From: Robertkochia aurantiaca
Lineage (GTDB): Bacteria > Bacteroidota > Bacteroidia > Flavobacteriales > Flavobacteriaceae
DNA length: 64,000 nt
Direction: 5' to 3'
NCBI RefSeq assembly: GCF_020166495.1
Contig: NZ_JAINZS010000002.1
Span: 62,001 to 126,000, forward strand
Shown here: one piece after another, positions 1 to 64,000 of the stretch
Layout of the letters: every line of letters starts with the position of its first letter
Position numbering within the stretch: the stretch's first letter is position 1
Translations under genes and position numbers: made by a program
Notes under the pieces: model-generated
Told to the model about the DNA's origin: nothing
Database searches by the model: none
Seen by the model: the letters and a program-made list of their open reading frames with translations, nothing else

Positions 1-2
1 TT

Positions 3-539
3 GATAAAGATTCGCAACATAACAATTACCAGAAAGAATATGTAACCCGGTTCTGGCAGATATTGATTCAGGTAGATCAGGTTTTCAAAGAATTCAGCGG
101 CCGTTCGTACAGCAAGACTTGTCCGGTTCACCTGTACTGGCACCATATGGATCTGGCTGTAACCCGGTTCTCCGGAGAAAAAGGACCTCAAATGTCTGAA
201 GGCAGCATCGCTGATCTCGATGCTTATTCTCATGAGGTTATAAGCTTTGGCTTTTGGGCCGGGGATAAAGATGTAAGAGCGCCCGCGTTTTATTCTTATA
301 CCTATCCTTCCCCTGAAGGACTGGAACAGGAACCATTAAAGCCTGCAGAAGCAATATGGATAGAGAACAACGGAACCCCCATGGCTTTACTGATGTATGA
401 TGATATCAGGCAGAAAGAAAACCCTAAGCAATTATTGTTAGAATTTCTGGAAAGCTCTTATCAGGCCGGTGCTAAAAGGGCAGGATGGGATGCAGAGCTA
501 TTGCGGGTACCGGAGCTGGATGAACTGAAAAAGGAGTAG
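3..539 (+). CDS. DUF5996 family protein, C-terminal part (5' end outside window)
   Basis: The reading frame is open from the window edge (first visible residues DKDSQHNNYQKEY), so the N-terminus lies to the left. The visible part is about 178 residues and contains CPVHLYWHHMDLAVTRFSG, FGFWAGD and PAFYSYTYPSPEGL. These match my recollection of the DUF5996 family, whose function is unknown. The TTG at 63 can be read as a start, but the frame continues upstream with similar composition, so a true start there is unlikely. No signal peptide or membrane segment is visible in this part. Confidence 0.75.
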   Translation, partial: DKDSQHNNYQKEYVTRFWQILIQVDQVFKEFSGRSYSKTCPVHLYWHHMDLAVTRFSGEKGPQMSEGSIADLDAYSHEVISFGFWAGDKDVRAPAFYSYTYPSPEGLEQEPLKPAEAIWIENNGTPMALLMYDDIRQKENPKQLLLEFLESSYQAGAKRAGWDAELLRVPELDELKKE

Positions 540-579
540 ACACTTCATTCATGCAGAGATCTTCATCAATGAGGACCTA

Positions 580-1276
580 ACGATTACTTCGTGATCCTGT
601 AACAACCACTCCTGAAAATAAAAACCATCCCCGCTGGCGCGGTGATCGCTTTTTTATTCCCCATTCACTAACAGGACCGAGCGTATTAAAAAAGGTCCGG
701 TGGACCTTTTTAGCGTAGGGGCCAGCCGGCGGGGCGGGCAAACGACGCTCTGGGGTGAACAGGATTACTGCGTGATCATGTAACAGCCACTCCTGAAAAT
801 AAAAACCATCCCCGCTGGCGCGGCGATCGCTTTTTTTATTCCCTTTCGCTTTCAAAAGCAAGTGCAGGATTACTGCGTGATCCTGTAACAACCCCTCCTG
901 AAAATAAAAACCATCACCGCTGGCGCGGTGATCGCTTTTTTTATTCCCCATTCACTTACAGGACCGAGCGTATTAAAAAAGGTCCGGTGGACTTTTTTAG
1001 CGTAGGGGCCAGCCGGCAGGCCATGCAAACGACGCTCTGGGGTGAACAGGATTACTTCGTGATCCTGTAACAGCCACTCCTGAAAATAAAAACCATCCCC
1101 GCTGGCGCGGCGATCGCTTTTTTTATTCCCTTTCGCTTTCAAAAGCAAGTGCAGGATTACTGCGTGATCCTGTAACAACCCCTCCTGAAAATAAAAACCA
1201 TCACCGCTGGCGCGGTGATCGCTTTTTTTATTCCCCTTCGCTTTCAAAAGCAAGCTTTTGACACTCTGGGGAATAA
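580..1276. repeat. Array of five terminator-like repeats in a 287-bp compound unit
   Basis: Five related modules begin near 580, 761, 866, 1048 and 1153. Each has GATTAC-TGC/TTC-GTGATCCTG (a short inverted repeat), then CTCCTGAAAATAAAAACC. A hairpin with arms close to ATCACCGC/GCGGTGAT (loop TGGC) follows, then a T-tract and TTATTCCC. The spacing alternates (about 181, 105, 182, 105), and the 761 and 866 copies recur exactly 287 bp later, so a compound unit was duplicated. Two copies of a GGTCC-GGT-GGACC hairpin flanked by A and T runs lie at 673-720 and 961-1008. The array sits just 3' of the ancestral end of tRNA-Arg, read on the minus strand. No coding potential is credible here. Confidence 0.9.
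1228..1276. repeat. Two-stem structured repeat element, copy 1
   Basis: The outer arms are TTATTCCCC (1228-1236) and GGGGAATAA (1268-1276). The inner hairpin is CAAAAGC-AA-GCTTTTG (1245-1260). Spacers of 8 and 7 nt separate the arms. The same geometry with different but still paired bases is found at 26680-26728. The element lies between two terminator-like hairpins, next to the old tRNA-Arg end. Confidence 0.8.
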
Positions 1277-1306
1277 AAAAACCGCATCATTGCTGATGCG
1301 GTTTTT
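1275..1306 (-). terminator. Original terminator of tRNA-Arg
   Basis: A 9-bp stem ACCGCATCA/TGATGCGGT with a TTGC loop (1281-1302) is flanked by A and T runs, so it could act in both directions. On the minus strand it lies directly after the tRNA-Arg 3' fragment. It is therefore best read as the terminator the tRNA had before the element inserted. Confidence 0.8.
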
Positions 1307-1313
1307 GCTTTAA

Positions 1314-1357
1314 GTGATCGCGACAGGATTCGAACCTGTGACCGTCTGCTTAGAAGG
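1314..1357 (-). repeat. attachment-site repeat: 3' fragment of tRNA-Arg
   Basis: These 44 bp are identical to 4006-4049, the 3' part of the intact tRNA-Arg from the discriminator through the T arm and variable region into the anticodon stem. Immediately to the right, the similarity to the tRNA ends (GGTTAAAT here versus GGCAGATG in the tRNA). This is the usual footprint of integration into a tRNA 3' end, where the incoming element rebuilds the gene and the displaced end is left at the far boundary. Confidence 0.93.
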
Positions 1358-1448
1358 TTAAATATCACTGCTCTATTTTAAAGACTAACAAAGTTTCAAG
1401 TAATTTATTTGCAATATATTTACAATAATATACCACAAAACAAGAAAA

Positions 1449-2294
1449 ATGAGAGGTGGATTTAAGTTTGTAGATATATTCGATAAGGAATTTTTAGAAG
1501 ATTACCCTTTATATAAAAAGTATGATATCACTTTAGAAGATATACCCAAAATGCTTCTTTGGAATCAAGTTTCTATCAACGAATATTGTAATCATTGTAA
1601 AACTAATGAAACCTTCAATTTAAAAGCAAATTATGATCAAATGCTCCCTTCTTTCATGAAAGGATCATCTCAATCAAGCATTCTAAATTTCACCTTGTAT
1701 TTCAAGTGTCAATCTTGCCACCAATTCGAAAGGATTTATTCAATTCACCTCGATGAAGAAAATAAAATTATGTTTAAGACAGGTCAGTATCCTCAATGGG
1801 AGGTTGAATCGAACAAAAAGCTGAAAAAAACATTGGGTAAACATTATAGCAATTACAACAAGGGTTTAATATGTGAGGCTAACTCTTATGGGATTGGAGC
1901 ATATGCATATTATAGAAGAATCATCGAAGAAATTATCGTAGAATTAATCGAAAAGATTGAAGAGATGATCGATGATGATGAAGATAAACAAGTTTATCAT
2001 GAGGCATTGGAAAAAAGTAAACACTCTAAAAATGCCACCGAAAAAATTAGTTTGGTTATGGATTTATTGCCTGCTTCCTTAAGATTAGATGGGATAAATC
2101 CTTTAAAAACCATTTATGATGAACTCAGCGAAGGTCTACATGGGGCTAAGGAGGTAGAATGCTTAAACAGTGCAGAAATAATGAGGAAATGCATAGTATT
2201 TCTAATAGAACAAATTGACTTACAACTTTCAAAGAAACAAGTCTTTACAAAAGATATTAAAGCATTATTGGATAAAAAGGCAAGAAGACCGTGA
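1449..2294 (+). CDS. Zinc-ribbon / DUF4145 domain protein, element cargo
   Basis: A 281-residue protein. The N-terminal half has two CxxC pairs (C47/C50 in EYCNHC and C87/C90 in FKCQSC), which look like a zinc ribbon. The C-terminal half (about 140-265) is helical and has GAYAYYRRIIEEIIVELI and DELSEGLHGA, as in DUF4145. I recall DUF4145 being described from restriction-associated proteins, but its biochemical role is unknown. There is no signal peptide or membrane segment, so it is probably cytoplasmic. It is the only cargo of the integrative element, so a host-benefit role such as phage defence, or a role in the element's own life cycle, is plausible but unproven. The codon use is AT-rich compared with neighbours, consistent with transfer. 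Confidence 0.75.
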   Translation: MRGGFKFVDIFDKEFLEDYPLYKKYDITLEDIPKMLLWNQVSINEYCNHCKTNETFNLKANYDQMLPSFMKGSSQSSILNFTLYFKCQSCHQFERIYSIHLDEENKIMFKTGQYPQWEVESNKKLKKTLGKHYSNYNKGLICEANSYGIGAYAYYRRIIEEIIVELIEKIEEMIDDDEDKQVYHEALEKSKHSKNATEKISLVMDLLPASLRLDGINPLKTIYDELSEGLHGAKEVECLNSAEIMRKCIVFLIEQIDLQLSKKQVFTKDIKALLDKKARRP

Positions 2295-2299
2295 GAGCA

Positions 2300-3517
2300 T
2301 CATATAAAAATTTGCTTATTAATTTTTGCTAATTCCTTATCAATAATTGAATTAGGTAATCTTCTTTGATAACCAAATGTGATTCCTTGGGGTGTATGAC
2401 CCTGAATCTGCATTATAACAAGAGTATTTATAAGTAAATTTCCAGCATAAGTCCTGAATAAATATCTTGGAGATTTGGTTTTCAATTCTGATTGAAATTC
2501 TAAAGCAGCTGAAATCGTTTTAAGTGACCTATTAATATTCTGTCGATGATGTTTATACCTCTTGTCAATAGGTATAAAAGAAAAAATCCGTCTTGAAGAT
2601 CTGTCCCCGTATTTTTTTATTATATCTAACGCATATCGATTTAAACGGTTATCTATTATAGGACCTCCTCCAGGTTTATTTTTATTCTTATAGCGTTGAA
2701 ATCTAATTCGATCGTTGGAAATATTGTCCCAAGTTAAATGAGCTATGTCAATATAATCCTGTCCACCGATAGCGAACTGAAACAACCAAATTCGAGCGGT
2801 TCTCTTCATGCTACGCTTATTAGCAAGAGAACTCGAATTGGATTCGTAGTTAAAAATTCTTCGAAGATCTTCAGGTGAAATGTTGGGTATCTCTTTCTTC
2901 TTGCCCTTTTTAATGAGACCCTTGAAAGGGTTCCCAGACTTGATGCCGTACGACTCCCTTCTTTGTGCTTCTAAATAAATCGTACGCATGGACCGCAAAT
3001 AATAAGAAATACCATGCTCACCTGTTCCTGAGAGCTTTTTATAAAGTATGAACTGATTTAAAAGCTCATAGTTTATATCATTGATTAAAAGGCTTTTACC
3101 AGACAGGAATTTTGTTAATTGATTTACAGCCTCCTTGAGATGTTGGGAGGATAGACCTTTAGCTTCCTTTTCATAGATTAGGATATTAGCAAATTCAGAA
3201 AAGGTTATGGAGTTTTTTGACCTTAAATTTTCCAAATCTTTTTCAAGCTTATTCACTGCGAACTGATCATTAGGTCCATTCTTTATTATATAAAGTGAAT
3301 CCTCGTAGTTCAAATCATATTCGTTACAATAATCTAACCTTCTACTTAACTTATATTCAATTTTTCTTATCTCAGTAGTGTGATTTAACTCCTTTGAGAA
3401 CTGATAAATTTTTAATGGTATGTATGTGTATTTACCCTTATAGAATAGTCTAATTTTAACTGGGAAACCCTTTTTAGTTGATCGTCTCTTATCAAGTATG
3501 ACCTTGCCCCTAATCAT
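2300..3517 (-). CDS. Tyrosine recombinase (integrase) of the tRNA-Arg element
   Basis: About 405 residues, starting MIRGKVILDKRRSTKKG, the typical beginning of Bacteroidota integrases with an arm-binding domain. The frame is open 39 nt further to a TTG at 3556, but the ATG at 3517 fits the family better. A SAM-like core-binding domain (about 105-215) precedes the catalytic domain (about 225-395). Visible catalytic residues are Arg of YLFRTYAG (~355), His of IQGHTP (~374) and the nucleophile Tyr of TFGYQRR (~383). The first catalytic Arg is Gln (GGQDYIDIAHLTW), and the His of HxLR is Tyr. IntDOT of CTnDOT also lacks the first Arg, so activity is not excluded. The gene converges on the cargo gene. 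Confidence 0.92.
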   Translation of the reverse strand: MIRGKVILDKRRSTKKGFPVKIRLFYKGKYTYIPLKIYQFSKELNHTTEIRKIEYKLSRRLDYCNEYDLNYEDSLYIIKNGPNDQFAVNKLEKDLENLRSKNSITFSEFANILIYEKEAKGLSSQHLKEAVNQLTKFLSGKSLLINDINYELLNQFILYKKLSGTGEHGISYYLRSMRTIYLEAQRRESYGIKSGNPFKGLIKKGKKKEIPNISPEDLRRIFNYESNSSSLANKRSMKRTARIWLFQFAIGGQDYIDIAHLTWDNISNDRIRFQRYKNKNKPGGGPIIDNRLNRYALDIIKKYGDRSSRRIFSFIPIDKRYKHHRQNINRSLKTISAALEFQSELKTKSPRYLFRTYAGNLLINTLVIMQIQGHTPQGITFGYQRRLPNSIIDKELAKINKQIFI

Positions 3518-3559
3518 CCTTCTCTGGAGTTTTGAAAATTTGCAATGAATTTGCAATAT

Positions 3560-3960
3560 CCTTGCAAGCCTAAGACTTAGAAAGAATTCACTGCTAATTT
3601 TAGTTTAATAAAGAATATTGATTATAAGAGCTCCAGAAGGTTGGACTTTTCGAATGCAATATTGGATTGCTTGAACGAATATATTACTTGAAATAAACCC
3701 GGTAAAACGCTTCAACTGAAAAGCGAATAAATTCGATAACACGGTCCTATCTAAGGTTATTATGGTAAAATTAGAGTATTTATAGCCAAAGGGATATGCC
3801 TTATAAAAGCGATGTTTAAATGAAGGTTTAAAGCCAAATTTGGATTAAGATTATAACAACAAATTGAATGAAAATTTGTTTTCTTTTTGATCGAGAAGAA
3901 ATGGTTAGTATTCCACTTTTTATTCCACTATTAGATAGAGCACATTAAACCGACCCTTAA
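3560..3960. other. Non-coding right end of the integrative element
   Basis: No plausible gene is seen in this AT-rich stretch between the integrase start and the tRNA-Arg terminator. The visible items are TATTCCACT repeated twice about 11 bp apart near 3910-3935, and a cluster of TTGCAA words at about 3540-3566 just upstream of the integrase. These could be recombinase arm sites or control elements. This is a guess from position only. Confidence 0.5.
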
Positions 3961-3961
3961 T

Positions 3962-4003
3962 ATAAAAACCACGAAACCCCCAGGGTTTACTGAGGGTTTC
4001 CGG
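3962..4003 (-). terminator. tRNA-Arg terminator supplied by the element
   Basis: On the minus strand a stem with GAAACCC/GGGTTTC, extended by flanking CCAC/GTGG, is followed by a T-run just after the tRNA CCA. It replaces the terminator stranded at 1275-1306 by the insertion. Confidence 0.7.
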
Positions 4004-4005
4004 TG

Positions 4006-4049
4006 GTGATCGCGACAGGATTCGAACCTGTGACCGTCTGCTTAGAAGG
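4006..4049 (-). repeat. attachment-site repeat inside intact tRNA-Arg
   Basis: This is the second copy of the 44-bp direct repeat (first copy 1314-1357). It covers the 3' end of the functional tRNA-Arg. Identity stops in the anticodon stem on one side and at the CCA on the other. Confidence 0.93.
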
Positions 4050-4080
4050 CAGATGCTCTATCCAACTGAGCTACGCGACC
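4007..4080 (-). tRNA. tRNA-Arg (anticodon TCT)
   Basis: On the minus strand the sequence folds as acceptor GGTCGCG/CGCGATC (one G-T pair), D stem GCTC/GAGC, anticodon loop CTTCTAA with anticodon TCT, and T arm ACAGG-TTCGAAT-CCTGT. The discriminator is A, and CCA is encoded (4004-4006). It is the insertion site of the integrative element, which rebuilt its 3' end. Confidence 0.97.
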
Positions 4081-4097
4081 CTTTTGCTTTCGGGCTG

Positions 4098-4129
4098 CGA
4101 ATATACAATTAAACTGAAATAAGATGCAA
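4098..4129 (-). promoter_or_regulatory. Candidate promoter for tRNA-Arg
   Basis: On the minus strand TTGC (4126-4129) is followed after 20 nt by TATATTCG (4098-4105), one mismatch from the Bacteroidota -7 consensus TAnnTTTG. It lies 17 bp upstream of the tRNA 5' end. Confidence 0.55.
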
Positions 4130-4208
4130 CTAATTTTTCAATTTTTATATCCCGACCCGCTGATTGGAACGTTTATCACAGATAATTCTCAAGGCTCATA
4201 CGTTCTAT

Positions 4209-4242
4209 TTTGATAATTTTTGAAATATTTTTCCTACATTTG
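4209..4242 (+). promoter_or_regulatory. Candidate promoter for the 4335 lipoprotein gene
   Basis: TACATTTG (4235-4242) matches the Bacteroidota -7 consensus TAnnTTTG. TTTG at 4209-4212 is 22 nt upstream, slightly longer than usual. The gene starts 92 bp downstream. Confidence 0.5.
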
Positions 4243-4334
4243 AAATAAGGGTAGCCCCAAATCCCTGTATATGAACTGGATTTTTCTTACCATACCACTT
4301 CTTTTCTCTAACTTAACCATTAACCATATGCTTT

Positions 4335-4922
4335 ATGAAAACCTTATCCTGCCTTCTGCTGTGCCTGATATGCTATGCCTGCGCAGACAGCAACACCTCC
4401 AGTAAACATGAACTCTTGCTTGACGGGTCCCGCATAGATCTTGAACTTCCTTCACAATTCAAAGAATACAACAGCGAAGCTCTGTCTGGTCTTATTCAGA
4501 AAAAGAAATCCATGAACGAAATCATGGCATTGGAGTCATATCGTTCCATGCTTCAGTCAGATGAACGATTGCGTATTTTTATCGATACCTCAAACGTCTT
4601 GAACAATATACAAATGGTAGCCGGACACAATATTCCGATGACTAAAAATACGGCACAGATGCTTAGCACCATAACCCGGGATGATCTCTACCTAAAAACG
4701 AGGTCTATGGGTGCCAAACTCGATATTCTGGAAACTTCGGTCAATAAAGGACAGCATCAGTATATCAAACTGAAATATGCTATTGAAATGGAAGACGACA
4801 CCCTTTACCAGACCAACTATGTGCTGAAAGGCCCTGAACGTTCATTAGGCCTTATTCTTGCCAATGACGGGCAGGAAGACCTGGAGGAAAAGATCAGGCA
4901 ATTCAGATTTATACAGCAATGA
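4335..4922 (+). CDS. Uncharacterised lipoprotein
   Basis: A 195-residue protein with a short hydrophobic N-terminus ending in CYACADSN, so it is probably a lipid-anchored envelope protein with the modified Cys around residue 16. The rest is soluble and has no motif I recognise; the chain is rich in charged residues and ends FRFIQQ. It has its own candidate promoter and is 93 bp ahead of the S9 peptidase gene. I cannot assign a function. Confidence 0.7.
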   Translation: MKTLSCLLLCLICYACADSNTSSKHELLLDGSRIDLELPSQFKEYNSEALSGLIQKKKSMNEIMALESYRSMLQSDERLRIFIDTSNVLNNIQMVAGHNIPMTKNTAQMLSTITRDDLYLKTRSMGAKLDILETSVNKGQHQYIKLKYAIEMEDDTLYQTNYVLKGPERSLGLILANDGQEDLEEKIRQFRFIQQ

Positions 4923-5015
4923 TCTTACTTCAAAGGTATTGCCACCGGCAGAAGAATAACGCTTTTTCACTGAAATTCAATATCTTGTGATAGTATAATT
5001 TAAATATCTATCACC

Positions 5016-7001
5016 ATGAGACTTTTGTTATTTCTGGCGGTCGCTTCTGTTTCGCTCATGATCCGGGCTCAGGAAAAACAGACACTGACTCCTGAAGATA
5101 TCAGCAACCTTCGATCAGTTACAAATGCCATGTTGTCTGAAGATGGAGAGCATATTCTATACACTATAACTGTTCCCGCAGATCCAAAGGAAAGCAATGA
5201 GCTCCCTGAAACACACCTTTTTAAGCATAGTATTGCTTCAGGACAACAGGTGACATTGGTAAATAACCTAAGTGTGAGCCAGGTACAGTTCAGACCCGGT
5301 TCACAGACAGTAAGCTTTATAGCTAAACCGGAAGGCCAGGAAACCTCAGCCATATACGAGATCGCATTATCGGGAGGAGACCCGGAAAAAGTCTTTGAAT
5401 TCACCACAGATATTAAAGATTACTACTGGCATCCCAATGGCTCTGTTCTGGCTTTTACCGCCAATCCTCCCGAAGAAAACGAAGAGGGCTCAGAACTTCC
5501 ATACCAACCTGAGATATATGAAGAAGAACAGATCAATACCGCAGCCTATATCGTCTCTCTCGAAGAGGCAGTCTCCCGTAAAGTAAATATGGATTATCAC
5601 GTAAGCCAGGTCAAATGGAGTCCTGAAGGATCACATCTGGCCGTGAAAGCAGCTCCTTCTCCCCTGGTCGATGACTTTTATACAAGTTCCAAGATCTTCA
5701 TCGTGAATCCATCCAGTTATCAGGTCAGCAGAAGGATCGATCATACAGCCAAACTGGGAGATTTTGAATGGAGTCCCGATGGCAAACATATCGCCATGAT
5801 CGCAGGAGCCGATAAGAATGACCCCATTGATGGCAGACTGCTGATCACGGCACTTTCTGACGGAGAACCACGAATCATCAAAAAAGATTATCCGGGCGCA
5901 TTCGAACAGGTGGCATGGCTGGACAACCAACACCTGATGACCATCAGCAGTGAAGGTGTCTATAGCAAACTTCAGAAATTCGATATAGGAAATGATTTCG
6001 AAACAGTATTTCATCAAAAAGATATCGACCTCAGCCATTTCAGTGTAAATAAAGGAGGCATCATTGCCCTTATAGCCAATACCCCGCAACACCCGGATGA
6101 GCTCTATCTGAAATCGGGAGACAGTAATGTAAAACGCCTGACCGACCTGAATCCATGGCTTAAGGAAAAAGCTATGGGAAAACAGGAAGTCATCTCCTAT
6201 GCTGCAGACGATGGTACCAGGGTCGAAGGGATACTTATACACCCAGTCAGCCAGCTCGACAATGCTCCGCTCATAACTGTGGTTCACGGAGGTCCGGAAG
6301 CGCATTACGATAACGGCTGGCTAACCGCTTACAGCGTACCGGGACAGATGGCTGCAGGGAAAGGATACGCCGTATTCTATCCTAATTACCGTGGCAGTAC
6401 AGGTCGCGGACTGACCTATGCCATGTCAAGCCAGGGAGATCCGGCAGGTAAGGAGTTTGACGATATCATAGACGGAATAGATCACCTGATTGAAAATTAC
6501 GGTATAGACGGGTCCAGAGTTGGAGTGACAGGAGGATCATACGGGGGTTACGCTACCGCATGGATGGCTACCCGGCATACCGAGCGGTTTGCTGCCGGTG
6601 TCATGTTTGTTGGAATCAGCAACAATCTTTCAAAATGGGGCACCAGTGATATACCGGAAGAAATGTTCCTGGTACATAGCAGGAAGCGCATTTGGGATGA
6701 CTATCAGTTCTTCCTGGAACGAAGTCCGATTTACTATGCCGATCAAAGTAAAACACCGTTGTTGATCATGGCAGGCAAAGATGACACCCGTGTAGATCCC
6801 GGACAATCTTATGAGCTTTACCGTCATATCAAGACAAGAACAGATACCCCGGTGCGACTGGTGCTCTACCCCGGAGAAGGCCACGGGAACAGAAAATCAA
6901 CTGCACGCTATGACTACAGCCTGCGCATGCTGAGATGGTTTGACACCTATCTGAAAAAGGAAGGTGACGCCATTCCTGAGAAGCCCACCTTAAAAGATTG
7001 A
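5016..7001 (+). CDS. S9 family prolyl oligopeptidase-like peptidase
   Basis: A 661-residue exported serine peptidase. Residues 1-18 are a signal peptide (MRLLLFLAVASVSLMIRAQ). Residues 40-370 form the beta-propeller part, with WD40-like phrases such as DFEWSPDGKHIAMI. Residues 410-650 form the alpha/beta hydrolase domain. The catalytic triad is visible as Ser508 in GGSYGGYA, Asp589 or Asp590 in KDDTRVDP, and His623 in GEGHGN. It resembles acylaminoacyl peptidases and DPP-IV-like enzymes that cut peptides in the periplasm. The exact specificity cannot be told. It is followed closely by the 7025 lipoprotein gene (24 bp), and the two may be co-transcribed. Confidence 0.93.
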   Translation: MRLLLFLAVASVSLMIRAQEKQTLTPEDISNLRSVTNAMLSEDGEHILYTITVPADPKESNELPETHLFKHSIASGQQVTLVNNLSVSQVQFRPGSQTVSFIAKPEGQETSAIYEIALSGGDPEKVFEFTTDIKDYYWHPNGSVLAFTANPPEENEEGSELPYQPEIYEEEQINTAAYIVSLEEAVSRKVNMDYHVSQVKWSPEGSHLAVKAAPSPLVDDFYTSSKIFIVNPSSYQVSRRIDHTAKLGDFEWSPDGKHIAMIAGADKNDPIDGRLLITALSDGEPRIIKKDYPGAFEQVAWLDNQHLMTISSEGVYSKLQKFDIGNDFETVFHQKDIDLSHFSVNKGGIIALIANTPQHPDELYLKSGDSNVKRLTDLNPWLKEKAMGKQEVISYAADDGTRVEGILIHPVSQLDNAPLITVVHGGPEAHYDNGWLTAYSVPGQMAAGKGYAVFYPNYRGSTGRGLTYAMSSQGDPAGKEFDDIIDGIDHLIENYGIDGSRVGVTGGSYGGYATAWMATRHTERFAAGVMFVGISNNLSKWGTSDIPEEMFLVHSRKRIWDDYQFFLERSPIYYADQSKTPLLIMAGKDDTRVDPGQSYELYRHIKTRTDTPVRLVLYPGEGHGNRKSTARYDYSLRMLRWFDTYLKKEGDAIPEKPTLKD

Positions 7002-7024
7002 ATTAGTAATTAAAAACCAACCAT

Positions 7025-7522
7025 ATGAAAAAAATAATCTTTACAGTCTTTTGTGCAGTCACCTTCATTGCCTGCCAGGAGGAAAAACCAGTTATTGAAG
7101 TTACTGAAGTCGAAGACAAAATGGACATGAAGGCTATACTCGAAGGAGTTGAACGCACCCGCGAAGGATTTACCAACGCCATCAATCAAGGCCGATTTGA
7201 AGACATCGAGAATTTCACTCATCCTGATCTCTACGTTGTCGGGCCCGGCAGCGCCGATTGGGTAAAAATGAGAGAGCTTGCCGCCGAAAAAGGAACATTT
7301 GGCTATGACAGTATCATTATGAGTCCGATCGAAACGATCGTCATGAGCGATAGTATTGCCTACGATATGGGAACGAGCAAAGTTTTTTATACCGATGAGC
7401 AAGGAAATGTAATCAGTCTGAAAGATACCTACATAGCCCTGCTGAAAAAGGGAAATGATGGCGAATGGAAATTATGGCGGGAATTGGCTACCTCGACTGT
7501 GCTAGACACTCTTGATCAATAA
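7025..7522 (+). CDS. SnoaL-like / DUF4440 lipoprotein
   Basis: A 165-residue protein with a lipoprotein signal (TVFCAVTFIACQEE, Cys at residue 18). After a charged linker, residues 40-160 have the pattern of the NTF2-like DUF4440/SnoaL fold: MKAILEGVERTREGFTNAINQGRFEDIENFTHPDL and, at the end, DTYIALLKKGNDGEWKLWREL. Proteins of this fold bind small ligands or lack a known activity. It follows the peptidase gene by 24 bp and converges on the VTT-domain gene. Confidence 0.75.
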   Translation: MKKIIFTVFCAVTFIACQEEKPVIEVTEVEDKMDMKAILEGVERTREGFTNAINQGRFEDIENFTHPDLYVVGPGSADWVKMRELAAEKGTFGYDSIIMSPIETIVMSDSIAYDMGTSKVFYTDEQGNVISLKDTYIALLKKGNDGEWKLWRELATSTVLDTLDQ

Positions 7523-7532
7523 TAGCAAAGTA

Positions 7533-8204
7533 TCAATTCCTGAAAAATCGTTTCCATAAGTAATGAATCAGAAGCAGAAGAAACATCGCCACTGACCCCC
7601 AAAGCATCCCCTCTTCAAAGGAGTCAGATGTTTCCCCGAGCACAGCTATGGCTATGGTCAGCGGGGTGGTCCCAGCGACGGTGGCCAGAATGAAAGTGAA
7701 ATAGTCAATCCCCAGAATACCCGCCACAAAACTGATGGTATCATTTGATAATAAAGGATTCAAACGGGTAATAAAAACTGCCCAGAAACCATAGTCTTTA
7801 AGAAATCCTTCCAACTTTTGTTCTTTATTTCCCCCCAGAAATTTTTCCATAATCGACGGCCCCACATAACGTCCGGCGAAGTATCCAACTGTAGAAGCCG
7901 CAAAAACAGCGAAAATGGCCAGAACAGAGCCCCAATAAGGCCCGTAAGAAAGAATGGAAACAACCATGAGTCCTACACTCGGAATCACGATAAGAAACAT
8001 CTGTACGATCATTAAAATAATGATCAAAAGGGGAGCCAGCCAGCCGAAACTTGTGATCCAATCCTTGATCTGAGAGGGTTCCCCGCTCTTCAAAACATCC
8101 CAGCCCTGATTCACGAAAGTCTGAAATTCCGGGGAAAGAAACCAGGCAATGACACTCAACAACAATAATCCACCTGAAATATAAAGAGGAAATCTTTTCA
8201 TCAA
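7533..8204 (-). CDS. TVP38/TMEM64 family membrane protein (VTT domain)
   Basis: A 223-residue integral membrane protein with about six hydrophobic segments. The central VTT/SNARE-associated domain shows AASTVGYFAGRYVGPSIMEKFLGG and FWAVFITRLNPLLSNDTISFVAGILGI, with the conserved re-entrant regions and Arg/Pro pair. Relatives (TVP38, DedA) act on lipid transport or scrambling in the inner membrane. The first two codons are both ATG, so the start may be 8204 or 8201. It converges with the 7025 gene, 10 bp apart. Confidence 0.88.
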   Translation of the reverse strand: MMKRFPLYISGGLLLLSVIAWFLSPEFQTFVNQGWDVLKSGEPSQIKDWITSFGWLAPLLIIILMIVQMFLIVIPSVGLMVVSILSYGPYWGSVLAIFAVFAASTVGYFAGRYVGPSIMEKFLGGNKEQKLEGFLKDYGFWAVFITRLNPLLSNDTISFVAGILGIDYFTFILATVAGTTPLTIAIAVLGETSDSFEEGMLWGSVAMFLLLLIHYLWKRFFRN

Positions 8205-8253
8205 GCAGGTATATAATCAAATTGATTCATCTGAGAGATATCGCTAACTTGCT

Positions 8254-8808
8254 TTATTCTGATTCTATTTGTTTTACGTTGCCCTGATATCCGATAGAGA
8301 ACCTTTGAGAACTGTTCACCCATACTGAAGCATTCAGATTAGGAAAAAGTATCAGGTTTATCTTATAACTCTCTGTCTTTTTACTGGCCGAAAAACTTAT
8401 ATTGTATCGTTCTTTATCTTTATCGAATGACACTTCAAGGTCTCTTGCCGGGCCATCGAAAGTGATTCCGATATCTCTGGCTCCATAAGGAGCAGACATC
8501 TGCCTCTCTCCGAAATACGGCAGATCAGCCTTCACACTGTCACCTTTCATGATCAGATAATTGGGGGTTCCCTGAATGTTGATTCTGCTGGCAGTATTAC
8601 CCGGCCAAAGCAAGCCTGAATTAACAGCCGCCTGAAAGCCCTGTGAGGGCAAGGGAGCCGCATAATTCGCACGTATTTCAAAATTCATGGATTCAACCAA
8701 TTCATGTAGCTTTTCCAATTGGACTGTCTTCTCCGCTGCGTTTTGCTGAGAGCTGCAACCAGTAACAATACAGAATAGAGTGATCATTAAAAACTTGTAC
8801 CAATTCAT
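8254..8808 (-). CDS. DUF4251 family lipoprotein
   Basis: A 184-residue protein starting MNWYKFLMITLFC; the lipobox VTGCSS gives the anchored Cys. An in-frame ATG at 8838 would add 10 polar residues ahead of the signal peptide and is less likely. The body has FEIRANYAAPLPSQGF, YLIMKGDSVKADLPYFGE and MSAPYGARDIGITFDGPA, which are hallmarks of DUF4251, a Bacteroidota family of unknown function. It probably sits in the periplasm or at the outer membrane. It is divergent from the App1-like phosphatase gene. Confidence 0.85.
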   Translation of the reverse strand: MNWYKFLMITLFCIVTGCSSQQNAAEKTVQLEKLHELVESMNFEIRANYAAPLPSQGFQAAVNSGLLWPGNTASRINIQGTPNYLIMKGDSVKADLPYFGERQMSAPYGARDIGITFDGPARDLEVSFDKDKERYNISFSASKKTESYKINLILFPNLNASVWVNSSQRFSIGYQGNVKQIESE

Positions 8809-8928
8809 GATTCCGGTTTTTTCGCTGTTTATTTCCATATAAGTTAAACAGTATTTTACTGATAACTAAAGGCTTTTGAAAAAATCTATTTATTTTCCGG
8901 GTGACTTATTCTTTCTTAAGCTTTCAAC

Positions 8929-9942
8929 ATGGCATCAAAGAATCTCTTCAGGAAAATATTAGGAAGAAAGAAACCGGTGATCGTATTGCCTTATCAGGGT
9001 TTTGCTTCTGATCAACAGATTTATGCAAAGGCAAGGGTGCTTGAAGATGAGGGTATCAAACACCATCAAAATGACAGCCTGCTGAAAAATCTGTACAATT
9101 CGTATAAACGGTTTGAATCTGATGAAATTAAGAATGCCCTGGTAAGAGTACATATTTTAGATATGGAATTCACCTATCGTTCAGATAAGGAAGGATATAT
9201 TTACGTAGACGAGAAAGTAGAAAATGAAAGCCTGCAAAAGGTCTCCTCAGAATGGATACCTGCCAGATTCCAACTGCTCCATAAAAATGAGGAAGTGTTC
9301 ACTACAGAGACAAAACTGTTAAAGCCACTTCCTGTATCAAACTTCGGAATCATAAGCGATATGGACGACACGGTTCTTCAAACCGGAATCAGTTCCCGGT
9401 TCAAACACCAGGTGCTGATCAATACACTTTTAAGACATAGCTCGAAAAGAAAACCTCTTGAGGGCATGAACCGCTTCTATAAAAAACTGAGAAAAGGTCC
9501 TGAGCAAAACAGCAGTAATCCATTCTTCTATTTGTCTAACAGCCCCTGGAACTTGTATGACTACCTGATCGACTTTCTGGATTTTCATGACTTCCCCGAG
9601 GGCATATTGTTATTAAGAGATTTCGGGCTTCACCTGGTAAGAAAAAAACATTTCACCGTTCGGAATAAGTACCGAACCATCAGCAGACTGCTAACTACCT
9701 ATCCCGATATGGAATTCGTTCTCATTGGTGATGCCGCCGATCAGGACCATGATATCTATCTCGAAATAGCCCGAAATTTTGAAGACCGGATCAAAGCCGT
9801 ATTTATTCGTAACATAAAGGGTTCAAAGAAATCAGTCTATGTAAAAGAACTGATCGAAAATACAGCTCATGTGAAAGCTTTTCTTTTCAACGATGCAGAT
9901 GAGGCCTTGATAAAAGCCAGGGAGTTTGGGCTCATAGTCTGA
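8929..9942 (+). CDS. App1-like phosphatase domain protein (DUF2183)
   Basis: A 337-residue cytoplasmic protein. The C-terminal half carries the HAD-like phosphatase signature ISDMDDTVLQTG, with Asp144 and Asp146 as likely nucleophile and acid. FFYLSNSPWNLYDYL and FVLIGDAADQDHDIY follow, matching later HAD motifs. Yeast App1 is an Mg-dependent phosphatidate phosphatase, and bacterial relatives are presumed to act on phosphate monoesters; the substrate here is not known. The gene appears to be transcribed alone. Confidence 0.85.
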   Translation: MASKNLFRKILGRKKPVIVLPYQGFASDQQIYAKARVLEDEGIKHHQNDSLLKNLYNSYKRFESDEIKNALVRVHILDMEFTYRSDKEGYIYVDEKVENESLQKVSSEWIPARFQLLHKNEEVFTTETKLLKPLPVSNFGIISDMDDTVLQTGISSRFKHQVLINTLLRHSSKRKPLEGMNRFYKKLRKGPEQNSSNPFFYLSNSPWNLYDYLIDFLDFHDFPEGILLLRDFGLHLVRKKHFTVRNKYRTISRLLTTYPDMEFVLIGDAADQDHDIYLEIARNFEDRIKAVFIRNIKGSKKSVYVKELIENTAHVKAFLFNDADEALIKAREFGLIV

Positions 9943-10048
9943 TCGCCGGTAAGGAGTGAGCCGTCGTCCAAACCCCGGAACCTTCATAAGCCTTATATAG
10001 AAGAAAAAACCTGAAATGCATTAGTTTTGAATGTTATGACATAAAGGT

Positions 10049-10104
10049 GACACCCAAATGTCGTAACGATGTACCGGTTTATCGGCTAGTTTTGACATGT
10101 CAAA
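10049..10104. promoter_or_regulatory. Cluster of inverted repeats, candidate autoregulatory operator
   Basis: A perfect 14-bp palindrome TTTGACATGTCAAA lies at 10091-10104, 15 bp before the ATG at 10119. A second related inverted repeat, GACA-N6-TGTC, lies at 10049-10062. Both share the half-site GACA/TGTC. They stand in front of a gene with an N-terminal XRE DNA-binding domain, so autoregulation is a reasonable inference. Confidence 0.5.
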
Positions 10105-10118
10105 CAAAAGATAAAATC

Positions 10119-11894
10119 ATGAGTAATCAAACTATAGGAAAGAATCTGCTTTATCAAAGGCAGTTAAAAGGATTGACACAGGAAGAACTGGCTGAACGCA
10201 CCCAGGTCACCGTTCGTACCATACAGCGAATCGAAAAGGGATCTGTGAATCCGCACCTCCAAACCATAAAATTACTCGCAGCCGCACTGGAAATAGAACC
10301 GGGCGATCTGTTACCCCTTGATGATCCCAAAAAGGAAGATATTCAGAAGAAATGGCTTATTTTCATGCATGGTACCCCACTTTTCGGGCTGTTTCTACCC
10401 CTCTTCAATATCCTGATCCCCCTGTTCTTATGGATTCATAAACGGGACGACAATGATCTGTACGACCAACACGGGAGAAAGATCCTGAATTTTCAGATAA
10501 CTGCTACCTTACTTTACATGCTTTCATTCGTGGCCTTACTGACCATAGAAAAATGGGGATTCATAATTTTTATCAGTTTCATCCCTCTGTACCTGGGTAT
10601 TATTCTGATCAACGTGATAACAGTGGTAAAAAAGACACGCTGTTTTTATCCACCTTCCATACCCTTTTTCCGAACCGCATCTTCTAAAACAAAAAGGCAT
10701 TCCAGTTTAGTACTGATCGTTCTGTTATTGATGTGTACCGCTCCCTCGGCTCACTCCCAAACGATCGAAAGGCTTGACGGTTCTGAAATTCAGGTGAAAG
10801 ACCTTAACCGGGAGATTGAAATACTCATGGGAAAAGCCAATGTAACCGGGATGGCAATCTCTGTTTTCAATAATTCAGAAGTTGTTCATACGCAGACATA
10901 CGGATTTAAAAACGCCGATTTACAACAAGCCCTTTCACCTTCAACAAATATTTACGGGGCTTCATTCAGTAAGGCGGTTTTCAGTGTCCTGGTGATGAAA
11001 CTGGTGGAAGAAGGTTTTATAGACCTCGATACGCCCCTGCAGTCTTATCTTCCTAAGAAGATATACCAGTATGAACCTGAAACACGCTGGCATGACGATT
11101 ATTCAGATCTGAAGAATGATTCCCTTTACTCAAAAATAACCGCCAGAATGTGTTTATCACATACAGCCGGTTTTCCAAATTACCGTTGGTTCGAGCCGGA
11201 TCAGAAGCTCAGGGTGGTAAACCAACCGGGAGAGCGTTATCAATATAGCGGCGAAGGCCTGATATATCTCCAGGTAGTACTGGAAAAGATAACCGGAAAA
11301 GGACTGCAGGAACTAGCTGAGGATCGGATTTTTAAACCCCTGAAAATGACCAACTCCTCTTATCAGTGGGAAAAACGTTTCGAGAAAGATTTTGCCTTTG
11401 GGCACAACCGTGAGGAACGAAGGTATAAAAAAGATAAAGACAATGAACCCAGGGGTGCCGGAACGCTTGAAACCACAGCCCAAGACTACACGCTATTCCT
11501 CCAAGCCGTATTAAACCGGAAGCTTCTTTCTGAATCATCATATAACGAGTTGTTTAGTCCGCAGATACGCATCAGAACCAAAAATCAATTCGGCCCGGGA
11601 GCCAATAAGATGACCGATGCCAATAACGATATCAACCTCAGTTATGCTTTGGGGTGGGGCTATCTGGAAACACCTTTTGGAAAAGGAGTGTTCAAAGAAG
11701 GTCATGGTAATGGTTTTCAGCATTACTCCATTTTATTTCCTGAAACGGGTAAAGGGATTATGATTATGTCGAACAGTGATAACGCTGAAAGTATCTTTAA
11801 ATATGTTTTGCAAGTCGCACTCAAAGACACCTACACGCCCTGGAAGTGGGAAAATTATATTCCCTATGATCATGAACCAAACACAGGTTCCTAG
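10119..11894 (+). CDS. XRE HTH - DUF4870 membrane - beta-lactamase-like serine hydrolase fusion
   Basis: A 591-residue three-part protein. Residues 5-60 form an XRE helix-turn-helix (LTQEELAERTQVTVRTIQRIEKG). Residues 78-170 are DUF4870-like, with three hydrophobic segments around the typical DQHGRKILNFQIT. Residues 195-214 look like a retained signal peptide (hydrophobic run ending in SAHSQ). Residues 225-580 are a class C/penicillin-binding-like serine hydrolase with SxxK (Ser282-Phe-Ser-Lys285), Tyr of YQYSGEG and GHGNG. The ATG at 10119 is chosen because it begins the HTH cleanly; the frame is open upstream to 10047. The hydrolase domain should lie outside the inner membrane and the HTH inside. 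I see no frameshift or internal stop. Confidence 0.88.
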   Translation: MSNQTIGKNLLYQRQLKGLTQEELAERTQVTVRTIQRIEKGSVNPHLQTIKLLAAALEIEPGDLLPLDDPKKEDIQKKWLIFMHGTPLFGLFLPLFNILIPLFLWIHKRDDNDLYDQHGRKILNFQITATLLYMLSFVALLTIEKWGFIIFISFIPLYLGIILINVITVVKKTRCFYPPSIPFFRTASSKTKRHSSLVLIVLLLMCTAPSAHSQTIERLDGSEIQVKDLNREIEILMGKANVTGMAISVFNNSEVVHTQTYGFKNADLQQALSPSTNIYGASFSKAVFSVLVMKLVEEGFIDLDTPLQSYLPKKIYQYEPETRWHDDYSDLKNDSLYSKITARMCLSHTAGFPNYRWFEPDQKLRVVNQPGERYQYSGEGLIYLQVVLEKITGKGLQELAEDRIFKPLKMTNSSYQWEKRFEKDFAFGHNREERRYKKDKDNEPRGAGTLETTAQDYTLFLQAVLNRKLLSESSYNELFSPQIRIRTKNQFGPGANKMTDANNDINLSYALGWGYLETPFGKGVFKEGHGNGFQHYSILFPETGKGIMIMSNSDNAESIFKYVLQVALKDTYTPWKWENYIPYDHEPNTGS

Positions 11895-12037
11895 ATTCAA
11901 TATGCCGGGTTCGGTGGTATAGGTTAAAGATCTGAACCTTAGGAATAACGGATAGGAGTAGATGTTTTAAGTTAAAACACCCCTAAAACTTCACAGATCA
12001 TTTCTTTTAAATCCCGGCAAGATGTATATTTCTGATA

Positions 12038-12799
12038 ATGAATTATTTCGTTGAAAAAGGTTCGGTCGTTAGAGAAATATGGGGGCAGGGCGATACCATC
12101 TTACTGATATTCGCCGGGGCTGCTGCTGAATTCGCTTTGAATAAGGCGGTAGACTGGCTGTATTTTACCGGACGACTCCCTGCCGATCCGCTGGGTAGGC
12201 TATTTTCAACCGTAACCTATGCCAGGGATATCGTATTTTCAGCAGAGAACAAGGCTGAAAGCGCTATCGACCGGATCAGTTCCATCCACAGCGCGGTTGA
12301 AAAATCCCGTGAAAGAAAGATTCCTGACTGGGCATACAGAGATGTGCTGTTCATGCTGATAGATTATTCGATACGTTCATACGAGGTATTCGGTCACTCC
12401 ATGGATCTCGCGGAAAAAAAGGAAGTCTTTGAGGTTTTCTTGAGAGTGGGAAGCCGAATGCAGATCAACGGATTACCCCGGGACTACGATAGCTGGGTAG
12501 ATATGCGTGAAAATCATATCATAAATAACCTGGAGAACAGTTATCTTACCGGGAACCTCTTTAAACAATACCGTAAACACCTGGGACCGGGCCGGTATTT
12601 ACTCTTAAAGGAAGCTCAGAAATTGGTTGTTCCCATACAAGTAAGAAAGATGCTTGGATTCAGCAAACGCTCAACGCTCTCGCCATTTCTACCTGTTTAC
12701 AGATCCCTGAAAGGAACCAAGTGGGAATGGCCGTTAAAAAAGCTGATCCTGCCTGAGGAATATGTAGACAGGATCAAAGCTTTGGATATTCCTAATTGA
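12038..12799 (+). CDS. MpaB-like oxygenase family protein (DUF2236)
   Basis: A 253-residue protein with the opening IWGQGDTILLIFAGAAAEFALNKAVDWL and GRLFSTVTYARDIVFS, followed by VEKSRERKIPDWAYRDVLFMLIDYSIRSYEVF. This matches the MpaB/rubber-oxygenase-related DUF2236 family. In characterised members this is a haem-binding fold, with His residues in the helical core. The substrate is unknown. It stands alone on the plus strand and converges with the 12883 gene. Confidence 0.8.
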   Translation: MNYFVEKGSVVREIWGQGDTILLIFAGAAAEFALNKAVDWLYFTGRLPADPLGRLFSTVTYARDIVFSAENKAESAIDRISSIHSAVEKSRERKIPDWAYRDVLFMLIDYSIRSYEVFGHSMDLAEKKEVFEVFLRVGSRMQINGLPRDYDSWVDMRENHIINNLENSYLTGNLFKQYRKHLGPGRYLLLKEAQKLVVPIQVRKMLGFSKRSTLSPFLPVYRSLKGTKWEWPLKKLILPEEYVDRIKALDIPN

Positions 12800-12882
12800 T
12801 TTCCCAAAGCCAGTCATCATGATTGGACTTTAGAATAAGTCTATCTTCTATCAATTGATGTATTAAATTTTGAAACAAATTT

Positions 12883-14640
12883 TCAGTCTTTAACAATGAA
12901 GCTCTTTTTTAAACTAACAGGTTTCCCATAAGAGGTGAAACCATCCAGAAAGATTTCGAATTCACCCGTAAGGTCTGAAGTAAAAAAAGAAAAGTCGAGA
13001 CTGCTGCCTTTTATTTCAACGAAAGGTTGCCAAAGAAGCAAATCTCTATAATCCGGTACACGGGCATATTCCTTATTTTCATCTTCATATCGCTGAACAA
13101 AATACTGTTTTGTAGGTTGGGGAGCATTAATGGGTGATTTGACGCCTGACAGAGTATTAAAATCGTTTGCGTAATCACCCTCGAATGTTTCGATAGCCAT
13201 TATTCCCTGGAATTGTTTATCAGCGATCTGAAATTGGTCTCGTACCAGGCTTACAGACTTAATCTTTCTGGCATCGAAGTCTTTGATCGATTCATGGTCT
13301 CTTATGAACACCCCGTCTATCAATACGATCGCAGGAAAATCGTTATACCCTTCATTATAAGTTTCAAAATCCTGTAGTATTCTGATATAATGATTTCCTT
13401 CTTTATTTCGCCTGTAACCGGCTGTATTTAAAATTTCAATCAGCGTTTCCTCGAAAGTTGGAAAACGGGTATAATCATCAAGCTCAAAAACCTCGGGAAG
13501 TCCTCCGTTAAATGGATCAAATATATCTCCTGCCTGAATTGAATCTGGTTTCATCGTAAAAAACTGATTTTCGACCTGATTATGAACACTCCTTTTAAGT
13601 ATATTCTCTCTCATAGATTCGTCCAGATAAAATGGAGGAAAATCCAGGTTAGTTACATTCAAGGCTTTTGGAGAACCCACTTGAATAGCCAGCTTCCTTT
13701 CCTCTTCAAGTGGCTGTACTACAACTCTATTCCCCTTATAATCCTTTCTTAGGTAGGTATAAAAGTTCCCCAGGGAATCAGTGGTAGAGAACTTCAGAAT
13801 GAATTGTTCTCCCGGAATTGAAATCACCAGGGGCACCAATACTGCAGGCTCACCGTTCATTTGCTTTGCTGTGCCATAAAGCAATTCACCGCGCTGTTCC
13901 GGAAGAAAGATACTGTCTCCGACCTGTTGTGGTATCTGCCTGCTTTTATCTGGGTAAGATTCGCCGAATTCCATGGCACTGAGTTGTTCGAAAACTTTCA
14001 GGGGTGATTTCCTTTTGACCTTAATGGTGTAGGTCCCATACCCTAATTTCCCCTTGTAGTTCTTTAGAGTGAGCTCAATTTTCTCCCGCTTTCGGTATTG
14101 ACGACGACCGGTCTGCAACCCGATGGTAGCTGAATCTGCCAGTGGTTGCTTTTTTTGGAACGCTGCCAGACTGAGCGAATCTCTAGCTGAAGGAGCCCTG
14201 AGATGATCATTCCTGTACGGGTTAATAATTGTAATATCATCCTGGTAAACCTGTGACAGACCAATGTTTTTCATCCACTGCGTATACCCCAGTAATTTAT
14301 AGTTCCCCGAGGGGAGATCAGTACCTATAAAAAGATCGCCCTGCCCAAATCCCTTTTGTAATTTTATCTTCTGTTTCAACACAAATTCCCCCCGGGAATT
14401 CACTAATGACACATAGCCTACCTTACTGATCGAACTTGATCTTCTGGATTCCGCATTGATACAGTAAAATGCATATTTCAAATATTCTCCAGGAAAAACC
14501 ACAGATCCTGTATAACTGATATAAACGATCTCGAGGGGTAATTTCTTAAGATTTGTCAACTCATCTTCGTTCTGTATCACATATTGGGACCAGAGAGCTG
14601 ATTGAGAGAACAAGATAATGATCAGAAAAAAATGTCTCAT
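12883..14640 (-). CDS. Secreted plug-like protein of the TonB/DUF4249 locus
   Basis: About 585 residues, starting MRHFFLIIILFSQSALWSQ, a clear signal peptide; the ATG at 14670 would put ten polar residues in front. The N-terminal third resembles MG2-like beta domains (VYISYTGSVVFPGEYLKYAFYC; GNYKLLGYTQWMKN). Later a segment PAIVLIDGVFIRDHESI resembles a TonB plug. Such proteins commonly accompany a DUF4249 lipoprotein and a TonB receptor in Bacteroidota. It is the third gene of that operon, 17 bp after the DUF4249 gene. I infer a periplasmic or outer-membrane accessory role; the biochemical function is unknown. Confidence 0.75.
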   Translation of the reverse strand: MRHFFLIIILFSQSALWSQYVIQNEDELTNLKKLPLEIVYISYTGSVVFPGEYLKYAFYCINAESRRSSSISKVGYVSLVNSRGEFVLKQKIKLQKGFGQGDLFIGTDLPSGNYKLLGYTQWMKNIGLSQVYQDDITIINPYRNDHLRAPSARDSLSLAAFQKKQPLADSATIGLQTGRRQYRKREKIELTLKNYKGKLGYGTYTIKVKRKSPLKVFEQLSAMEFGESYPDKSRQIPQQVGDSIFLPEQRGELLYGTAKQMNGEPAVLVPLVISIPGEQFILKFSTTDSLGNFYTYLRKDYKGNRVVVQPLEEERKLAIQVGSPKALNVTNLDFPPFYLDESMRENILKRSVHNQVENQFFTMKPDSIQAGDIFDPFNGGLPEVFELDDYTRFPTFEETLIEILNTAGYRRNKEGNHYIRILQDFETYNEGYNDFPAIVLIDGVFIRDHESIKDFDARKIKSVSLVRDQFQIADKQFQGIMAIETFEGDYANDFNTLSGVKSPINAPQPTKQYFVQRYEDENKEYARVPDYRDLLLWQPFVEIKGSSLDFSFFTSDLTGEFEIFLDGFTSYGKPVSLKKSFIVKD

Positions 14641-14657
14641 TTCGGTAAATCTTATGG

Positions 14658-15986
14658 TTATTCTTCCCAAAAATCGGGCACTACATTACTTCCTAATATA
14701 TTACAGTCTCCACAAATGGTAGGTGTAACAAAATAAGGTCCCTCGCAGGTGGAAGGATCCGGGTTTTGATCCACATATTCGACCAATCCCAGTTTGATTC
14801 GCTCTGTCAGGGGTTGCGGACAATTCTGTTCTGTAGGTCCGTCAAGGGCAGGGTCCCCTATCGGCGGACTCAGTAAACGATCACAATTCGTATTACCGAA
14901 ATAGGGCGGCAACGGAGCATCAGGGAAAAAATCAGTATAATTAAAAAAGAGTCGTTGACTTACTTCTGAGGTGACATCCAATAATCCGATCACCCTTTCA
15001 CCACCGGATACGCTAAAAACGTTACCTTCTAAAAATCCAGGCTGGACCTGACTGAAAACATTTTCGCTGCTGCTAAAGTTATCGAGACTTTCATAAAATG
15101 CATACGACTCATCTGTTAAAGTATATTGTTTTACCAGGATACTGTATCTATGGGAAATAGCAGGATTGCTCATGCTTAAAAACCTGATTTCATACCTGCG
15201 TAATCGGTTGTTCTCCAAAGACCCTACATCTGTTAACTGTATACCCGTCGATGGCTCGGTGCGGAAACAAACTCTTTCCTCCCGCTGTCTGGGAACCGTA
15301 GTCACCTGGGGAGGAATACCGGCGCCGGGATCTCCCTCACTAATGATTTGAAATTCGAGTGGAGTCCAGTTAGGAGCAATGATCTTATAAGTCTCTTCAT
15401 AGGCATATCTTATCAGAGAAGAAGCCGATGACGGCAGGGAGGAGTCTGTATAAATGGCAATTCCCTCCACCCCTCTGTCATTGAATGTTCGTTCTGCATA
15501 CACACTATCTATCGTAGATGCAACCGGGGTCTGAACCTGGTTTGAAGCATATTCAGATCCTTCACTGGTGATTATATTCAGGGTGTAACCCGTACCTGGC
15601 ATAGCAGCGAATTGGTCTTCCGATTCATACCTTCCCGGTGTCGTTTCCTCAAAGAGAAAATTGTTACCGTTGCTGTCAAGTATTTCCACCCTCGCATTTT
15701 CTTCGGCTACAGGACCCAGACCATTGTTGATTCGAATAGGGCTATTAGCAGAGAACAAAGGTTGGTTCTGACTATTTACAGAACTGTCATCTTCGATTTT
15801 CCTCATACGACTTAGCAAAACCACCTGTTTGATTTCTGAGGAAGTAATAGTAGCTTCAACAACAAGTGTCCCTTCCAGGCCTGAATCAGACGAGATCTGA
15901 TCTGAAACGTCTATAGGCTCCACACAGGAAAAACAGATCAGGATGAAAATCAGAGAACAGAAAGAGAATTTTATATGAAATTTCAT
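14658..15986 (-). CDS. DUF4249 family outer-membrane lipoprotein
   Basis: A 442-residue lipoprotein (ICFSCVEPIDV, Cys at about residue 21). It has the family features GTLVVEATITSSEIKQVVLLSR, INNGLGPVAEENARVEILDSNG and NFLFEETTPGRYES, with several Cys near the C-terminus (TCEGPYFVTPTICGDC). DUF4249 proteins are encoded next to TonB-dependent receptors in Bacteroidota and are thought to be surface partners in uptake; the ligand is not known. The gene lies 15 bp downstream of the receptor gene in the same operon. Confidence 0.9.
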   Translation of the reverse strand: MKFHIKFSFCSLIFILICFSCVEPIDVSDQISSDSGLEGTLVVEATITSSEIKQVVLLSRMRKIEDDSSVNSQNQPLFSANSPIRINNGLGPVAEENARVEILDSNGNNFLFEETTPGRYESEDQFAAMPGTGYTLNIITSEGSEYASNQVQTPVASTIDSVYAERTFNDRGVEGIAIYTDSSLPSSASSLIRYAYEETYKIIAPNWTPLEFQIISEGDPGAGIPPQVTTVPRQREERVCFRTEPSTGIQLTDVGSLENNRLRRYEIRFLSMSNPAISHRYSILVKQYTLTDESYAFYESLDNFSSSENVFSQVQPGFLEGNVFSVSGGERVIGLLDVTSEVSQRLFFNYTDFFPDAPLPPYFGNTNCDRLLSPPIGDPALDGPTEQNCPQPLTERIKLGLVEYVDQNPDPSTCEGPYFVTPTICGDCNILGSNVVPDFWEE

Positions 15987-16001
15987 GACTTCTGGTATGG
16001 A

Positions 16002-18812
16002 TTAAAACTTGATATTATAGGTGATCGAAGGAATGGGTACGGCAAAAATCGAGCTCTGTAATGCTTTTATTTCTCCATTCTCAGTTACAAAAAAGACCGA
16101 ATAGGGATTGTTCCTGCCAAGAACATTATACACTGAAATACTCCAAAAACTATGGGCCAACTTATTTTTTCGGTGATTCCCTTCGATATTAACTCCCAGG
16201 TCAAGCCTGTAAAAATCGGGTATCCGAAACTGGTTTCTATCGCTAAAGGCCACATAATCGGCATTATTAAACCGAAATGTCCCTACCGGATAAGTAACCG
16301 GCCTTCCGGTTTGGTAAACAAAATTTCCCGAAAAACTAAATCGCCTGGTAAGCCTGTAGTTGGCGATAATACTCAAGTCATGAGGTTTATCGAAATTGGA
16401 AGGAAAGTATTCCCCATCATTAATGCGTTCTTCACTGAATTCGCTGTCAAAACGATAAAAAGACCTGGAATAGGTATAACCGAACCAGCCGTTCAACCTG
16501 CCGGTATTTTTCTTCAGGAGAAATTCGACCCCATATGCTTTCCCCCTTCCCTGTAAGACCTGTGTTTCCACATTTTCATTCAGGAAGAGATTAGCACCCG
16601 TCTTAAAGTCCAGCACATTATCCATACGTTTGTAATACCCTTCCAGACTCAATTCATAGCGGTGATCACCAAATAATTTATAGATACCCAATGTGGCCTG
16701 ATACCCCGTCTGAGGTTTGATGTTAAGATCAGATAATTTCCATGTATCAATAGGTGATACCGTAGTGTTATTCGAAAGGGTGTGTATGAACTGAAAGGCA
16801 TTGTTAAAACCGGCCTTTACCGAAAAATCTTCATCCAGTAAGTACCGTACAGACAAGCGCACTTCCGGGCCACCATACGTTTTATAAAGATCCCCGCTAC
16901 CAAAACTCAGGGTATCAGCTACGGTGCCTTCGTTTGTCGGACTTCCCTCCTGGTATGTTCTTTGAGTCGAAGGCCCTGCAGCGGCGAAAAAAGCATATCG
17001 AAGACCCACCGACAGCTGAAGCCTGTCACTCAGATCAAACTCATCTCCTATAAAGAGTGCCCCCTCTATGGCTTGTTCCTTCTCGATCACGACCGGACTC
17101 ACCTCTGATTCCTCTCCTGCTGGCTCAATACTTCCCGGATTCACCGAGTAAAATTTCGTTGAGATACCATAGTCAACCCTATGAGATTTTCCCACCTGAG
17201 AAAAGAGCTTATAGACAAAAGAAGTCTCATCGATATCATAGTTCAGGTCAAAATCACTATTTCCCTCCCCGTCATAATCGATTCCGAACCGATACCCACT
17301 GTAAGTCAGGGAAAGGGTAGCAGCGGTATTTTCACTATATCTGTGATTCCATTTAAGGGTCGCCAGTCGGTTTGAATAGTTATAGAGGGAATCCTGTGTT
17401 ATACTAAAATCATCTTTGCTTAGATATGCAGTCGCCTGAATTTCATTGTTATCGTTCAATTTATGATGGTACTTAACAATGCCATCGTAAAAAGAGGCTT
17501 CACTGTTGTTGAGCGATTCATCATCCAGCGTACGTAATATCCAATCGGCATAGGCACCCCGGCCTCCTACCACCAAAGATGACTTTTCTTTAACAACAGG
17601 GATTTGAAGAGCGAGATTCGCGGTCACAGGTCCGATCGAAGCTTCCCCTTCAAATTCATTTGTATTCCCGTTTAAAGTTTGGATATCAAACACAGAAGAT
17701 AGCCGGCCTCCGAATTCAACAGGTATACTTGCTTTATAAATTTCTGCGCTTTCGGTGGTAAATGGATTCAGAGCCTGGAATATCCCGAAAAAATGAGTGG
17801 GGTTATATATCACAGCATTATCGAGCAACACAAGGTTCTGATCGGTTTTTCCTCCTCTCACGTTAAGACCCGTAGCACCTTCTCCGGCAGAAGAAATCCC
17901 GGGAAGAGCTTTTGCCAATTGAAGAATATCCCGTTCACCGAGCACCAGTGGAATATTCTTTGACTCCTCCAGCACGATTTTTTCTGATCCGGTGTCGGTA
18001 TTCTCAATAGTTCGAAGAGTTTTAGCTTCGACCACTACTTCTTCCAGTTCTTCTAATCCTTCTTTCATTTTCAGATCAAGGGTACCATCGTTATAAAGTA
18101 TAATTTCACGTTCCATTTCTTCCAGTCCCAGAGCCGAAACTAAAAGTACATGATAACCTGGGGGCAATTCCAGGGCGTAAACCCCTTCTTGATCTGTTAA
18201 AGTCGTTTTATTTGATCCCTGAACCCTTATAAGAAGATCAGGCACCGGTTTACCTGTAGACACATTCGTAGCCTTTCCACTCAAGGTGAAGACCGACCTG
18301 AACTGCCCGACCTCAGCCTTACCGATTCGAACTAACGAATATCTCGTTGAAGAATCGGTGCTGTTCTCTAACAGCACAGGGGGTGATCGATTGTACCCGG
18401 TATCAGCAAGCTGTGCAGACGGAATCAGGGTATCGCCTTGAACAAAAAAATTGTTGGGCAACTCGTCGTAAATAACAGCGTTCTGAAGAAGAATCACCCT
18501 TTTCTCATTTTCCAAAATATAATAATTGAGATCGGTCTCATTCAGGGCCTGGTCCAGAGCTTCCGTTAGGGTCACATTATAAAGGGTTAGCGTGTTCTTC
18601 TTATCGCCTATCCATGTTTCACTGAAAAAAAAATGATAACCTGATTGTTTTTCCAACTCCAGAATCACATCAAGGAGGGTGGAATCATCGAGATCGACAG
18701 TTAGTGAGGCAGGTTCCTGGGCATTTGAAACCATGAAGAAAAAAAGGCAAAAGATCAAAGATGAGCTAACGCGGGAGATCAAGAATACGCCAGAACCGAA
18801 ACGAGTTGGCAT
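16002..18812 (-). CDS. TonB-dependent outer-membrane receptor with STN domain
   Basis: A 936-residue receptor. A signal peptide (to about residue 31) is followed by an STN domain (33-110; SLTVDLDDSTLLDVILELEKQSGYHFFF). A carboxypeptidase-regulatory-like beta domain comes next (about 178-260; LSGKATNVSTGKPVPDLLIRVQG). The plug domain (about 285-390) includes GATGLNVRGGKTDQNLVLLD, and a 22-strand-type barrel follows to the C-terminal ITYNIKF. An STN domain often signals to a FecR/FecI pair, but none is in this window. It is the first gene of a three-gene operon and is divergent from an AraC-type regulator. The substrate cannot be told from sequence. Confidence 0.93.
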   Translation of the reverse strand: MPTRFGSGVFLISRVSSSLIFCLFFFMVSNAQEPASLTVDLDDSTLLDVILELEKQSGYHFFFSETWIGDKKNTLTLYNVTLTEALDQALNETDLNYYILENEKRVILLQNAVIYDELPNNFFVQGDTLIPSAQLADTGYNRSPPVLLENSTDSSTRYSLVRIGKAEVGQFRSVFTLSGKATNVSTGKPVPDLLIRVQGSNKTTLTDQEGVYALELPPGYHVLLVSALGLEEMEREIILYNDGTLDLKMKEGLEELEEVVVEAKTLRTIENTDTGSEKIVLEESKNIPLVLGERDILQLAKALPGISSAGEGATGLNVRGGKTDQNLVLLDNAVIYNPTHFFGIFQALNPFTTESAEIYKASIPVEFGGRLSSVFDIQTLNGNTNEFEGEASIGPVTANLALQIPVVKEKSSLVVGGRGAYADWILRTLDDESLNNSEASFYDGIVKYHHKLNDNNEIQATAYLSKDDFSITQDSLYNYSNRLATLKWNHRYSENTAATLSLTYSGYRFGIDYDGEGNSDFDLNYDIDETSFVYKLFSQVGKSHRVDYGISTKFYSVNPGSIEPAGEESEVSPVVIEKEQAIEGALFIGDEFDLSDRLQLSVGLRYAFFAAAGPSTQRTYQEGSPTNEGTVADTLSFGSGDLYKTYGGPEVRLSVRYLLDEDFSVKAGFNNAFQFIHTLSNNTTVSPIDTWKLSDLNIKPQTGYQATLGIYKLFGDHRYELSLEGYYKRMDNVLDFKTGANLFLNENVETQVLQGRGKAYGVEFLLKKNTGRLNGWFGYTYSRSFYRFDSEFSEERINDGEYFPSNFDKPHDLSIIANYRLTRRFSFSGNFVYQTGRPVTYPVGTFRFNNADYVAFSDRNQFRIPDFYRLDLGVNIEGNHRKNKLAHSFWSISVYNVLGRNNPYSVFFVTENGEIKALQSSIFAVPIPSITYNIKF

Positions 18813-18986
18813 GAATATCAGTTTAGAGAACAGAAAATTAGGACATTATCCAGTAAAAAAATGGCTTTTATAGGAAATATTTTAAAAAATTAGTCAATTT
18901 TTAATGATCGGTTCTTATTCAAAGCGCCGCAACACCGTCTTAATACCTCTGATTTTTCGATAATTTCATTGTATTTTTAACCCCCT

Positions 18987-20144
18987 ATGGATTTATACTA
19001 CTCCGGCAGCACCATACTTAGTGCCTTAATCATCTCAATTTGTATCATCCTTTCATTGTTTCTGATATGGGTCCCTTCAGACAATAAAGAAAGCAACCGG
19101 TTTTTGGCGGGGTTTCTTATAATTACGGCGGTTGATCTCAGCGTATTCATATATGATCAATTTATCTCTCTTCCTCCGGAGTGGGAAATGATTCGCATCC
19201 GCCTTTCCTCATTTAAAAACCCTTTGCTATTTCTGTATGTTTTATCTGTGATCTATTCAGATTTTCGACTGAAACGAAAACATTTGATTCACACCTTGCC
19301 CTTTTTGATTCCAATCCTGGTATTATTACCTGGTTTTTTTTTGGTCGATCATGAAACACGGCTTCAGTTCATTCAGAATTATGGTCAGCAAAAAGAAATA
19401 TTATTTATCCGGGTCTTTGCAAATGTTGTAACCCTCTGCTATTTAATCGCTATGTGGCTAAAGTTAAGGCGTTTTAATAAAATTATTCTTCAAAACAGCT
19501 CATCACAGAAATACCTGTTCACCTACAAGTGGTTAATTCAATTCGTTTTTGTGATCAGCCTCTTATGGCTGGTAACTCTTATTAAGGAGATCATGAAATT
19601 TGATGATAATATTGAAATTCTGAATCAATTCCGCATCCTGGTTTTGATCTCCGGAGCGATCTTTATCACCTGGTTCGTCCTAAAAGCGCTTCTAAGTCCT
19701 GAGCTGTTTCGCGGTTTTAGTTCTGAGTTGAGACCAATTGGTGAGCTCAAAAAAGAAACCCAAGACGAGAAGAAACCTGAGCTTCTTTCGGAAAAGGAAA
19801 AATCGCTTAAAAATCTTCGGGACTATATGATGCGTGAGGAGCCTTATTTGGATCCTTCACTGAGCGTAAAAGATCTCGCTTTACAATTAAATATGAGTTC
19901 CAGAGAATTATCTGTTTTGATCAACCAGGAGATGGGAATACACTTTTTTGACCTGGTTAATCAATACCGCATTGAGAAAGCCAAACAGATGCTTGCTGAT
20001 CCGAAGCATCAAAATACAACCATCCAGGAAATCTTCTTTGATGTTGGGTTTAATTCTAAAACACCCTTCAATACAGCCTTTAAAAAACATACGGGAACGA
20101 CCCCTACCCGGTTTCGTAAAGAATTGAATGATAGCGCCGTGTAA
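18987..20144 (+). CDS. Membrane-anchored AraC family transcriptional regulator
   Basis: A 385-residue protein with about seven N-terminal hydrophobic segments (residues 8-245). A linker is followed by a C-terminal AraC DNA-binding domain (about 275-380). The HTH region includes LSVKDLALQLNMSSRELSVLINQEMGIHFFDLVNQYRIEKAKQML and the second helix pair IFFDVGFNSKTPFNTAFKKHTGTTP. Such 7TM-AraC proteins are common in Flavobacteriia and presumably sense an envelope signal. It is divergent from the TonB receptor operon and 81 bp upstream of a serine hydrolase gene, either of which it might control. Confidence 0.9.
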   Translation: MDLYYSGSTILSALIISICIILSLFLIWVPSDNKESNRFLAGFLIITAVDLSVFIYDQFISLPPEWEMIRIRLSSFKNPLLFLYVLSVIYSDFRLKRKHLIHTLPFLIPILVLLPGFFLVDHETRLQFIQNYGQQKEILFIRVFANVVTLCYLIAMWLKLRRFNKIILQNSSSQKYLFTYKWLIQFVFVISLLWLVTLIKEIMKFDDNIEILNQFRILVLISGAIFITWFVLKALLSPELFRGFSSELRPIGELKKETQDEKKPELLSEKEKSLKNLRDYMMREEPYLDPSLSVKDLALQLNMSSRELSVLINQEMGIHFFDLVNQYRIEKAKQMLADPKHQNTTIQEIFFDVGFNSKTPFNTAFKKHTGTTPTRFRKELNDSAV

Positions 20145-20225
20145 AAAGGCGCACGCATAAATACAAAAGCAGTACTTCTTTTAGTAACGGCTTTTAGAAT
20201 TTTGTTTTCAAATAATAACATCGAT

Positions 20226-21719
20226 ATGGAAACAATTTTTAAAAACTTTATTGCCGTATTACTAATGCTCAATCTGGGGCTGACTTGTTTCGGACAGAAT
20301 TCAAACGGTGTTCCGGAACTAAAGAATGAAAAGGAAAAACTGGATTACTTTATCAAGCTTACTGATACCCTTCGAAAAAAAACAAACAACCCCGGGCTCG
20401 CCATGGCAATTTTCCATAAAGGAAAACTTATTTATAAAAAAGGGCACGGTTTCAGAAATCAGGAAAAGCAACTGCCGGTAACCACCTCCACCCTTTTCGA
20501 AATTGGTTCTCTCACCAAGGCGTTTACCGGAGTATTGGCAGCCCAGTTGGTTCAGAAAGGGAAAATACGATGGGATGATAAAATAATTGATCATTTTCCC
20601 GGGTTTCGTTTAGCCGATGTTTACGCTCAAAGGCATGCCACCATTTTAGATATGTTTACTCACAGGGTCGGACTGGCACAACATTATTATATTCAATACG
20701 GTCCTGATTTTACCATGAACGATATTCCTGGAATGCTCCCCCACCTAAGCTTCGATGGCTCTTTTCGGGAAAAATACCTTTACAATAATCTTATGTATAC
20801 CATGGCGGGAATCATCGAAGAGAAAATAGATGGCAGGTCCTGGAATACTATGGTGGAAGAAGATATCCTGAAGCCCCTGGGAATGCTTCAATCGTTCACA
20901 CGCTTCAAGGACTTTCAGGCTTATCCGAACAGAGCTATGAGCTATGAGCGAGATGGAACTACCCGTATACCTGAAACAAGTCTCGATGCTGTGGCTCCCG
21001 CGGGAAGCATCACCTCAACCATTGACGATATGAGTCTGTGGGTTCAAGCACTCCTGGGAATTACTGAAAACGATATGGTCTTATCTTCAGAAATTCTGGA
21101 TTTTATAACATCCCCTCACACTATTAAAAACAGTCGTGAAAGCATTTTCTATGGCATTGGCTGGGATATTGACACCAATCGCAAAACGATTGCACATGAT
21201 GGTCGAACCGGCGGTCAAAGTTCCCGAATCGTACTAATGCCCGAGGAAGAATTTGGCATCGTCATACTGTGCAATCAACAGACAGATTTACAGAATTTAT
21301 TAACGAGATATGCGGCTAATATTTTCGTCAGGGAAAAATATGAACGATTGACAGACTTTGAAGATTACATTGAAAAGAAATCAGCACCTGCAAAGAAAAA
21401 TAATTCCGTTTCAAACAAAACCATATCCGATCCCGGGATGCTAAGCAAATTAGCACAAATACAAGGAATGTATGAGCATCCTGCCTACGGTATTGTAGAG
21501 TTAAAGATGGAAAAGAAAAATTCTTTAGCCTTCGCCTACTACGATTTTAAGGGTACTGTATCTTACGATCGAGACACAGGCTTGAAGGCTCACACCCTTC
21601 ATTATACAGGAAAAGATACATTCCCGTTCGAGGTTGAGCATGGGCCCGATTCAAAAGTGAAGAGTATTACTGTACAAATCCCTTTTACCAAGCCTGTAAG
21701 GTTTAAGAGGGTCAATTAA
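20226..21719 (+). CDS. Secreted beta-lactamase-family serine hydrolase
   Basis: A 497-residue exported protein. The ATG at 20226 gives the signal peptide METIFKNFIAVLLMLNLGLTCFGQ; an alternative start at 20202 adds eight residues. The class C-like hydrolase domain (about 40-380) shows Ser-x-x-Lys in EIGSLTKAFTG, Tyr of YNNLMYTMAG and the HDGRTGG motif replacing KTG. A C-terminal DUF3471-like domain (about 410-495) follows. The family includes esterases, D-aminopeptidases and penicillin-binding-like enzymes; resistance to beta-lactams should not be assumed. It overlaps the TMEM175 gene by 4 bp, tail to tail. Confidence 0.9.
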   Translation: METIFKNFIAVLLMLNLGLTCFGQNSNGVPELKNEKEKLDYFIKLTDTLRKKTNNPGLAMAIFHKGKLIYKKGHGFRNQEKQLPVTTSTLFEIGSLTKAFTGVLAAQLVQKGKIRWDDKIIDHFPGFRLADVYAQRHATILDMFTHRVGLAQHYYIQYGPDFTMNDIPGMLPHLSFDGSFREKYLYNNLMYTMAGIIEEKIDGRSWNTMVEEDILKPLGMLQSFTRFKDFQAYPNRAMSYERDGTTRIPETSLDAVAPAGSITSTIDDMSLWVQALLGITENDMVLSSEILDFITSPHTIKNSRESIFYGIGWDIDTNRKTIAHDGRTGGQSSRIVLMPEEEFGIVILCNQQTDLQNLLTRYAANIFVREKYERLTDFEDYIEKKSAPAKKNNSVSNKTISDPGMLSKLAQIQGMYEHPAYGIVELKMEKKNSLAFAYYDFKGTVSYDRDTGLKAHTLHYTGKDTFPFEVEHGPDSKVKSITVQIPFTKPVRFKRVN

Positions 21720-22285
21720 TAAATTCCTTCCAAACGCCGATCAGGTATGAGCCACATGATGGCAACCAATATGAAACAACTGATAGCAATTCTGTTGTCA
21801 TAGAATGCCAAAGGAATGGAAATTATGTAAATGAAAATGGATATGTATTCTTTTTTACCATGATCAGCAATATTCTTCAGAGGAAATTGGTCGTCGTGAT
21901 ATTTGATAAGTTGAACCTCCAGAATCCGGTAGGCGATCGCTGCCATTAGTAGTATAAATCCATACAGGGCTATAGGGTCTGCCTGCCGGAAATTCTGACC
22001 CGCCCAACGGGTGGCAAAGGGTATCAGAGACAACCAAAAGAGCAAATGCAGATTGGCCCATAGAATAATACCGTTCACTTTCTGAGTGACCTGAAACAGG
22101 TGGTGATGGTTATTCCAGTAAATTCCGAGATAGATAAAACTCAATAAATAGCTCAGGAAGGTCGGAAAAACTTCCCGGAGATTCCACAGCTGTGTTTCAG
22201 CAGGTGGTTTTAATTCCAACACCATAATGGTGATCACAATTGCCAGAACGCCATCGCTGAACGCCTCAAGTCTTCCTGTTCTCAT
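21716..22285 (-). CDS. TMEM175-family potassium channel protein (DUF1211)
   Basis: A 189-residue protein with about five to six hydrophobic helices. It begins MRTGRLEAFSDGVLAIVITIMVLEL, which carries the RxxxFSDGVxAIxxT signature lining the pore in bacterial TMEM175 K+ channels. GIYWNNHHHLF is the second conserved block. It is 6 bp downstream of the pirin gene, probably in the same transcript. Confidence 0.9.
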   Translation of the reverse strand: MRTGRLEAFSDGVLAIVITIMVLELKPPAETQLWNLREVFPTFLSYLLSFIYLGIYWNNHHHLFQVTQKVNGIILWANLHLLFWLSLIPFATRWAGQNFRQADPIALYGFILLMAAIAYRILEVQLIKYHDDQFPLKNIADHGKKEYISIFIYIISIPLAFYDNRIAISCFILVAIMWLIPDRRLEGIY

Positions 22286-22291
22286 ATAGCG

Positions 22292-23161
22292 CTAATTTGG
22301 AAGAGGAACGAATTCGGTCTCCCCCGGTATTTTAGGAAACCTTTGCTCTTTCCAGTCATTCCGGGCCTTTTCGATGATTGCTTTATCTGATGCTACAAAA
22401 TTCCAGTGTATGTGCCTGTCTTCAGGAAAAGGTTCTCCTCCAAAAATATAGATCGTACTATTGTTTGCCAGGTCAAATTCGCATAACTGATGATCTTTGG
22501 CTACAAGAATTTGTTTGGGAGTATAGGTATTCCCTTCACTCTCGACAGCGCCTTCGAGTATATAGATGCCCGATTCACCAAAGAGCTCTTTGCTAAGATT
22601 CAGGGTACGCTTTTCCCTGTTCTTTATTTCGATCATAAAGAGTCTGCTGTGCACAGGTACAGGCGACCTTCGGTTGAAACACTCTCCGGCGATCAAACGG
22701 TAAGAGACTCCATCTTCCTCCCACGAAGGTATCTCCTCCTTTCCGATATGACAGAACGATGGCTCCATGGCCTCCTTTTCTTTTGGAAGCCCTACCCAGA
22801 TCTGCAATCCGTGTAGACTCTTTTCCTTATCCCGAAGTCGCTTTGGGGTACGTTCAGAATGCACCACCCCTTTTCCTGCAGTCATCCAGTTTACCGCGCC
22901 GGGATTTATTTCCACCTCGTTACCGAGGCTGTCCCGATGTAAAATACTTCCTTCAAAAAGGAAGGTGAGAGTTGAAAGTCCGATATGCGGATGCGGTGGT
23001 ACATCAAAATTCTCTTCTTTACCAAGCCTGGCTGGCCCCATATGGTCGATAAAAACGAACGGACCGATCATTCTTTTTTTACGGAAAGGCAACAACCTCC
23101 CTACCAGAAAATTACCGATATCTGCAGCCCTCTCGGGTACTATGATTTGAATGTTTGACAT
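22292..23161 (-). CDS. Pirin family cupin protein
   Basis: A 289-residue bicupin. The N-terminal domain holds the metal-binding set in VPPHPHIGLSTLTFLFEGSILHRDS and AGKGVVHSERTP (His, His, His, Glu). The C-terminal cupin is degenerate, with LEGAVESEGNTYTPKQILV. Bacterial pirins include quercetin 2,3-dioxygenases and redox-linked regulators; which applies here is unknown. The gene is followed after 6 bp by the TMEM175 gene. Confidence 0.92.
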   Translation of the reverse strand: MSNIQIIVPERAADIGNFLVGRLLPFRKKRMIGPFVFIDHMGPARLGKEENFDVPPHPHIGLSTLTFLFEGSILHRDSLGNEVEINPGAVNWMTAGKGVVHSERTPKRLRDKEKSLHGLQIWVGLPKEKEAMEPSFCHIGKEEIPSWEEDGVSYRLIAGECFNRRSPVPVHSRLFMIEIKNREKRTLNLSKELFGESGIYILEGAVESEGNTYTPKQILVAKDHQLCEFDLANNSTIYIFGGEPFPEDRHIHWNFVASDKAIIEKARNDWKEQRFPKIPGETEFVPLPN

Positions 23162-23441
23162 GATATGAAAATTTTGGTTCTCTTACATCCCACCCGTTGA
23201 AAAGGCATGCACGGTTACACAAAGGGAGAAATTCTTATTCTAAGATAATCGATTTATCTGTCTTGTCTAAGACTTTTTCATAATCCATTATACATGCTCA
23301 AACCGCAAAAGGAGATTGATATTTTAAATATTAAACCTGTCAATTGCCTTATATTCAATTAGTTAAATGAGGTTCGTTTATTCTTTAAGGTTCCTTCAAT
23401 TAGTTGTATCTTCTTTTTCATGTGAAATTTCATCCCCTCAT

Positions 23442-24518
23442 ATGGCAACGACCGAAGAAGAAATTCAGAAAATTTTAAACCATCCTGAACAGATCATTTC
23501 AAAATATAATCTGGTTTATCTGGATGAAGACAAACTGCTTATAAAACGCAAAAAATATGGTCGGGGTTTCACCTATATAAACCAGGGCAGGCGCATAAAA
23601 AACAAATCAGAGCGTCAAAGAATTAAGGACCTGGCTATTCCTCCCATGTGGCAAAAGGTAAGAATCAGTCCGATTGCCAATGGTCACCTCCAGGCTGTGG
23701 GCTTTGACGCTGAAACTCGCAAACAATACCTGTATCACCCGCAATGGACAATATTAAGAAATGCCACAAAGTTTTATAAAATGTACCCCTTTGGCAAAAA
23801 ACTGCCCCTTATCAGAGAGCAGGTCGACAAAGACCTTAATAAAAAGGGATGGCCTGAGGAAAAGGTGGTAGCCCTCGTTATTCGCCTGATGGAGGAGACC
23901 CATATCAGGATCGGTAATACGCAATATGAAAAAAAGAACGAAAGCTACGGGTTGACCACTCTGCGAAAAAGGCATATCGACATCTTTCAGAACAGCGTTA
24001 AAATTGAATTTACCGGAAAGAGCGGTAAAAAATTTCATATTAATATCGAAGATGAAAGATTAATCGAACTCATCAACCAATGTGAAGAAATTCCAGGCTG
24101 GACGCTTTTTAAATTTTATGATGAAGAGGGTACGAAAAGAAGCTTAAAAAGCAACCATGTGAATGATTATCTGCAATCTCTTTGCGGCAGTCTCTTCACT
24201 GCCAAGGATTTCAGAACCTGGTCGGCCTCTGTGACTTTCTGCAATTATCTGCTGGATCTTGATCCAACCGATGATCCGGACCGCAAAAAGAAAAATCTGC
24301 TTCAGGCATATGACGCTGCAGCGGAAGCTCTGGGGAACACCCGGGCGGTATGCCGTCAGTATTATGTTCATCCAAAAATTATAGACGTGTATTTGAACGA
24401 TACGTTCTATGAACATTTTGATCACAACGACAAGGCAGACGATAAAGCCTATTTATCACCCACGGAAGAGAAACTTATCGAATTGTATAAGGATTATGAA
24501 CCCAAGCTGGATGAGTAA
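23442..24518 (+). CDS. DNA topoisomerase IB (poxvirus/eukaryote type)
   Basis: A 358-residue protein starting MATTEEEIQKIL; the frame is open upstream to 23367, but that part looks non-coding. The N-terminal domain (GFTYINQGRRIKN; RIKDLAIPPMWQKVRISP) and catalytic domain (ETHIRIGN, FTGKSGKKFHINI, KDFRTWSASV, CRQYYVHPKIID) match bacterial topoisomerase IB. The catalytic Tyr is in the YYVHP block, and Arg residues lie in HIRIGN and FRTW. These ATP-independent enzymes relax supercoils of either sign. They are patchily distributed in bacteria, and the gene is probably an old acquisition. Confidence 0.93.
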   Translation: MATTEEEIQKILNHPEQIISKYNLVYLDEDKLLIKRKKYGRGFTYINQGRRIKNKSERQRIKDLAIPPMWQKVRISPIANGHLQAVGFDAETRKQYLYHPQWTILRNATKFYKMYPFGKKLPLIREQVDKDLNKKGWPEEKVVALVIRLMEETHIRIGNTQYEKKNESYGLTTLRKRHIDIFQNSVKIEFTGKSGKKFHINIEDERLIELINQCEEIPGWTLFKFYDEEGTKRSLKSNHVNDYLQSLCGSLFTAKDFRTWSASVTFCNYLLDLDPTDDPDRKKKNLLQAYDAAAEALGNTRAVCRQYYVHPKIIDVYLNDTFYEHFDHNDKADDKAYLSPTEEKLIELYKDYEPKLDE

Positions 24519-24547
24519 CATCAAAACATCTGAAACCGGCTCAAAAC

Positions 24548-25930
24548 CTATGAGAGCATGATGGCTTTGGTATTAACAAACTCATGCATTCCGAAGCCGC
24601 CGTGTTCTCTTCCGTAACCGGAATCCTTCACTCCTCCAAACGGCATATTGGGTTTGGCAAGACCAAAAGAGTTGATAAAGACCATTCCGGTGTCAAATCT
24701 CTCTTTAGCTAACCGTCGTGCTTTCTCCTCGTCTTTCGAAAATATGGCTCCTCCAAGACCATACCTGCTGGCATTGGCAATATTCAAGGCATCATCTGTA
24801 TCTTTCGCTTTAATAAGAGAAGCAACGGGTCCAAAAATCTCGTCGTCATAGGCAGGCTGCCCGGGTTCGAGATTTTCCAGGATCGTTGCCGGATAAAAAT
24901 AGCCCTTGCCATCAGGTTTCTCTCCTCCACAAAGCACTTTCGCCCCTTTGTTCACACTTTCCATGATTTGATCGTGTACCTGATCTCTTAGATCTTCTCT
25001 TGCCATTGGTCCGATATCCGAATCTTCTGATTTGGGATCACCATATTGTACAGCTTTCATATGCTCAACAAATTTGTCGCGAAATTCATCATACACTTCT
25101 TCTACCACTATAAATCGCTTTGCCGCAACACAGGTCTCCCCGTTATTATATACCCGTCCGTTGATACAGGTTTCCACGGCAAGGTCAATATCAGCATCCT
25201 TCAGTACGATATAAGCATCATTACTTCCCAGTTCCAAAACGGTTTTTTTCAAATGCTTTCCGGCATTTTCAGCAATAATTCTTCCTGCCTCGTCACTTCC
25301 TGTAAGGGTTACTCCGCGCACCAGATCATGCTCAATCACCTGATCACTCTGTTCATGTGAAATAATCAGAACTTTAAACAGGTTTTCGGGAAGGCCTGCT
25401 TCTCTGTAAATCTTCTCGAGCAACAGGGCACTGCCTGTAACATTCGAAGCATGCTTCAATAACACCCCATTTCCGGCCATTAGGTTTGCAATCGAATAAC
25501 GTATTGCCTGATAACACGGAAAATTCCAGGGCTGGATACCATAGATGACACCGATAGGACTGTAGGTGATATAACCTTTTCCTCCTTCAGCTAACTCTCG
25601 CTCTTCATCCTGTAAAACCTCAGGACCGTTCTTTGCCGTATACTCACAAATCGCCTGACAAAGCTCTATTTCCTGTTTCCCCTGTTCCAGTAATTTGCCC
25701 ATCTCCTCGGTCATAAGTTTTGAAAATTCTTCGGTATATTCACCGAGTTTTTCACCTATTTTAGAAATGATCCTGGCCCGGTCTTCTAACGGTTTCATTC
25801 TCCATTCCAGAAATGCTTCATGACAGTTTTTGATTATTTTGTTCATCGCTTCATCGCTGATGATATCATATTCCTTGATAACCTCTTCCGTTGCAGGATT
25901 AATGGTTTTAATTGACTTTTCTTCAGACAT
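24548..25930 (-). CDS. NAD(P)-dependent aldehyde dehydrogenase, succinate-semialdehyde type
   Basis: A 460-residue protein, the length of the short succinate-semialdehyde dehydrogenases (E. coli Sad type). It has the cofactor region GVIYGIQPWNFPCYQAIR and TLTGSDEAG, the general base Glu in KKTVLELGSNDAY and the nucleophile Cys267 in YNNGETCVAAKR. The C-terminal PNMPFGGVKDSGYGREHG is typical. It would oxidise succinate semialdehyde or a similar aldehyde to the acid in the cytoplasm. No GABA or related pathway gene is next to it, so the substrate is inferred from family only. Confidence 0.9.
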   Translation of the reverse strand: MSEEKSIKTINPATEEVIKEYDIISDEAMNKIIKNCHEAFLEWRMKPLEDRARIISKIGEKLGEYTEEFSKLMTEEMGKLLEQGKQEIELCQAICEYTAKNGPEVLQDEERELAEGGKGYITYSPIGVIYGIQPWNFPCYQAIRYSIANLMAGNGVLLKHASNVTGSALLLEKIYREAGLPENLFKVLIISHEQSDQVIEHDLVRGVTLTGSDEAGRIIAENAGKHLKKTVLELGSNDAYIVLKDADIDLAVETCINGRVYNNGETCVAAKRFIVVEEVYDEFRDKFVEHMKAVQYGDPKSEDSDIGPMAREDLRDQVHDQIMESVNKGAKVLCGGEKPDGKGYFYPATILENLEPGQPAYDDEIFGPVASLIKAKDTDDALNIANASRYGLGGAIFSKDEEKARRLAKERFDTGMVFINSFGLAKPNMPFGGVKDSGYGREHGGFGMHEFVNTKAIMLS

Positions 25931-26129
25931 AATTTTTCGTTTTGTTTTCTTAGAAGATAAGAACTATTCAAACCGATATTTGATAATAAGTAGTTAAAAT
26001 ACAGTGCTTTATGCTGTTTCAGGTCAAATATATCAGTCTACGATGTCAAAAGGAAAAGAGACGTCAGAACAATTGGGGAAGAAAAAATGACTGTTTTAAA
26101 ACTTCGGTTATGGAACAGCCTGCTTATAC

Positions 26130-26726
26130 CCGGTGAAACAACCCCTCAGTCCGTCGTCTGAAGGCGACGCACAGCTCCCCTTGGGAAGGGGGGCGTATCA
26201 TTGATTTTTAATAACCTATGGGCTTTCTGCTTACGACTATACCATAAAGAATACATCTAATATTCTCCCCTTTTAAAGGGAAGGTGCCCGAAGGGCGGAG
26301 GGGTTTGGATTACCTCGCTCTCGCTCGGTGATCCTGAATGGGGTAGATTCAGAAAAGCCGATCTCACACCCTGTGTGAGATGCCTTTTTTATGCCCTTGC
26401 GCTTACAGGACCGAGCGTATTAAAAGGTCCGGTGGACCATTTTAGCGCAGGGGGCCAGCAGGCAACGCCGCAGGCGTTGCCTGAAAGAGCAGTCTTAACA
26501 CATTTGATTAAAAAGCAACTCTAAAGTTTTAAAAGTAACATGAATTAGCCTTCCCTTTTTAAGGGGAGGTCCCGAAGGGCGGAGGGGTTCAGGATTACGT
26601 CCCTCCAAAGTCGGGACATGATCCTGAGTCGGGGAAGATTCAGAAAAGCCGATCTCACACCCTGTGTGAGATGCCTTTTTTATGCCCTTGCGCTTACAAG
26701 TGCAAGCACTTGACGCTTCAGGGCAT
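26130..26726. repeat. Second structured-repeat array, downstream of tRNA-Pro
   Basis: No gene is seen from 25931 to 26762. The stretch holds several repeats. A word with GGAAGGTGCCCGAAGGGCGG and a flanking complement lies at 26270-26308, with a close copy at 26550-26590. Two modules of GGATTAC-N-GATCCTGA then GATTCAGAAAAGCC lie at 26307-26397 and 26591-26697; in each the hairpin ATCTCACAC/GTGTGAGAT is followed by T-tract and TTATGCCC. A GGTCC-GGT-GGACC hairpin (26408-26450) is shared with the 673-1008 copies. A perfect GGCAACGCC-GCA-GGCGTTGCC lies at 26461-26481. These belong to the same modular family as the 580-1276 array, 25 kb away. Confidence 0.88.
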
Positions 26727-26728
26727 AA
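26680..26728. repeat. Two-stem structured repeat element, copy 2
   Basis: The outer arms are TTATGCCCT (26680-26688) and AGGGCATAA (26720-26728). The inner hairpin is CAAGTGC-AA-GCACTTG (26697-26712), with the same 8- and 7-nt spacers as at 1228-1276. Four base pairs differ between the copies, and all four remain paired. Confidence 0.8.
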
Positions 26729-26756
26729 AAAAAGCCGATCAGTTTCCTGATCGGCT
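26727..26756 (-). terminator. Terminator of the tRNA-Ser/tRNA-Pro transcript
   Basis: On the minus strand the stem AGCCGATCAG/CTGATCGGCT with loop GAAA (26733-26756) is followed by a T-run, starting 7 bp after the tRNA-Pro end. Confidence 0.9.
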
Positions 26757-26762
26757 TCTCTG

Positions 26763-26837
26763 TCGGGGTGGCAGGATTCGAACCTGCGACCTCCGCGTCC
26801 CAAACGCGGCGCGATAACCGGGCTACGCTACACCCCG
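26763..26837 (-). tRNA. tRNA-Pro (anticodon TGG)
   Basis: On the minus strand the acceptor CGGGGTG/CACCCCG, anticodon stem-loop CCGCG-TTTGGGA-CGCGG (anticodon TGG) and T arm with TTCGAAT are visible. The discriminator is A; CCA is not encoded. It lies 88 bp downstream of tRNA-Ser on the same strand. Confidence 0.97.
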
Positions 26838-26924
26838 AGTAGTCCCTGTATTGCTACCTGAACTTGTGCCGGCAAAAGTAGAAAAATATTTCTTTCTGCC
26901 AAGCAAATGATTAAAGAAAATCAG

Positions 26925-27008
26925 CGGAGAGACAGGGATTCGAACCCTGGAGACACTTGCGCGTCTACAGATTAGCAATCTGCTCCATTACCACTCTGGC
27001 ACCTCTCC
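26925..27008 (-). tRNA. tRNA-Ser (anticodon GCT)
   Basis: On the minus strand the acceptor GGAGAGG/TCTCTCC, anticodon loop TTGCTAA (anticodon GCT), a long class II variable arm (AGACGCGCAAGTGTCT) and the T arm CAGGG-TTCGAAT-CCCTG are present. It is the first gene of a tRNA-Ser-tRNA-Pro transcript. Confidence 0.97.
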
Positions 27009-27045
27009 TGTTCTTTCAATGAACCTGCAATCGAAATTGCGGATG

Positions 27046-27076
27046 CAAATGTAGCAGTTCAGTGGCTTTAACGCAA
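27046..27076 (-). promoter_or_regulatory. Promoter of the tRNA-Ser/tRNA-Pro transcript
   Basis: On the minus strand TTGC (27073-27076) is followed after 19 nt by TACATTTG (27046-27053), an exact match to the Bacteroidota -7 consensus TAnnTTTG. It ends 37 bp before the tRNA-Ser 5' end. Confidence 0.8.
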
Positions 27077-27133
27077 CTATTTTATTAATTATTTTACCCC
27101 CGTATTTATCACAGGTTCATAATCAGCATTTTG

Positions 27134-29185
27134 TCATTCCGGATATTCAACCCTGAGGTTATAAATATTGGTCAGTTTCTGTTTTAAGACCTTCTTCACC
27201 TGCTGAATTTCCTTAAAAGTGATATCGGCATTTAAGAACTGCTCCTCCTCTACCTGTTTGCTTACAATCTTCTCTACAAACGACTCTATGACTTTTACCG
27301 TCGGATTTTTTAAGCTTTTAGAAGCAGCCTCAACCGAGTCTGCCATCATCAGTATAGCGGTTTCCTTGGAAAAAGGAATCGGTCCCGGATAACGATAATC
27401 GTCAGGGTCTACCTCCTGCTCCTCTGTTTCGGCCTTTTTATAAAAATAATAGACCAGGGTGGTACCATGGTGGGTTCTTATGAAATCGATAACACGGTCA
27501 GGAAGGTTGTTCTTTTTAGCCAATTCAATCCCGTCGAGCACGTGATTGATAATGATCGAGGCACTTTCACTGGCCGAAAGCTCGTTGTGAGGATTCACAC
27601 TGGTGATTTGATTCTCCGTAAAATACATGGGGTTCTTCATCTTACCCACATCGTGATACAGGGCCCCTACCCGCACCAACATCGAATTCGCACCGATCTC
27701 ATTCGCCGCTGCCTCAGCCAGGTTAGCTACCTGTAATGAATGGTGAAAGGTTCCCGGAGCCTTGTCAGAGAGCTCTTTTAACAATTTGGAATTGGTATCA
27801 GTTAGCTCCAGCAGGGATACATCAGACACCAGGGCAAACAGCTTCTCGTATATATAGATCAGGGGAAACGCTGCGAGGGTAGCCAGACCATTCAGAATAA
27901 ACAACGTGAAAGTCATCCATTTAATATCTTCCACACTCCCTTCATGTATCACAAAAAAGGCGAAATAAGCCAGAATATAGACAAGGGTGATCTGACCCAC
28001 TGAAATAAACAGATTGGCCCTCTTATGCAGTTCTGAAATGGTTTGAATGGTAACAATACCGGCTACGATCTGTAAGAAGACGTATTCAAAACTGTTGGGC
28101 ACGATAAAGCCGAGCAACAAAACGGTAAGCACGTGAGCAAAGAGCCCAAGCCTTGGATCAAAAAATGCCTTCAGGATCAGAGGCAGGGTACACAACGGCA
28201 CTACGTATACATAATCGGGATTGATCTTGACCACCGCCGTGGTCAGGAAGATCATGACCAGTATATTGAAAAATATGAAGGTTACCTTGTTATTGTTATC
28301 GTATATCTCAGCCCGGTATTTTTTCAGGAAAAGCAACAGCATGATCAGGGCCAGGGCTACCAGCATTACATAACCCAATACCAGCCAGTTGTAGTTACTC
28401 TCGTTCCATAACTTTGACTGGTACTCTCTTCTGAGGGAATACAACATACTGTACTTCTCTCCTTCAACCACTTCCCCCTTGGCAATAATGCGCTTTCCCT
28501 TATCAACACTTCCCCTGGTGGCTGTAACCTTTGAGAGCTCCTGCTCCAGGGTTTTCTGGGTAAGCTCATCATCCAAAAAGACATTGGGCCTGATGATGTC
28601 AAAGATCAGGGCATAAAAAGTTTCTGCGTATTCGTTGAGTTGGCGTTCTTCCAGATATTGGTTGATGAAACCCTGTAATTCGCCCAATGCGATCAATCGG
28701 CTGTAAAGAATGGCTTCCTCCTCGTTTCCGGTAACCAGGTTGATCACCTCGTCTTCCTCGTGTTCGGTCTCGCTTTGTACCACACCTCTTTCATAGATCT
28801 CAGAAAGCATTTCCCGGCCTGTTTCGCGTATCCGCTCCCTAACTCTATCTCGCAATGAATCTTCCGGAAAGAAGGTGTTAAATCGACTTTGATACTCTTC
28901 AAGAACTACCGGCTCTATCGAGGCATCGTACTGGTAATAATCGGGATGGTTGTTAGCAATGGCATCTTTATCTGCAGCGATCTCTTCCTCTGTCTTATAG
29001 ATCGCGAAATCAAACGGAGCATAAAGCGTTTCGTATTGCCAGAGCTTCCCCTTCTGAAAATCGTACTTGAATTTCCCTCCCTTCGGAAAGAAATAAACGA
29101 TCAGGATCGTTGTAAGTACGAACAAAATGCTCTTATAGATAAGGGATTGATTTTTGTATAGGTGGTCCAGGAAGCGCTTCATCAT
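27134..29185 (-). CDS. 7TM-HD family phosphohydrolase (PgpH-type)
   Basis: A 683-residue inner-membrane protein. One N-terminal hydrophobic segment (about 15-35) is followed by an extracellular 7TMR-HDED-like region (to about 260). Seven transmembrane helices (about 265-450) and a cytoplasmic HD domain come next: APGTFHHSLQVANLAEAAANEIGA, LVRVGALYHDVGKM, and DFIRTHHGTTLVYYFYKKA. The HD metal pair is in YHDVGK. Listeria PgpH, of the same layout, degrades c-di-AMP, so this is a likely c-di-AMP phosphodiesterase. Both first codons are ATG (29185 or 29182). Confidence 0.9.
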   Translation of the reverse strand: MMKRFLDHLYKNQSLIYKSILFVLTTILIVYFFPKGGKFKYDFQKGKLWQYETLYAPFDFAIYKTEEEIAADKDAIANNHPDYYQYDASIEPVVLEEYQSRFNTFFPEDSLRDRVRERIRETGREMLSEIYERGVVQSETEHEEDEVINLVTGNEEEAILYSRLIALGELQGFINQYLEERQLNEYAETFYALIFDIIRPNVFLDDELTQKTLEQELSKVTATRGSVDKGKRIIAKGEVVEGEKYSMLYSLRREYQSKLWNESNYNWLVLGYVMLVALALIMLLLFLKKYRAEIYDNNNKVTFIFFNILVMIFLTTAVVKINPDYVYVVPLCTLPLILKAFFDPRLGLFAHVLTVLLLGFIVPNSFEYVFLQIVAGIVTIQTISELHKRANLFISVGQITLVYILAYFAFFVIHEGSVEDIKWMTFTLFILNGLATLAAFPLIYIYEKLFALVSDVSLLELTDTNSKLLKELSDKAPGTFHHSLQVANLAEAAANEIGANSMLVRVGALYHDVGKMKNPMYFTENQITSVNPHNELSASESASIIINHVLDGIELAKKNNLPDRVIDFIRTHHGTTLVYYFYKKAETEEQEVDPDDYRYPGPIPFSKETAILMMADSVEAASKSLKNPTVKVIESFVEKIVSKQVEEEQFLNADITFKEIQQVKKVLKQKLTNIYNLRVEYPE

Positions 29186-29302
29186 AGAGTATATCGAATA
29201 TCAAATGTAAAAAAAAATAAAAAGTCAACCGGCGGGCCTTTTATTTCCTGCTTATGAATATCACTTTAAAATACCTAAATTCGCACTTCAAAACTCAATA
29301 TT

Positions 29303-30478
29303 ATGAATAAGGTTGTAATTGTATCTGCAGCGCGTACTCCGATAGGAAGCTTTTTAGGTGCCTTATCTTCGGTTCCGGCTCCCGAATTGGGGTCTGTTGC
29401 CATCAAGGGCGCGCTCGAAAAAATAAATCTCGATCCGTCAAAAGTTAACGAAGTGCTGATGGGGAACGTGGTTCAGGCCGGTGAAGGCCAGGCTCCTGCC
29501 AGACAGGCCGCCCTGGGTGCCGGAATCCCTGATTCTGTTCCTTGCACCACCGTCAATAAGGTCTGCGCAAGCGGAATGAAAGCCGTCATGCAGGGTGCTC
29601 AGGCCATCGCTTTGGGCGATGCTGAGATCATCGTAGCCGGAGGGATGGAGAACATGAGTCAGATACCGCATTATGTGCATATGCGAAACGGAAAGAAGTT
29701 CGGACCTGCCACCCTTGAAGACGGACTTCAAAAAGACGGCCTGGTGGATGCCTATGATAAGAATGCCATGGGAGTTTGTGCTGACGCCTGTGCCGTTGAG
29801 CATGAGTTTTCCCGTGAAGATCAGGACGCTTTCGCCATTCAGTCATACAAACGTTCAGCCAAGGCTTGGAGCGAAGGAAAATTCGATAAAGAAGTAGTTC
29901 CTGTAAAGGTACCTCAACGTCGGGGAGAACCGGTTGTGGTGAAAGAAGACGAAGAATTTAAAAACGTCAAGCTTGAAAAGGTAGCCGGTCTTAGACCCGC
30001 TTTCTCAAAAGACGGAACCGTTACCGCCGCGAATGCATCAACCATTAATGATGGTGCGGGAGCTGTCGTACTTATGAGCGAGGAAAAGGCCAAGGAGCTA
30101 GGCTTGAAGCCCCTTGCCACCATCGAAGGATATGCCGATGCTGCCCAGGAACCTAAATGGTTTACCACCGCACCTGCCAAAGCCCTTCCAAAGGCGCTGA
30201 ACAAAGCCGGTCTAAGTATCGATGATATCGATTTCTTCGAATTCAACGAAGCTTTTGCAGTGGTTGGTCTTGCAAACATGAAATTATTAGGATTGTCTGA
30301 TGATAAGGTGAACATAAACGGAGGCGCTGTATCTTTAGGCCACCCCCTTGGTTGTTCAGGAGTTCGTATCCTGATTACCCTGATGAGCGTTTTAGAACAG
30401 CAGAATGCCACTTATGGAGCAGCTGCCATCTGTAATGGTGGTGGTGGCGCATCTGCCATGGTTATCAAAAGAAACTAA
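29303..30478 (+). CDS. Acetyl-CoA C-acetyltransferase (thiolase)
   Basis: A 391-residue thiolase. The acyl-binding Cys88 is in NKVCASGMKAV, His347 in SLGHPLGCSG, and the proton-transfer Cys377 in ICNGGGGAS. The N-terminal VIVSAARTPIGSFLGAL is typical of the biosynthetic/degradative acetoacetyl-CoA thiolases. It makes or cleaves acetoacetyl-CoA in the cytoplasm. No fatty-acid oxidation partner lies next to it. A C40-type peptidase-like gene follows 25 bp downstream on the same strand. Confidence 0.94.
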   Translation: MNKVVIVSAARTPIGSFLGALSSVPAPELGSVAIKGALEKINLDPSKVNEVLMGNVVQAGEGQAPARQAALGAGIPDSVPCTTVNKVCASGMKAVMQGAQAIALGDAEIIVAGGMENMSQIPHYVHMRNGKKFGPATLEDGLQKDGLVDAYDKNAMGVCADACAVEHEFSREDQDAFAIQSYKRSAKAWSEGKFDKEVVPVKVPQRRGEPVVVKEDEEFKNVKLEKVAGLRPAFSKDGTVTAANASTINDGAGAVVLMSEEKAKELGLKPLATIEGYADAAQEPKWFTTAPAKALPKALNKAGLSIDDIDFFEFNEAFAVVGLANMKLLGLSDDKVNINGGAVSLGHPLGCSGVRILITLMSVLEQQNATYGAAAICNGGGGASAMVIKRN

Positions 30479-30503
30479 AAAAAGTCCTTAATCAGCCCTC
30501 TGA

Positions 30504-31253
30504 ATGCAATACGGTATATGTAACCTCAGCATAGTACCGGTTCGAATGGAACCGAACGAACACAGTGAAATGACCTCTCAGTTGCTCTATGGTGAGCATT
30601 TCAAAGTACTGGAGTGTCGTAAATACTGGAGCCGTATAAGAGTGGCTTTCGATAAATTCGAGGGTTGGATAGCCAATAATCAATATCTTCTCATCGAAGA
30701 AGCACAATATTCACAACTGCAGGGGAACCCGATAGCATTATCGGGTGACCTTGTAGAGGTGATCTATGACCAGAACAACAATCTTCTGCCCGTTCCTCTG
30801 GGAAGCCAGATAAGCGCCGCAGATTTTCTGCAGGGCTTCTATGACGGAAGCATCAGAAAGGGAAAACATAAAAAGGAGAAAATCATTGAAAGTGCCCTGA
30901 TGTACCTCAACTCTCCTTTCCTCTGGGGAGGAAAAACCCCTTTCGGTATCGATAGCTCCGGTTTCACTCAAATGGTCTACAAGCTCAACGGTCATTCTTT
31001 AAAGCGAACAGCTGCTGAACAGTCTCAACAGGGAGAAGCCTTAAGCTTTATTGAGGAAAGCGACCCGGGTGACCTCGCCTTTTTCGATGATGACGAAGGA
31101 CAGATCGTACACGTGGGACTCATCATGCATGACCACCACATCATTCACTCTTACGGAAAGGTTCGAATAGATCGGATCGATCACACGGGCATCTTTAATA
31201 CCGACACCCGTACCCATACCCATAAACTCAGGGTGATCAAGAGGGTTATTTAA
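30504..31253 (+). CDS. NlpC/P60 (C40) family protein with Ser in place of the catalytic Cys
   Basis: A 249-residue protein. Residues 5-65 form a bacterial SH3-like region (CNLSIVPVRMEPNEHSEMTSQLLYGEHF), and residues 120-245 the NlpC/P60 domain. The family motif is normally DCSGF, with Cys as nucleophile; here it reads GIDSSGFTQMVY, Ser151 encoded by AGC. His203 (VHVGLIM) and the later His of IIHSYGK are kept. The family cuts cell-wall peptides between D-Glu and the next residue. With Ser the protein may be inactive and only bind muropeptides, or it may work as a Ser hydrolase. There is no signal peptide, as is common for the flavobacterial relatives I recall. Confidence 0.88.
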   Translation: MQYGICNLSIVPVRMEPNEHSEMTSQLLYGEHFKVLECRKYWSRIRVAFDKFEGWIANNQYLLIEEAQYSQLQGNPIALSGDLVEVIYDQNNNLLPVPLGSQISAADFLQGFYDGSIRKGKHKKEKIIESALMYLNSPFLWGGKTPFGIDSSGFTQMVYKLNGHSLKRTAAEQSQQGEALSFIEESDPGDLAFFDDDEGQIVHVGLIMHDHHIIHSYGKVRIDRIDHTGIFNTDTRTHTHKLRVIKRVI

Positions 31254-31289
31254 TGGAGATAGCCTGGAGCTAACGGCTAACGGCTATCG

Positions 31290-31700
31290 GTGACCGGTAT
31301 GAACGTTTTTAATGGCAATATCCTTCTGTTCTCTATTCTCTAATCGCTATTCTCTAATCGCTGACTCGGTAATATTGTGATACGGTTATGCAGTTATGCC
31401 GTTATGCCGTTATACAGTTATGCGGTCCTGCCTGCCGGCAGACAGGTATGCGGTTAAACAGTGATGCTGATTTCTGGAAACCACTCCATTCTCCATTCTC
31501 TATTCTCCACTCTCTATTCTCTAATCGCTGACTCGGTAATACTGTGATACAGTTATGCGGTTATACGGTTATGCAGTTATACGGTTATGCGGTCCTGCCT
31601 GCCGGCAGACAGGTATGCGGCTAAACAGTGATACTGATTTCTGGATACCACTCCATTCACCACTCTCCATTCTCTATTCTCTATTCTCTATTCTCTATCC
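31290..31700. repeat. Two copies of a 167-bp direct repeat with internal short repeats
   Basis: No gene lies between 31254 and 31895. GCTGACTCGGTAAT recurs 167 bp apart (31360 and 31527), and CCTGCCTGCCGGCAGACAGG recurs 167 bp apart (31427 and 31594). Each copy also holds short runs of TATGCGGT/TATACGGTTATG and of CTATTCTC/CCATTCTC words. CCTGCCTGCCGG-type words are palindromic (CCTGCC..GGCAGA). Confidence 0.88.
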
Positions 31701-31844
31701 CTACAAAGCAATTCAGTCGATAAAACTACCGGTAAATGGCTATCAGTAAAAACCACTTCATTGAACGTATTTTAACCCCCACTAGCTACAACATCATCCC
31801 TTCATAACATCATAACTTCATAACTTCGTAAACCCTTAACCAAA

Positions 31845-31875
31845 AAAAAGGCCTCCTTTTCAGGAAGCCTTTCTT
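31845..31875 (-). terminator. Terminator of the gyrA-TPR transcript
   Basis: On the minus strand the stem AAAGGCTTCC/GGAGGCCTTT, with one G-T pair, is followed by a run of T, just downstream of the TPR gene stop. Confidence 0.8.
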
Positions 31876-31895
31876 TTATAGTATTTCTCAGGAAA

Positions 31896-33170
31896 TTACT
31901 GCTCCATAGAAGCCAGTTTCTCTTTCATTTCCTTGAACTTCTCAGACTCTCCGATATTCGCATAAATATTCATAAGCGTACGGGCTGCATCCACGTTATT
32001 CGGATTCACCTCCAGAAGATCTTCCAGGTATGGTGCTGCCTCACGGTAGATATCCTCACGCTTTTGCTTCAGCTCATCATAACGCTTGTTATCAGCAGCT
32101 GTGTTTCCAAGGCTGTTCATTTCTTCTACGATCTCATTCTCTTCAGAAAGGATCACAGAAGCCATGTTCAGATAGGTATTCTCAGACTTAGGATCCAGCT
32201 CGAGAGATTTCTTGTAATACTCCATGGCCTTCTCTTTGTCACCTTGCTCAGCCATAACAACCCCCAGGTTATAGTATAACACAGGATTGTTAGGATCTTT
32301 TTGTACCGCTTCTTCCATCAGCTGACGGAATTTCTCCTTATCACCCATTTCGATATAAAGATTCGCTTCGGTAAGCAGCAGATTCACGTCATCAGGATTC
32401 GCCTCACGTGCTTCCTGAATAGCCTGAATAGCCTTCTCTTTTTCTCCTTTCTGGGTGTAGATCAAAGCGATGTTCTTTACGATCTCCGGCATACGTGACT
32501 CTGTAGTCTCTGTCTTAGGATCGGTATGAGTTCCGGCCTTCACCATAATGGTTTGCTGCTGCTCAGAGCCAAGGTTCTCAACTTCTCCGGTCTCTTTATT
32601 GGTAGCCAGATATTGAGTGGTTTCTCCGGTATACCCCATATCTTTTAACTCCTGGTAGTATCCGAGAGCTGTATCATAATCTCCGGCGTTTACAGCACTG
32701 GATGCTGCAAAATAAAGGTAATCAGGGTTGTCATCGAGCTTGTAAGCCATGTAAAGCTTTTTCGCCGCTGCATCAAAATCCTGATTTTTATTGTCTTCAA
32801 CCGCAGAGTTAACGATATCAGCAGACATTCCGGCCATGATCTCACGGGCATCTTCAGTATATTTATCCTTGTACCCTTCTTCGAAAGCGATCAGCTTTTC
32901 GAAGGTCTCGATCGATTTTTCATAATTGGTGGTCGGCTCCATTCCTTTTTTAGCCATATCGGCGAAAGCCTTTCCACGAAGGAAATAATATTCAGCTATA
33001 TATTTCTCATCAGCACTTTCAATAGATGATGACAAGCTTTCCAGTGTACTCATTGCTTCCTGCACGTTACCATCGTCAAGAGCCCGCTCCGCATCGCGAA
33101 GCTCAGAACGTTGTGCCATTGCAAAGGTTGATAGTAGTACGGCAGAAGCTAATAAAACTCGCTTTTTCAT
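31896..33170 (-). CDS. Exported tetratricopeptide-repeat protein
   Basis: A 424-residue protein with a signal peptide (MKKRVLLASAVLLSTFAMAQ). Several TPR units follow. The clearest are at about 230-265 (IVKNIALIYTQKGEKEKAIQ) and 298-335 (VLYYNLGVVMAEQGDKEKAMEYYKKSLELDP). It is probably a periplasmic scaffold; the partners are unknown. It lies 34 bp downstream of gyrA on the same strand, and a terminator follows, so the two are likely co-transcribed. Confidence 0.85.
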   Translation of the reverse strand: MKKRVLLASAVLLSTFAMAQRSELRDAERALDDGNVQEAMSTLESLSSSIESADEKYIAEYYFLRGKAFADMAKKGMEPTTNYEKSIETFEKLIAFEEGYKDKYTEDAREIMAGMSADIVNSAVEDNKNQDFDAAAKKLYMAYKLDDNPDYLYFAASSAVNAGDYDTALGYYQELKDMGYTGETTQYLATNKETGEVENLGSEQQQTIMVKAGTHTDPKTETTESRMPEIVKNIALIYTQKGEKEKAIQAIQEAREANPDDVNLLLTEANLYIEMGDKEKFRQLMEEAVQKDPNNPVLYYNLGVVMAEQGDKEKAMEYYKKSLELDPKSENTYLNMASVILSEENEIVEEMNSLGNTAADNKRYDELKQKREDIYREAAPYLEDLLEVNPNNVDAARTLMNIYANIGESEKFKEMKEKLASMEQ

Positions 33171-33204
33171 TTCTAAGTAAAAATTAAATATTTAACTATT
33201 AGTA

Positions 33205-35730
33205 TTAACTGTTTTCGTTGTTCTCTGTTTCTCCTGACTCTTCGACAGTTCCATCTTCGTTTAGTTCGATATCATTAACATCTTTGATATCATCCTCATT
33301 TTTGATCACTTTGGCCACTGCCGCGATCGAGTCATTCTTCAGATTGATGAGCTTCACTCCCTGTGTTGCTCTTCCCATAACTCTCAGATCTTCAACCGAT
33401 AAGCGGATAGCGACCCCGCTTTTGGTGATGATCATCAGGTCATCATTATCTGAAACATTTTTAATAGCTACTAAGTTACCAGTTTTTTCTGTAACTGAAA
33501 TGGTTTTCACCCCTTTACCCCCTCTGTTGGTGATACGGTAATCATCAAGAGAGCTTCGTTTTCCGTAGCCGTTTTCAGAAACTACCAGAATATCTTCTTC
33601 CATATCATGAAGGGAGATCATTCCGATAACTTCATCATCTTTCTCATCAAGAGTTATGCCACGAACCCCTGAGGCATTTCTTCCCATAGGTCGCGTCTTG
33701 CTCTCTTCGAAGCGTATTGCCTTACCCGATTTAACACCCAGAATGATCTGGCTGTTACCCGTAGTAAGCTTGGCTTCAAGCAGTTCATCACCTTCTCTGA
33801 TGGTAATGGCATTGATACCATTTTGACGCGGACGGGAATATTGCTCGAGAGAAGTTTTTTTCACGACTCCTTTCTTGGTTGCCATTATGACATAATGACT
33901 GTTTATATATTCCTCGTCTTTCAGGTCTTTTGTACAGATAAAGGCTTTCACCTTATCATCCTGTTCGATATTGATAAGGTTCTGAATAGCTCTTCCCTTA
34001 CTGGTCTTGCTTCCTTCCGGTATCTCGTAGACACGCATCCAGAAACATTTACCCTTTTGGGTAAAGAAAAGCATATACTGGTGGTTGGTACCTATAAATA
34101 GGTGCTCGAGGAAATCCTCATTCCTGGTGGAAGAACCTTTTTGTCCGACCCCACCCCTGTTCTGAGTTTTATACTCGGTCAAAGGCGTACGTTTGATATA
34201 CCCTGCATGCGAGATGGTGATTACCACCTGCTCGTCAGGAATCATATCTTCGATGCTCAGATCTCCTCCGGCATACTCGATGTTGGAACGACGCTCATCA
34301 CCGTATTTCTGTTCGACCTCAAGCAATTCTTCCTTGATGATCTCCATTCTCCTTTCCTTACGGGCAAGAATGTCTTTACAGTCGTCGATGAACTTCTTGA
34401 TGTCTTCATACTCCGAACGCAGTTTATCCTGCTCCAGTCCGGTAAGCTGACGAAGACGCATCTCAACGATGGCCTTAGCCTGAGTTTCGCTCAGCTCAAA
34501 ACGCTCAATAAGCTTCTCCCTGGCCTCCTCTGCATTGTTCGAGCCTCTGATCAGTGCGATCACTTCGTCGATATTATCAGATGCAATGATCAGCCCTTCC
34601 AGGATGTGTGCTCTTTCTTCTGCTTTTCTCAGTTCATATTCGGTACGACGCACCACCACTTCATGACGATGTTCCACGAAATGATGGATCATATCTTTGA
34701 GATTAAGCAGTTGCGGACGACCGTTAACAAGTGCGATATTATTTACGCTGAATGACGATTGAAGCGCAGTATACTTATAAAGAGTATTCAGAACAATGTT
34801 CGGGATGGCATCGCGTTTCAGGATATACACCACGCGCATTCCTTTCCGGTCTGACTCATCGCGGATATTCGAAATTCCCTCGATCTTTTTATCGTTCACC
34901 AGGTCAGCAGTCTTCTTGATCATATCTGCCTTGTTAACCTGATAAGGTATCTCGGTCACAACGATGCACTCACGCCCATTGATCTCTTCGGTATGAGCTT
35001 TGGCCCTCATGACCACACGCCCCTTACCGGTCTTAAACGCCTCACGCACCCCGTCGTAACCATAAATGGTTCCCCCTGTCGGGAAATCAGGTGCTTTGAC
35101 GTATTCGATCAGCTCGTCAATCGTGATATCGTTGTTGTCTATATAGGCCACGGTACCCTGCACCACTTCAGACAGGTTGTGAGGAGGCATATTGGTGGCC
35201 ATCCCAACGGCTATACCAGAGGCTCCGTTGACAAGGAGATTGGGAATTCTGGTTGGTAATACTTTCGGTTCTTCGAGCGTATCGTCGAAGTTCAGCTGGT
35301 GATCTACCGTTTCTTTGTCGATATCAGCAAGCATGTCTTCTGATATCTTCCGCATACGGGCTTCAGTATAACGCATTGCTGCCGGACTGTCACCATCGAT
35401 GGAACCGAAGTTACCCTGGCCGTCGACCAGCATATAACGCATGCTCCATTCCTGGGCCATACGAACCATCGTATCATAAACAGAGGTATCACCGTGTGGG
35501 TGATACTTACCCAAAACCTCTCCTACTATTCTTGCAGACTTCTTATAGGCGGTATTCGAGCGCACACCTAATTCGTGCATTCCGAAAAGAACCCTCCTGT
35601 GAACCGGCTTAAGCCCGTCTCTTACATCCGGTAAGGCACGTGACACGATGACCGACATCGAGTAATCGATGTACGCCGATTTCATCTCATCTTCAATATT
35701 AATAGGGATCAGTTTCTCTCCTTCTGCCAT
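33205..35730 (-). CDS. gyrA: DNA gyrase subunit A
   Basis: An 841-residue topoisomerase II subunit that cuts and rejoins DNA with GyrB. The N-terminal winged-helix/tower part has the active-site Tyr121 ([12 protein letters not shown]), and the quinolone region reads [10 protein letters not shown]. There, Thr takes the place of E. coli Ser83, which is seen in related bacteria and is not by itself resistance. The C-terminal beta-pinwheel starts near residue 500; GyrA-box-like motifs [10 protein letters not shown] and TNRGGKGVK are visible. The tail is acidic. The TPR gene follows on the same strand. Confidence 0.97.
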
Positions 35731-35768
35731 AGTTAATATTTTAAATTAATGGTATGTTTACAATCGTG

Positions 35769-35798
35769 CCAATATACGCATTTTATGCACCCTGCAAA
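35769..35798 (-). promoter_or_regulatory. Candidate promoter for gyrA
   Basis: On the minus strand TTTG (35795-35798) is followed after 18 nt by TATATTGG (35769-35776), one mismatch from TAnnTTTG. The TTTG is itself part of a perfect TACCTTTG (35795-35802) that could be an alternative -7 element. The gyrA ATG is about 39 bp downstream. Confidence 0.4.
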
Positions 35799-35991
35799 GG
35801 TAATGGTTAATAGTTTTTTAATGATTTTATTAACAAAAACACCCGCTTTTTTAGTTGATAAATCGGTTGTCGAATTCTTTGATTTTGGCACTTTTTTTTG
35901 TCTATTAGCTAAAACTACCTTAAATAGGGTATAGTTTTTGTCCCTTAGTAATTGATTTACTATTTTTAAGTTGAAAGAAAGGATATAGTGT

Positions 35992-38547
35992 ATGGATGAC
36001 AATTTTTCACCAAGAGTAAAAGATGTGATCGCCTACAGTAAAGAAGAGGCCCTGAGATTAGGCCATGACTTTATTGGGACGGAACATCTTATGCTTGGAC
36101 TTTTACGAGACGGAAACGGAAAAGCAATAGATATATTAACCGCGTTAAGCATTGATCTGGACCACCTGAGAAGAAAGGTCGAGATTCTGAGCCCCGCCAA
36201 CCCTTCTATGGGTATTACCGGCAATGACAAGAGAAATCTTCACCTGACCCGGCAGGCAGAACGTGCCCTGAAGACTACCTTCCTTGAAGCAAAACTCTTT
36301 CAGAGCAACTCTATCAATACCGCTCACTTATTGCTATGTATACTGAGAAATGAAAATGACCCTACCACCAAGCTTCTCAATAAGCTGAAGGTAGACTACG
36401 ATAACGTCAAGGAACAGTTCAAACTGATGATCACAAGTGAAGACGATTATATAGATTCCCCCACAGCGGAATCATTTTCTGACGAATCGGCAGATTCTGA
36501 CGATCCGAAAGATAATCCCTTCAGCAGTTCATCAGGAAGCACCAAGAGCAATAAAAAATCCAAAACCCCGGTGTTGGACAATTTTGGGCGCGACCTCACA
36601 CAACTGGCAGAGGAAGACAAACTGGATCCCGTTGTCGGTCGTGAAAAAGAGATCGAAAGGGTTTCCCAAATTCTCAGCAGGCGTAAAAAGAACAACCCGC
36701 TTCTCATCGGAGAGCCGGGTGTGGGTAAAAGTGCGATAGCTGAAGGACTGGCTCTGAGAATCGTTAAAAAGAAGGTTTCCAGAATTTTATATAACAAACG
36801 CGTGGTCACCCTTGACCTGGCTTCACTGGTAGCAGGAACCAAATACCGCGGTCAGTTCGAAGAGCGAATGAAAGCTGTGATGAACGAACTTGAAAAGAAT
36901 GATGACATCATACTTTTCATCGATGAGATTCACACCATCGTGGGAGCAGGAGGAGCCACCGGAAGCCTGGATGCCTCCAACATGTTCAAACCCGCCCTGG
37001 CCCGCGGAGAAATTCAATGTATCGGAGCCACAACGCTTGATGAGTACCGTCAGTATATTGAAAAAGACGGCGCCCTGGAAAGAAGGTTTCAGAAAGTGAT
37101 CGTTGAACCCACCACCGTGGAAGAAACGATAGAGATACTCAACAATATCAAAGGGAAATACGAAGATCACCACAATGTATCTTACACCCCTGAAGCGATT
37201 GAAGCCTGTGTGAAACTTACTAACAGGTATCTTACCGATCGTTTCCTGCCAGACAAGGCGATCGATGCCCTTGATGAAGCCGGTTCACGGGTTCATATTA
37301 CCAATATGGACGTTCCAAAGCAGATACTCGAGCTGGAGAAAAAGCTTGAAGAAGTGAAGGAGCTGAAGAACACGGTAGTTAAAAAACAAAAATACGAAGA
37401 GGCAGCCAAACTTCGGGATGATGAGAAGCGGCTTGAAAAAGAACTGCTCACAGCTCAGGAGCGTTGGGAAGAGGAATCTAAAATGCATAAAGAAACGGTA
37501 AACGACGAAAATGTTGCCGATGTCGTTTCTATGATGAGTGGTGTTCCCGTTACCCGAATCGCGAAGGCAGAAAGCTCGAAACTAGCTGAATTACCTCAAC
37601 TGATAAAAGGAAAGGTAATCGGACAGGACGAAGCTGTTGCCAAAGTTGTGAAAGCCATTCAGCGTAACCGTGCCGGACTGAAAGACCCTGATAAACCAAT
37701 CGGGTCATTCATCTTCCTGGGACAGACAGGTGTGGGTAAAACCCAGCTTGCGAAGGTTTTGGCTAAGAAACTTTTCGACTCTGAAGATGCCCTTATCCGG
37801 ATAGACATGAGCGAGTACATGGAGAAATTCGCAGTGTCCAGACTGATAGGTGCGCCTCCGGGTTACGTAGGTTATGAAGAAGGCGGACAGTTAACCGAAA
37901 AGGTTCGCAGAAAGCCCTATTCGGTAATTCTGCTTGATGAGGTTGAAAAGGCCCACCCCGATGTATTCAACATGTTGCTGCAGGTGCTTGATGACGGCTA
38001 TCTGACCGACTCACTGGGAAGGAAGATCGACTTCAGAAACACTATTATCATCATGACTTCGAATATCGGAGCCAGAAAACTGAAAGATTTCGGGCAGGGA
38101 GTTGGTTTTGGTACCACCGCCAAGAAAGCTCAGGCAGACGAACATGCCAAAAGCGTGATCGAAAGTGCCCTGAAAAAGGCATTCGCACCTGAATTCCTGA
38201 ACCGGGTAGACGATGTGGTTGTGTTCAACGTACTCGAAAGGGAGCATATTCACAAGATTATCGATATCGAACTGGAGAAACTCTACAACCGAATCGAAGA
38301 TCTGGGATACCACCTGAAACTTACCGACAAGGCGAAGGATTATATCGCAGAGAAAGGCTTTGATAAGCAATACGGTGCCCGACCGCTCAAAAGGGCGATT
38401 CAGAAGTATATCGAAGATGCCCTCGCTGAAGAGATCATCACTTCGAAACTGTCTGAAGGTGATAACATCGTGATGGACCTGCCGAAAGACGGCGAAGAAC
38501 TTTCGATCGACATCAAAAAAGCAGAAAAGTCAGAAGAAGAATCATAA
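35992..38547 (+). CDS. clpC: ATP-dependent Clp protease ATPase subunit ClpC
   Basis: An 851-residue class I Clp/Hsp100 unfoldase. Clp_N repeats span residues 4-140 (FSPRVKDVIAYSKEEALRLGHDFIGTEHLMLGLLR). An acidic/Ser-rich linker (150-190) is followed by a first AAA domain (Walker A GEPGVGKSA, about 240). A UVR-like middle coiled coil lies at about 445-500, and the second AAA domain has GQTGVGKTQ at about 577. The C-terminal ClpB D2-small domain includes DKQYGARPLKRAIQ. It would unfold substrates for ClpP. The gene is divergent from gyrA and ends at a terminator (38574-38602). Confidence 0.95.
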   Translation: MDDNFSPRVKDVIAYSKEEALRLGHDFIGTEHLMLGLLRDGNGKAIDILTALSIDLDHLRRKVEILSPANPSMGITGNDKRNLHLTRQAERALKTTFLEAKLFQSNSINTAHLLLCILRNENDPTTKLLNKLKVDYDNVKEQFKLMITSEDDYIDSPTAESFSDESADSDDPKDNPFSSSSGSTKSNKKSKTPVLDNFGRDLTQLAEEDKLDPVVGREKEIERVSQILSRRKKNNPLLIGEPGVGKSAIAEGLALRIVKKKVSRILYNKRVVTLDLASLVAGTKYRGQFEERMKAVMNELEKNDDIILFIDEIHTIVGAGGATGSLDASNMFKPALARGEIQCIGATTLDEYRQYIEKDGALERRFQKVIVEPTTVEETIEILNNIKGKYEDHHNVSYTPEAIEACVKLTNRYLTDRFLPDKAIDALDEAGSRVHITNMDVPKQILELEKKLEEVKELKNTVVKKQKYEEAAKLRDDEKRLEKELLTAQERWEEESKMHKETVNDENVADVVSMMSGVPVTRIAKAESSKLAELPQLIKGKVIGQDEAVAKVVKAIQRNRAGLKDPDKPIGSFIFLGQTGVGKTQLAKVLAKKLFDSEDALIRIDMSEYMEKFAVSRLIGAPPGYVGYEEGGQLTEKVRRKPYSVILLDEVEKAHPDVFNMLLQVLDDGYLTDSLGRKIDFRNTIIIMTSNIGARKLKDFGQGVGFGTTAKKAQADEHAKSVIESALKKAFAPEFLNRVDDVVVFNVLEREHIHKIIDIELEKLYNRIEDLGYHLKLTDKAKDYIAEKGFDKQYGARPLKRAIQKYIEDALAEEIITSKLSEGDNIVMDLPKDGEELSIDIKKAEKSEEES

Positions 38548-38573
38548 TGATTTTTTAAAGTAAATAGAAAATT

Positions 38574-38602
38574 AAGCGCGACCCCTGGGTTGCGCTTTGT
38601 TT
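38574..38602 (+). terminator. Terminator after clpC
   Basis: The stem AAGCGCGACCC/GGGTTGCGCTT, with one G-T pair and a CT loop (38574-38597), is followed by TGTTTTT. Confidence 0.85.
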
Positions 38603-38654
38603 TTATATGCTAACGGAAAAAAAACTTAGTAACTTAGCACGAGAAAATAAGAAT

Positions 38655-40046
38655 ATGTCAGATAAGATCATCATAGGAAGCGAAGAGTGGGTAGCTTTAC
38701 CTCAGTTAAAAATACCTGCGATCAAAGTAAGGGTCGACAGTGGAGCAAAAACTTCGGCATTGCATGCCGTAAACATCATCCCTTTTCAGAGAAACAATGA
38801 AACATGGGTCTCCTTTGACGTGTACCCCATACAGAACAATGGAAAAAAGAAGATGTCTTGTGAGGCTTATGTGATCGACAGAAGGGTAATTAAAAGCTCT
38901 ACGGGTAACCGGGAAAATCGCTATATCATTCGTACTAATGTCTCTATCGGAGGTGAAAGCTGGGATATAGAGGTATCTCTCACCAACCGTGATTCGATGG
39001 GTTACCGCATGCTATTCGGAAGGGAAGCCATGAAAGGCAGAATGCTGGTCGATCCGGAAAACAGTTTTATGCAGGGAGATCTCGATGAGGAAGAACTGAA
39101 TAAGAAGTATAAAGAAAATATATCACATAAGAACGGATTGAAGATCGGGGTACTCGCCAGTAATCCGGACCTGTACAGCAACCGAAGGATCATCGAAGCC
39201 GGAGAAATACTCGGTCACGAGATGGAATTTTTCAATATTCGTCAGTGCTACATGAAGCTCGATGCAGATTCTCCCGAGATCCATTACAGAGGGGGAAAGA
39301 TTCTGAATGACCTCGATGCGGTTATACCTCGTATCAGGCCCAGCATGACCTACTATGGCTGCTCTTTGCTGAAGCTTTTCGAATCGATGAACATCTTTTG
39401 TCTGAACACTTCTACTTCTATCTCTCAATCCAGAGATAAACTTTATTCCCTCCAGTTATTGCTCAGCAACGGGATCAATATTCCCACAACGGGATTCGCC
39501 AATTCTCCCCTCGACACGGGGGATCTGATCAAAATGGTGGGCGGTTCACCCCTTATCATTAAGTTGCTTGAAGGTACTCAGGGCAAAGGAGTCGTTCTGG
39601 CTGAAACGAAAAAAGCAGCAGAGAGTGTAATCAATGCATTTAAAAGCCTTAATGCCAACATACTGGTACAGGAATTTATCAAAGAGGCCAATGGAAAAGA
39701 TCTGAGGGTCTTTGTGATCGACGGGAAAGTAGTAGCTGCCATGCAGCGGGAAGCTCCTCCGGGAGAATTCAGAGCCAATATACACCTTGGAGGCAGCGGA
39801 TCTTTGGTTCGCCTTACGGCAGAAGAAAAGCGCATTGCGATCAAGGCAAGTAAAGCCATGGGGCTGCAGGTTGCCGGTGTAGATATAATTCGATCTTCAA
39901 AGGGGCCGCTTTTACTCGAAGTAAACTCCTCTCCGGGTCTTGAAGGTATTGAAACCGCTACCGAAAAAGACATCGCAGAGCTTATGATTAAAGCTGTGGA
40001 AAAGAAGCTTAACTGGACTCCAGAACCCGCTGAACCAGCAAATTAG
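38655..40046 (+). CDS. RimB-RimK fusion: ATP-dependent zinc protease plus glutamate ligase
   Basis: A 463-residue fusion starting [12 protein letters not shown]; the frame is open upstream to 38607. Residues 5-140 are the RimB/retropepsin-like domain, with the aspartic motif DSGAKTSAL (Asp28) and [10 protein letters not shown]. Residues 170-455 are a RimK-type ATP-grasp ligase: [29 protein letters not shown], and the C-terminal metal and base motifs [29 protein letters not shown]. coli RimK adds glutamates to ribosomal protein S6 and RimB trims them; here both would lie in one chain. Two small related genes of unknown role follow downstream on the same strand. Confidence 0.9.
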
Positions 40047-40092
40047 AAGGTCACAGCTTGTTATTACTGTTTTTTAACCGTATGTTTATTTC

Positions 40093-40485
40093 ATGACAAT
40101 GAAAGTCCCCCAGACCGAATTGATCAAAACGCATCGCCTTGAAATAGGCACGTTTCATATCTACCCCCGTCATGTCATTGGCATACTGGATGAGGGGGTA
40201 GATATCAATTTGGAGAATTTTCATCAGCTGATTGCCCTGGCTGAAATGCATTTTGAATTTAAGAAGTTCAGCTATATTTCCTTCAGAACGAACTCATATT
40301 CACTGGACCCCACACTATATGGCTACCTGGAACATCTTGAAAACCTGAAGGGAATTGCTATCGTTTCTCACAGGGAAAGAGATCATCACAGCTATAAGGT
40401 GGAGAAATATTTTTGTAAGAAAAGAATGAAGATCTTTCGTGATCTTAACCATGCAGTGACCTGGGCCAACAGCATAATCGATTAA
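40093..40485 (+). CDS. Small cytoplasmic protein, paralogue 1 of a tandem pair
   Basis: A 130-residue protein with no signal peptide or membrane segment. A start at 40099 (second ATG) is also possible. It aligns with the protein at 40564-40959: LEIGTFHIYPRHVIGILDEGVDINLENFHQLIAL matches GFGKLILRPYAVIAEIYEGSIIEEQQAFTICQV, and YISFRTNSYSLDPTLYGYL matches YISNRLYSYSFNPILYKST. The alpha/beta pattern resembles SpoIIAA-like/STAS proteins, but that is weak. It lies 46 bp after the RimB-RimK gene. Confidence 0.7.
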   Translation: MTMKVPQTELIKTHRLEIGTFHIYPRHVIGILDEGVDINLENFHQLIALAEMHFEFKKFSYISFRTNSYSLDPTLYGYLEHLENLKGIAIVSHRERDHHSYKVEKYFCKKRMKIFRDLNHAVTWANSIID

Positions 40486-40563
40486 AATTATCCTTCTACC
40501 GAAACTTTTTAGTTTACAATTAATTAACGTTCATATTTGCCCCCGAAACACCTACTAGGCACT

Positions 40564-40959
40564 ATGGAACAAATTGTTGAACTTGGTTTTGGAAAGCTTA
40601 TCCTGCGACCTTATGCAGTTATAGCAGAAATTTATGAAGGCTCTATCATTGAAGAACAACAGGCTTTCACTATTTGTCAGGTGCTTAACGAATTTTATCA
40701 GGGAGAACCTTACTGCTATATTTCCAACCGTTTATACTCTTATTCTTTCAACCCGATCCTTTATAAGTCTACCATCAATAAATTAGACAACCTTGTAGGC
40801 TTTTCTGTAGTGAGCTCTTCTCCTGCTAGAGGCATGATCCGTTCGATCGAAAAGATGTTTATCAACAAAAAAATCACGTATTACGACACCCTTGATGAAG
40901 CCTTGGAATGGGCTAAAGAAAAAACAGCCGGAAAAAAGGCCGTCAATCATTCAGCATAG
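40564..40959 (+). CDS. Small cytoplasmic protein, paralogue 2 of a tandem pair
   Basis: About 131 residues, starting MEQIVELGFGK; the frame is open upstream to 40537. It is a sister of the 40093 protein over most of its length (shared YISNRLYSYSFNP pattern, LVGFSVVSSSPARGMIRSIEKMF against IAIVSHRERDHHSYKVEKYF). A weakly STAS/SpoIIAA-like fold is possible. Its 3' end overlaps the 3' end of the histidine ammonia-lyase gene on the other strand by 17 bp. The function is not known. Confidence 0.72.
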   Translation: MEQIVELGFGKLILRPYAVIAEIYEGSIIEEQQAFTICQVLNEFYQGEPYCYISNRLYSYSFNPILYKSTINKLDNLVGFSVVSSSPARGMIRSIEKMFINKKITYYDTLDEALEWAKEKTAGKKAVNHSA

Positions 40960-42466
40960 CACTGTCGACAGGCATTTCTTCTAAAAACTGCCTGCTACGC
41001 ATGATGTCATCATGGAAAATACGGTCATGATCAACAAAAGGCACTACTTTCACGTATTTCTCATAAATATTTTCAAGTCTATCTGAGGTTCTCAGAGGCC
41101 TTCTGAAATGAAGGGCCTGGGCAGCATTAAACAACTCGATAGCCAGTACGGTCTTTGTATTCTCCACTACCTTGTAAAGTTTCGTTGCAGCATTGGCACC
41201 CATACTCACATGATCTTCCTGCCCGTTAGAAGAGACAATACTGTCTACACTCGCAGGAGATGCCAGCTGTTTATTCTGGCTAACGATACCTGCGGCAGTA
41301 TACTGCGGGATCATCAATCCCGAGTGTAATCCGGGGTCATTTATTAGAAAGGCAGGCAAACCGCGCTGACCACTTATCAACTGATAGGTACGACGTTCTG
41401 AAATACTGGACCATTCACTCAGAGCCATAGCCAGGTAATCGAGTGCCAGGGCTAGTGGCTGACCATGGAAATTTCCTCCGGAAAGCACTTCATCTTCTTC
41501 CACGAATACATTCGGATTATCGGTAACACCGTTTATCTCGGTTCTGAAAACCGATCTGACATGAGCCAGAACCCCCTTGCTTGCACCGTGAACCTGCGGC
41601 ATACACCGAAAAGAGTAAGGGTCCTGAACATGATTCTTAGGCTGCTGATTCAGTTCGCTGCCTTCCAGGAAGGATAAAATTCGCTTTGCAGTCAAAATTT
41701 GTCCCCTGTGCGGTCTTACCTTGTGAATCAATTCATGGAACGGCTCCGACAACCCGTTAAATGCTTCAAGTGAGATTGCTCCTATAAGATCTGCCTGGTA
41801 AGAGATTCTGTAAGCCTCCAACATACACCAGACTCCATAGGCGCTCATGAACTGGGTTCCATTAAGAAGGGCAAGTCCTTCTTTCGATCTTAACGATACC
41901 GGTTTCCATCCCAGCTTTTGATATGCTTCCGTAGTTTTTTTCCTTTCGCCTTCAAAATAGACCTCTCCCCTGCCTAACAAAGGCAGAGCGAGATGAGCCA
42001 GAGGCGCAAGATCCCCGGAAGCACCCAAGGAGCCCTGGGTATATACCACCGGTAAAACATTATGGTTATATAATTCGATAAGCCTTTCGACCGTTGAAAG
42101 TTGCACGCCACTGTAACCATAACTCAAGGACTGTATCTTTAGCAGCAACATCAGTTTGACAATCGGAGCAGGCACCAGATCACCGGTTCCACTTGCATGA
42201 GACATAACTAAGTTCTCCTGCAAAGCACTTAAATGTTCGCCGGCGATCTTGATATTACAAAGCGAACCAAATCCGGTATTGATACCATAGATGGGGCGTG
42301 GAACCTCTTCGATCTTACGGTCCAGATAATTACGACAGGCGATGATCTTTTCCCTTGCATTATGAGATAACCGAAGCTTCTTATTGTCTTCCAGTATACC
42401 TCTGATCTGTTCCAGGTCGATCTCTTCTGAGGAGATCTCATAAGTCAGTTCCTTATTATCACCCAT
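40943..42466 (-). CDS. hutH: Histidine ammonia-lyase
   Basis: A 507-residue lyase that removes ammonia from L-His to give urocanate. The MIO prosthetic group forms from Ala149-Ser150-Gly151 in QGSLGASGDLAPLAHLAL. INTGFGSL and the Tyr/Phe-rich active-site lid (PRPIYGINTGFGSL, about residues 57-70) are typical of HutH. No other hut gene is next to it, so a tyrosine or other aromatic ammonia-lyase cannot be fully excluded, but the His-specific pattern is the better fit. It converges with the 40564 gene with a 17-bp overlap. Confidence 0.85.
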   Translation of the reverse strand: MGDNKELTYEISSEEIDLEQIRGILEDNKKLRLSHNAREKIIACRNYLDRKIEEVPRPIYGINTGFGSLCNIKIAGEHLSALQENLVMSHASGTGDLVPAPIVKLMLLLKIQSLSYGYSGVQLSTVERLIELYNHNVLPVVYTQGSLGASGDLAPLAHLALPLLGRGEVYFEGERKKTTEAYQKLGWKPVSLRSKEGLALLNGTQFMSAYGVWCMLEAYRISYQADLIGAISLEAFNGLSEPFHELIHKVRPHRGQILTAKRILSFLEGSELNQQPKNHVQDPYSFRCMPQVHGASKGVLAHVRSVFRTEINGVTDNPNVFVEEDEVLSGGNFHGQPLALALDYLAMALSEWSSISERRTYQLISGQRGLPAFLINDPGLHSGLMIPQYTAAGIVSQNKQLASPASVDSIVSSNGQEDHVSMGANAATKLYKVVENTKTVLAIELFNAAQALHFRRPLRTSDRLENIYEKYVKVVPFVDHDRIFHDDIMRSRQFLEEMPVDSAMLND

Positions 42467-42606
42467 ATTGGTTGTTTTTTTAGGTCGTTATCAGGTGAGG
42501 GCTCACCAAAAATGATGGCAAAATTACTAATTATGTATAGAATGCACACGGTAGCTGAATATTAAAAACATATCAGAACCCTTGTTGCTGTGAACTGCTC
42601 AGTCAA

Positions 42607-44118
42607 TTACAAGGGAGACTTTAATTTTTTATATGCCGCGCCCAGGCATGCGATAATATCTGTTGCAATCATCGCTTGTTCTCCGTGTTTTTCCTTTGCC
42701 AGGTCACCGGCAAGACCATGGAGGTATACGCCTGCAGTTGCCGCATCGAAAGCAGGAAGCCCCTGCGAGATCAGGGCGCAAATGACCCCTGTTAAAACAT
42801 CTCCGCTTCCCCCGGTCGCCATCCCGGCATTTCCTATGATGTTAAAACGGGAGCGTTGTCCGTCGGTGATCAGGGTATAGGCTCCTTTGACGACTAAGAT
42901 CAACGAATGGGTAAGACAATAGGTTTTGACCTTAGCCAGTTTATCAAAATCATCTTTCCACTCTCCTATCAAGCGCTTCAATTCCCCCGGATGTGGCGTA
43001 AGTACTGAGCCTTTTGGCAGCAGATTTATCATCGAATTGTTTTCAGCAAGAAGATTCAACGCATCAGCATCAAGCACCATAGGCTTTGAATGATTTTCAA
43101 GAAAATTCCTGAAAGCACCTAGCGTAGCTTTATCTGTCCCCATCCCCGGTCCCATTCCGATTATAGTGGGATGCATATTGAAATCGATGTTCGTGATCTT
43201 TTCAGCGTGATCATCGAAAATTGCCATGGCTTCCGGAAGGGCGGTTTGAACTATGGAGTTACCCGCAGAAGGCACAAAAAGACTCACCAGTCCGCTACCG
43301 GCTCTCAAAGCCGCCTTCCCGCTCATGACCACCGCGCCCATTTTTCCCAAACTACCACCCACCAGTAAAACATGACCGTAATCCCCCTTATGACTAAAAT
43401 GATCACGCTCTTTAATCATTCCGGAAACTTCATTATGCCCGGTAAGCCGATAAACGACTGGCTGATTCTCAATAAAATCCCGGTCAAGACCAATATCGAG
43501 TACGGTCCATTTACCAGCAAAATCGCCGGTTTGGGGAAGAAGAAATACCAGTTTTGCTACCTGGAAACTCAAGGTATGATCAGCATGAAAGATGAACTCT
43601 CCCGATTCCGGAACGCGATCCATATATAGTCCTGAAGGAATATCGATAGCAACCTTGACACCCTGAGTATCATTGATCCTTTTAAAAAGCTTTGCTATCC
43701 AATCTGCCGGCGGACGGTTTAATCCGGTTCCGAAAACAGCATCGATAAAAAGAGATCCGGAGGGCCAGTCAGGTATCGCTTTATCGGGAGTGAGCTCAGT
43801 GACCCCTCCTCCTGAAGATTTAAACCTTTCAAGATTGATCTTAAAATCTTCAGATCTTTTATCGCTATATGCAACGATCCACACATGAGGCTCCAGCCCC
43901 ATCTCCAGCATATAACGCCCGACCACAAGGCCGTCTCCCCCGTTATTACCCGTTCCCGTGATAATATGAACTGGTCTTTCACCAAGGTCCGTATGGATTT
44001 TGAGCCATTCAAATATTCGTCGACCGGCCCTTTCCATCAATTCGGTGGAAGAAATATCCTGCCTTTCGATTGTCAATCTATCAGCTTCACGTATTTGTTC
44101 TCTGCTAAATATCTTCAT
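42607..44118 (-). CDS. nnr: Bifunctional NAD(P)HX epimerase/dehydratase
   Basis: A 503-residue repair enzyme. The N-terminal YjeF_N epimerase domain (to about residue 215) has ITGTGNNGGDGLVVGRYM and DAVFGTGLNRPP. The C-terminal ADP-dependent dehydratase domain (about 230-495) has GHVLLVGGSLGKMGAVVMSGKAALR, VLTPHPGEL and GNAGMATGGSGDVLTGVI. Together they restore hydrated NADH and NADPH. It starts about 100 bp from the thr operon leader and reads away from it. Confidence 0.95.
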   Translation of the reverse strand: MKIFSREQIREADRLTIERQDISSTELMERAGRRIFEWLKIHTDLGERPVHIITGTGNNGGDGLVVGRYMLEMGLEPHVWIVAYSDKRSEDFKINLERFKSSGGGVTELTPDKAIPDWPSGSLFIDAVFGTGLNRPPADWIAKLFKRINDTQGVKVAIDIPSGLYMDRVPESGEFIFHADHTLSFQVAKLVFLLPQTGDFAGKWTVLDIGLDRDFIENQPVVYRLTGHNEVSGMIKERDHFSHKGDYGHVLLVGGSLGKMGAVVMSGKAALRAGSGLVSLFVPSAGNSIVQTALPEAMAIFDDHAEKITNIDFNMHPTIIGMGPGMGTDKATLGAFRNFLENHSKPMVLDADALNLLAENNSMINLLPKGSVLTPHPGELKRLIGEWKDDFDKLAKVKTYCLTHSLILVVKGAYTLITDGQRSRFNIIGNAGMATGGSGDVLTGVICALISQGLPAFDAATAGVYLHGLAGDLAKEKHGEQAMIATDIIACLGAAYKKLKSPL

Positions 44119-44170
44119 TCATCAATATTTTAAGCATAAAATTATCAAATCCCTATTTTTCTTCTTTAAG

Positions 44171-44201
44171 TTTGATGAAGTCATTAATTCCTTTACATTT
44201 G
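44171..44201 (+). promoter_or_regulatory. Promoter of the threonine operon
   Basis: TTTG (44171-44174) is followed after 19 nt by TACATTTG (44194-44201), an exact Bacteroidota -33/-7 pair. The predicted start of transcription near 44208 is 12 nt upstream of the leader ATG at 44220. Confidence 0.8.
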
Positions 44202-44219
44202 ACCTAACGTTATTCTACA

Positions 44220-44336
44220 ATGAACAGCAGCATGATAAAAAGACCGGTCAATACCGCTTCCCTGAAGGGGGAAGTTGCCATATTTATGGTCATAACTGCT
44301 GTTTTCACCATTATCATTACCACCATTACCCCGTAA
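44220..44336 (+). CDS. thrL: Thr/Ile-rich leader peptide of the threonine operon
   Basis: A 38-codon ORF beginning MNSSMIKRPVNTASL and ending FTIIITTITP, stop TAA at 44334-44336. Its end is packed with Thr and Ile codons (of the last ten codons, four are Thr and four Ile), as in the E. coli thr leader, which stalls ribosomes when threonyl- or isoleucyl-tRNA is short. It follows a good promoter (44171-44201) and is 93 bp upstream of thrA. Its stop codon lies in the loop of a short GC hairpin. In-frame internal ATGs at 44232 and 44286 are alternatives. The symbol is used by analogy of role; sequence homology to E. coli is not claimed. Confidence 0.8.
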   Translation: MNSSMIKRPVNTASLKGEVAIFMVITAVFTIIITTITP

Positions 44337-44345
44337 GGGGTTTTC
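44328..44345 (+). promoter_or_regulatory. Candidate attenuator hairpin of the threonine operon
   Basis: ACCCC-GTAA-GGGGT (44328-44341) is followed by TTT. The 5' arm overlaps the last codons of the leader. An earlier GGGG run (44267-44270, inside the hairpin CTTCCC/GGGAAG at 44257-44274) could pair with the CCCC instead. A further perfect stem ATACGTT/AACGTAT lies at 44369-44387. The stem is short, so the mechanism is a proposal. Confidence 0.55.
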
Positions 44346-44429
44346 ATTGATATATCACCTGCCGCTATATACGTTTATTGAACGTATCAAAATGCTATTT
44401 ATCTCATTAACCTCACCAATACATTACCA

Positions 44430-46877
44430 ATGAAGGTACTAAAGTTTGGCGGAACCTCGGTCGCCAACCATGAAAACATAAAAAAAGTCAAGGAGATCAT
44501 TTCATCTCCTTCCTATTCTGAAAAAAGAGTGGTGGTTGTCTCTGCTCTTGGCGGAGTAACCGATCAATTAATCGAAGCCTCTCACCTGGCTGCACTTCAG
44601 GACGAATCGTTCAGAACAGTACTGTCTGCACTGGAAGAACGCCACTTTTCTGTGATCAGGGAGCTGTTTCCAGCAAAAAATCAAAGCCCGGTAACCGGCT
44701 TTGTCAAAAAGGAATTCAATGTCCTGGAAACCCTGCTGGAAGGCGCCTTTCTGATCGGAGAGCTTACACCGAAATTAACCGACAAGATCGTTAGCTATGG
44801 GGAACTTCTGTCATCATTCATCATCGCCGAATATTTTAAGGAATCGGGGGTTGACTGCATTCGAAAAGACAGCCGGGACCTTATCATCACCGATGACAGA
44901 CACGAAAATGCGCGGGTAAATTTTGAAAAGACGAATATACTTTGTGAGAATTATTTCAGAACTGTCGGTTATGATGTTGTGGTTATACCCGGCTTCGTAG
45001 CTTCTTCTTCCGAAGGTCATACTACCACCCTGGGAAGAGGCGGATCTGATTACACAGCAGCTATAGTGGCCGGGGCCGTCAATGCCACCCAACTGGAAAT
45101 CTGGACAGACGTGAGCGGGATGTATACCGCAAACCCTAAACTGGTCAAACAAGCCAGAGCGATCCCGCTTATTTCTTATCAGGAAGCCATGGAACTCTCT
45201 CACTTCGGAGCTAAAGTACTTTACCCTCCCACCATTCAGCCTGTATTAAAAAGAAATATCCCTATCAGAATCTGCAATACCTTCGATCCGGAAAGTGAGG
45301 GTACCCTTATTAAACAACAGGCCAATGGTAATGAGAGACCGGTCAGGGGAATCAGCCACATCGAGAACATCTCCCTGATATCTCTTGAAGGAAGCGGCAT
45401 GGTCGGCATACCGGGGATTTCAAAAAGATTCTTTGAGGTACTGTCAGGAGCCGGTATAAGCGTGGTTATGATCACCCAGGCCTCATCTGAACATTCCATC
45501 TGTATCGCCGTGGCGAGCCCTGACGCCCAAAAGGCGAAGAACAGCCTTGATGACTCATTTGCCTATGAGATCGCTCTTGGAAAAATAAACCCTGCTACCG
45601 TAGAGAGCGATATGGCTATCCTGGCACTGGTAGGTGATAAGATGAAGAGTCACCAGGGTCTTAGCGGACGTATGTTCAGCAGTATGGGAAGAAATAATGT
45701 AAATATAAGAGCCATCGCACAGGGGGCTTCTGAACGTAATATCTCTGCGGTAATAATGAGAAATGACGTTAAAAAGGCTCTGAACACCCTGCACGAAGAG
45801 TTTTTTGAAGAACAGGTAAAGCAACTGAACCTCTTTGTTATTGGAGTTGGTAATGTCGGACGCAGATTCCTGGAGCAGATAAGAAATCAAAAGAGTTTCC
45901 TGAAAAAAGAAATGAAACTCAATGTTCGAATAACAGGCATCGCCAATTCCAAAAAGATGTTTTTCAGCGAATCAGGAATTTCACTGGAAAACTGGACTGA
46001 AAAATTAGAGCAGGGAGTTCCTATGAGCCTGGAGGCTTTCCATGAGAAAGTGCTGAGTATGAATCTCAGAAACAGCATTTTTGTCGATAATACAGCCACC
46101 GATAAAGTGGCAGCCACTTACGAAACCTATCTGAAGAACAGTATTGCAGTGGTAACCTGCAACAAAATAGCTGCATCCTCTTCTTTTGACCGCTACAAGA
46201 GATTAAAAGACCTCTCAAAAAGGTATAATGCGCCTTTCCTGTTCGAAACAAACGTGGGTGCAGGATTGCCTATAATCGACACCATAAAGAACCTGGTGGC
46301 TTCCGGTGACCGTATCAATGAAATACAGGCGGTTCTTTCCGGAAGTCTGAACTTTGTGTTCAATAATTTTAATGGAAAAAAACCCTTCCATGAGATCGTT
46401 GAGATTGCCATGGAAGAAGGATACACAGAACCCGATCCTAAAATTGATCTGAGTGGCATTGATGTTATGCGAAAGATCCTGATCCTGGCCCGGGAAAGTG
46501 GTTATTCAATGGAGTTGGAAGATATCAGAAGTAAGGATTTCCTGCCCGGGGCATGCATGAAAACCACAGATAATTCTTCTTTTTTTAAATGTCTTCAGGA
46601 GCATAAAGAGCATTTCGACCAACTGCTGGAGGAAGCTACGCAGGCCAGATGCCGGTTGAAATATGTCGCCACACTGAAAGACGGGCAGGCAGAAGCAGGC
46701 CTTCAGCAGGTACCTTCAGACCACCCCTTTTACAACCTGGAAGGGAAAGACAATATCGTATTGCTGTATACAGAAAGATACAAAGAACAACCCCTGCTTA
46801 TTAAGGGTGCCGGTGCAGGAGCCGATGTCACTGCCTCAGGATTGTTTGCCGACATTATCAGAATAGGAAACTATTAG
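44430..46877 (+). CDS. thrA: Bifunctional aspartate kinase/homoserine dehydrogenase I
   Basis: An 815-residue enzyme for the first and third steps from aspartate to threonine. The kinase domain (1-285) begins with MKVLKFGGTSVA and has LGRGGSDYTAAI and the DVSGMYTANPK motif. Two ACT-type regulatory segments (about 310-455) include SLEGSGMVGIPGISKRFFEVL. The homoserine dehydrogenase NAD-binding domain starts near 468 (VIGVGNVGRRFL). The catalytic region includes CNKIAASSSFDRYKRL and NVGAGLPIIDTIKNL. Threonine feedback through the ACT domains is expected for the family. It is first in thrABC, 3 bp before thrB. Confidence 0.96.
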   Translation: MKVLKFGGTSVANHENIKKVKEIISSPSYSEKRVVVVSALGGVTDQLIEASHLAALQDESFRTVLSALEERHFSVIRELFPAKNQSPVTGFVKKEFNVLETLLEGAFLIGELTPKLTDKIVSYGELLSSFIIAEYFKESGVDCIRKDSRDLIITDDRHENARVNFEKTNILCENYFRTVGYDVVVIPGFVASSSEGHTTTLGRGGSDYTAAIVAGAVNATQLEIWTDVSGMYTANPKLVKQARAIPLISYQEAMELSHFGAKVLYPPTIQPVLKRNIPIRICNTFDPESEGTLIKQQANGNERPVRGISHIENISLISLEGSGMVGIPGISKRFFEVLSGAGISVVMITQASSEHSICIAVASPDAQKAKNSLDDSFAYEIALGKINPATVESDMAILALVGDKMKSHQGLSGRMFSSMGRNNVNIRAIAQGASERNISAVIMRNDVKKALNTLHEEFFEEQVKQLNLFVIGVGNVGRRFLEQIRNQKSFLKKEMKLNVRITGIANSKKMFFSESGISLENWTEKLEQGVPMSLEAFHEKVLSMNLRNSIFVDNTATDKVAATYETYLKNSIAVVTCNKIAASSSFDRYKRLKDLSKRYNAPFLFETNVGAGLPIIDTIKNLVASGDRINEIQAVLSGSLNFVFNNFNGKKPFHEIVEIAMEEGYTEPDPKIDLSGIDVMRKILILARESGYSMELEDIRSKDFLPGACMKTTDNSSFFKCLQEHKEHFDQLLEEATQARCRLKYVATLKDGQAEAGLQQVPSDHPFYNLEGKDNIVLLYTERYKEQPLLIKGAGAGADVTASGLFADIIRIGNY

Positions 46878-46880
46878 ATC

Positions 46881-47801
46881 ATGGAGAAAATCAACATATT
46901 TTGTCCGGCAACTATTGCCAATGTGTCCTGCGGTTTTGATGTTCTGGGACTTTGTCTGGAACAGGTGGGAGATATTATGACCATAAGCAAAAGCTCTGAG
47001 CCGGGAATCCGGATAAAGCGGATAAGCGGACAAGACCTGCCGTTACAGCCGGATCGGAATGTAGCAGGTATTGCAGCAATGGCCTTATTGGAATGCACAG
47101 GATCTGAACAGGGATTTGAGATCGAGATCGAAAAGCGTATAAAACCCGGAAGCGGTATTGGCAGCAGTGCCGCCAGTGCTGCAGGAGCGGTATTTGGCAT
47201 CAATTCCCTGTTGGGGTCTCCCTTCAGCACCAGCGAATTAATACCCTTTGCCATGAAAGGTGAAGAACTGGCCAGCGGTGTGCCACATGCCGACAATGTG
47301 GCACCTGCTTTACTGGGGGGCTTCAGCCTTGTAAGAAGCTACGATCCGCTCGATGTTATCACACTCCCGGTACCTGATGATCTTTATGTAACGGTAATTC
47401 ACCCGCAGATCGAATTGAAAACAGCCGATTCCAGGGCAGTACTGAAAAAGACCGTTCCCCTCTCACATGCTATTCGGCAATGGGGTAACCTGGCGGGACT
47501 GGTCAGCGGACTTTATGAAAATGACTACGATCGCATTGCAGCTTCTCTTCAGGACGTGATCATCGAACCGCTCAGAGGTCCGCTTATTCCCGGATTTTCT
47601 GAATTGAAACAGATCGCCTCCGAAGGCGGTGCCCTGGGCAGCGGGATATCGGGATCAGGACCTTCGGTTTTTGCCCTGTCCCGGGGAAAGAAAACTGCGC
47701 AGGCGGTCGCTGAACTAATGAATGTGTTTTACCGTAAGCTCGATGTGGCTTTTGAAATTCACGTATCAGCCATTTCGGCCAAAGGAACCCATATTATCTA
47801 A
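46881..47801 (+). CDS. thrB: Homoserine kinase
   Basis: A 306-residue GHMP kinase that phosphorylates homoserine for threonine synthase. It has the N-terminal PATIANVSCGFDVLGLCLE, the ATP-binding loop KPGSGIGSSAASAAGAVFGINSLLG and the C-terminal GGALGSGISGSGPSVFAL. It starts 3 bp after the thrA stop, and its stop is 19 bp before the thrC start, so the three genes form a tight operon. Confidence 0.95.
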   Translation: MEKINIFCPATIANVSCGFDVLGLCLEQVGDIMTISKSSEPGIRIKRISGQDLPLQPDRNVAGIAAMALLECTGSEQGFEIEIEKRIKPGSGIGSSAASAAGAVFGINSLLGSPFSTSELIPFAMKGEELASGVPHADNVAPALLGGFSLVRSYDPLDVITLPVPDDLYVTVIHPQIELKTADSRAVLKKTVPLSHAIRQWGNLAGLVSGLYENDYDRIAASLQDVIIEPLRGPLIPGFSELKQIASEGGALGSGISGSGPSVFALSRGKKTAQAVAELMNVFYRKLDVAFEIHVSAISAKGTHII

Positions 47802-47820
47802 TCAAGAATTCAATTACACT

Positions 47821-49122
47821 ATGCGATATTTCAGCCTGAATCAAAAGAACAACAGCGACAAGCCTACAGTTAGTTTTCAAACAGCTGTAAAACAAAGCCT
47901 TGCTCCTGACAAGGGCCTTTATTACCCCCTGTCTGTGCCCCGTCTTCCAGACAGCGTGCTGAGAGAGATGGAATCGATGACCAAAACAGAAATCGCTTTG
48001 CATCTGATGGCCCCATATGTGGAAGAAGACATCCCACAGGAGGAATTACAGAAAATAGTTTCAGAGACGGTCGACTTTGATTTCCCCCTGGTCAGGGTCT
48101 CTGAAAACATTTACTCGCTCGAACTCTTTCACGGGCCTACCATGGCCTTCAAAGATGTAGGGGCCCGATTTATGGCCAGGTGTCTGGGATATTTCAACCG
48201 TAAGAAACCTGAGGAAAAAACTCGTGTGCTTGTTGCCACCTCAGGAGATACCGGAGGTGCAGTCGCAAACGGGTTTCTCAATGTGGAAGGGGTTGAGGTC
48301 ATTATACTCTACCCTAAAGGCAAAGTCAGCGATATTCAGCAACGTCAATTAACCACCCTTGGGCATAATATCACAGCCCTCGAGGTAGATGGTGTTTTCG
48401 ATGATTGTCAGGACATGGTCAAAAAGGCTTTTGTAGATTCAGATTTGAACCACCTCAATCTTACTTCTGCGAACTCGATCAATGTAGCCCGATGGTTGCC
48501 GCAAATGATCTATTACTTTTACGCATGGCAAGAGGCAAAAAAACACGATATCCCTCTGCACATAGCTGTTCCCAGTGGAAATTTCGGAAACATCTGTGCC
48601 GGCATGGTCGCCTGGAAGATGGGATTGCCGGCAGAACATTTCGTCGCAGCGACCAATGTCAATGACACCGTACCACGTTTTATGGAAACCGGAGACTATG
48701 CTCCTAAGCCTTCGACTCAAACCATCTCGAACGCCATGGATGTGGGTAACCCAAGCAACTTTATACGCATTCTGAACCTTACAGAGAACAAGGAATCTCT
48801 GGAACAGATATTCTCGTCTTACAGCTTTTCAGATGCAGCCACCAAAGCCACCATGAAATCGGTCTACGAGGCTCACGGTTACGTACTCGACCCTCATGGA
48901 GCCGTAGGGTACCTCGGACTTACCCGTTGGTTGAAATCACAAAATAAACAAGGAGGTGTTTTTCTGGAAACAGCACATCCTGTAAAGTTTAAAGATATTG
49001 TGGAAAAAGAACTGGGGATCATCATTGAGATCCCCCCTCAGATCATGCAGCTGATGCATCGTGAGAAAAAATATCAGCAAGTTCACAGCTATTCTGATCT
49101 GAAAGAATTCCTGCTTGATTGA
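47821..49122 (+). CDS. thrC: Threonine synthase
   Basis: A 433-residue PLP enzyme starting MRYFSLNQKNNSDKPTVSF; the frame is open into thrB, and 47821 is the natural start. The PLP Lys is in ELFHGPTMAFKDVGARF, and VATSGDTGGAVANGF binds the cofactor phosphate. It has the Bacteroidota/proteobacterial type 2 layout. It converts O-phosphohomoserine to threonine and is the last gene of thrABC, followed by a strong terminator. Confidence 0.96.
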   Translation: MRYFSLNQKNNSDKPTVSFQTAVKQSLAPDKGLYYPLSVPRLPDSVLREMESMTKTEIALHLMAPYVEEDIPQEELQKIVSETVDFDFPLVRVSENIYSLELFHGPTMAFKDVGARFMARCLGYFNRKKPEEKTRVLVATSGDTGGAVANGFLNVEGVEVIILYPKGKVSDIQQRQLTTLGHNITALEVDGVFDDCQDMVKKAFVDSDLNHLNLTSANSINVARWLPQMIYYFYAWQEAKKHDIPLHIAVPSGNFGNICAGMVAWKMGLPAEHFVAATNVNDTVPRFMETGDYAPKPSTQTISNAMDVGNPSNFIRILNLTENKESLEQIFSSYSFSDAATKATMKSVYEAHGYVLDPHGAVGYLGLTRWLKSQNKQGGVFLETAHPVKFKDIVEKELGIIIEIPPQIMQLMHREKKYQQVHSYSDLKEFLLD

Positions 49123-49129
49123 CGGGTTT

Positions 49130-49160
49130 AAAAAAGGCTTCTGCAAAAGAAGCCTTTTTT
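49130..49160 (+). terminator. Terminator of the threonine operon
   Basis: The 13-bp stem AAAAAAGGCTTCT/AGAAGCCTTTTTT with loop GCAAA (49143-49147) starts 8 bp after the thrC stop. Confidence 0.92.
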
Positions 49161-49175
49161 ATTAGTGCCGAATTC

Positions 49176-49206
49176 TTTAATACTCCTGATAATTTGAATA
49201 ATTTTG
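49176..49206 (+). promoter_or_regulatory. Candidate promoter for gcvT
   Basis: TTTA (49176-49179) is followed after 19 nt by TAATTTTG (49199-49206), an exact TAnnTTTG. The gcvT ATG is 24 bp downstream. Confidence 0.6.
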
Positions 49207-49230
49207 ACCAACTTTTTAAAAAGCAGGAAA

Positions 49231-50316
49231 ATGAAGCATACCGCGCTAACGCAAAAGCATATCGAATTAGGTGCGAAAATGGTGCCTTTTGCAGGCTATC
49301 AGATGCCCGTACAATACGAAGGAGTTAACATCGAACATGAAACTGTTCGGGAGAAACTGGGTGTATTTGATGTGAGTCACATGGGTGAATTTCTCATCAG
49401 TGGCCCCAGGGCGCTCGATCTGATTCAGAAGATAAGCAGCAATGATGCTGAAAAGCTTACCGTTGGCCGGGCACAATACAGCTGCATGCCCAATGACAAG
49501 GGAGGAATCGTTGACGACCTGATCATTTACAGGATCAAAGATGAAGAATACCTGTTGGTGGTTAACGCGGCAAATATCGAAAAAGACTGGAACTGGATCC
49601 AGCAACATAACAAAGATATCAAAGCTTCGATCCGGGATATTTCCGAAGATTATTCGTTGCTCGCCATTCAAGGCCCAAAAGCGGTGGAAGCCATGCAATC
49701 GCTTACCCCGGTAGATCTTTCAGAGATAAAGTTCTACAATTTCGTAGTAGGAGAATTTGCCGGCATCCCTCACGTGATCATTTCAGCCACCGGTTATACC
49801 GGAAGTGGCGGATTCGAGATCTATTGCAAAAATACAGAGGTACAACAGGTGTGGGACAAAGTTCTCGAAGCGGGGAAGGATTTCGGTATCAAGCCTATAG
49901 GCCTGGCTGCCAGGGACACCTTGCGACTTGAAATGGGTTATTGCCTGTATGGAAATGACATCGACGAAACAACATCACCGATAGAGGCCGGACTGGGATG
50001 GATCACGAAATTCACCAAGGATTTCGTCAATTCAGAAGCTCTTAAAAAGGAAAAAGAAAACGGACCTGAACGAAAACTGATCGCTTTCGAAATGACCGAA
50101 AGAGGCATCCCGAGAAAAGGCTATGCATTGCTCGACAGCGATGGTAATGAGATCGGTGAGGTTACCAGTGGAACCATGTCTCCATCGTTGGGTAAGGGAA
50201 TCGGACTCGGGTACGTGAAAACCGAATTCGCCGGGGCAGGCACGCAGATCAAAGTAAAGATCAGGAAGAACGAGATCGCAGCAGAAATCGTTAAATTACC
50301 ATTCTACAAACAATAA
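49231..50316 (+). CDS. gcvT: Aminomethyltransferase, glycine cleavage T protein
   Basis: A 361-residue protein starting [20 protein letters not shown]; an open frame to 49204 is not needed. It has the folate-binding pattern of Gcv[62 protein letters not shown] and the C-terminal [19 protein letters not shown]. It moves the aminomethyl group from H protein to tetrahydrofolate. No other gcv gene is in the window. Confidence 0.95.
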
Positions 50317-50367
50317 TCGCCTGCTGCGGCGGTTAATTCTATTTACAACCCTTGAAAAAGTATTTTA

Positions 50368-51180
50368 TTGAACCGGATTTTGATCTTAGGCGCCAGCGGA
50401 TTTATAGGAGGAGCTCTCTACAGGGAGCTCTGTCACTATTTTGACACCTATGGCACCTATCATACCGGTTCAATATATACCGATAACCAGCACTTCTTTC
50501 ACTTTGACATGGAACAGGACGATATTTACAGCGTTCTGATCAAGGTACGGCCCCATATCATCATTTCTGCTGTTAGAGGAGACTTTGAAGCGCAGACAGA
50601 GACCCATGCCTTGCTTACCGAATACTGTCAAACCACCAGAAGCAAGATCATTTTTCTATCATCGGCCAACGTCTTCGACGCCTTCAGCAATTACCCTTCT
50701 TACGAATATGATAAAACGCTCTCGATGAGCCGATTCGGAAAATTAAAGATCCGCCTGGAGAACATGTGTATGAAACTTCCCGAGAAACAATATGTTATAG
50801 CGAGACTTCCTATGGTATTCGGGGCACATTCACCAAGAATCAAAGAACTTAAATACTTTCTGGAGTCAAAGGTAGCCTATGAGGTATTTCCTGACCTGGT
50901 AATGAATGTTAGCAGTGCTGACCAGGTTAGCAGGCAGCTGCACTATATTATCAACAGAAAACGTCATGGTATTTACCACCTGGGCAGTACCGATCTCATT
51001 CACCACGACGAATTCATCAGGGAAGTCTGCGAACGTCTGGAGTTTTCGAATCCGCTGTTCAAAAACGTTTACACTTCGAATTTTGATCGTTTCCTGGCGG
51101 TACTTCCTAAAGACAACAAACTACCCAAACACCTTTTATATACCCACCACGACATCCTGGAAGAAATTCACCCTGCTTAA
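50368..51180 (+). CDS. RmlD-like SDR epimerase/reductase with TTG start
   Basis: A 270-residue extended-SDR protein. The nucleotide-binding motif GASGFIGG begins at residue 8 (NRILILGASGFIGGALY), so the only sensible start is the TTG at 50368. IISAVRGDF and SSANVFDAFSNYPSYEYDK follow the RmlD/epimerase pattern. The usual catalytic YxxxK is replaced by FGKLK (SRFGKLKIRLE), so either the Tyr is supplied elsewhere or activity is changed. It would act on a nucleotide sugar or similar; the substrate is unknown. A pterin dehydratase gene follows 42 bp downstream. Confidence 0.75.
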   Translation: MNRILILGASGFIGGALYRELCHYFDTYGTYHTGSIYTDNQHFFHFDMEQDDIYSVLIKVRPHIIISAVRGDFEAQTETHALLTEYCQTTRSKIIFLSSANVFDAFSNYPSYEYDKTLSMSRFGKLKIRLENMCMKLPEKQYVIARLPMVFGAHSPRIKELKYFLESKVAYEVFPDLVMNVSSADQVSRQLHYIINRKRHGIYHLGSTDLIHHDEFIREVCERLEFSNPLFKNVYTSNFDRFLAVLPKDNKLPKHLLYTHHDILEEIHPA

Positions 51181-51222
51181 TCTTTATTTACTTATATTTA
51201 AGAAAACAGAAAAAACCAACCT

Positions 51223-51510
51223 ATGGAAAAATTAAGCGAAAAGCAGATCAACGAGAGACTCGAGGGTCTTGATTACTGGGACTACAGCGATGGTGTTCTT
51301 GTCACTTCACTTGACTTCAAGAATTTTACAGATGCCTTCTCCATGATGACTCGTATAGCTTTTGAAGCCGAAGCCCAGCAGCATCACCCAGACTGGAGCA
51401 ATGTCTACAACAACCTCACTATCAGACTCAATACTCACGACGCAGATGGCATCACGGAAAAAGACTTCAAACTGGCGAAGACCATCGAAGATATAATCAA
51501 AGGAGAATAA
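51223..51510 (+). CDS. 4a-hydroxytetrahydrobiopterin dehydratase
   Basis: A 95-residue pterin-4a-carbinolamine dehydratase. The active-site block AEAQQHHPDWSNVYNNLTIRLNTHDADGITEKD carries the conserved His-His-Pro-x-Trp and later His. It recycles the pterin cofactor used by aromatic amino acid hydroxylases. No hydroxylase lies near, so its partner here is not shown by context. Confidence 0.93.
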   Translation: MEKLSEKQINERLEGLDYWDYSDGVLVTSLDFKNFTDAFSMMTRIAFEAEAQQHHPDWSNVYNNLTIRLNTHDADGITEKDFKLAKTIEDIIKGE

Positions 51511-51565
51511 TCCACATTTTTTATTTTTTGATATTTTTGCCCATAAACTGAAAGGATAATTTTTT

Positions 51566-52288
51566 ATGGGAAGAGCTTTTGAATTCCGTAAGGAAAGAAA
51601 AATGAAGAGGTGGGCCAGTATGGCCAAAACCTTCACCAGGCTGGGGAAAGATATCGTAATGGCTGTTAAAGAGGGCGGTCCTGACCCTGATACCAATGCC
51701 AAGCTCAGAGCTGTTATCCAGAACGCCAAGGCGGCTAATATGCCCAAAGACAATATCGAGAGGGCAATTAAAAGAGCGACCGATAAAAACACCGAAGATT
51801 ACAAGGAAGTGTTGTTTGAGGGATATGCCCCTCACGGAATTGCCATCCTGATAGAAACCGCAACAGATAACAACAATCGTACGGTAGCCAATATCAGGAG
51901 TTATTTCAATAAGTGTAACGGGAGTCTTGGAACCAGCGGTTCAGTGGAATTCATGTTCGATCATACCTGCAATTTCAGAATCAACCCGGAAGGAATCGAC
52001 CCGGAAGAGCTGGAGCTGGAATTAATCGATTTTGGTGCAGAAGAAGTATTCGTTGACGAAGATGGTATTCTCATCTACGCGCCATTTGAAAGTTTCGGTC
52101 CCATTCAGAACGAACTCGAGAACCGCGACATAGAGATCCTCTCTTCCGGCTTTGAACGAATCCCTCAGGTGACCAAAGAGCTAAGTAAAGAAGAGGAACA
52201 GGAAGTAGAAAAACTTCTGGAGAAAATCGAAGAAGACGATGACGTTCAAAACGTGTATCACACCATGAAATCTTCAGGAGAGGATTAA
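51566..52288 (+). CDS. YebC/PmpR-TACO1 family protein
   Basis: A 240-residue protein with the family start MGRAFEFRKERKMKRWASMAKTFTRLGKDI, then GPDPDTNAKLRAVIQNAKAANMPKDNIERAIKRA and YEGYAPHG-like EVLFEGYAPHGIAILIETATDN. Members have been reported as DNA-binding regulators and, as for TACO1 and some YebC proteins, as translation factors that relieve ribosome stalling. It overlaps the PlsC-like gene by 4 bp, tail to tail. Confidence 0.95.
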   Translation: MGRAFEFRKERKMKRWASMAKTFTRLGKDIVMAVKEGGPDPDTNAKLRAVIQNAKAANMPKDNIERAIKRATDKNTEDYKEVLFEGYAPHGIAILIETATDNNNRTVANIRSYFNKCNGSLGTSGSVEFMFDHTCNFRINPEGIDPEELELELIDFGAEEVFVDEDGILIYAPFESFGPIQNELENRDIEILSSGFERIPQVTKELSKEEEQEVEKLLEKIEEDDDVQNVYHTMKSSGED

Positions 52289-52833
52289 GAAGGATCGAAA
52301 GAATTGGCTGCCACCTTACCCTTTACCCCTTTAAAAAAGGAATACATATATTGAAAATCAGCCTCCTGGTCATCTGTTGGATGAAAAGGCTCTGATATTT
52401 TAATGGTGCGTTTTCCGAAATCGAAGGCAACCATTACTATCGGCACACCCGCACCTTTGGCGATATGGTAGAACCCGGTTTTCCAGGTATCTACCTTCTT
52501 ACGGGTACCTTCCGGAGCCAGGGTAAGTCTGAATTCATCTTTTTCATTGAAAATATCGACCACGGCATCGACCATATTCGAACGTTTTGCACGGTCTACG
52601 GGGACGCCGCCGGTCATTCTGAAGTACCACCCCATGGGTGGTTTGAACAACTCCTTCTTCCCTACATAATTGATATCAATACCGGCTATATTCCTCAGGA
52701 GCAACCCGATATAAAAGTCATGCCAGCTCGTATGAGGAACAGCTATGATCACATACTTTTTCAGGTCAGGAAAAGAACCCTCGATTTTCCATCCCATCAT
52801 GGTAAAGAATATGAACTTCGACAGGCTTCGCAT
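52285..52833 (-). CDS. PlsC-like acyltransferase, last gene of the Kdo operon
   Basis: A 182-residue membrane-associated acyltransferase. Motif I is AVPHTSWHDFYIGLL (HxxxxD type), motif II FRMTGGVPVDR and motif III LAPEGTRKK. The later IVMVAFDFGKRTIKISEPF also fits the family. It is short but complete for the small 1-acylglycerol-3-phosphate acyltransferase-like group. It starts 1 bp after the kdnB stop, so it belongs to the overlapping operon that begins with kdsB. An acyl transfer to a lipid A-related or glycerolipid acceptor is possible; the substrate is not shown. Confidence 0.85.
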   Translation of the reverse strand: MRSLSKFIFFTMMGWKIEGSFPDLKKYVIIAVPHTSWHDFYIGLLLRNIAGIDINYVGKKELFKPPMGWYFRMTGGVPVDRAKRSNMVDAVVDIFNEKDEFRLTLAPEGTRKKVDTWKTGFYHIAKGAGVPIVMVAFDFGKRTIKISEPFHPTDDQEADFQYMYSFFKGVKGKVAANSFDPS

Positions 52834-52834
52834 A

Positions 52835-53914
52835 TTACATCTTTTCGTAAAGTTCCCGCAGTTTTTCAGGTCCTATTTTTTGCTTCCAGTCACTGCCTAG
52901 TGCATTATCCCACAAGGGTTCCATGCCCAGAGATACCTCTATCATCGTATTAAATTCTTCATCGGTGAGGTTACTGCAAAGTCCTGCAGGCAATTCAATT
53001 TCGTGCTTCTCCTTCATCTTTCTGAACATCTTCACACCCTCGGGATAATATTCTTCCAACTGATCGAAAACCACACAATTACCCAGACCATGTTTGGTGC
53101 CCAACAGATAAGACAGTCCGTAACTCATAGCGTGAGCCACCCCTACCTGTGAATATGCAATGCTCATCCCCCCATGCCATGAAGCCATCATAAGCTTATC
53201 CTGAGCCTCTTCTTCCTTAAGCGCTTCACCCAGAAAGACCTGTTTACAAAGGTCCAGCGACTTCTCACCATAGCTTTCACTGAATGCATTGAGATAATGA
53301 CCATTGAGAGACTCAATACAGTGTATATAACAATCCATCCCGGTAAAAAACCACTGGTTTTTAGGGACATCTTTCGTGAGCTCAGGATCGAGCACCACCT
53401 GATCAAAGGGAGTGAAATCTGAATTGATACCGAGCTTCTTCTCAGGCCCTGTAAGAACGGTGGTTCTTGACACTTCAGCACCTGTACCGCTCAGGGTAGG
53501 TATACCAACATGGTAGACCGCAGGTCTTTTTACCAGGTCCCAGCCCTGGTAATCTTCCGCCTTCCCTTTATTGTTGAGCATAATGGCCACCGCTTTCGCC
53601 ATATCCATCACGGTACCACCTCCGATACCTATGACACCCGATGGTGCTTCATGAATGGTTCTTATATAAGCGACCAGCTGATCGACCTGTTCTGTTTTAG
53701 GTTCCTCTTCGGTAGGAATAAATATTATCTGGTCTCTGAACATGACCGGAACTCTCGACATCAGCCATTGATTATCTTCAAATACATCGTCAATCAAATA
53801 AATGAAGGGGGCTTCACTGTTCTTTCGCCTGGGGAGTAAAATCTCATGCAGCTGGTCGAAACTTCCCCGACCAAAGACCACTCGCGGCACCATAGGAAAA
53901 TTCTTATACTTCAT
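52835..53914 (-). CDS. kdnB: 3-deoxy-D-manno-octulosonate 8-oxidase
   Basis: A 359-residue Fe-dependent alcohol dehydrogenase. The ATG at 53914 gives MKYKNFPMVPRVVFGRGSFDQL; the frame is open upstream to 54034 inside the next gene. The cofactor loop is GVIGIGGGTVMDMAK. The metal set is visible as TGMDCYIHCIESL (Asp and His) and GVAHAMSYGLSYLLGTKHGLGN (two His). The GMDCYIHC...FSESYGEKSLDLCKQVFL run closely matches the Shewanella KdnB sequence as I recall it. KdnB oxidises C8 of Kdo so that KdnA can add an amino group. Its TAATG-type overlap with the upstream gene, and kdsB in the same operon, fit that role. Confidence 0.85.
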   Translation of the reverse strand: MKYKNFPMVPRVVFGRGSFDQLHEILLPRRKNSEAPFIYLIDDVFEDNQWLMSRVPVMFRDQIIFIPTEEEPKTEQVDQLVAYIRTIHEAPSGVIGIGGGTVMDMAKAVAIMLNNKGKAEDYQGWDLVKRPAVYHVGIPTLSGTGAEVSRTTVLTGPEKKLGINSDFTPFDQVVLDPELTKDVPKNQWFFTGMDCYIHCIESLNGHYLNAFSESYGEKSLDLCKQVFLGEALKEEEAQDKLMMASWHGGMSIAYSQVGVAHAMSYGLSYLLGTKHGLGNCVVFDQLEEYYPEGVKMFRKMKEKHEIELPAGLCSNLTDEEFNTMIEVSLGMEPLWDNALGSDWKQKIGPEKLRELYEKM

Positions 53915-54561
53915 TAATCTTCTCTGAATTTTTTTATAGAGGTTAAGTTTTCTTCTAGTTTTTGGGCCAGTTTCGATACATGAATCCCATCCATCAGGGC
54001 ATGATGCCCGTGAACCGAAACAGGTATCGACCAATCATCGTTCTCTCTGAATACCTTTCCGAAGGCTATTTTCGGAATACTATCCTGTATACGATAATTC
54101 CTGGCATGAGAAAGGGAGGTGAACTTCAGCCAGGGCAACGATGTGCAATGAATGGTATCCGGTCTTTCGGCTGAAGGAAACAAATCATCAGATTCCCGAA
54201 CCCGGGTCACTTCTTTTGCTGCCTCTTTCATAAATCGCCGGCGATCCTGATAATACTCCATATACGAAAACCCGAAGGTTTCATCGTCTCTGGCAATGGT
54301 GGGGGAAATACTGATCTGATCATACACCCTGATCTCATCTTCTGCCATGCGGTATCGAAATTCTTCAATTTCATTAGCCGCTTTAAGAGCCGCGTAAATA
54401 TAATTTAAAAAAAGTGATTCACCAGTTTCTTTACACCACTCATACATTTCGGTCAGCCTCACATCAAAGGTTAATCCGAAGAAAGGTTCGTCAAATTCTT
54501 TAAAGAATTCGTAATGAGGTCTTCTCTTCCAGCTGCTTATATCCAGTGCACGGTAACTCAT
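53914..54561 (-). CDS. Chloramphenicol acetyltransferase-like protein
   Basis: A 215-residue CAT-fold acetyltransferase. The catalytic motif is VSVHGHHALMDGIHVSKL (HHxxxDG); the N-terminal half has FEPF-like DEPFFGLTFDVRLTEMYEWC, and residues 92-140 carry the characteristic SISPTIARDDETFGFSYMEYYQD. In this operon context (kdsB, HAD, kdnB), I do not read it as a resistance gene; acetylation of a sugar amine is an alternative. It overlaps the HAD gene by 4 bp and kdnB by 1 bp. Confidence 0.85.
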   Translation of the reverse strand: MSYRALDISSWKRRPHYEFFKEFDEPFFGLTFDVRLTEMYEWCKETGESLFLNYIYAALKAANEIEEFRYRMAEDEIRVYDQISISPTIARDDETFGFSYMEYYQDRRRFMKEAAKEVTRVRESDDLFPSAERPDTIHCTSLPWLKFTSLSHARNYRIQDSIPKIAFGKVFRENDDWSIPVSVHGHHALMDGIHVSKLAQKLEENLTSIKKFRED

Positions 54562-55256
54562 AGCAACTTTAAAACCTCACTGATATTATCGATGGTCTTA
54601 TAACCACCATTGTCGTCATCATCGTGCACCATCTCATGAGCCCAGGTCGTGTGAAAAGGCACGTGTATAGCCTTAGCTCCGATATTAATGATCGGCAGAA
54701 CATCTGATTTCAAAGAGTTTCCGATCATCAGAAATTCTTCGCATTGAATTTCCAGATGCTCCAGCAGATTTTTATAATTATCTTCTTTCTTATCGCTGAG
54801 TACTTCTATATGGTGAAAGTATTCTGAAAGTCCTGATTTTTCGAGTTTTCTTTCCTGGTCCAGCAAATCGCCCTTGGTAAGCAGTATGAGCCTGTACTTT
54901 CCGGATAATTCCTTCAGTACTGATTCAACACCATCTAAAACCTCTACCGGTTTACGAATCATATCTTTCCCGATATCGAGTATTTTGGTCAGGGTATTAC
55001 TATCTACCCGGCCGTTTGAAAGTTCAATCGCAGTCTCGATCATCGACAACATAAAACCCTTGATACCATACCCGTAAATATCCAGGTTATCGATCTCTTT
55101 TTTAAACAACTCCTGGTCTATTTTATTTTCGGTTTCGTATGCTGAAAGCAGCCGGGCAAATTCATGCTCAGATTCCCTGAAATACGTCTCATTCACCCAC
55201 AAGGTATCATCAGCATCAAAACCAACCACCTTTATCTTGCTGTAATCTACTTCCAT
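54558..55256 (-). CDS. HAD family hydrolase
   Basis: A 232-residue cytoplasmic phosphatase of the YjjG/haloacid-dehalogenase type. Motif I is [14 protein letters not shown], motif [11 protein letters not shown], the Lys region ESEHEF...SLKSDVLP, and motif [14 protein letters not shown]. The cap domain covers about residues 25-100. It overlaps kdsB by 10 bp and the CAT-like gene by 4 bp. A Kdo-8-phosphate phosphatase role is possible from context, but it is not the usual small KdsC. Confidence 0.9.
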
Positions 55257-55975
55257 TGCTTCTTCGCCTTTTCCAGATCTTCCGGGGTATCGATCTCAAT
55301 CCCTTCAGAAGTAGTTACCACCATTTTAATTTTTCTACCGTACTCAAGATACCTGATGGCCTCGATCTTTTCTGTGGCTTCCAGAGGCTGCATCTTCAGC
55401 TTTTTGAAATCGACGATTGCCTCCTTGCGAAATGCATAGATTCCCTTATGTTTATAATATACTGCCCCGACCTCTTTAGCCCGGGGATAAGGAATAGGCG
55501 AACGGGAAAAATATAAGGCGAAACTGCGATGGTCGACTATCACCTTAACCGTATTGGGATCATTGATCTCTTCCCAGTCATCGATCGGCGTCATCAAAGA
55601 TGCCAGATCGATCTCCCTGTCAGGATCTTCCCTGAACACCTCGATCACCTTTTCGAGGCTTTCCCGGTCTGTGAAAGGTTCATCTCCCTGAACGTTGACG
55701 ACGATATCGACATCCATATCAGCCACAGCCTCAGCGATACGGTCACTACCGCAGTCATGTTCTTCCTGGCTCATCATGGCTTTACCACCGTGATCCCTGA
55801 CGGTATCGAAGATGATATCACTATCGGTGACCACAATGACCTCGTCGAAAAGACCGGTATTGACCGCTGCCTCATAGGTTCTGACTATCACGGGCTTCCC
55901 GGCCAGGTCTTGCATGAGTTTTCCCGGAAAACGGGACGCTGCGTATCTTGCCGGGATCATAGAAATTATTTTCAT
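55247..55975 (-). CDS. kdsB: 3-deoxy-manno-octulosonate cytidylyltransferase
   Basis: A 242-residue CMP-Kdo synthetase. The N-terminal [23 protein letters not shown] binds [29 protein letters not shown] and [14 protein letters not shown] are family hallmarks. It activates Kdo for transfer to lipid A. In Shewanella, where kdnA and kdnB are present, KdsB prefers 8-amino-Kdo; the neighbouring kdnB makes that preference possible here too. It is the first gene of the operon that runs leftward to 52285. Confidence 0.95.
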
Positions 55976-56026
55976 CGGTTTTTATTGAATGATCGATTGT
56001 GAACAAAAATAAGGTATTCATCCCTT

Positions 56027-56596
56027 TTAAGTTCGCTTTCTGCCTCTGAGTTTTTTAAACGACCAGAACATGGCTGCAAGGATGATGACAACCAGTATGA
56101 TAGCCAGAACGGGAGCAAAAATAGAAACAAGACTCATAGTAGCAGCTCCGGCTGTTTCAACACTTGAAACAACAGGATTTCCCAGACCGGCGGTGGTTGC
56201 AGTCGAAGTGAGCCGCGTACCTGCCGAGGCACCCTTAATAGCCATGGCAGTGCCTCCGCCAGCTATTATTGCCAGTGACCAGACCACCAGCGGATCCATC
56301 TGTGTGGCCGTGGCAACCATCACAGCCGTTCCGGCTATGGCTGCCAGTGGTACGGCAAGTGTATCCAGTAAATTATCTACCCAGGGAATGTAATAAGCGA
56401 GTATTTCGGCTAACATAGCTACTCCCAGGGTAATGATTGCAGGAAGAGACCCCAGCCAAAGCCAGCTATCATTGAGTTCCCATAAATTGAAATAAGCAGC
56501 CATACTCAATGCGAACAGGGGTAAAAAAACCCTGAAGCCTGCAGAGGCGGCGAGCCCTATTCCTAAAAAGATACTGATAATCGATTCTGTTTCCAT
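56027..56596 (-). CDS. DUF4126 family membrane protein
   Basis: A 189-residue protein with about five hydrophobic helices. The opening LGIGLAASAGFRVFLPLFALSMAAYF and the Ala/Gly-rich GGTAMAIKGASAGTRLTSTATTAGLGNPVVSSVET are typical of DUF4126, an inner-membrane family of unknown function. A short C-terminal basic tail (KKLRGRKRT) follows the last helix. It appears transcribed separately from its neighbours. Confidence 0.88.
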   Translation of the reverse strand: METESIISIFLGIGLAASAGFRVFLPLFALSMAAYFNLWELNDSWLWLGSLPAIITLGVAMLAEILAYYIPWVDNLLDTLAVPLAAIAGTAVMVATATQMDPLVVWSLAIIAGGGTAMAIKGASAGTRLTSTATTAGLGNPVVSSVETAGAATMSLVSIFAPVLAIILVVIILAAMFWSFKKLRGRKRT

Positions 56597-56660
56597 GTGG
56601 TTTGTTTAAGCTGTACTCCTATAAATGTATAAACTTTTAGGGAGTCAGTAGCAGAACCGT

Positions 56661-58085
56661 CTATTCCTCGAAAGAATCGTCTTTGAACCCGATAAGGTAA
56701 ACTTTTTCCCGGGCCCTGGTAACGGCTGTATACAGCCAGCGCATATAATCTTTATCGATCCCGTTAGGCAGATAGGGCTGCTCGATAAAAACATTCTGCC
56801 ACTGTCCACCCTGGCTTTTGTGACAGGTGATCGCATAGGAGAATTTCACCTGAAGTGCATTGAAGTACTTGTTCTTTTTGATTTGCATAAACTTCCGGTA
56901 ATTTGAAGTTTCTTCCTGATAGTCTTTCATCACTTCCTGATACAGCTGGTTATTCTGCTCATAGGTAAGCGCAGGCGTTTCAGCTGCTATGGTATCGAGT
57001 AGCAGCACCGTTTCAAAAGGCTTCATACGAGGATAATCGACCATTCTAACCTTGACCTCTGCAAAACGAAACCCGTAAAGCTCTTTAATGGCGAAAAGCT
57101 CCAGGATCTCAATAATATCACCATTAGCTACAAAACCTGCTTCTGAACTGGATTTGAGCCAGAAATAATTATTCCGGACAACCATTAGATAATCCCCCGG
57201 GGAAATTTCGTTTTCCTGAAATAAGATACGTGCCCTGATCTGCTGGTTGTACAGATTTGCTCTTTTATTCGACCGCACAATAATCGCTGTTTCTTCCAGT
57301 CCGGCATTATCAAAAGCCGATTGAATGGCATCCTGTATCTCATACCCGTCACGCAGCCGAACGATATCGTCAAATTCATCGGTTCTGAATTTGAATTCTT
57401 CAAAAAAATCACTTTGTATTTGTTCCCTGATATTGGTGGCATTGTACAAAATACCGGAGTTAAGCTGCTGTCGCATCACCTCCTCCAACTCGATCTGCAG
57501 AACCTCTTTTGCATATCGCAAGCCCAGGGTATCAGCCTCCAGGGCGGGACTCACATCCAGACCTACCGGAGGTAACTGTGCGGTATCACCAATCAGTAAC
57601 AACTTACAATTATGCCCTGAATACACGTAGGTGATCAGATCATCGAGCAGGGAACCGTTGTCAAACATTTTTGAGTCAGATGCCACATCGGGAATCATAG
57701 AGGCCTCATCGACTATGAAAAGGGTGTTCTTATGTTTATTCGGAGCCAATACGAATTTAACTCCGGAACCCTTCTGTTTCTTCGGAAAGTAAATATGCTT
57801 ATGAATGGTATACGCAGCCCGTCCTGAATAATTGGTGATCACTTTAGCCGCCCTTCCTGTCGGGGCGAGAAGAACCGATTTTTTCATGGTCTTCCATAAA
57901 TAAGTAACCAGCACACCTATTATAGTAGTCTTACCCGTACCGGCATACCCCTTTAAGAGAAATACTTCATCCTTTTCAAGGGAAAAAACAAAATCAGCGA
58001 GTTGTTGCAGTACCAGGTCCTGCTCAACGGTGGGGTTGTGCGGAAAATTCTCTTTCAGTAGTTTGTAAAATGAGGCTGCATCCAT
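56661..58085 (-). CDS. RecD/PIF1-like superfamily I helicase
   Basis: A 474-residue cytoplasmic ATPase. Walker A is LLKGYAGTGKTTIIGVLV, the DEAS box is FIVDEASMIP, and GDTAQLPPVG is motif III. Later motifs include TAIIVRSNKRANLYNQQIRARILF, YAITCHKSQGGQWQNVFIEQP (motif V) and WLYTAVTRAREKVYLIG (motif VI). The layout is like short bacterial RecD2/PIF1-type 5'-3' helicases without the long N-terminal domain. It is read singly, divergent from the 58195 gene. Confidence 0.92.
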   Translation of the reverse strand: MDAASFYKLLKENFPHNPTVEQDLVLQQLADFVFSLEKDEVFLLKGYAGTGKTTIIGVLVTYLWKTMKKSVLLAPTGRAAKVITNYSGRAAYTIHKHIYFPKKQKGSGVKFVLAPNKHKNTLFIVDEASMIPDVASDSKMFDNGSLLDDLITYVYSGHNCKLLLIGDTAQLPPVGLDVSPALEADTLGLRYAKEVLQIELEEVMRQQLNSGILYNATNIREQIQSDFFEEFKFRTDEFDDIVRLRDGYEIQDAIQSAFDNAGLEETAIIVRSNKRANLYNQQIRARILFQENEISPGDYLMVVRNNYFWLKSSSEAGFVANGDIIEILELFAIKELYGFRFAEVKVRMVDYPRMKPFETVLLLDTIAAETPALTYEQNNQLYQEVMKDYQEETSNYRKFMQIKKNKYFNALQVKFSYAITCHKSQGGQWQNVFIEQPYLPNGIDKDYMRWLYTAVTRAREKVYLIGFKDDSFEE

Positions 58086-58133
58086 GAAGTTCCGTTAGGG
58101 TTCAAAAATAGGAATGTTTTTTTGGCCATAACT

Positions 58134-58162
58134 TTTGTTAAAGAAAAAAAATTGTAGATTTG
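58134..58162 (+). promoter_or_regulatory. Candidate promoter for the 58195-60192 gene cluster
   Basis: TTTG (58134-58137) is followed after 17 nt by TAGATTTG (58155-58162), an exact -7 consensus. It is 32 bp upstream of the ATG at 58195. Confidence 0.6.
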
Positions 58163-58194
58163 CGATAAACCACGTTAAATCTATAACTAATAAA

Positions 58195-58842
58195 ATGAAG
58201 ACAGTATTACAAATCGTCCTGTGGCTATTAAGCATCTTTTTCGCATACCAGATTTATAATTCGGTAATGGAACCAATTCGTTTTGATAAGGTTAAAAAGA
58301 AGCGTTATTCCGCAGTTATTGATCGGTTAAAAGATATCAGAGATGCTCAGGAAGCACATCGTGTGATCAACCAGAAGTATGCTTCTAATTTTGATAACCT
58401 GATCGCCTTTATTGATACTGCTCAGTTTACAATCACCCAGCAACGCGATTCATCTTTCATGGAGTATGATAAAGTATATCGTATTGAGATGGAACGCCAG
58501 GTGAAAGTTATCGACACCCTTGGGTTTATTCCTGTAAAAGATTCACTCTTTAAGAATACAGACTACACCAAACTTGCGAAAGTTCCTTATGCTCAGAACG
58601 ATGCTGAGTTCAAGATGGAAGCAGATATTCTCGACAAGAACGGTTATAAAGCTTCTGTATTCGAAGCTTCAGTTGATAAAGCTGTAGTGCTGTACGATCA
58701 ACCTGAAGAACTGGTTGAACTGGAGAAGCAGGTAATCGACGTGGAAGAAGTAAACGGACCTGAGATTAAGGTAGGTAGTTTGCAAGAAGTTAGTACCAGC
58801 GGTAACTGGCCACCATATTATGACACAAACGGAAAGAAATAA
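58195..58842 (+). CDS. Single-pass membrane protein of unknown function
   Basis: A 215-residue protein starting MKTVLQIVLWLLSIFFAYQIYNSV, a membrane anchor. The soluble part (about 30-215) has KKRYSAVIDRLKDIRDAQEAHRVINQKYASNFDNLIAF and KLAKVPYAQNDAEFKMEADIL, with no enzymatic motif. The length and the pattern of one anchor plus a helical stalk recall periplasmic accessory proteins, but I cannot name a family with confidence. It overlaps the DUF3822 gene by 23 bp, so the two are co-translated. Confidence 0.75.
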   Translation: MKTVLQIVLWLLSIFFAYQIYNSVMEPIRFDKVKKKRYSAVIDRLKDIRDAQEAHRVINQKYASNFDNLIAFIDTAQFTITQQRDSSFMEYDKVYRIEMERQVKVIDTLGFIPVKDSLFKNTDYTKLAKVPYAQNDAEFKMEADILDKNGYKASVFEASVDKAVVLYDQPEELVELEKQVIDVEEVNGPEIKVGSLQEVSTSGNWPPYYDTNGKK

Positions 58843-59653
58843 ATCCACTCATAAAACATTTAAAGAATTGTCCATTCAGGTAAGCTTGAATGGACTTTCT
58901 TTTTGTATTCTCGACACCGCTCACGATAAGGTACTGGTGCTCGAGTCATTTCCTTTTAAGGAAAAAGCTCACCCGGAATCACTGGTGGCAGAGCTTAAGA
59001 AATTAATGGAACATGACGATATCAGGGAATCTGACTTTCGGGCCGTTAGAGTGGTTCATGAGAATGAATTGAACACCTTTGTACCCAAACCGCTTTTCAG
59101 CGAAAGCAACCTGGCAGATTACCTGAAATACCACATCAAGATCCTGGAGAACGATTATATCAATTATGACGAATTAAAGGAGCTCGAGATGTTCAATGTG
59201 TTTATTCCATTCACCAATGTGAACAACTATATCTACGATCAATTCGGAAGTTTTGAGTATAAGCACGCTGCCACTGTACTGATCGAAAGTCTGCTCAAAA
59301 AGCGCAGAAAAGACGAAGGTGAGGCGATGTATGTTCAGGTGGGAGAGCAACAATTCAACATTACAGTGATAAGGGGTAATAAGCTCATGCTTTATAACAG
59401 TTTCCCGTACCAGGCTCCTGCCGATTTTATTTATTACATTCTTTTCACCTTCGAACAGCTTGAACTCAACCCTGACACCACTACGCTGCACCTTATGGGC
59501 GAGATTGACAAGAACGACGAAAGATACCGCCTTGCCTATAAATATATTCGCAACGTGGTTTTCAGTTCTGAGAAGTGGCCCTATAAAATGGACCGGTATA
59601 TCGACCCGAAGTTGTACAGGCATAATAATCTCGTTTTACTGAATAGTTTTTGA
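58820..59653 (+). CDS. DUF3822 family protein
   Basis: A 277-residue cytoplasmic protein of the Bacteroidota DUF3822 family. Visible family stretches are LSIQVSLNGLSFCILDTAHDKVL, FVPKPLFSESNLADYLKYHIKIL and YVQVGEQQFNITVIRGNKLMLYNSFPYQ. The fold is thought to be ASKHA-like by remote similarity, which I cannot verify here. It overlaps the upstream gene by 23 bp and rsmD by 1 bp (TGATG). Confidence 0.88.
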   Translation: MTQTERNKSTHKTFKELSIQVSLNGLSFCILDTAHDKVLVLESFPFKEKAHPESLVAELKKLMEHDDIRESDFRAVRVVHENELNTFVPKPLFSESNLADYLKYHIKILENDYINYDELKELEMFNVFIPFTNVNNYIYDQFGSFEYKHAATVLIESLLKKRRKDEGEAMYVQVGEQQFNITVIRGNKLMLYNSFPYQAPADFIYYILFTFEQLELNPDTTTLHLMGEIDKNDERYRLAYKYIRNVVFSSEKWPYKMDRYIDPKLYRHNNLVLLNSF

Positions 59654-60192
59654 TGCGAATCATCTCTGGAAAATACAAAGGAAAACGACTCATAGCACCT
59701 GCGAAGCTGCCGGTAAGACCGACCACAGATTTCGCCAAGGAAGCATTATTCAACGTACTTAACAATCACTACCATCTGGACGGACTTCGGGTAATCGACC
59801 TTTTTGCTGGTATCGGCTCCATCAGTTTTGAATTTGCCAGCAGAGGGTGCGAAAGTATTCTGGCTGTCGATAAACACCCGGGCTGCCTGGCTTTCATCAG
59901 AAAAACAGCCGACCAGCTTGACCTGCCTGTAGATACTGTTAAAAGCGATGTCTTTTCATTTCTGGAGCGATATGACGGAAAGGCAGATATAATATTTGCT
60001 GATCCTCCTTATGATTTTCCCGAAAAGGATTTTGCACGAATCGCGGAAATTGTTTTTGAAAAAGACCAACTAGAAGAAGACGGGATGCTGATCATTGAAC
60101 ATTCCAAACATACCAATCTGGAATCATACCCCTATTTTGATAATGCCAGAAAATACGGAGGAAGCGTATTCAGCTTCTTTGAAAAGCCCTGA
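59653..60192 (+). CDS. rsmD: 16S rRNA (guanine(966)-N2)-methyltransferase
   Basis: A 179-residue SAM methyltransferase starting MRIISGKYKGKRLIAPAKLPVRPTTDFAKEALFNVL. The SAM site is VIDLFAGIGSISFEFASRG and the catalytic DPPY lies at residues 117-120 (IFADPPYDFP). It methylates 16S rRNA. The ATG overlaps the DUF3822 stop by one base. RNase P RNA is encoded just downstream on the other strand. Confidence 0.95.
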   Translation: MRIISGKYKGKRLIAPAKLPVRPTTDFAKEALFNVLNNHYHLDGLRVIDLFAGIGSISFEFASRGCESILAVDKHPGCLAFIRKTADQLDLPVDTVKSDVFSFLERYDGKADIIFADPPYDFPEKDFARIAEIVFEKDQLEEDGMLIIEHSKHTNLESYPYFDNARKYGGSVFSFFEKP

Positions 60193-60218
60193 CCCCCTCC
60201 TCTTTTCTGTTGATAACA

Positions 60219-60511
60219 TGCAGGCAATAAGCCGGATTCTGTCCCCCTGAGGGTTCTTATCATTTATCTGGACCAGACATTGCTGTCTGATTCTATCCGC
60301 CTACCCTCCGGCATCGGGCGCGCAACCCTTAAAAGCCGGTATACATGGCGTTGCACCGCGTAGAGTTTACCTGATTTCACTACAGCATTACCTGTACATT
60401 CTTTCTGTTGCACTGGTCCTCGCCTTTCGGCGGACGGCCGTTAGCCGCTACGCTGCGCTGCGGTGTCCGGACTTTCCTTCCCGGCGAACCGGAACGATAA
60501 GATAGCCTGCA
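60219..60511 (-). ncRNA. rnpB: RNase P RNA (bacterial class A)
   Basis: On the minus strand the conserved core GAGGAAAGTCCGGACACC-like block (GAAGGAAAGTCCGGACACC), AGTGCAACAGAAAGA, GGTAAACTC and the 3' block ACAGAATCCGGCTTATTGCC are present in the right order. The ends are drawn at the P1 pairing TGCAGGC (60505-60511) with GCCTGCA (60219-60225). It is the catalytic RNA that trims tRNA 5' ends. The exact ends are approximate by a few bases. Confidence 0.95.
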
Positions 60512-60600
60512 GTACAAAAGTAATATATTGCTTCGAAGAAGACCAGAAAGGCCGGCAAAAACAAAAATGATGCATTTATTTTTTTTAAGCAGGCAATTTT

Positions 60601-60608
60601 TATCTTTG
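60601..60608 (+). promoter_or_regulatory. Candidate -7 element for dnaX, suggesting a nearly leaderless mRNA
   Basis: TATCTTTG exactly matches TAnnTTTG and ends 5 bp before the dnaX ATG at 60614. If it is the -7 element, transcription would begin at or next to the start codon. No clear TTTG is found at -33; the stretch there is T-rich. Confidence 0.5.
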
Positions 60609-60613
60609 TTGAG

Positions 60614-62383
60614 ATGGAACACTTTGTCGTATCAGCCCGAAAATACCGACCCAAAACCTTTAAAGATGTTGTGGGTCAGCAAGCGATCACCAATACCCTG
60701 CTGAATGCAATTGACAACAATCATTTGGCACAGGCATTGTTGTTCTGCGGGCCGCGCGGTGTAGGTAAGACCACCTGCGCAAGAATTCTGGCAAAGAAGA
60801 TCAACCAGGACGGCAATGAAAGAGAAGACGAAGACTTTGCGTTCAACATTTTTGAACTCGATGCCGCCTCGAACAATTCGGTAGACGATATCAGAAACCT
60901 GATCGATCAGGTACGTATACCCCCGCAGGTAGGGAAATACAAGGTATACATTATCGATGAGGTACATATGCTCTCTCAATCGGCATTTAATGCGTTTCTG
61001 AAAACACTTGAAGAACCGCCTAAACACGCGATCTTCATCCTTGCCACCACCGAGAAACACAAGATCATTCCTACCATCCTTTCCCGTTGTCAGATCTTTG
61101 ACTTCAAACGTATCACGGTAAGGGATGCCAAAGAATACCTGGCATACATCGCCGAACAACAAGGCATAGAAGCAGAAGACGATGCCCTGCACATTATCGC
61201 TCAAAAGGCTGATGGCGCCATGAGAGATGCACTTTCGATCTTTGATCGGGTCGTTAGTTTTTCAGGTAAGAACCTAACCAGGAAAGCCGTTACCGAGAAT
61301 CTGAATGTTTTAGACTACGAAACCTTTTTCGATGTAACCGATCTCATTCTTGAGAATAACATTCCTGAACTACTGCTGCGATTTAACAAGATTCTTTCAT
61401 TGGGTTTCGACGGTCACCATTTTATTGCAGGACTTGCTTCTCATTTCAGAGACCTGATGGTTTGCAAGAACCCGGCCACCATAGAGCTTTTAGAGGTGGG
61501 CGAACAAACCCAGATGCGATACCGGGAACAAAGTGCCGCCACCGATATGGCATTCCTGGTGAAGGGCATAGAGCTTGCCAATGAGTGTGACCTCAATTAT
61601 AAAAGCAGCAAAAATCAACGGCTGTTGGTTGAATTATGCCTGATGCAACTCGCCTCCATCACCGCCGATGGAGAAAAAAAAAAGTCTGAGCCATATATAA
61701 TACCTGCCTCCCGATTTGAGGGGAAAGCAGTTCCGGAAAAATCAAAGACTACCTCTAATGCTACTCCCAGGCAGTCGCAACAGGAACCTGCAGAAATTCA
61801 AGCTCCTGAAGACACCGGTCTTGAGAAGCAACAAGAGGAAACCACTCCCGTTACCCCCGATACAGCTTCTGAACCGAAACCCGAAACCGATAAAAAGGTC
61901 AACCTCAAAACACAGGCTCATAAAAAGGTTTCAGGACTGTCACTTTCAAGTATCAGGGCAAAGAAAGAGCATGAAATGAACCGCAGAGAACCCTCTGTCG
62001 ACAATGCTAATCTGCCAAGGGATGAGTTTTCAGAGGATCAGCTGATTGAAGCGTGGAAATCATATGTGCAGATCACCGATGAACAAGGAAAAAAGATTCT
62101 TAGTTCCGCCCTGGGATCAGACACCCCGAAACTGAAATCAGATTATCGTGTGTGGATCGAATTGCCTAATGATACCATGAAAAAGGAAGTGGAAAGAGAT
62201 CAGTACCCCCTGATGGAATACCTGAAGAAAAAGCTGAATAATTACCACCTGCAATTACTCGTTACGGTAAACGAAGAAGTGGCGAAACAATACGCTTTCA
62301 CTCCCCAGGAAAAATATCAGAAAATGCGGGAAAAAAATCCGCTTATCGATGTACTTCGTCAGGAATTCGATCTTGATGTTTAA
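60614..62383 (+). CDS. dnaX: DNA polymerase III subunits gamma/tau
   Basis: A 589-residue clamp-loader ATPase. The AAA domain has LFCGPRGVGKTTCARILAKK (Walker A, about residue 45), YIIDEVHMLS, and the arginine-finger region TILSRCQ. The collar domain follows (about 240-360). The C-terminal tau-like tail is Pro/Glu/Lys-rich. The four Cys that bind zinc in most DnaX proteins are absent; INQDGNEREDEDFAF replaces them, as I recall for flavobacterial relatives. It holds the polymerase at the fork. Confidence 0.95.
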   Translation: MEHFVVSARKYRPKTFKDVVGQQAITNTLLNAIDNNHLAQALLFCGPRGVGKTTCARILAKKINQDGNEREDEDFAFNIFELDAASNNSVDDIRNLIDQVRIPPQVGKYKVYIIDEVHMLSQSAFNAFLKTLEEPPKHAIFILATTEKHKIIPTILSRCQIFDFKRITVRDAKEYLAYIAEQQGIEAEDDALHIIAQKADGAMRDALSIFDRVVSFSGKNLTRKAVTENLNVLDYETFFDVTDLILENNIPELLLRFNKILSLGFDGHHFIAGLASHFRDLMVCKNPATIELLEVGEQTQMRYREQSAATDMAFLVKGIELANECDLNYKSSKNQRLLVELCLMQLASITADGEKKKSEPYIIPASRFEGKAVPEKSKTTSNATPRQSQQEPAEIQAPEDTGLEKQQEETTPVTPDTASEPKPETDKKVNLKTQAHKKVSGLSLSSIRAKKEHEMNRREPSVDNANLPRDEFSEDQLIEAWKSYVQITDEQGKKILSSALGSDTPKLKSDYRVWIELPNDTMKKEVERDQYPLMEYLKKKLNNYHLQLLVTVNEEVAKQYAFTPQEKYQKMREKNPLIDVLRQEFDLDV

Positions 62384-62742
62384 GGTCGGCTTCCTTTCCT
62401 GATATACCAAACCCTTAGTCCGAACATACCAAGAATGAGAGCCGTGAACAACAGGCCAAGAGCCTCTCTGCCTTCTTCTATATTCTTAATATCTCCCTGA
62501 CCTATGGTCACCCCTTCAAAGGTTTCCGGCCACGTCATAACCCCGGCTATCAAAAACAACAGCACGACCATGAATACCAACCACACCGGAAGCCGGTCAA
62601 AAACGAACAGTATTGAAAGAACAGCCGCCAGCAGGTAAATACCGTACCACAATAAGGGATCAGGATCATTGTGCTGTAAAAATGCTGACCATATAAAAAG
62701 CAGGGCAAAGATCAGCGCGAGAGTTTTAAATAACAATTTCAT
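62380..62742 (-). CDS. TMEM220-like membrane protein
   Basis: A 120-residue protein with four hydrophobic helices. The opening LFIWSAFLQHNDPDPLLWYGIYLLAAVLSI contains the family hallmark QxNDPDPxxW. The function of TMEM220 proteins is unknown. It overlaps the end of the phosphatase-superfamily gene by 17 bp, is read after it, and meets dnaX tail to tail with a 4-bp overlap. Confidence 0.85.
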   Translation of the reverse strand: MKLLFKTLALIFALLFIWSAFLQHNDPDPLLWYGIYLLAAVLSILFVFDRLPVWLVFMVVLLFLIAGVMTWPETFEGVTIGQGDIKNIEEGREALGLLFTALILGMFGLRVWYIRKGSRP

Positions 62743-64000
62743 CAGATGTAGTAGTTAGGTGTTGTTTAATCAGTTCGAAAACGCCTGTTGCGTCTGTTTC
62801 CTCCGGAAGTTCAAAGTCGGAGTTCGTAATGAATACGGGATACTCTTCATTTGATTCGGGAACGATTCCGTGTGAGCCTTTTATCAAACCGGCATCAAGC
62901 GGTATCAGATCCATAAGAACCCTGAATCCCATTTTTTTAGCGAGCAACTTCCATAAGACCCTCAGGGTCATGAGCGGCTTCTCCGGGTCGGTGAACATCT
63001 CAACGGGGTCATATCCCGGCTTTTTATGAATATCGACCGTTCTGGCGAAATCAGGAGCTTTCTCATTTTCATGCCAATAATAATAAGTGAACCATGAGCC
63101 GTCATCAGCCAGCAGAACCAGGTCGCCCGAACGCTCGTGATCGAGATGCAGTTCCTTTTGCTCATTTTTATCCAGGATGCTACCTACTCCCTGAATCCCG
63201 CTTAACAAAGCCTTTACCTTATCGATTTTTCTAAGATCCTTCACATAAACATGACAGATCTGATGATCGGCAACAGCAAACGCCTCAGAGGCCCCTGCAT
63301 CAAGTAACTCCAGGCCCCTTTCCCTTCTGATCGCCAGATAGCCTGCCTCCCGCAAAACACGGTTAACATGAACCGGGTGATCAGCATCACTTATACCATA
63401 CTCTGAAAGGAGCACGATCCCCGCACCACGGGATTCGTAAAAAGTTACCAGGTCTTTAACCACCGCATCAATTTCAGCGAGATCAGCCGCAATCTTTGCA
63501 TCATGAGTGCCAAAGCGTTGCAAATTGTAATCCAGATGAGGCAGATAAATAAGGGTGAGGGTCGGATCGTATTTTTCTTCTGTATACTTGCTGGCTTCGG
63601 CGATCCATTTGCTGGATTTTATTGAAGTCTTAGGACCCCAGAAATGGAATAAGGGAAAGGTCCCTAATCGCTGTTGTAATTCATCTCTGAGCTCAGCAGG
63701 TTGGGAATAAACATCAGGAATCTTCCTCCCGTCAGCCAGGTAATTCGGTCTGGGCGTGACACTATAATCAGCACCCGAATACATATTGTACCACCAAAAG
63801 AGATTAGCACAGGTAAAAGCGGGATCTTCCTTCTTCATAACATCCCAGATCTTTGGGGCCTGAACAAGACGATTTGACTGCCGCCAGAACCTGACCTCCT
63901 GTTCATCTTTGAAAAACCATCCATTCCCTACAACCCCATGAGTTGATGGCCACTCGCCTGTAAGGTAAGTTGCCTGGGCCGTACAGGTTACAGCCGGTAT
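62726..64000 (-). CDS. Alkaline phosphatase superfamily enzyme (type I phosphodiesterase-like), C-terminal part
   Basis: The gene runs off the right edge; 54 in-frame codons precede the first visible ATG at 63838, giving about 424 visible residues. The nucleophile Thr is in PAVTCTAQATYLTGEWPSTHG at the edge. Metal ligands are visible in IYLPHLDYNLQRFG (Asp), LLSEYGISDADHPVH (Asp-His) and KGSHGIVPE (His). It belongs to the NPP/phosphonoacetate-hydrolase-like branch that hydrolyses phosphodiesters, nucleotides or phosphonates. The exact substrate cannot be told. The TMEM220 gene follows with a 17-bp overlap. Confidence 0.85.
   Translation of the reverse strand: MPAVTCTAQATYLTGEWPSTHGVVGNGWFFKDEQEVRFWRQSNRLVQAPKIWDVMKKEDPAFTCANLFWWYNMYSGADYSVTPRPNYLADGRKIPDVYSQPAELRDELQQRLGTFPLFHFWGPKTSIKSSKWIAEASKYTEEKYDPTLTLIYLPHLDYNLQRFGTHDAKIAADLAEIDAVVKDLVTFYESRGAGIVLLSEYGISDADHPVHVNRVLREAGYLAIRRERGLELLDAGASEAFAVADHQICHVYVKDLRKIDKVKALLSGIQGVGSILDKNEQKELHLDHERSGDLVLLADDGSWFTYYYWHENEKAPDFARTVDIHKKPGYDPVEMFTDPEKPLMTLRVLWKLLAKKMGFRVLMDLIPLDAGLIKGSHGIVPESNEEYPVFITNSDFELPEETDATGVFELIKQHLTTTSDEIVI

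Follow-up and report, generated by a model that had tools for sequence, protein, structure and literature searches.

A two-gene, 2.7-kb integrative element at tRNA-Arg(TCT) of Robertkochia aurantiaca, and its candidate arm-type sites

Tycheposons, like the element described here, combine a tyrosine recombinase with a tRNA site. In the part of the source drawn on here, they are cargo carriers of 4-200 kb (PMC10872708). The Islander catalogue of tDNA-borne genomic islands, which has a lower limit of 2 kb, reports size peaks at 13.6 and 39.9 kb (PMC4383910, cited from excerpts), and PICMI115, of 6,110 bp, is termed the smallest satellite with characterised activity in the available portion of PMC10803314.

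The present element is located in a 64,000-nucleotide stretch of the R. aurantiaca genome (contig NZ_JAINZS010000002.1), hereafter the window; its features are listed in Table 1. It appears to be a stripped-down prophage-type integration module, consisting of an integrase, both putative attP arms and one cargo slot, that carries a single accessory gene (probability about 0.6). Among the literature matches listed, the titles and the starts of the abstracts contain no description matching a one-cargo integrase element.

Table 1. Features of the element and of the adjacent tRNA-Arg (window coordinates)
Feature	Position	Strand	Remarks
Displaced native tRNA terminator region	1268..1313	-	flank TTAAAGCAAAAACCGC... 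resembles the G299 sequence 3' of the intact tRNA
Attachment-site copy, displaced original tRNA-Arg 3' half	1314..1357	-	exact 44-bp repeat; native flank as in G299
Inserted element interior	1358..4005	.	GC 0.32; neither gene in congener tRNA-Arg loci
Candidate distal (P') arm-type sites, TGTAAAT + TGCAAAT	1409..1425	-	11-bp period; 67 and 56 bp from att core
Cargo gene, 281 aa	1449..2294	+	CxxC...CxxC N-terminus and helical C-terminal domain; PHROG 25239 family
Tyrosine recombinase (integrase), 418 aa from TTG	2300..3556	-	alternative ATG at 3517; Pfam SAM_5 E 2.2e-9
Candidate proximal (P) arm-type sites, three TGCAA repeats	3540..3567	-	11-bp period; at integrase start
Integrase-tRNA gap	3568..3972	.	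without ORF >45 aa
Terminator-like hairpin, element-borne, replacing the native one 3' of the tRNA	3973..4000	-	-23.5 kcal/mol, z -2.9
Restored tRNA-Arg(TCT)	4004..4080	-	second repeat copy 4006-4049 within; ARAGORN, Rfam

Boundaries of the element and the tRNA-Arg locus of congeners

A previous sequence-only reading of this DNA proposed that a recombinase gene and a single cargo gene make up an integrative element in tRNA-Arg, an AT-rich segment bounded by an exact 44-bp repeat, and the present analysis supports this proposal. The two copies of the repeat, which correspond to the 3' half of tRNA-Arg(TCT), are identical and lie 2,692 bp apart. ARAGORN identifies a single intact tRNA-Arg(TCT), and the one tRNA that Rfam detects spans 4007-4080; the left repeat represents the 3' half only, not a whole tRNA. 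The GC content is 0.32 inside the element, compared with 0.47 in the left flank and 0.435 in the right flank. The 2,692-bp insert contains two ORFs of at least 50 aa that converge, their stop codons 5 bp apart, as had also been noted. This is the arrangement of a tRNA-integrated genomic island, in which a direct repeat of the tRNA 3' end bounds an integrase-bearing segment and the tRNA is restored. Beyond the integrase and the cargo, the element contains no candidate ORF of at least 50 aa for an excisionase, a replication protein or a packaging protein, and it differs from a temperate prophage in that neither ORF is structural and no packaging gene is found.

Empty tRNA-Arg sites, for which the sequence-only reading had suggested searching relatives, are present in the genus: each of the four other members compared, with a single genome for each species, has one full tRNA-Arg copy and no fragment copy, and a tblastn search of their tRNA-Arg loci detects neither the integrase nor the cargo (in G301, the contig ends 355 bp past the tRNA). 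The clearest empty site of the four is that of G299, where the native terminator, displaced in the window, still adjoins the tRNA. In G223, the flank downstream of the tRNA is a different sequence, yet it likewise consists of a hairpin and a T-run. Chance or an unrelated tRNA duplication was considered as the source of the 44-bp repeat and is ruled out because the left copy bears the native flank seen in G299 and the congeners have one copy. Neither such a duplication nor the same two genes at this place in all relatives, either of which would speak against an integrative element, is observed.

The integrase, its relatives and candidate arm-type sites

The structure model of the integrase aligns to tyrosine recombinases, including lambda Int (Z 13.3, rmsd 14.7 over 305) and the catalytic domain 3nkh (Z 13.2, rmsd 3.4 over 161); a sequence search of the PDB returns two chance-level rows only. 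In all nine integrases compared, the residues K290, R364, H387 and Y396, which we take to be active-site motif positions, are invariant, and GG stands at the presumed Arg I position. A weak Arg I is also a feature of the IntCTnDOT subgroup, according to the excerpted portion of PMC8138268. The relatives identified are 34-43% identical to the window integrase. A second related integrase is not found in the same host genome, which argues against a resident helper of this integrase family.

Two Allomuricauda prophages share with the window element the tRNA, the anticodon-loop point and the far-end arm offset of 67-68. In the prophage that was measured, the integrase lies beside tRNA-Arg(tct) with a 36-nt att copy 50.6 kb away, and the intervening DNA contains genes for the terminase, portal, capsid, tail sheath, tape-measure and baseplate. 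Two further integrase relatives are terminal on viral contigs of 52.6 and 40.1 kb. A convergent mechanical ORF that overlaps the integrase stop or lies at most 26 bp from it is present in 7 of the 8 relatives examined, and in L080, a related viral contig, a gene with a Pfam match to DUF4145 lies 4.5 kb further in.

Comparison of these sequences points to candidate arm-type sites that are new in this analysis, namely tandem TGYAAAT sites with an 11-bp period, one set at the start of the integrase and one beyond the far att core. At the far end, the candidates are at -67/-56 both in the window and in the viral contig L257 and at -68/-57 in G954; in G953, the first is at -67 and the second repeat reads TGCAAAA. 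Similar repeat pairs occur just 5' of the integrase start in relatives: strict patterns are detected in 4 of the 6 with upstream DNA, and degenerate pairs only in L077 and L078 (L080 and L081, whose sequences start at the integrase start, are outside this count). There are 23 instances of the pair TGYAAAT-n4-TGYAA in 1.14 Mb of other loci, i.e., about one per 50 kb, and in the 64-kb window TTGYAA-n5-TTGYAA is restricted to both ends of the element. The combined pattern of far-end arms and core is found in 5 of 397 genomes, two of which (the window and G229, the Allomuricauda genome) run into a tRNA 3' half and three of which do not. Twelve stretches of viral contigs match the same pattern: one of them, L257, leads into the 3' half of tRNA-Arg, two (L253 and L256) into a different tRNA-like sequence, and the other nine into no tRNA. 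An integrase of the window's family is not found in the L257 record, which says little because the record may be incomplete. The presence of both putative integrase arm-type sites strengthens the integrative-element reading.

The cargo gene and its relatives

The cargo is a member of an unnamed family that matches PHROG 25239 (37 of the 37 members scanned) and is frequent in viral contigs. The sequence-only reading described its product as a CxxC/DUF4145 protein. The CxxC N-terminus stands; the Pfam assignment does not, given that DUF4145 (PF13643) matches neither the window cargo nor any of the 37 family members at E 0.05, and the link to DUF4145 is remote, largely via the ribbon-like N-terminus. 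Using hhalign, the cargo alignment is related to DUF4145 with P 1.8e-7 over the full length, 1.9e-5 for the N-terminal part and 0.006 for the C-terminal part, with a best P of 0.04-0.17 in controls (30 column shuffles each for the full and the C-terminal alignments, reversal, and the integrase alignment). The cargo alignment comprises the window protein, six genome relatives and 30 of 44 viral loci (the other 14, the Rhizobium phage row and two plasmid rows, one of them with the same protein as L083, were left out). The choice of rows in the DUF4145 set (12 of 13 candidate proteins, with the ribbon-less L218 dropped, longer multidomain matches excluded and six loci without an ORF) favours the ribbon. 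The relation to DUF4145 is likely, though remote, and is weak for the helical part alone; the protein combines a Zn-ribbon-like N-terminus with a helical domain that is remotely DUF4145/HEPN-like. In most relatives, the second CxxC is incomplete (C90 is present in 15 of 37), so metal binding may not be general in the family.

The helical domain contains the motifs GIGxxxYxRRxxE and LSxGxHx6C. In the VIA-align output, 16 of the 25 top rows are presumably HEPN proteins (judged in part by title), with Z 6.8-7.6, less than the value of about 13 under which caution is advised for helical bundles, and are intermixed with designed bundles and receptors; the best row is 2q00 (Z 10.8, rmsd 2.6 over 121). 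Foldseek detects no match in the PDB or BFVD at E 0.001. For the HEPN RNase motif Rx4-6H, an arginine at H-4 to H-8 is found in 1 of 37 members and is absent from the window cargo. As in the proteins that combine a Zn-ribbon with DUF4145, of the HEPN superfamily, CxxC pairs precede a helical domain, but S-x3-H is found where those proteins have the conserved GNxxxH stretch with an R/K upstream of it (PMC3710099, as far as the quoted part describes these proteins).

The search of viral contigs with the single cargo sequence finds nothing, whereas the alignment query finds relatives in 44 of 72 candidate viral stretches. A Rhizobium phage carries its relative next to the capsid gene, as an isolated gene on the opposite strand. 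This is not a general arrangement: of the 39 relatives in viral loci that have mechanical ORFs on both sides, 7 have both neighbours on the opposite strand. Where a cargo relative lies near tRNA-Arg (L065 in G195), no element could be bounded because a second tRNA copy was not found. Some relatives lie near Shedu or DarT genes, and among ten hand-picked neighbour proteins four match PADLOC models (a GajB-like UvrD helicase and DarT in L066, SduA in L072 and a PD-Lambda-2-like protein in L071) and six do not; no PADLOC model is matched by the window cargo or by any of the 37 family members. These contexts make a role in anti-phage defence plausible, in line with the earlier suggestion of a one-gene defence carrier, and an anti-phage factor is the most likely product of the cargo gene. 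It is somewhat unlikely that the cargo instead serves the element or the host in a non-defensive capacity, e.g., as an integration regulator or a stress-related RNA-binding protein: the distal arm pair lies 23 bp from the cargo start codon, which makes co-regulation possible, and the canonical HEPN RNase motif is missing, but the family is present in many viral contigs and some of its members adjoin known defence genes.

Origin and mobility of the element and comparison with known systems

The proposed scenario is that a circular DNA of 2.7 kb was integrated into tRNA-Arg(TCT) by a tyrosine recombinase resembling lambda Int, with the crossover probably at or near the anticodon loop. The insertion would have restored the 3' half of the tRNA and supplied a new terminator, an outcome legible at the junctions. 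The attP layout of the prophage family that uses the same tRNA is kept, with the TGYAAAT pair 67 and 56 bp outside the far core and another set of putative arms at the integrase start; the comparison of relatives supports this layout, and binding by the integrase is predicted from it. The cargo occupies the convergent slot next to the integrase, in which relatives also carry a convergent gene, and its Zn-ribbon-like and HEPN-like helical product would act against phages. The att repeats and the arms suggest that integrase and cargo would move together. Since there is no ORF for excisionase, replication or packaging, the spread of the element probably needs factors provided in trans by a related phage, or passive transduction or transformation.

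A search for other minimal elements in 299 genomes, sampled evenly from a larger group, yielded 128 places in addition to that of the window. Around such places, 64 stretches (4 + 60; a few with two places) were fetched, and 70 loci, of which 66 are distinct (L060-L063 are the same as L073, L074, L076 and L078), were examined, a design that would miss elements longer than about 10 kb. At six loci (L126, L129, L145, L149, L159 and L163), a tRNA repeat spans an integrase; in five of these, the fragment is downstream of the tRNA as expected and the sizes are 4.2-9.7 kb, and L145 may not be an element because its 22-bp copies lie upstream of the tRNA. None of the six is a one-cargo element. The earlier reading had also suggested looking in related genomes for the same integrase-cargo pair inside tRNA-Arg; the genomes and viral contigs searched yielded no other two-gene unit of this integrase family, so the window element could be a one-off deletion.

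A rival explanation is that the locus is a dead remnant, i.e., the immobile leftover of a tRNA-Arg prophage that lost nearly everything between the first accessory gene and the far end. The large prophage and viral contigs in which the integrase relatives reside, the single occurrence of the short form and the lack of a possible excisionase ORF are all compatible with such decay, but neither ORF is disrupted, and the two att copies and the two putative arms retain the spacing of the family, so that we regard this explanation as unlikely. A weaker argument against it comes from both 44-bp copies in the window, which read CGCGATC where the four congeners read CTCGATC; this could reflect a recent insertion of DNA that came from a same-lineage host, but it is no proof, because the tRNA of A. 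nanhaiensis also reads CGCGATC. That a free-standing integrase with att arms gained one accessory gene and was never a full prophage is improbable: other small tRNA elements with the same broad integrase class exist in the family (e.g., L129, with an integrase and two larger genes in 4.2 kb at tRNA-Arg), but the element shares its arm layout, its site and its convergent neighbour slot with the prophages.

The preferred reading, a reduced prophage-type module, can be extended. The core and both arms are what the integration and excision machinery of a related prophage should recognise, and the element might thus be an att-mimicking hitchhiker, with its own integrase and one anti-phage gene of a new type, that is moved in trans by phages with the same att and occupies their site. 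This extension is speculative and quite doubtful; if true, the element would be, to our knowledge, the smallest prophage-derived mobile defence unit. With its att layout and integrase kept, the element offers a compact case for the debated origin of helper-dependent elements from phages by gene loss. The arm sites proposed here are testable candidates for a Flavobacteriaceae integrase family, and the unnamed gene family (Zn-ribbon-like part and LSxGxH helical domain), represented in many viral contigs, is a candidate for phage-defence screening.

The label of a satellite, which had been suggested, does not fit the gene content: there is no ORF for a regulator, replication or packaging, and the host genome has no second related integrase. 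Compared with PICI, PICMI and P4-like satellites, no regulator or replication/primase gene lies beside the integrase among the only two ORFs of at least 50 aa. PICMIs are likewise small, site-specific and integrase-bearing, but they encode AlpA and a primase and integrate next to fis, features that the window element lacks (PMC10803314, from the excerpted description). With the Islander tDNA islands, the element shares the tyrosine integrase, the duplicated tRNA 3' end and the restored tRNA; it differs in its size of 2.7 kb, just above the 2-kb limit, and in its single cargo gene (PMC4383910, on the portion cited). The Allomuricauda prophages (L074/L240-L242 and L075/L243) have the same tRNA, core boundary and arm-pair offset and a convergent ORF after the integrase, with integrases that are 42% identical to that of the window; the one measured is a 50.6-kb prophage with head, packaging and tail genes, whereas the window element consists of the integrase and one cargo gene only.

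Insertion in tRNA-Arg(TCT)

In the host genome of the window (3.43 Mb, 11 contigs), a 2,692-bp element is inserted in tRNA-Arg(TCT). The sequence-only reading had proposed an exact repeat of the tRNA 3' half enclosing only two genes, and both points held: the copies are identical at 44 of 44 bp, lie 2,692 bp apart, and enclose two ORFs of at least 50 aa, which are convergent with stop codons 5 bp apart. The G+C content is 0.32 between the copies vs 0.47 and 0.435 on the two flanks. The search for empty sites that it called for was likewise positive: all four congeners compared have this tRNA-Arg once, without a fragment copy, and tblastn detects neither the integrase nor the cargo gene in the fetched congener tRNA-Arg loci (3' side of 7.4-7.7 kb in three genomes and only 355 bp, up to a contig end, in G301).

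Coordinates of the features discussed (L-numbers denote loci in other genomes or viral contigs)
Sequence	Positions	Strand	Feature
Window	582-1257		five 101-bp units
Window	1314-1357		left repeat copy, 44 bp
Window	1409-1425		TTGYAA pair, far end
Window	1449-2294	plus	cargo, 281 aa
Window	2300-3556	minus	integrase, 418 aa
Window	3540-3567		TTGYAA pair, integrase start
Window	4004-4006		encoded CCA
Window	4004-4080	minus	tRNA-Arg(TCT)
Window	4006-4049		right repeat copy, 44 bp
Window	4105-12038		variable stretch right of tRNA
L066	3098-7946		cargo relative and neighbours
L129	9089-13276		tRNA-Arg(tct) element
L145	4405-15755		two integrase genes
L257	6574-6591		inverted TGCAAAT pair

In the congener G299, window segments 1152-1357 and 4006-4105 map side by side, overlapping across 44 bp. 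The flank left of the left copy, TTAAAGCAAAAACCGCATCAGCAATGATGCGG in tRNA sense, closely matches the G299 DNA directly downstream of the intact tRNA; thus, the left copy represents the original 3' half, moved aside along with the native terminator, and the element supplied the right copy. The element brings a terminator-like hairpin (-23.5 kcal/mol, z -2.9). The restored tRNA has an encoded CCA end, the last two bases of which come from the element; in the native flank, as in all four congeners, the sequence is CAC and then other bases. The acceptor stem reads CGCGATC in both window copies vs CTCGATC in the congeners, and this shared variant may hint at arrival from the same lineage, a weak argument because the A. 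nanhaiensis tRNA is also CGCGATC.

Left of the insertion, a 101-bp unit (hairpin and T-run) occurs five times, inside two 287-bp tandem copies (97%); G299 has units like it downstream of this tRNA, and elsewhere in the host genome there is one weak copy, on contig C8. On the right, the next shared stretch is reached after about 7.9 kb in the window and after about 1.6 kb in G299, so that this flank, too, varies within the genus. Another Flavobacteriaceae genome carries a 4.2-kb tRNA-Arg(tct) element (L129) with a 74-bp repeat, almost the whole tRNA, and genes for a different integrase, a convergent 116-aa product and a MORN-repeat protein. At L145, two integrase genes each adjoin a 22-bp tRNA-Val fragment; these fragments are upstream of the tRNA, contrary to the expected downstream position, and stacked elements are an uncertain reading.

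The integrase and its attachment site

The integrase matches Phage_int_SAM_5 in Pfam (E 2.2e-9). For its AlphaFold model (mean pLDDT 82.7, pTM 0.49), structural matches include lambda integrase (Z 13.3, rmsd 14.7 over 305) and a catalytic domain, 3nkh (Z 13.2, rmsd 3.4 over 161). Relatives with 34-43% identity come from Kordia, two Allomuricauda, Sinomicrobium, Empedobacter, Flavobacteriaceae DT_32 and two IMG/VR contigs; a ninth match (L079), at 21%, was excluded. At the active-site positions, which we assign by alignment to known motifs, K290, R364, H387 and Y396 are conserved in all nine aligned sequences, and GG occupies the Arg I position in 9/9. Weak conservation of Arg I is described for the IntCTnDOT subgroup (PMC8138268).

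Both Allomuricauda relatives carry their integrase gene after a tRNA-Arg(tct). In one (G953), the tRNA 3' end recurs as a 36-nt copy on the same contig, 50.6 kb off, and the DNA in between encodes a lambda-type (GpA) terminase, portal, major capsid, tail sheath, tape measure and baseplate; in the other (G954), the second copy is on a different contig. Within the 64-kb window, TTGYAA pairs of 11-bp period are confined to the two element sites tabulated. Counted from the CCTTCTAAGC core, the TGYAAAT repeats at the far end, near the left att copy, are at -67/-56 in the window and in the viral contig L257, at -68/-57 in G954, and at -67 in G953, where the second repeat is TGCAAAA. No integrase of this family was found in the L257 record; a second, inverted TGCAAAT pair past its att core is perhaps the end of an adjoining element. 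At the integrase start, strict patterns are present in four of the six relatives for which upstream DNA is available (L073-L076) and degenerate pairs in L077 and L078; L080 and L081, whose sequences begin at the integrase start, are outside this count. Given that TGYAAAT-n4-TGYAA is so rare (23 pairs across 1.14 Mb from other Flavobacteriaceae loci, or about 1 per 50 kb), the same far-end position in four att sites is unlikely to be due to chance. We read these repeats as candidate arm-type integrase sites, and the attachment site resembles that of a prophage family.

A convergent ORF, called mechanically, overlaps the integrase stop or lies at most 26 bp away in 7 of 8 relatives (L073-L078, L080, L081; the exception is L073), and in L080 a gene with CxxC pairs that Pfam assigns to DUF4145 lies about 4.5 kb further inward. 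The cargo start codon is 23 bp from the far-end arm pair. In view of the convergent slot in relatives, the element resembles the integrase-proximal module of a prophage, closed straight onto the far-end arm.

The cargo family

The cargo has no Pfam, NCBIfam or PADLOC match above cut-off but does match PHROG 25239, of unknown function (E 1.8e-40), as do 37/37 aligned family members. Relatives occur in 8 of 299 genomes sampled from the host family and 8 of 395 across the phylum, the host included in each count (in the former, G278 matches over just 65 residues, with a stop; in the latter, 4/8 cover only part of the model), in 44 of 72 candidate viral stretches, in one phage record and in two plasmid records. 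C87, K110, P115, G148, Y154, R156, R157, P208, S227, H231 and C238 are invariant across all 37 members; C47 is shared by 32, C50 by 31 and C90 by just 15.

The model (pLDDT 88.3) combines a beta-rich N-terminal part with a helical part. The best VIA-align match is 2q00 (Z 10.8, rmsd 2.6 over 121), and 16 of the top 25 are HEPN proteins by title or known family (Z 6.8-7.6); the tool warns that helical bundles often reach such Z scores. Of the 37 members, 36 lack the catalytic HEPN motif. Comparison by hhalign with 12 Zn-ribbon/DUF4145 proteins gives P 1.8e-7 for the full length, 1.9e-5 for the N-terminal and 0.006 for the C-terminal part, and a best P of 0.098 for shuffled controls of the full comparison.

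In a Rhizobium phage obtained by induction of a lysogen, the relative is a lone opposite-strand gene adjoining the major capsid gene; on a Leptospira plasmid, it is two genes away from Shedu; in genome G045, it adjoins a UvrD-like helicase and DarT. Among 10 hand-picked neighbours, 6 have no PADLOC model match. At L066, a cargo relative, a UvrD-like helicase, a DarT ADP-ribosyltransferase and an ADP-ribosylglycohydrolase share one strand, possibly a DarTG-like defence cluster.

Proposed mechanism and known elements

At the level of sequence, the comparisons establish a precise insertion, a restored tRNA, a prophage-like attP layout and two genes. The integrase would bind the core as well as the TGYAAAT arms, and recombination between a circular attP and attB would take place in or close to the anticodon loop. 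The arms overlap the integrase start and just precede the cargo start codon, and their occupancy could restrain both genes; the cargo may hinder phages. The element has no replication gene; excision would depend on an outside directionality factor and transfer on an outside vehicle. Among the genomes, viral contigs and tRNA loci examined, no further two-gene element with an integrase of this family was found.

Because the terminase of the related phage is lambda-type, a 2.7-kb unit would presumably have to form concatemers to be packaged, as PICMI does (PMC10803314); in that account, PICMI115, at 6,110 bp, is given as the smallest satellite with characterised activity. Islander, as described, accepts tRNA islands from 2 kb up (PMC4383910), and the element is therefore of a size that Islander could have listed.
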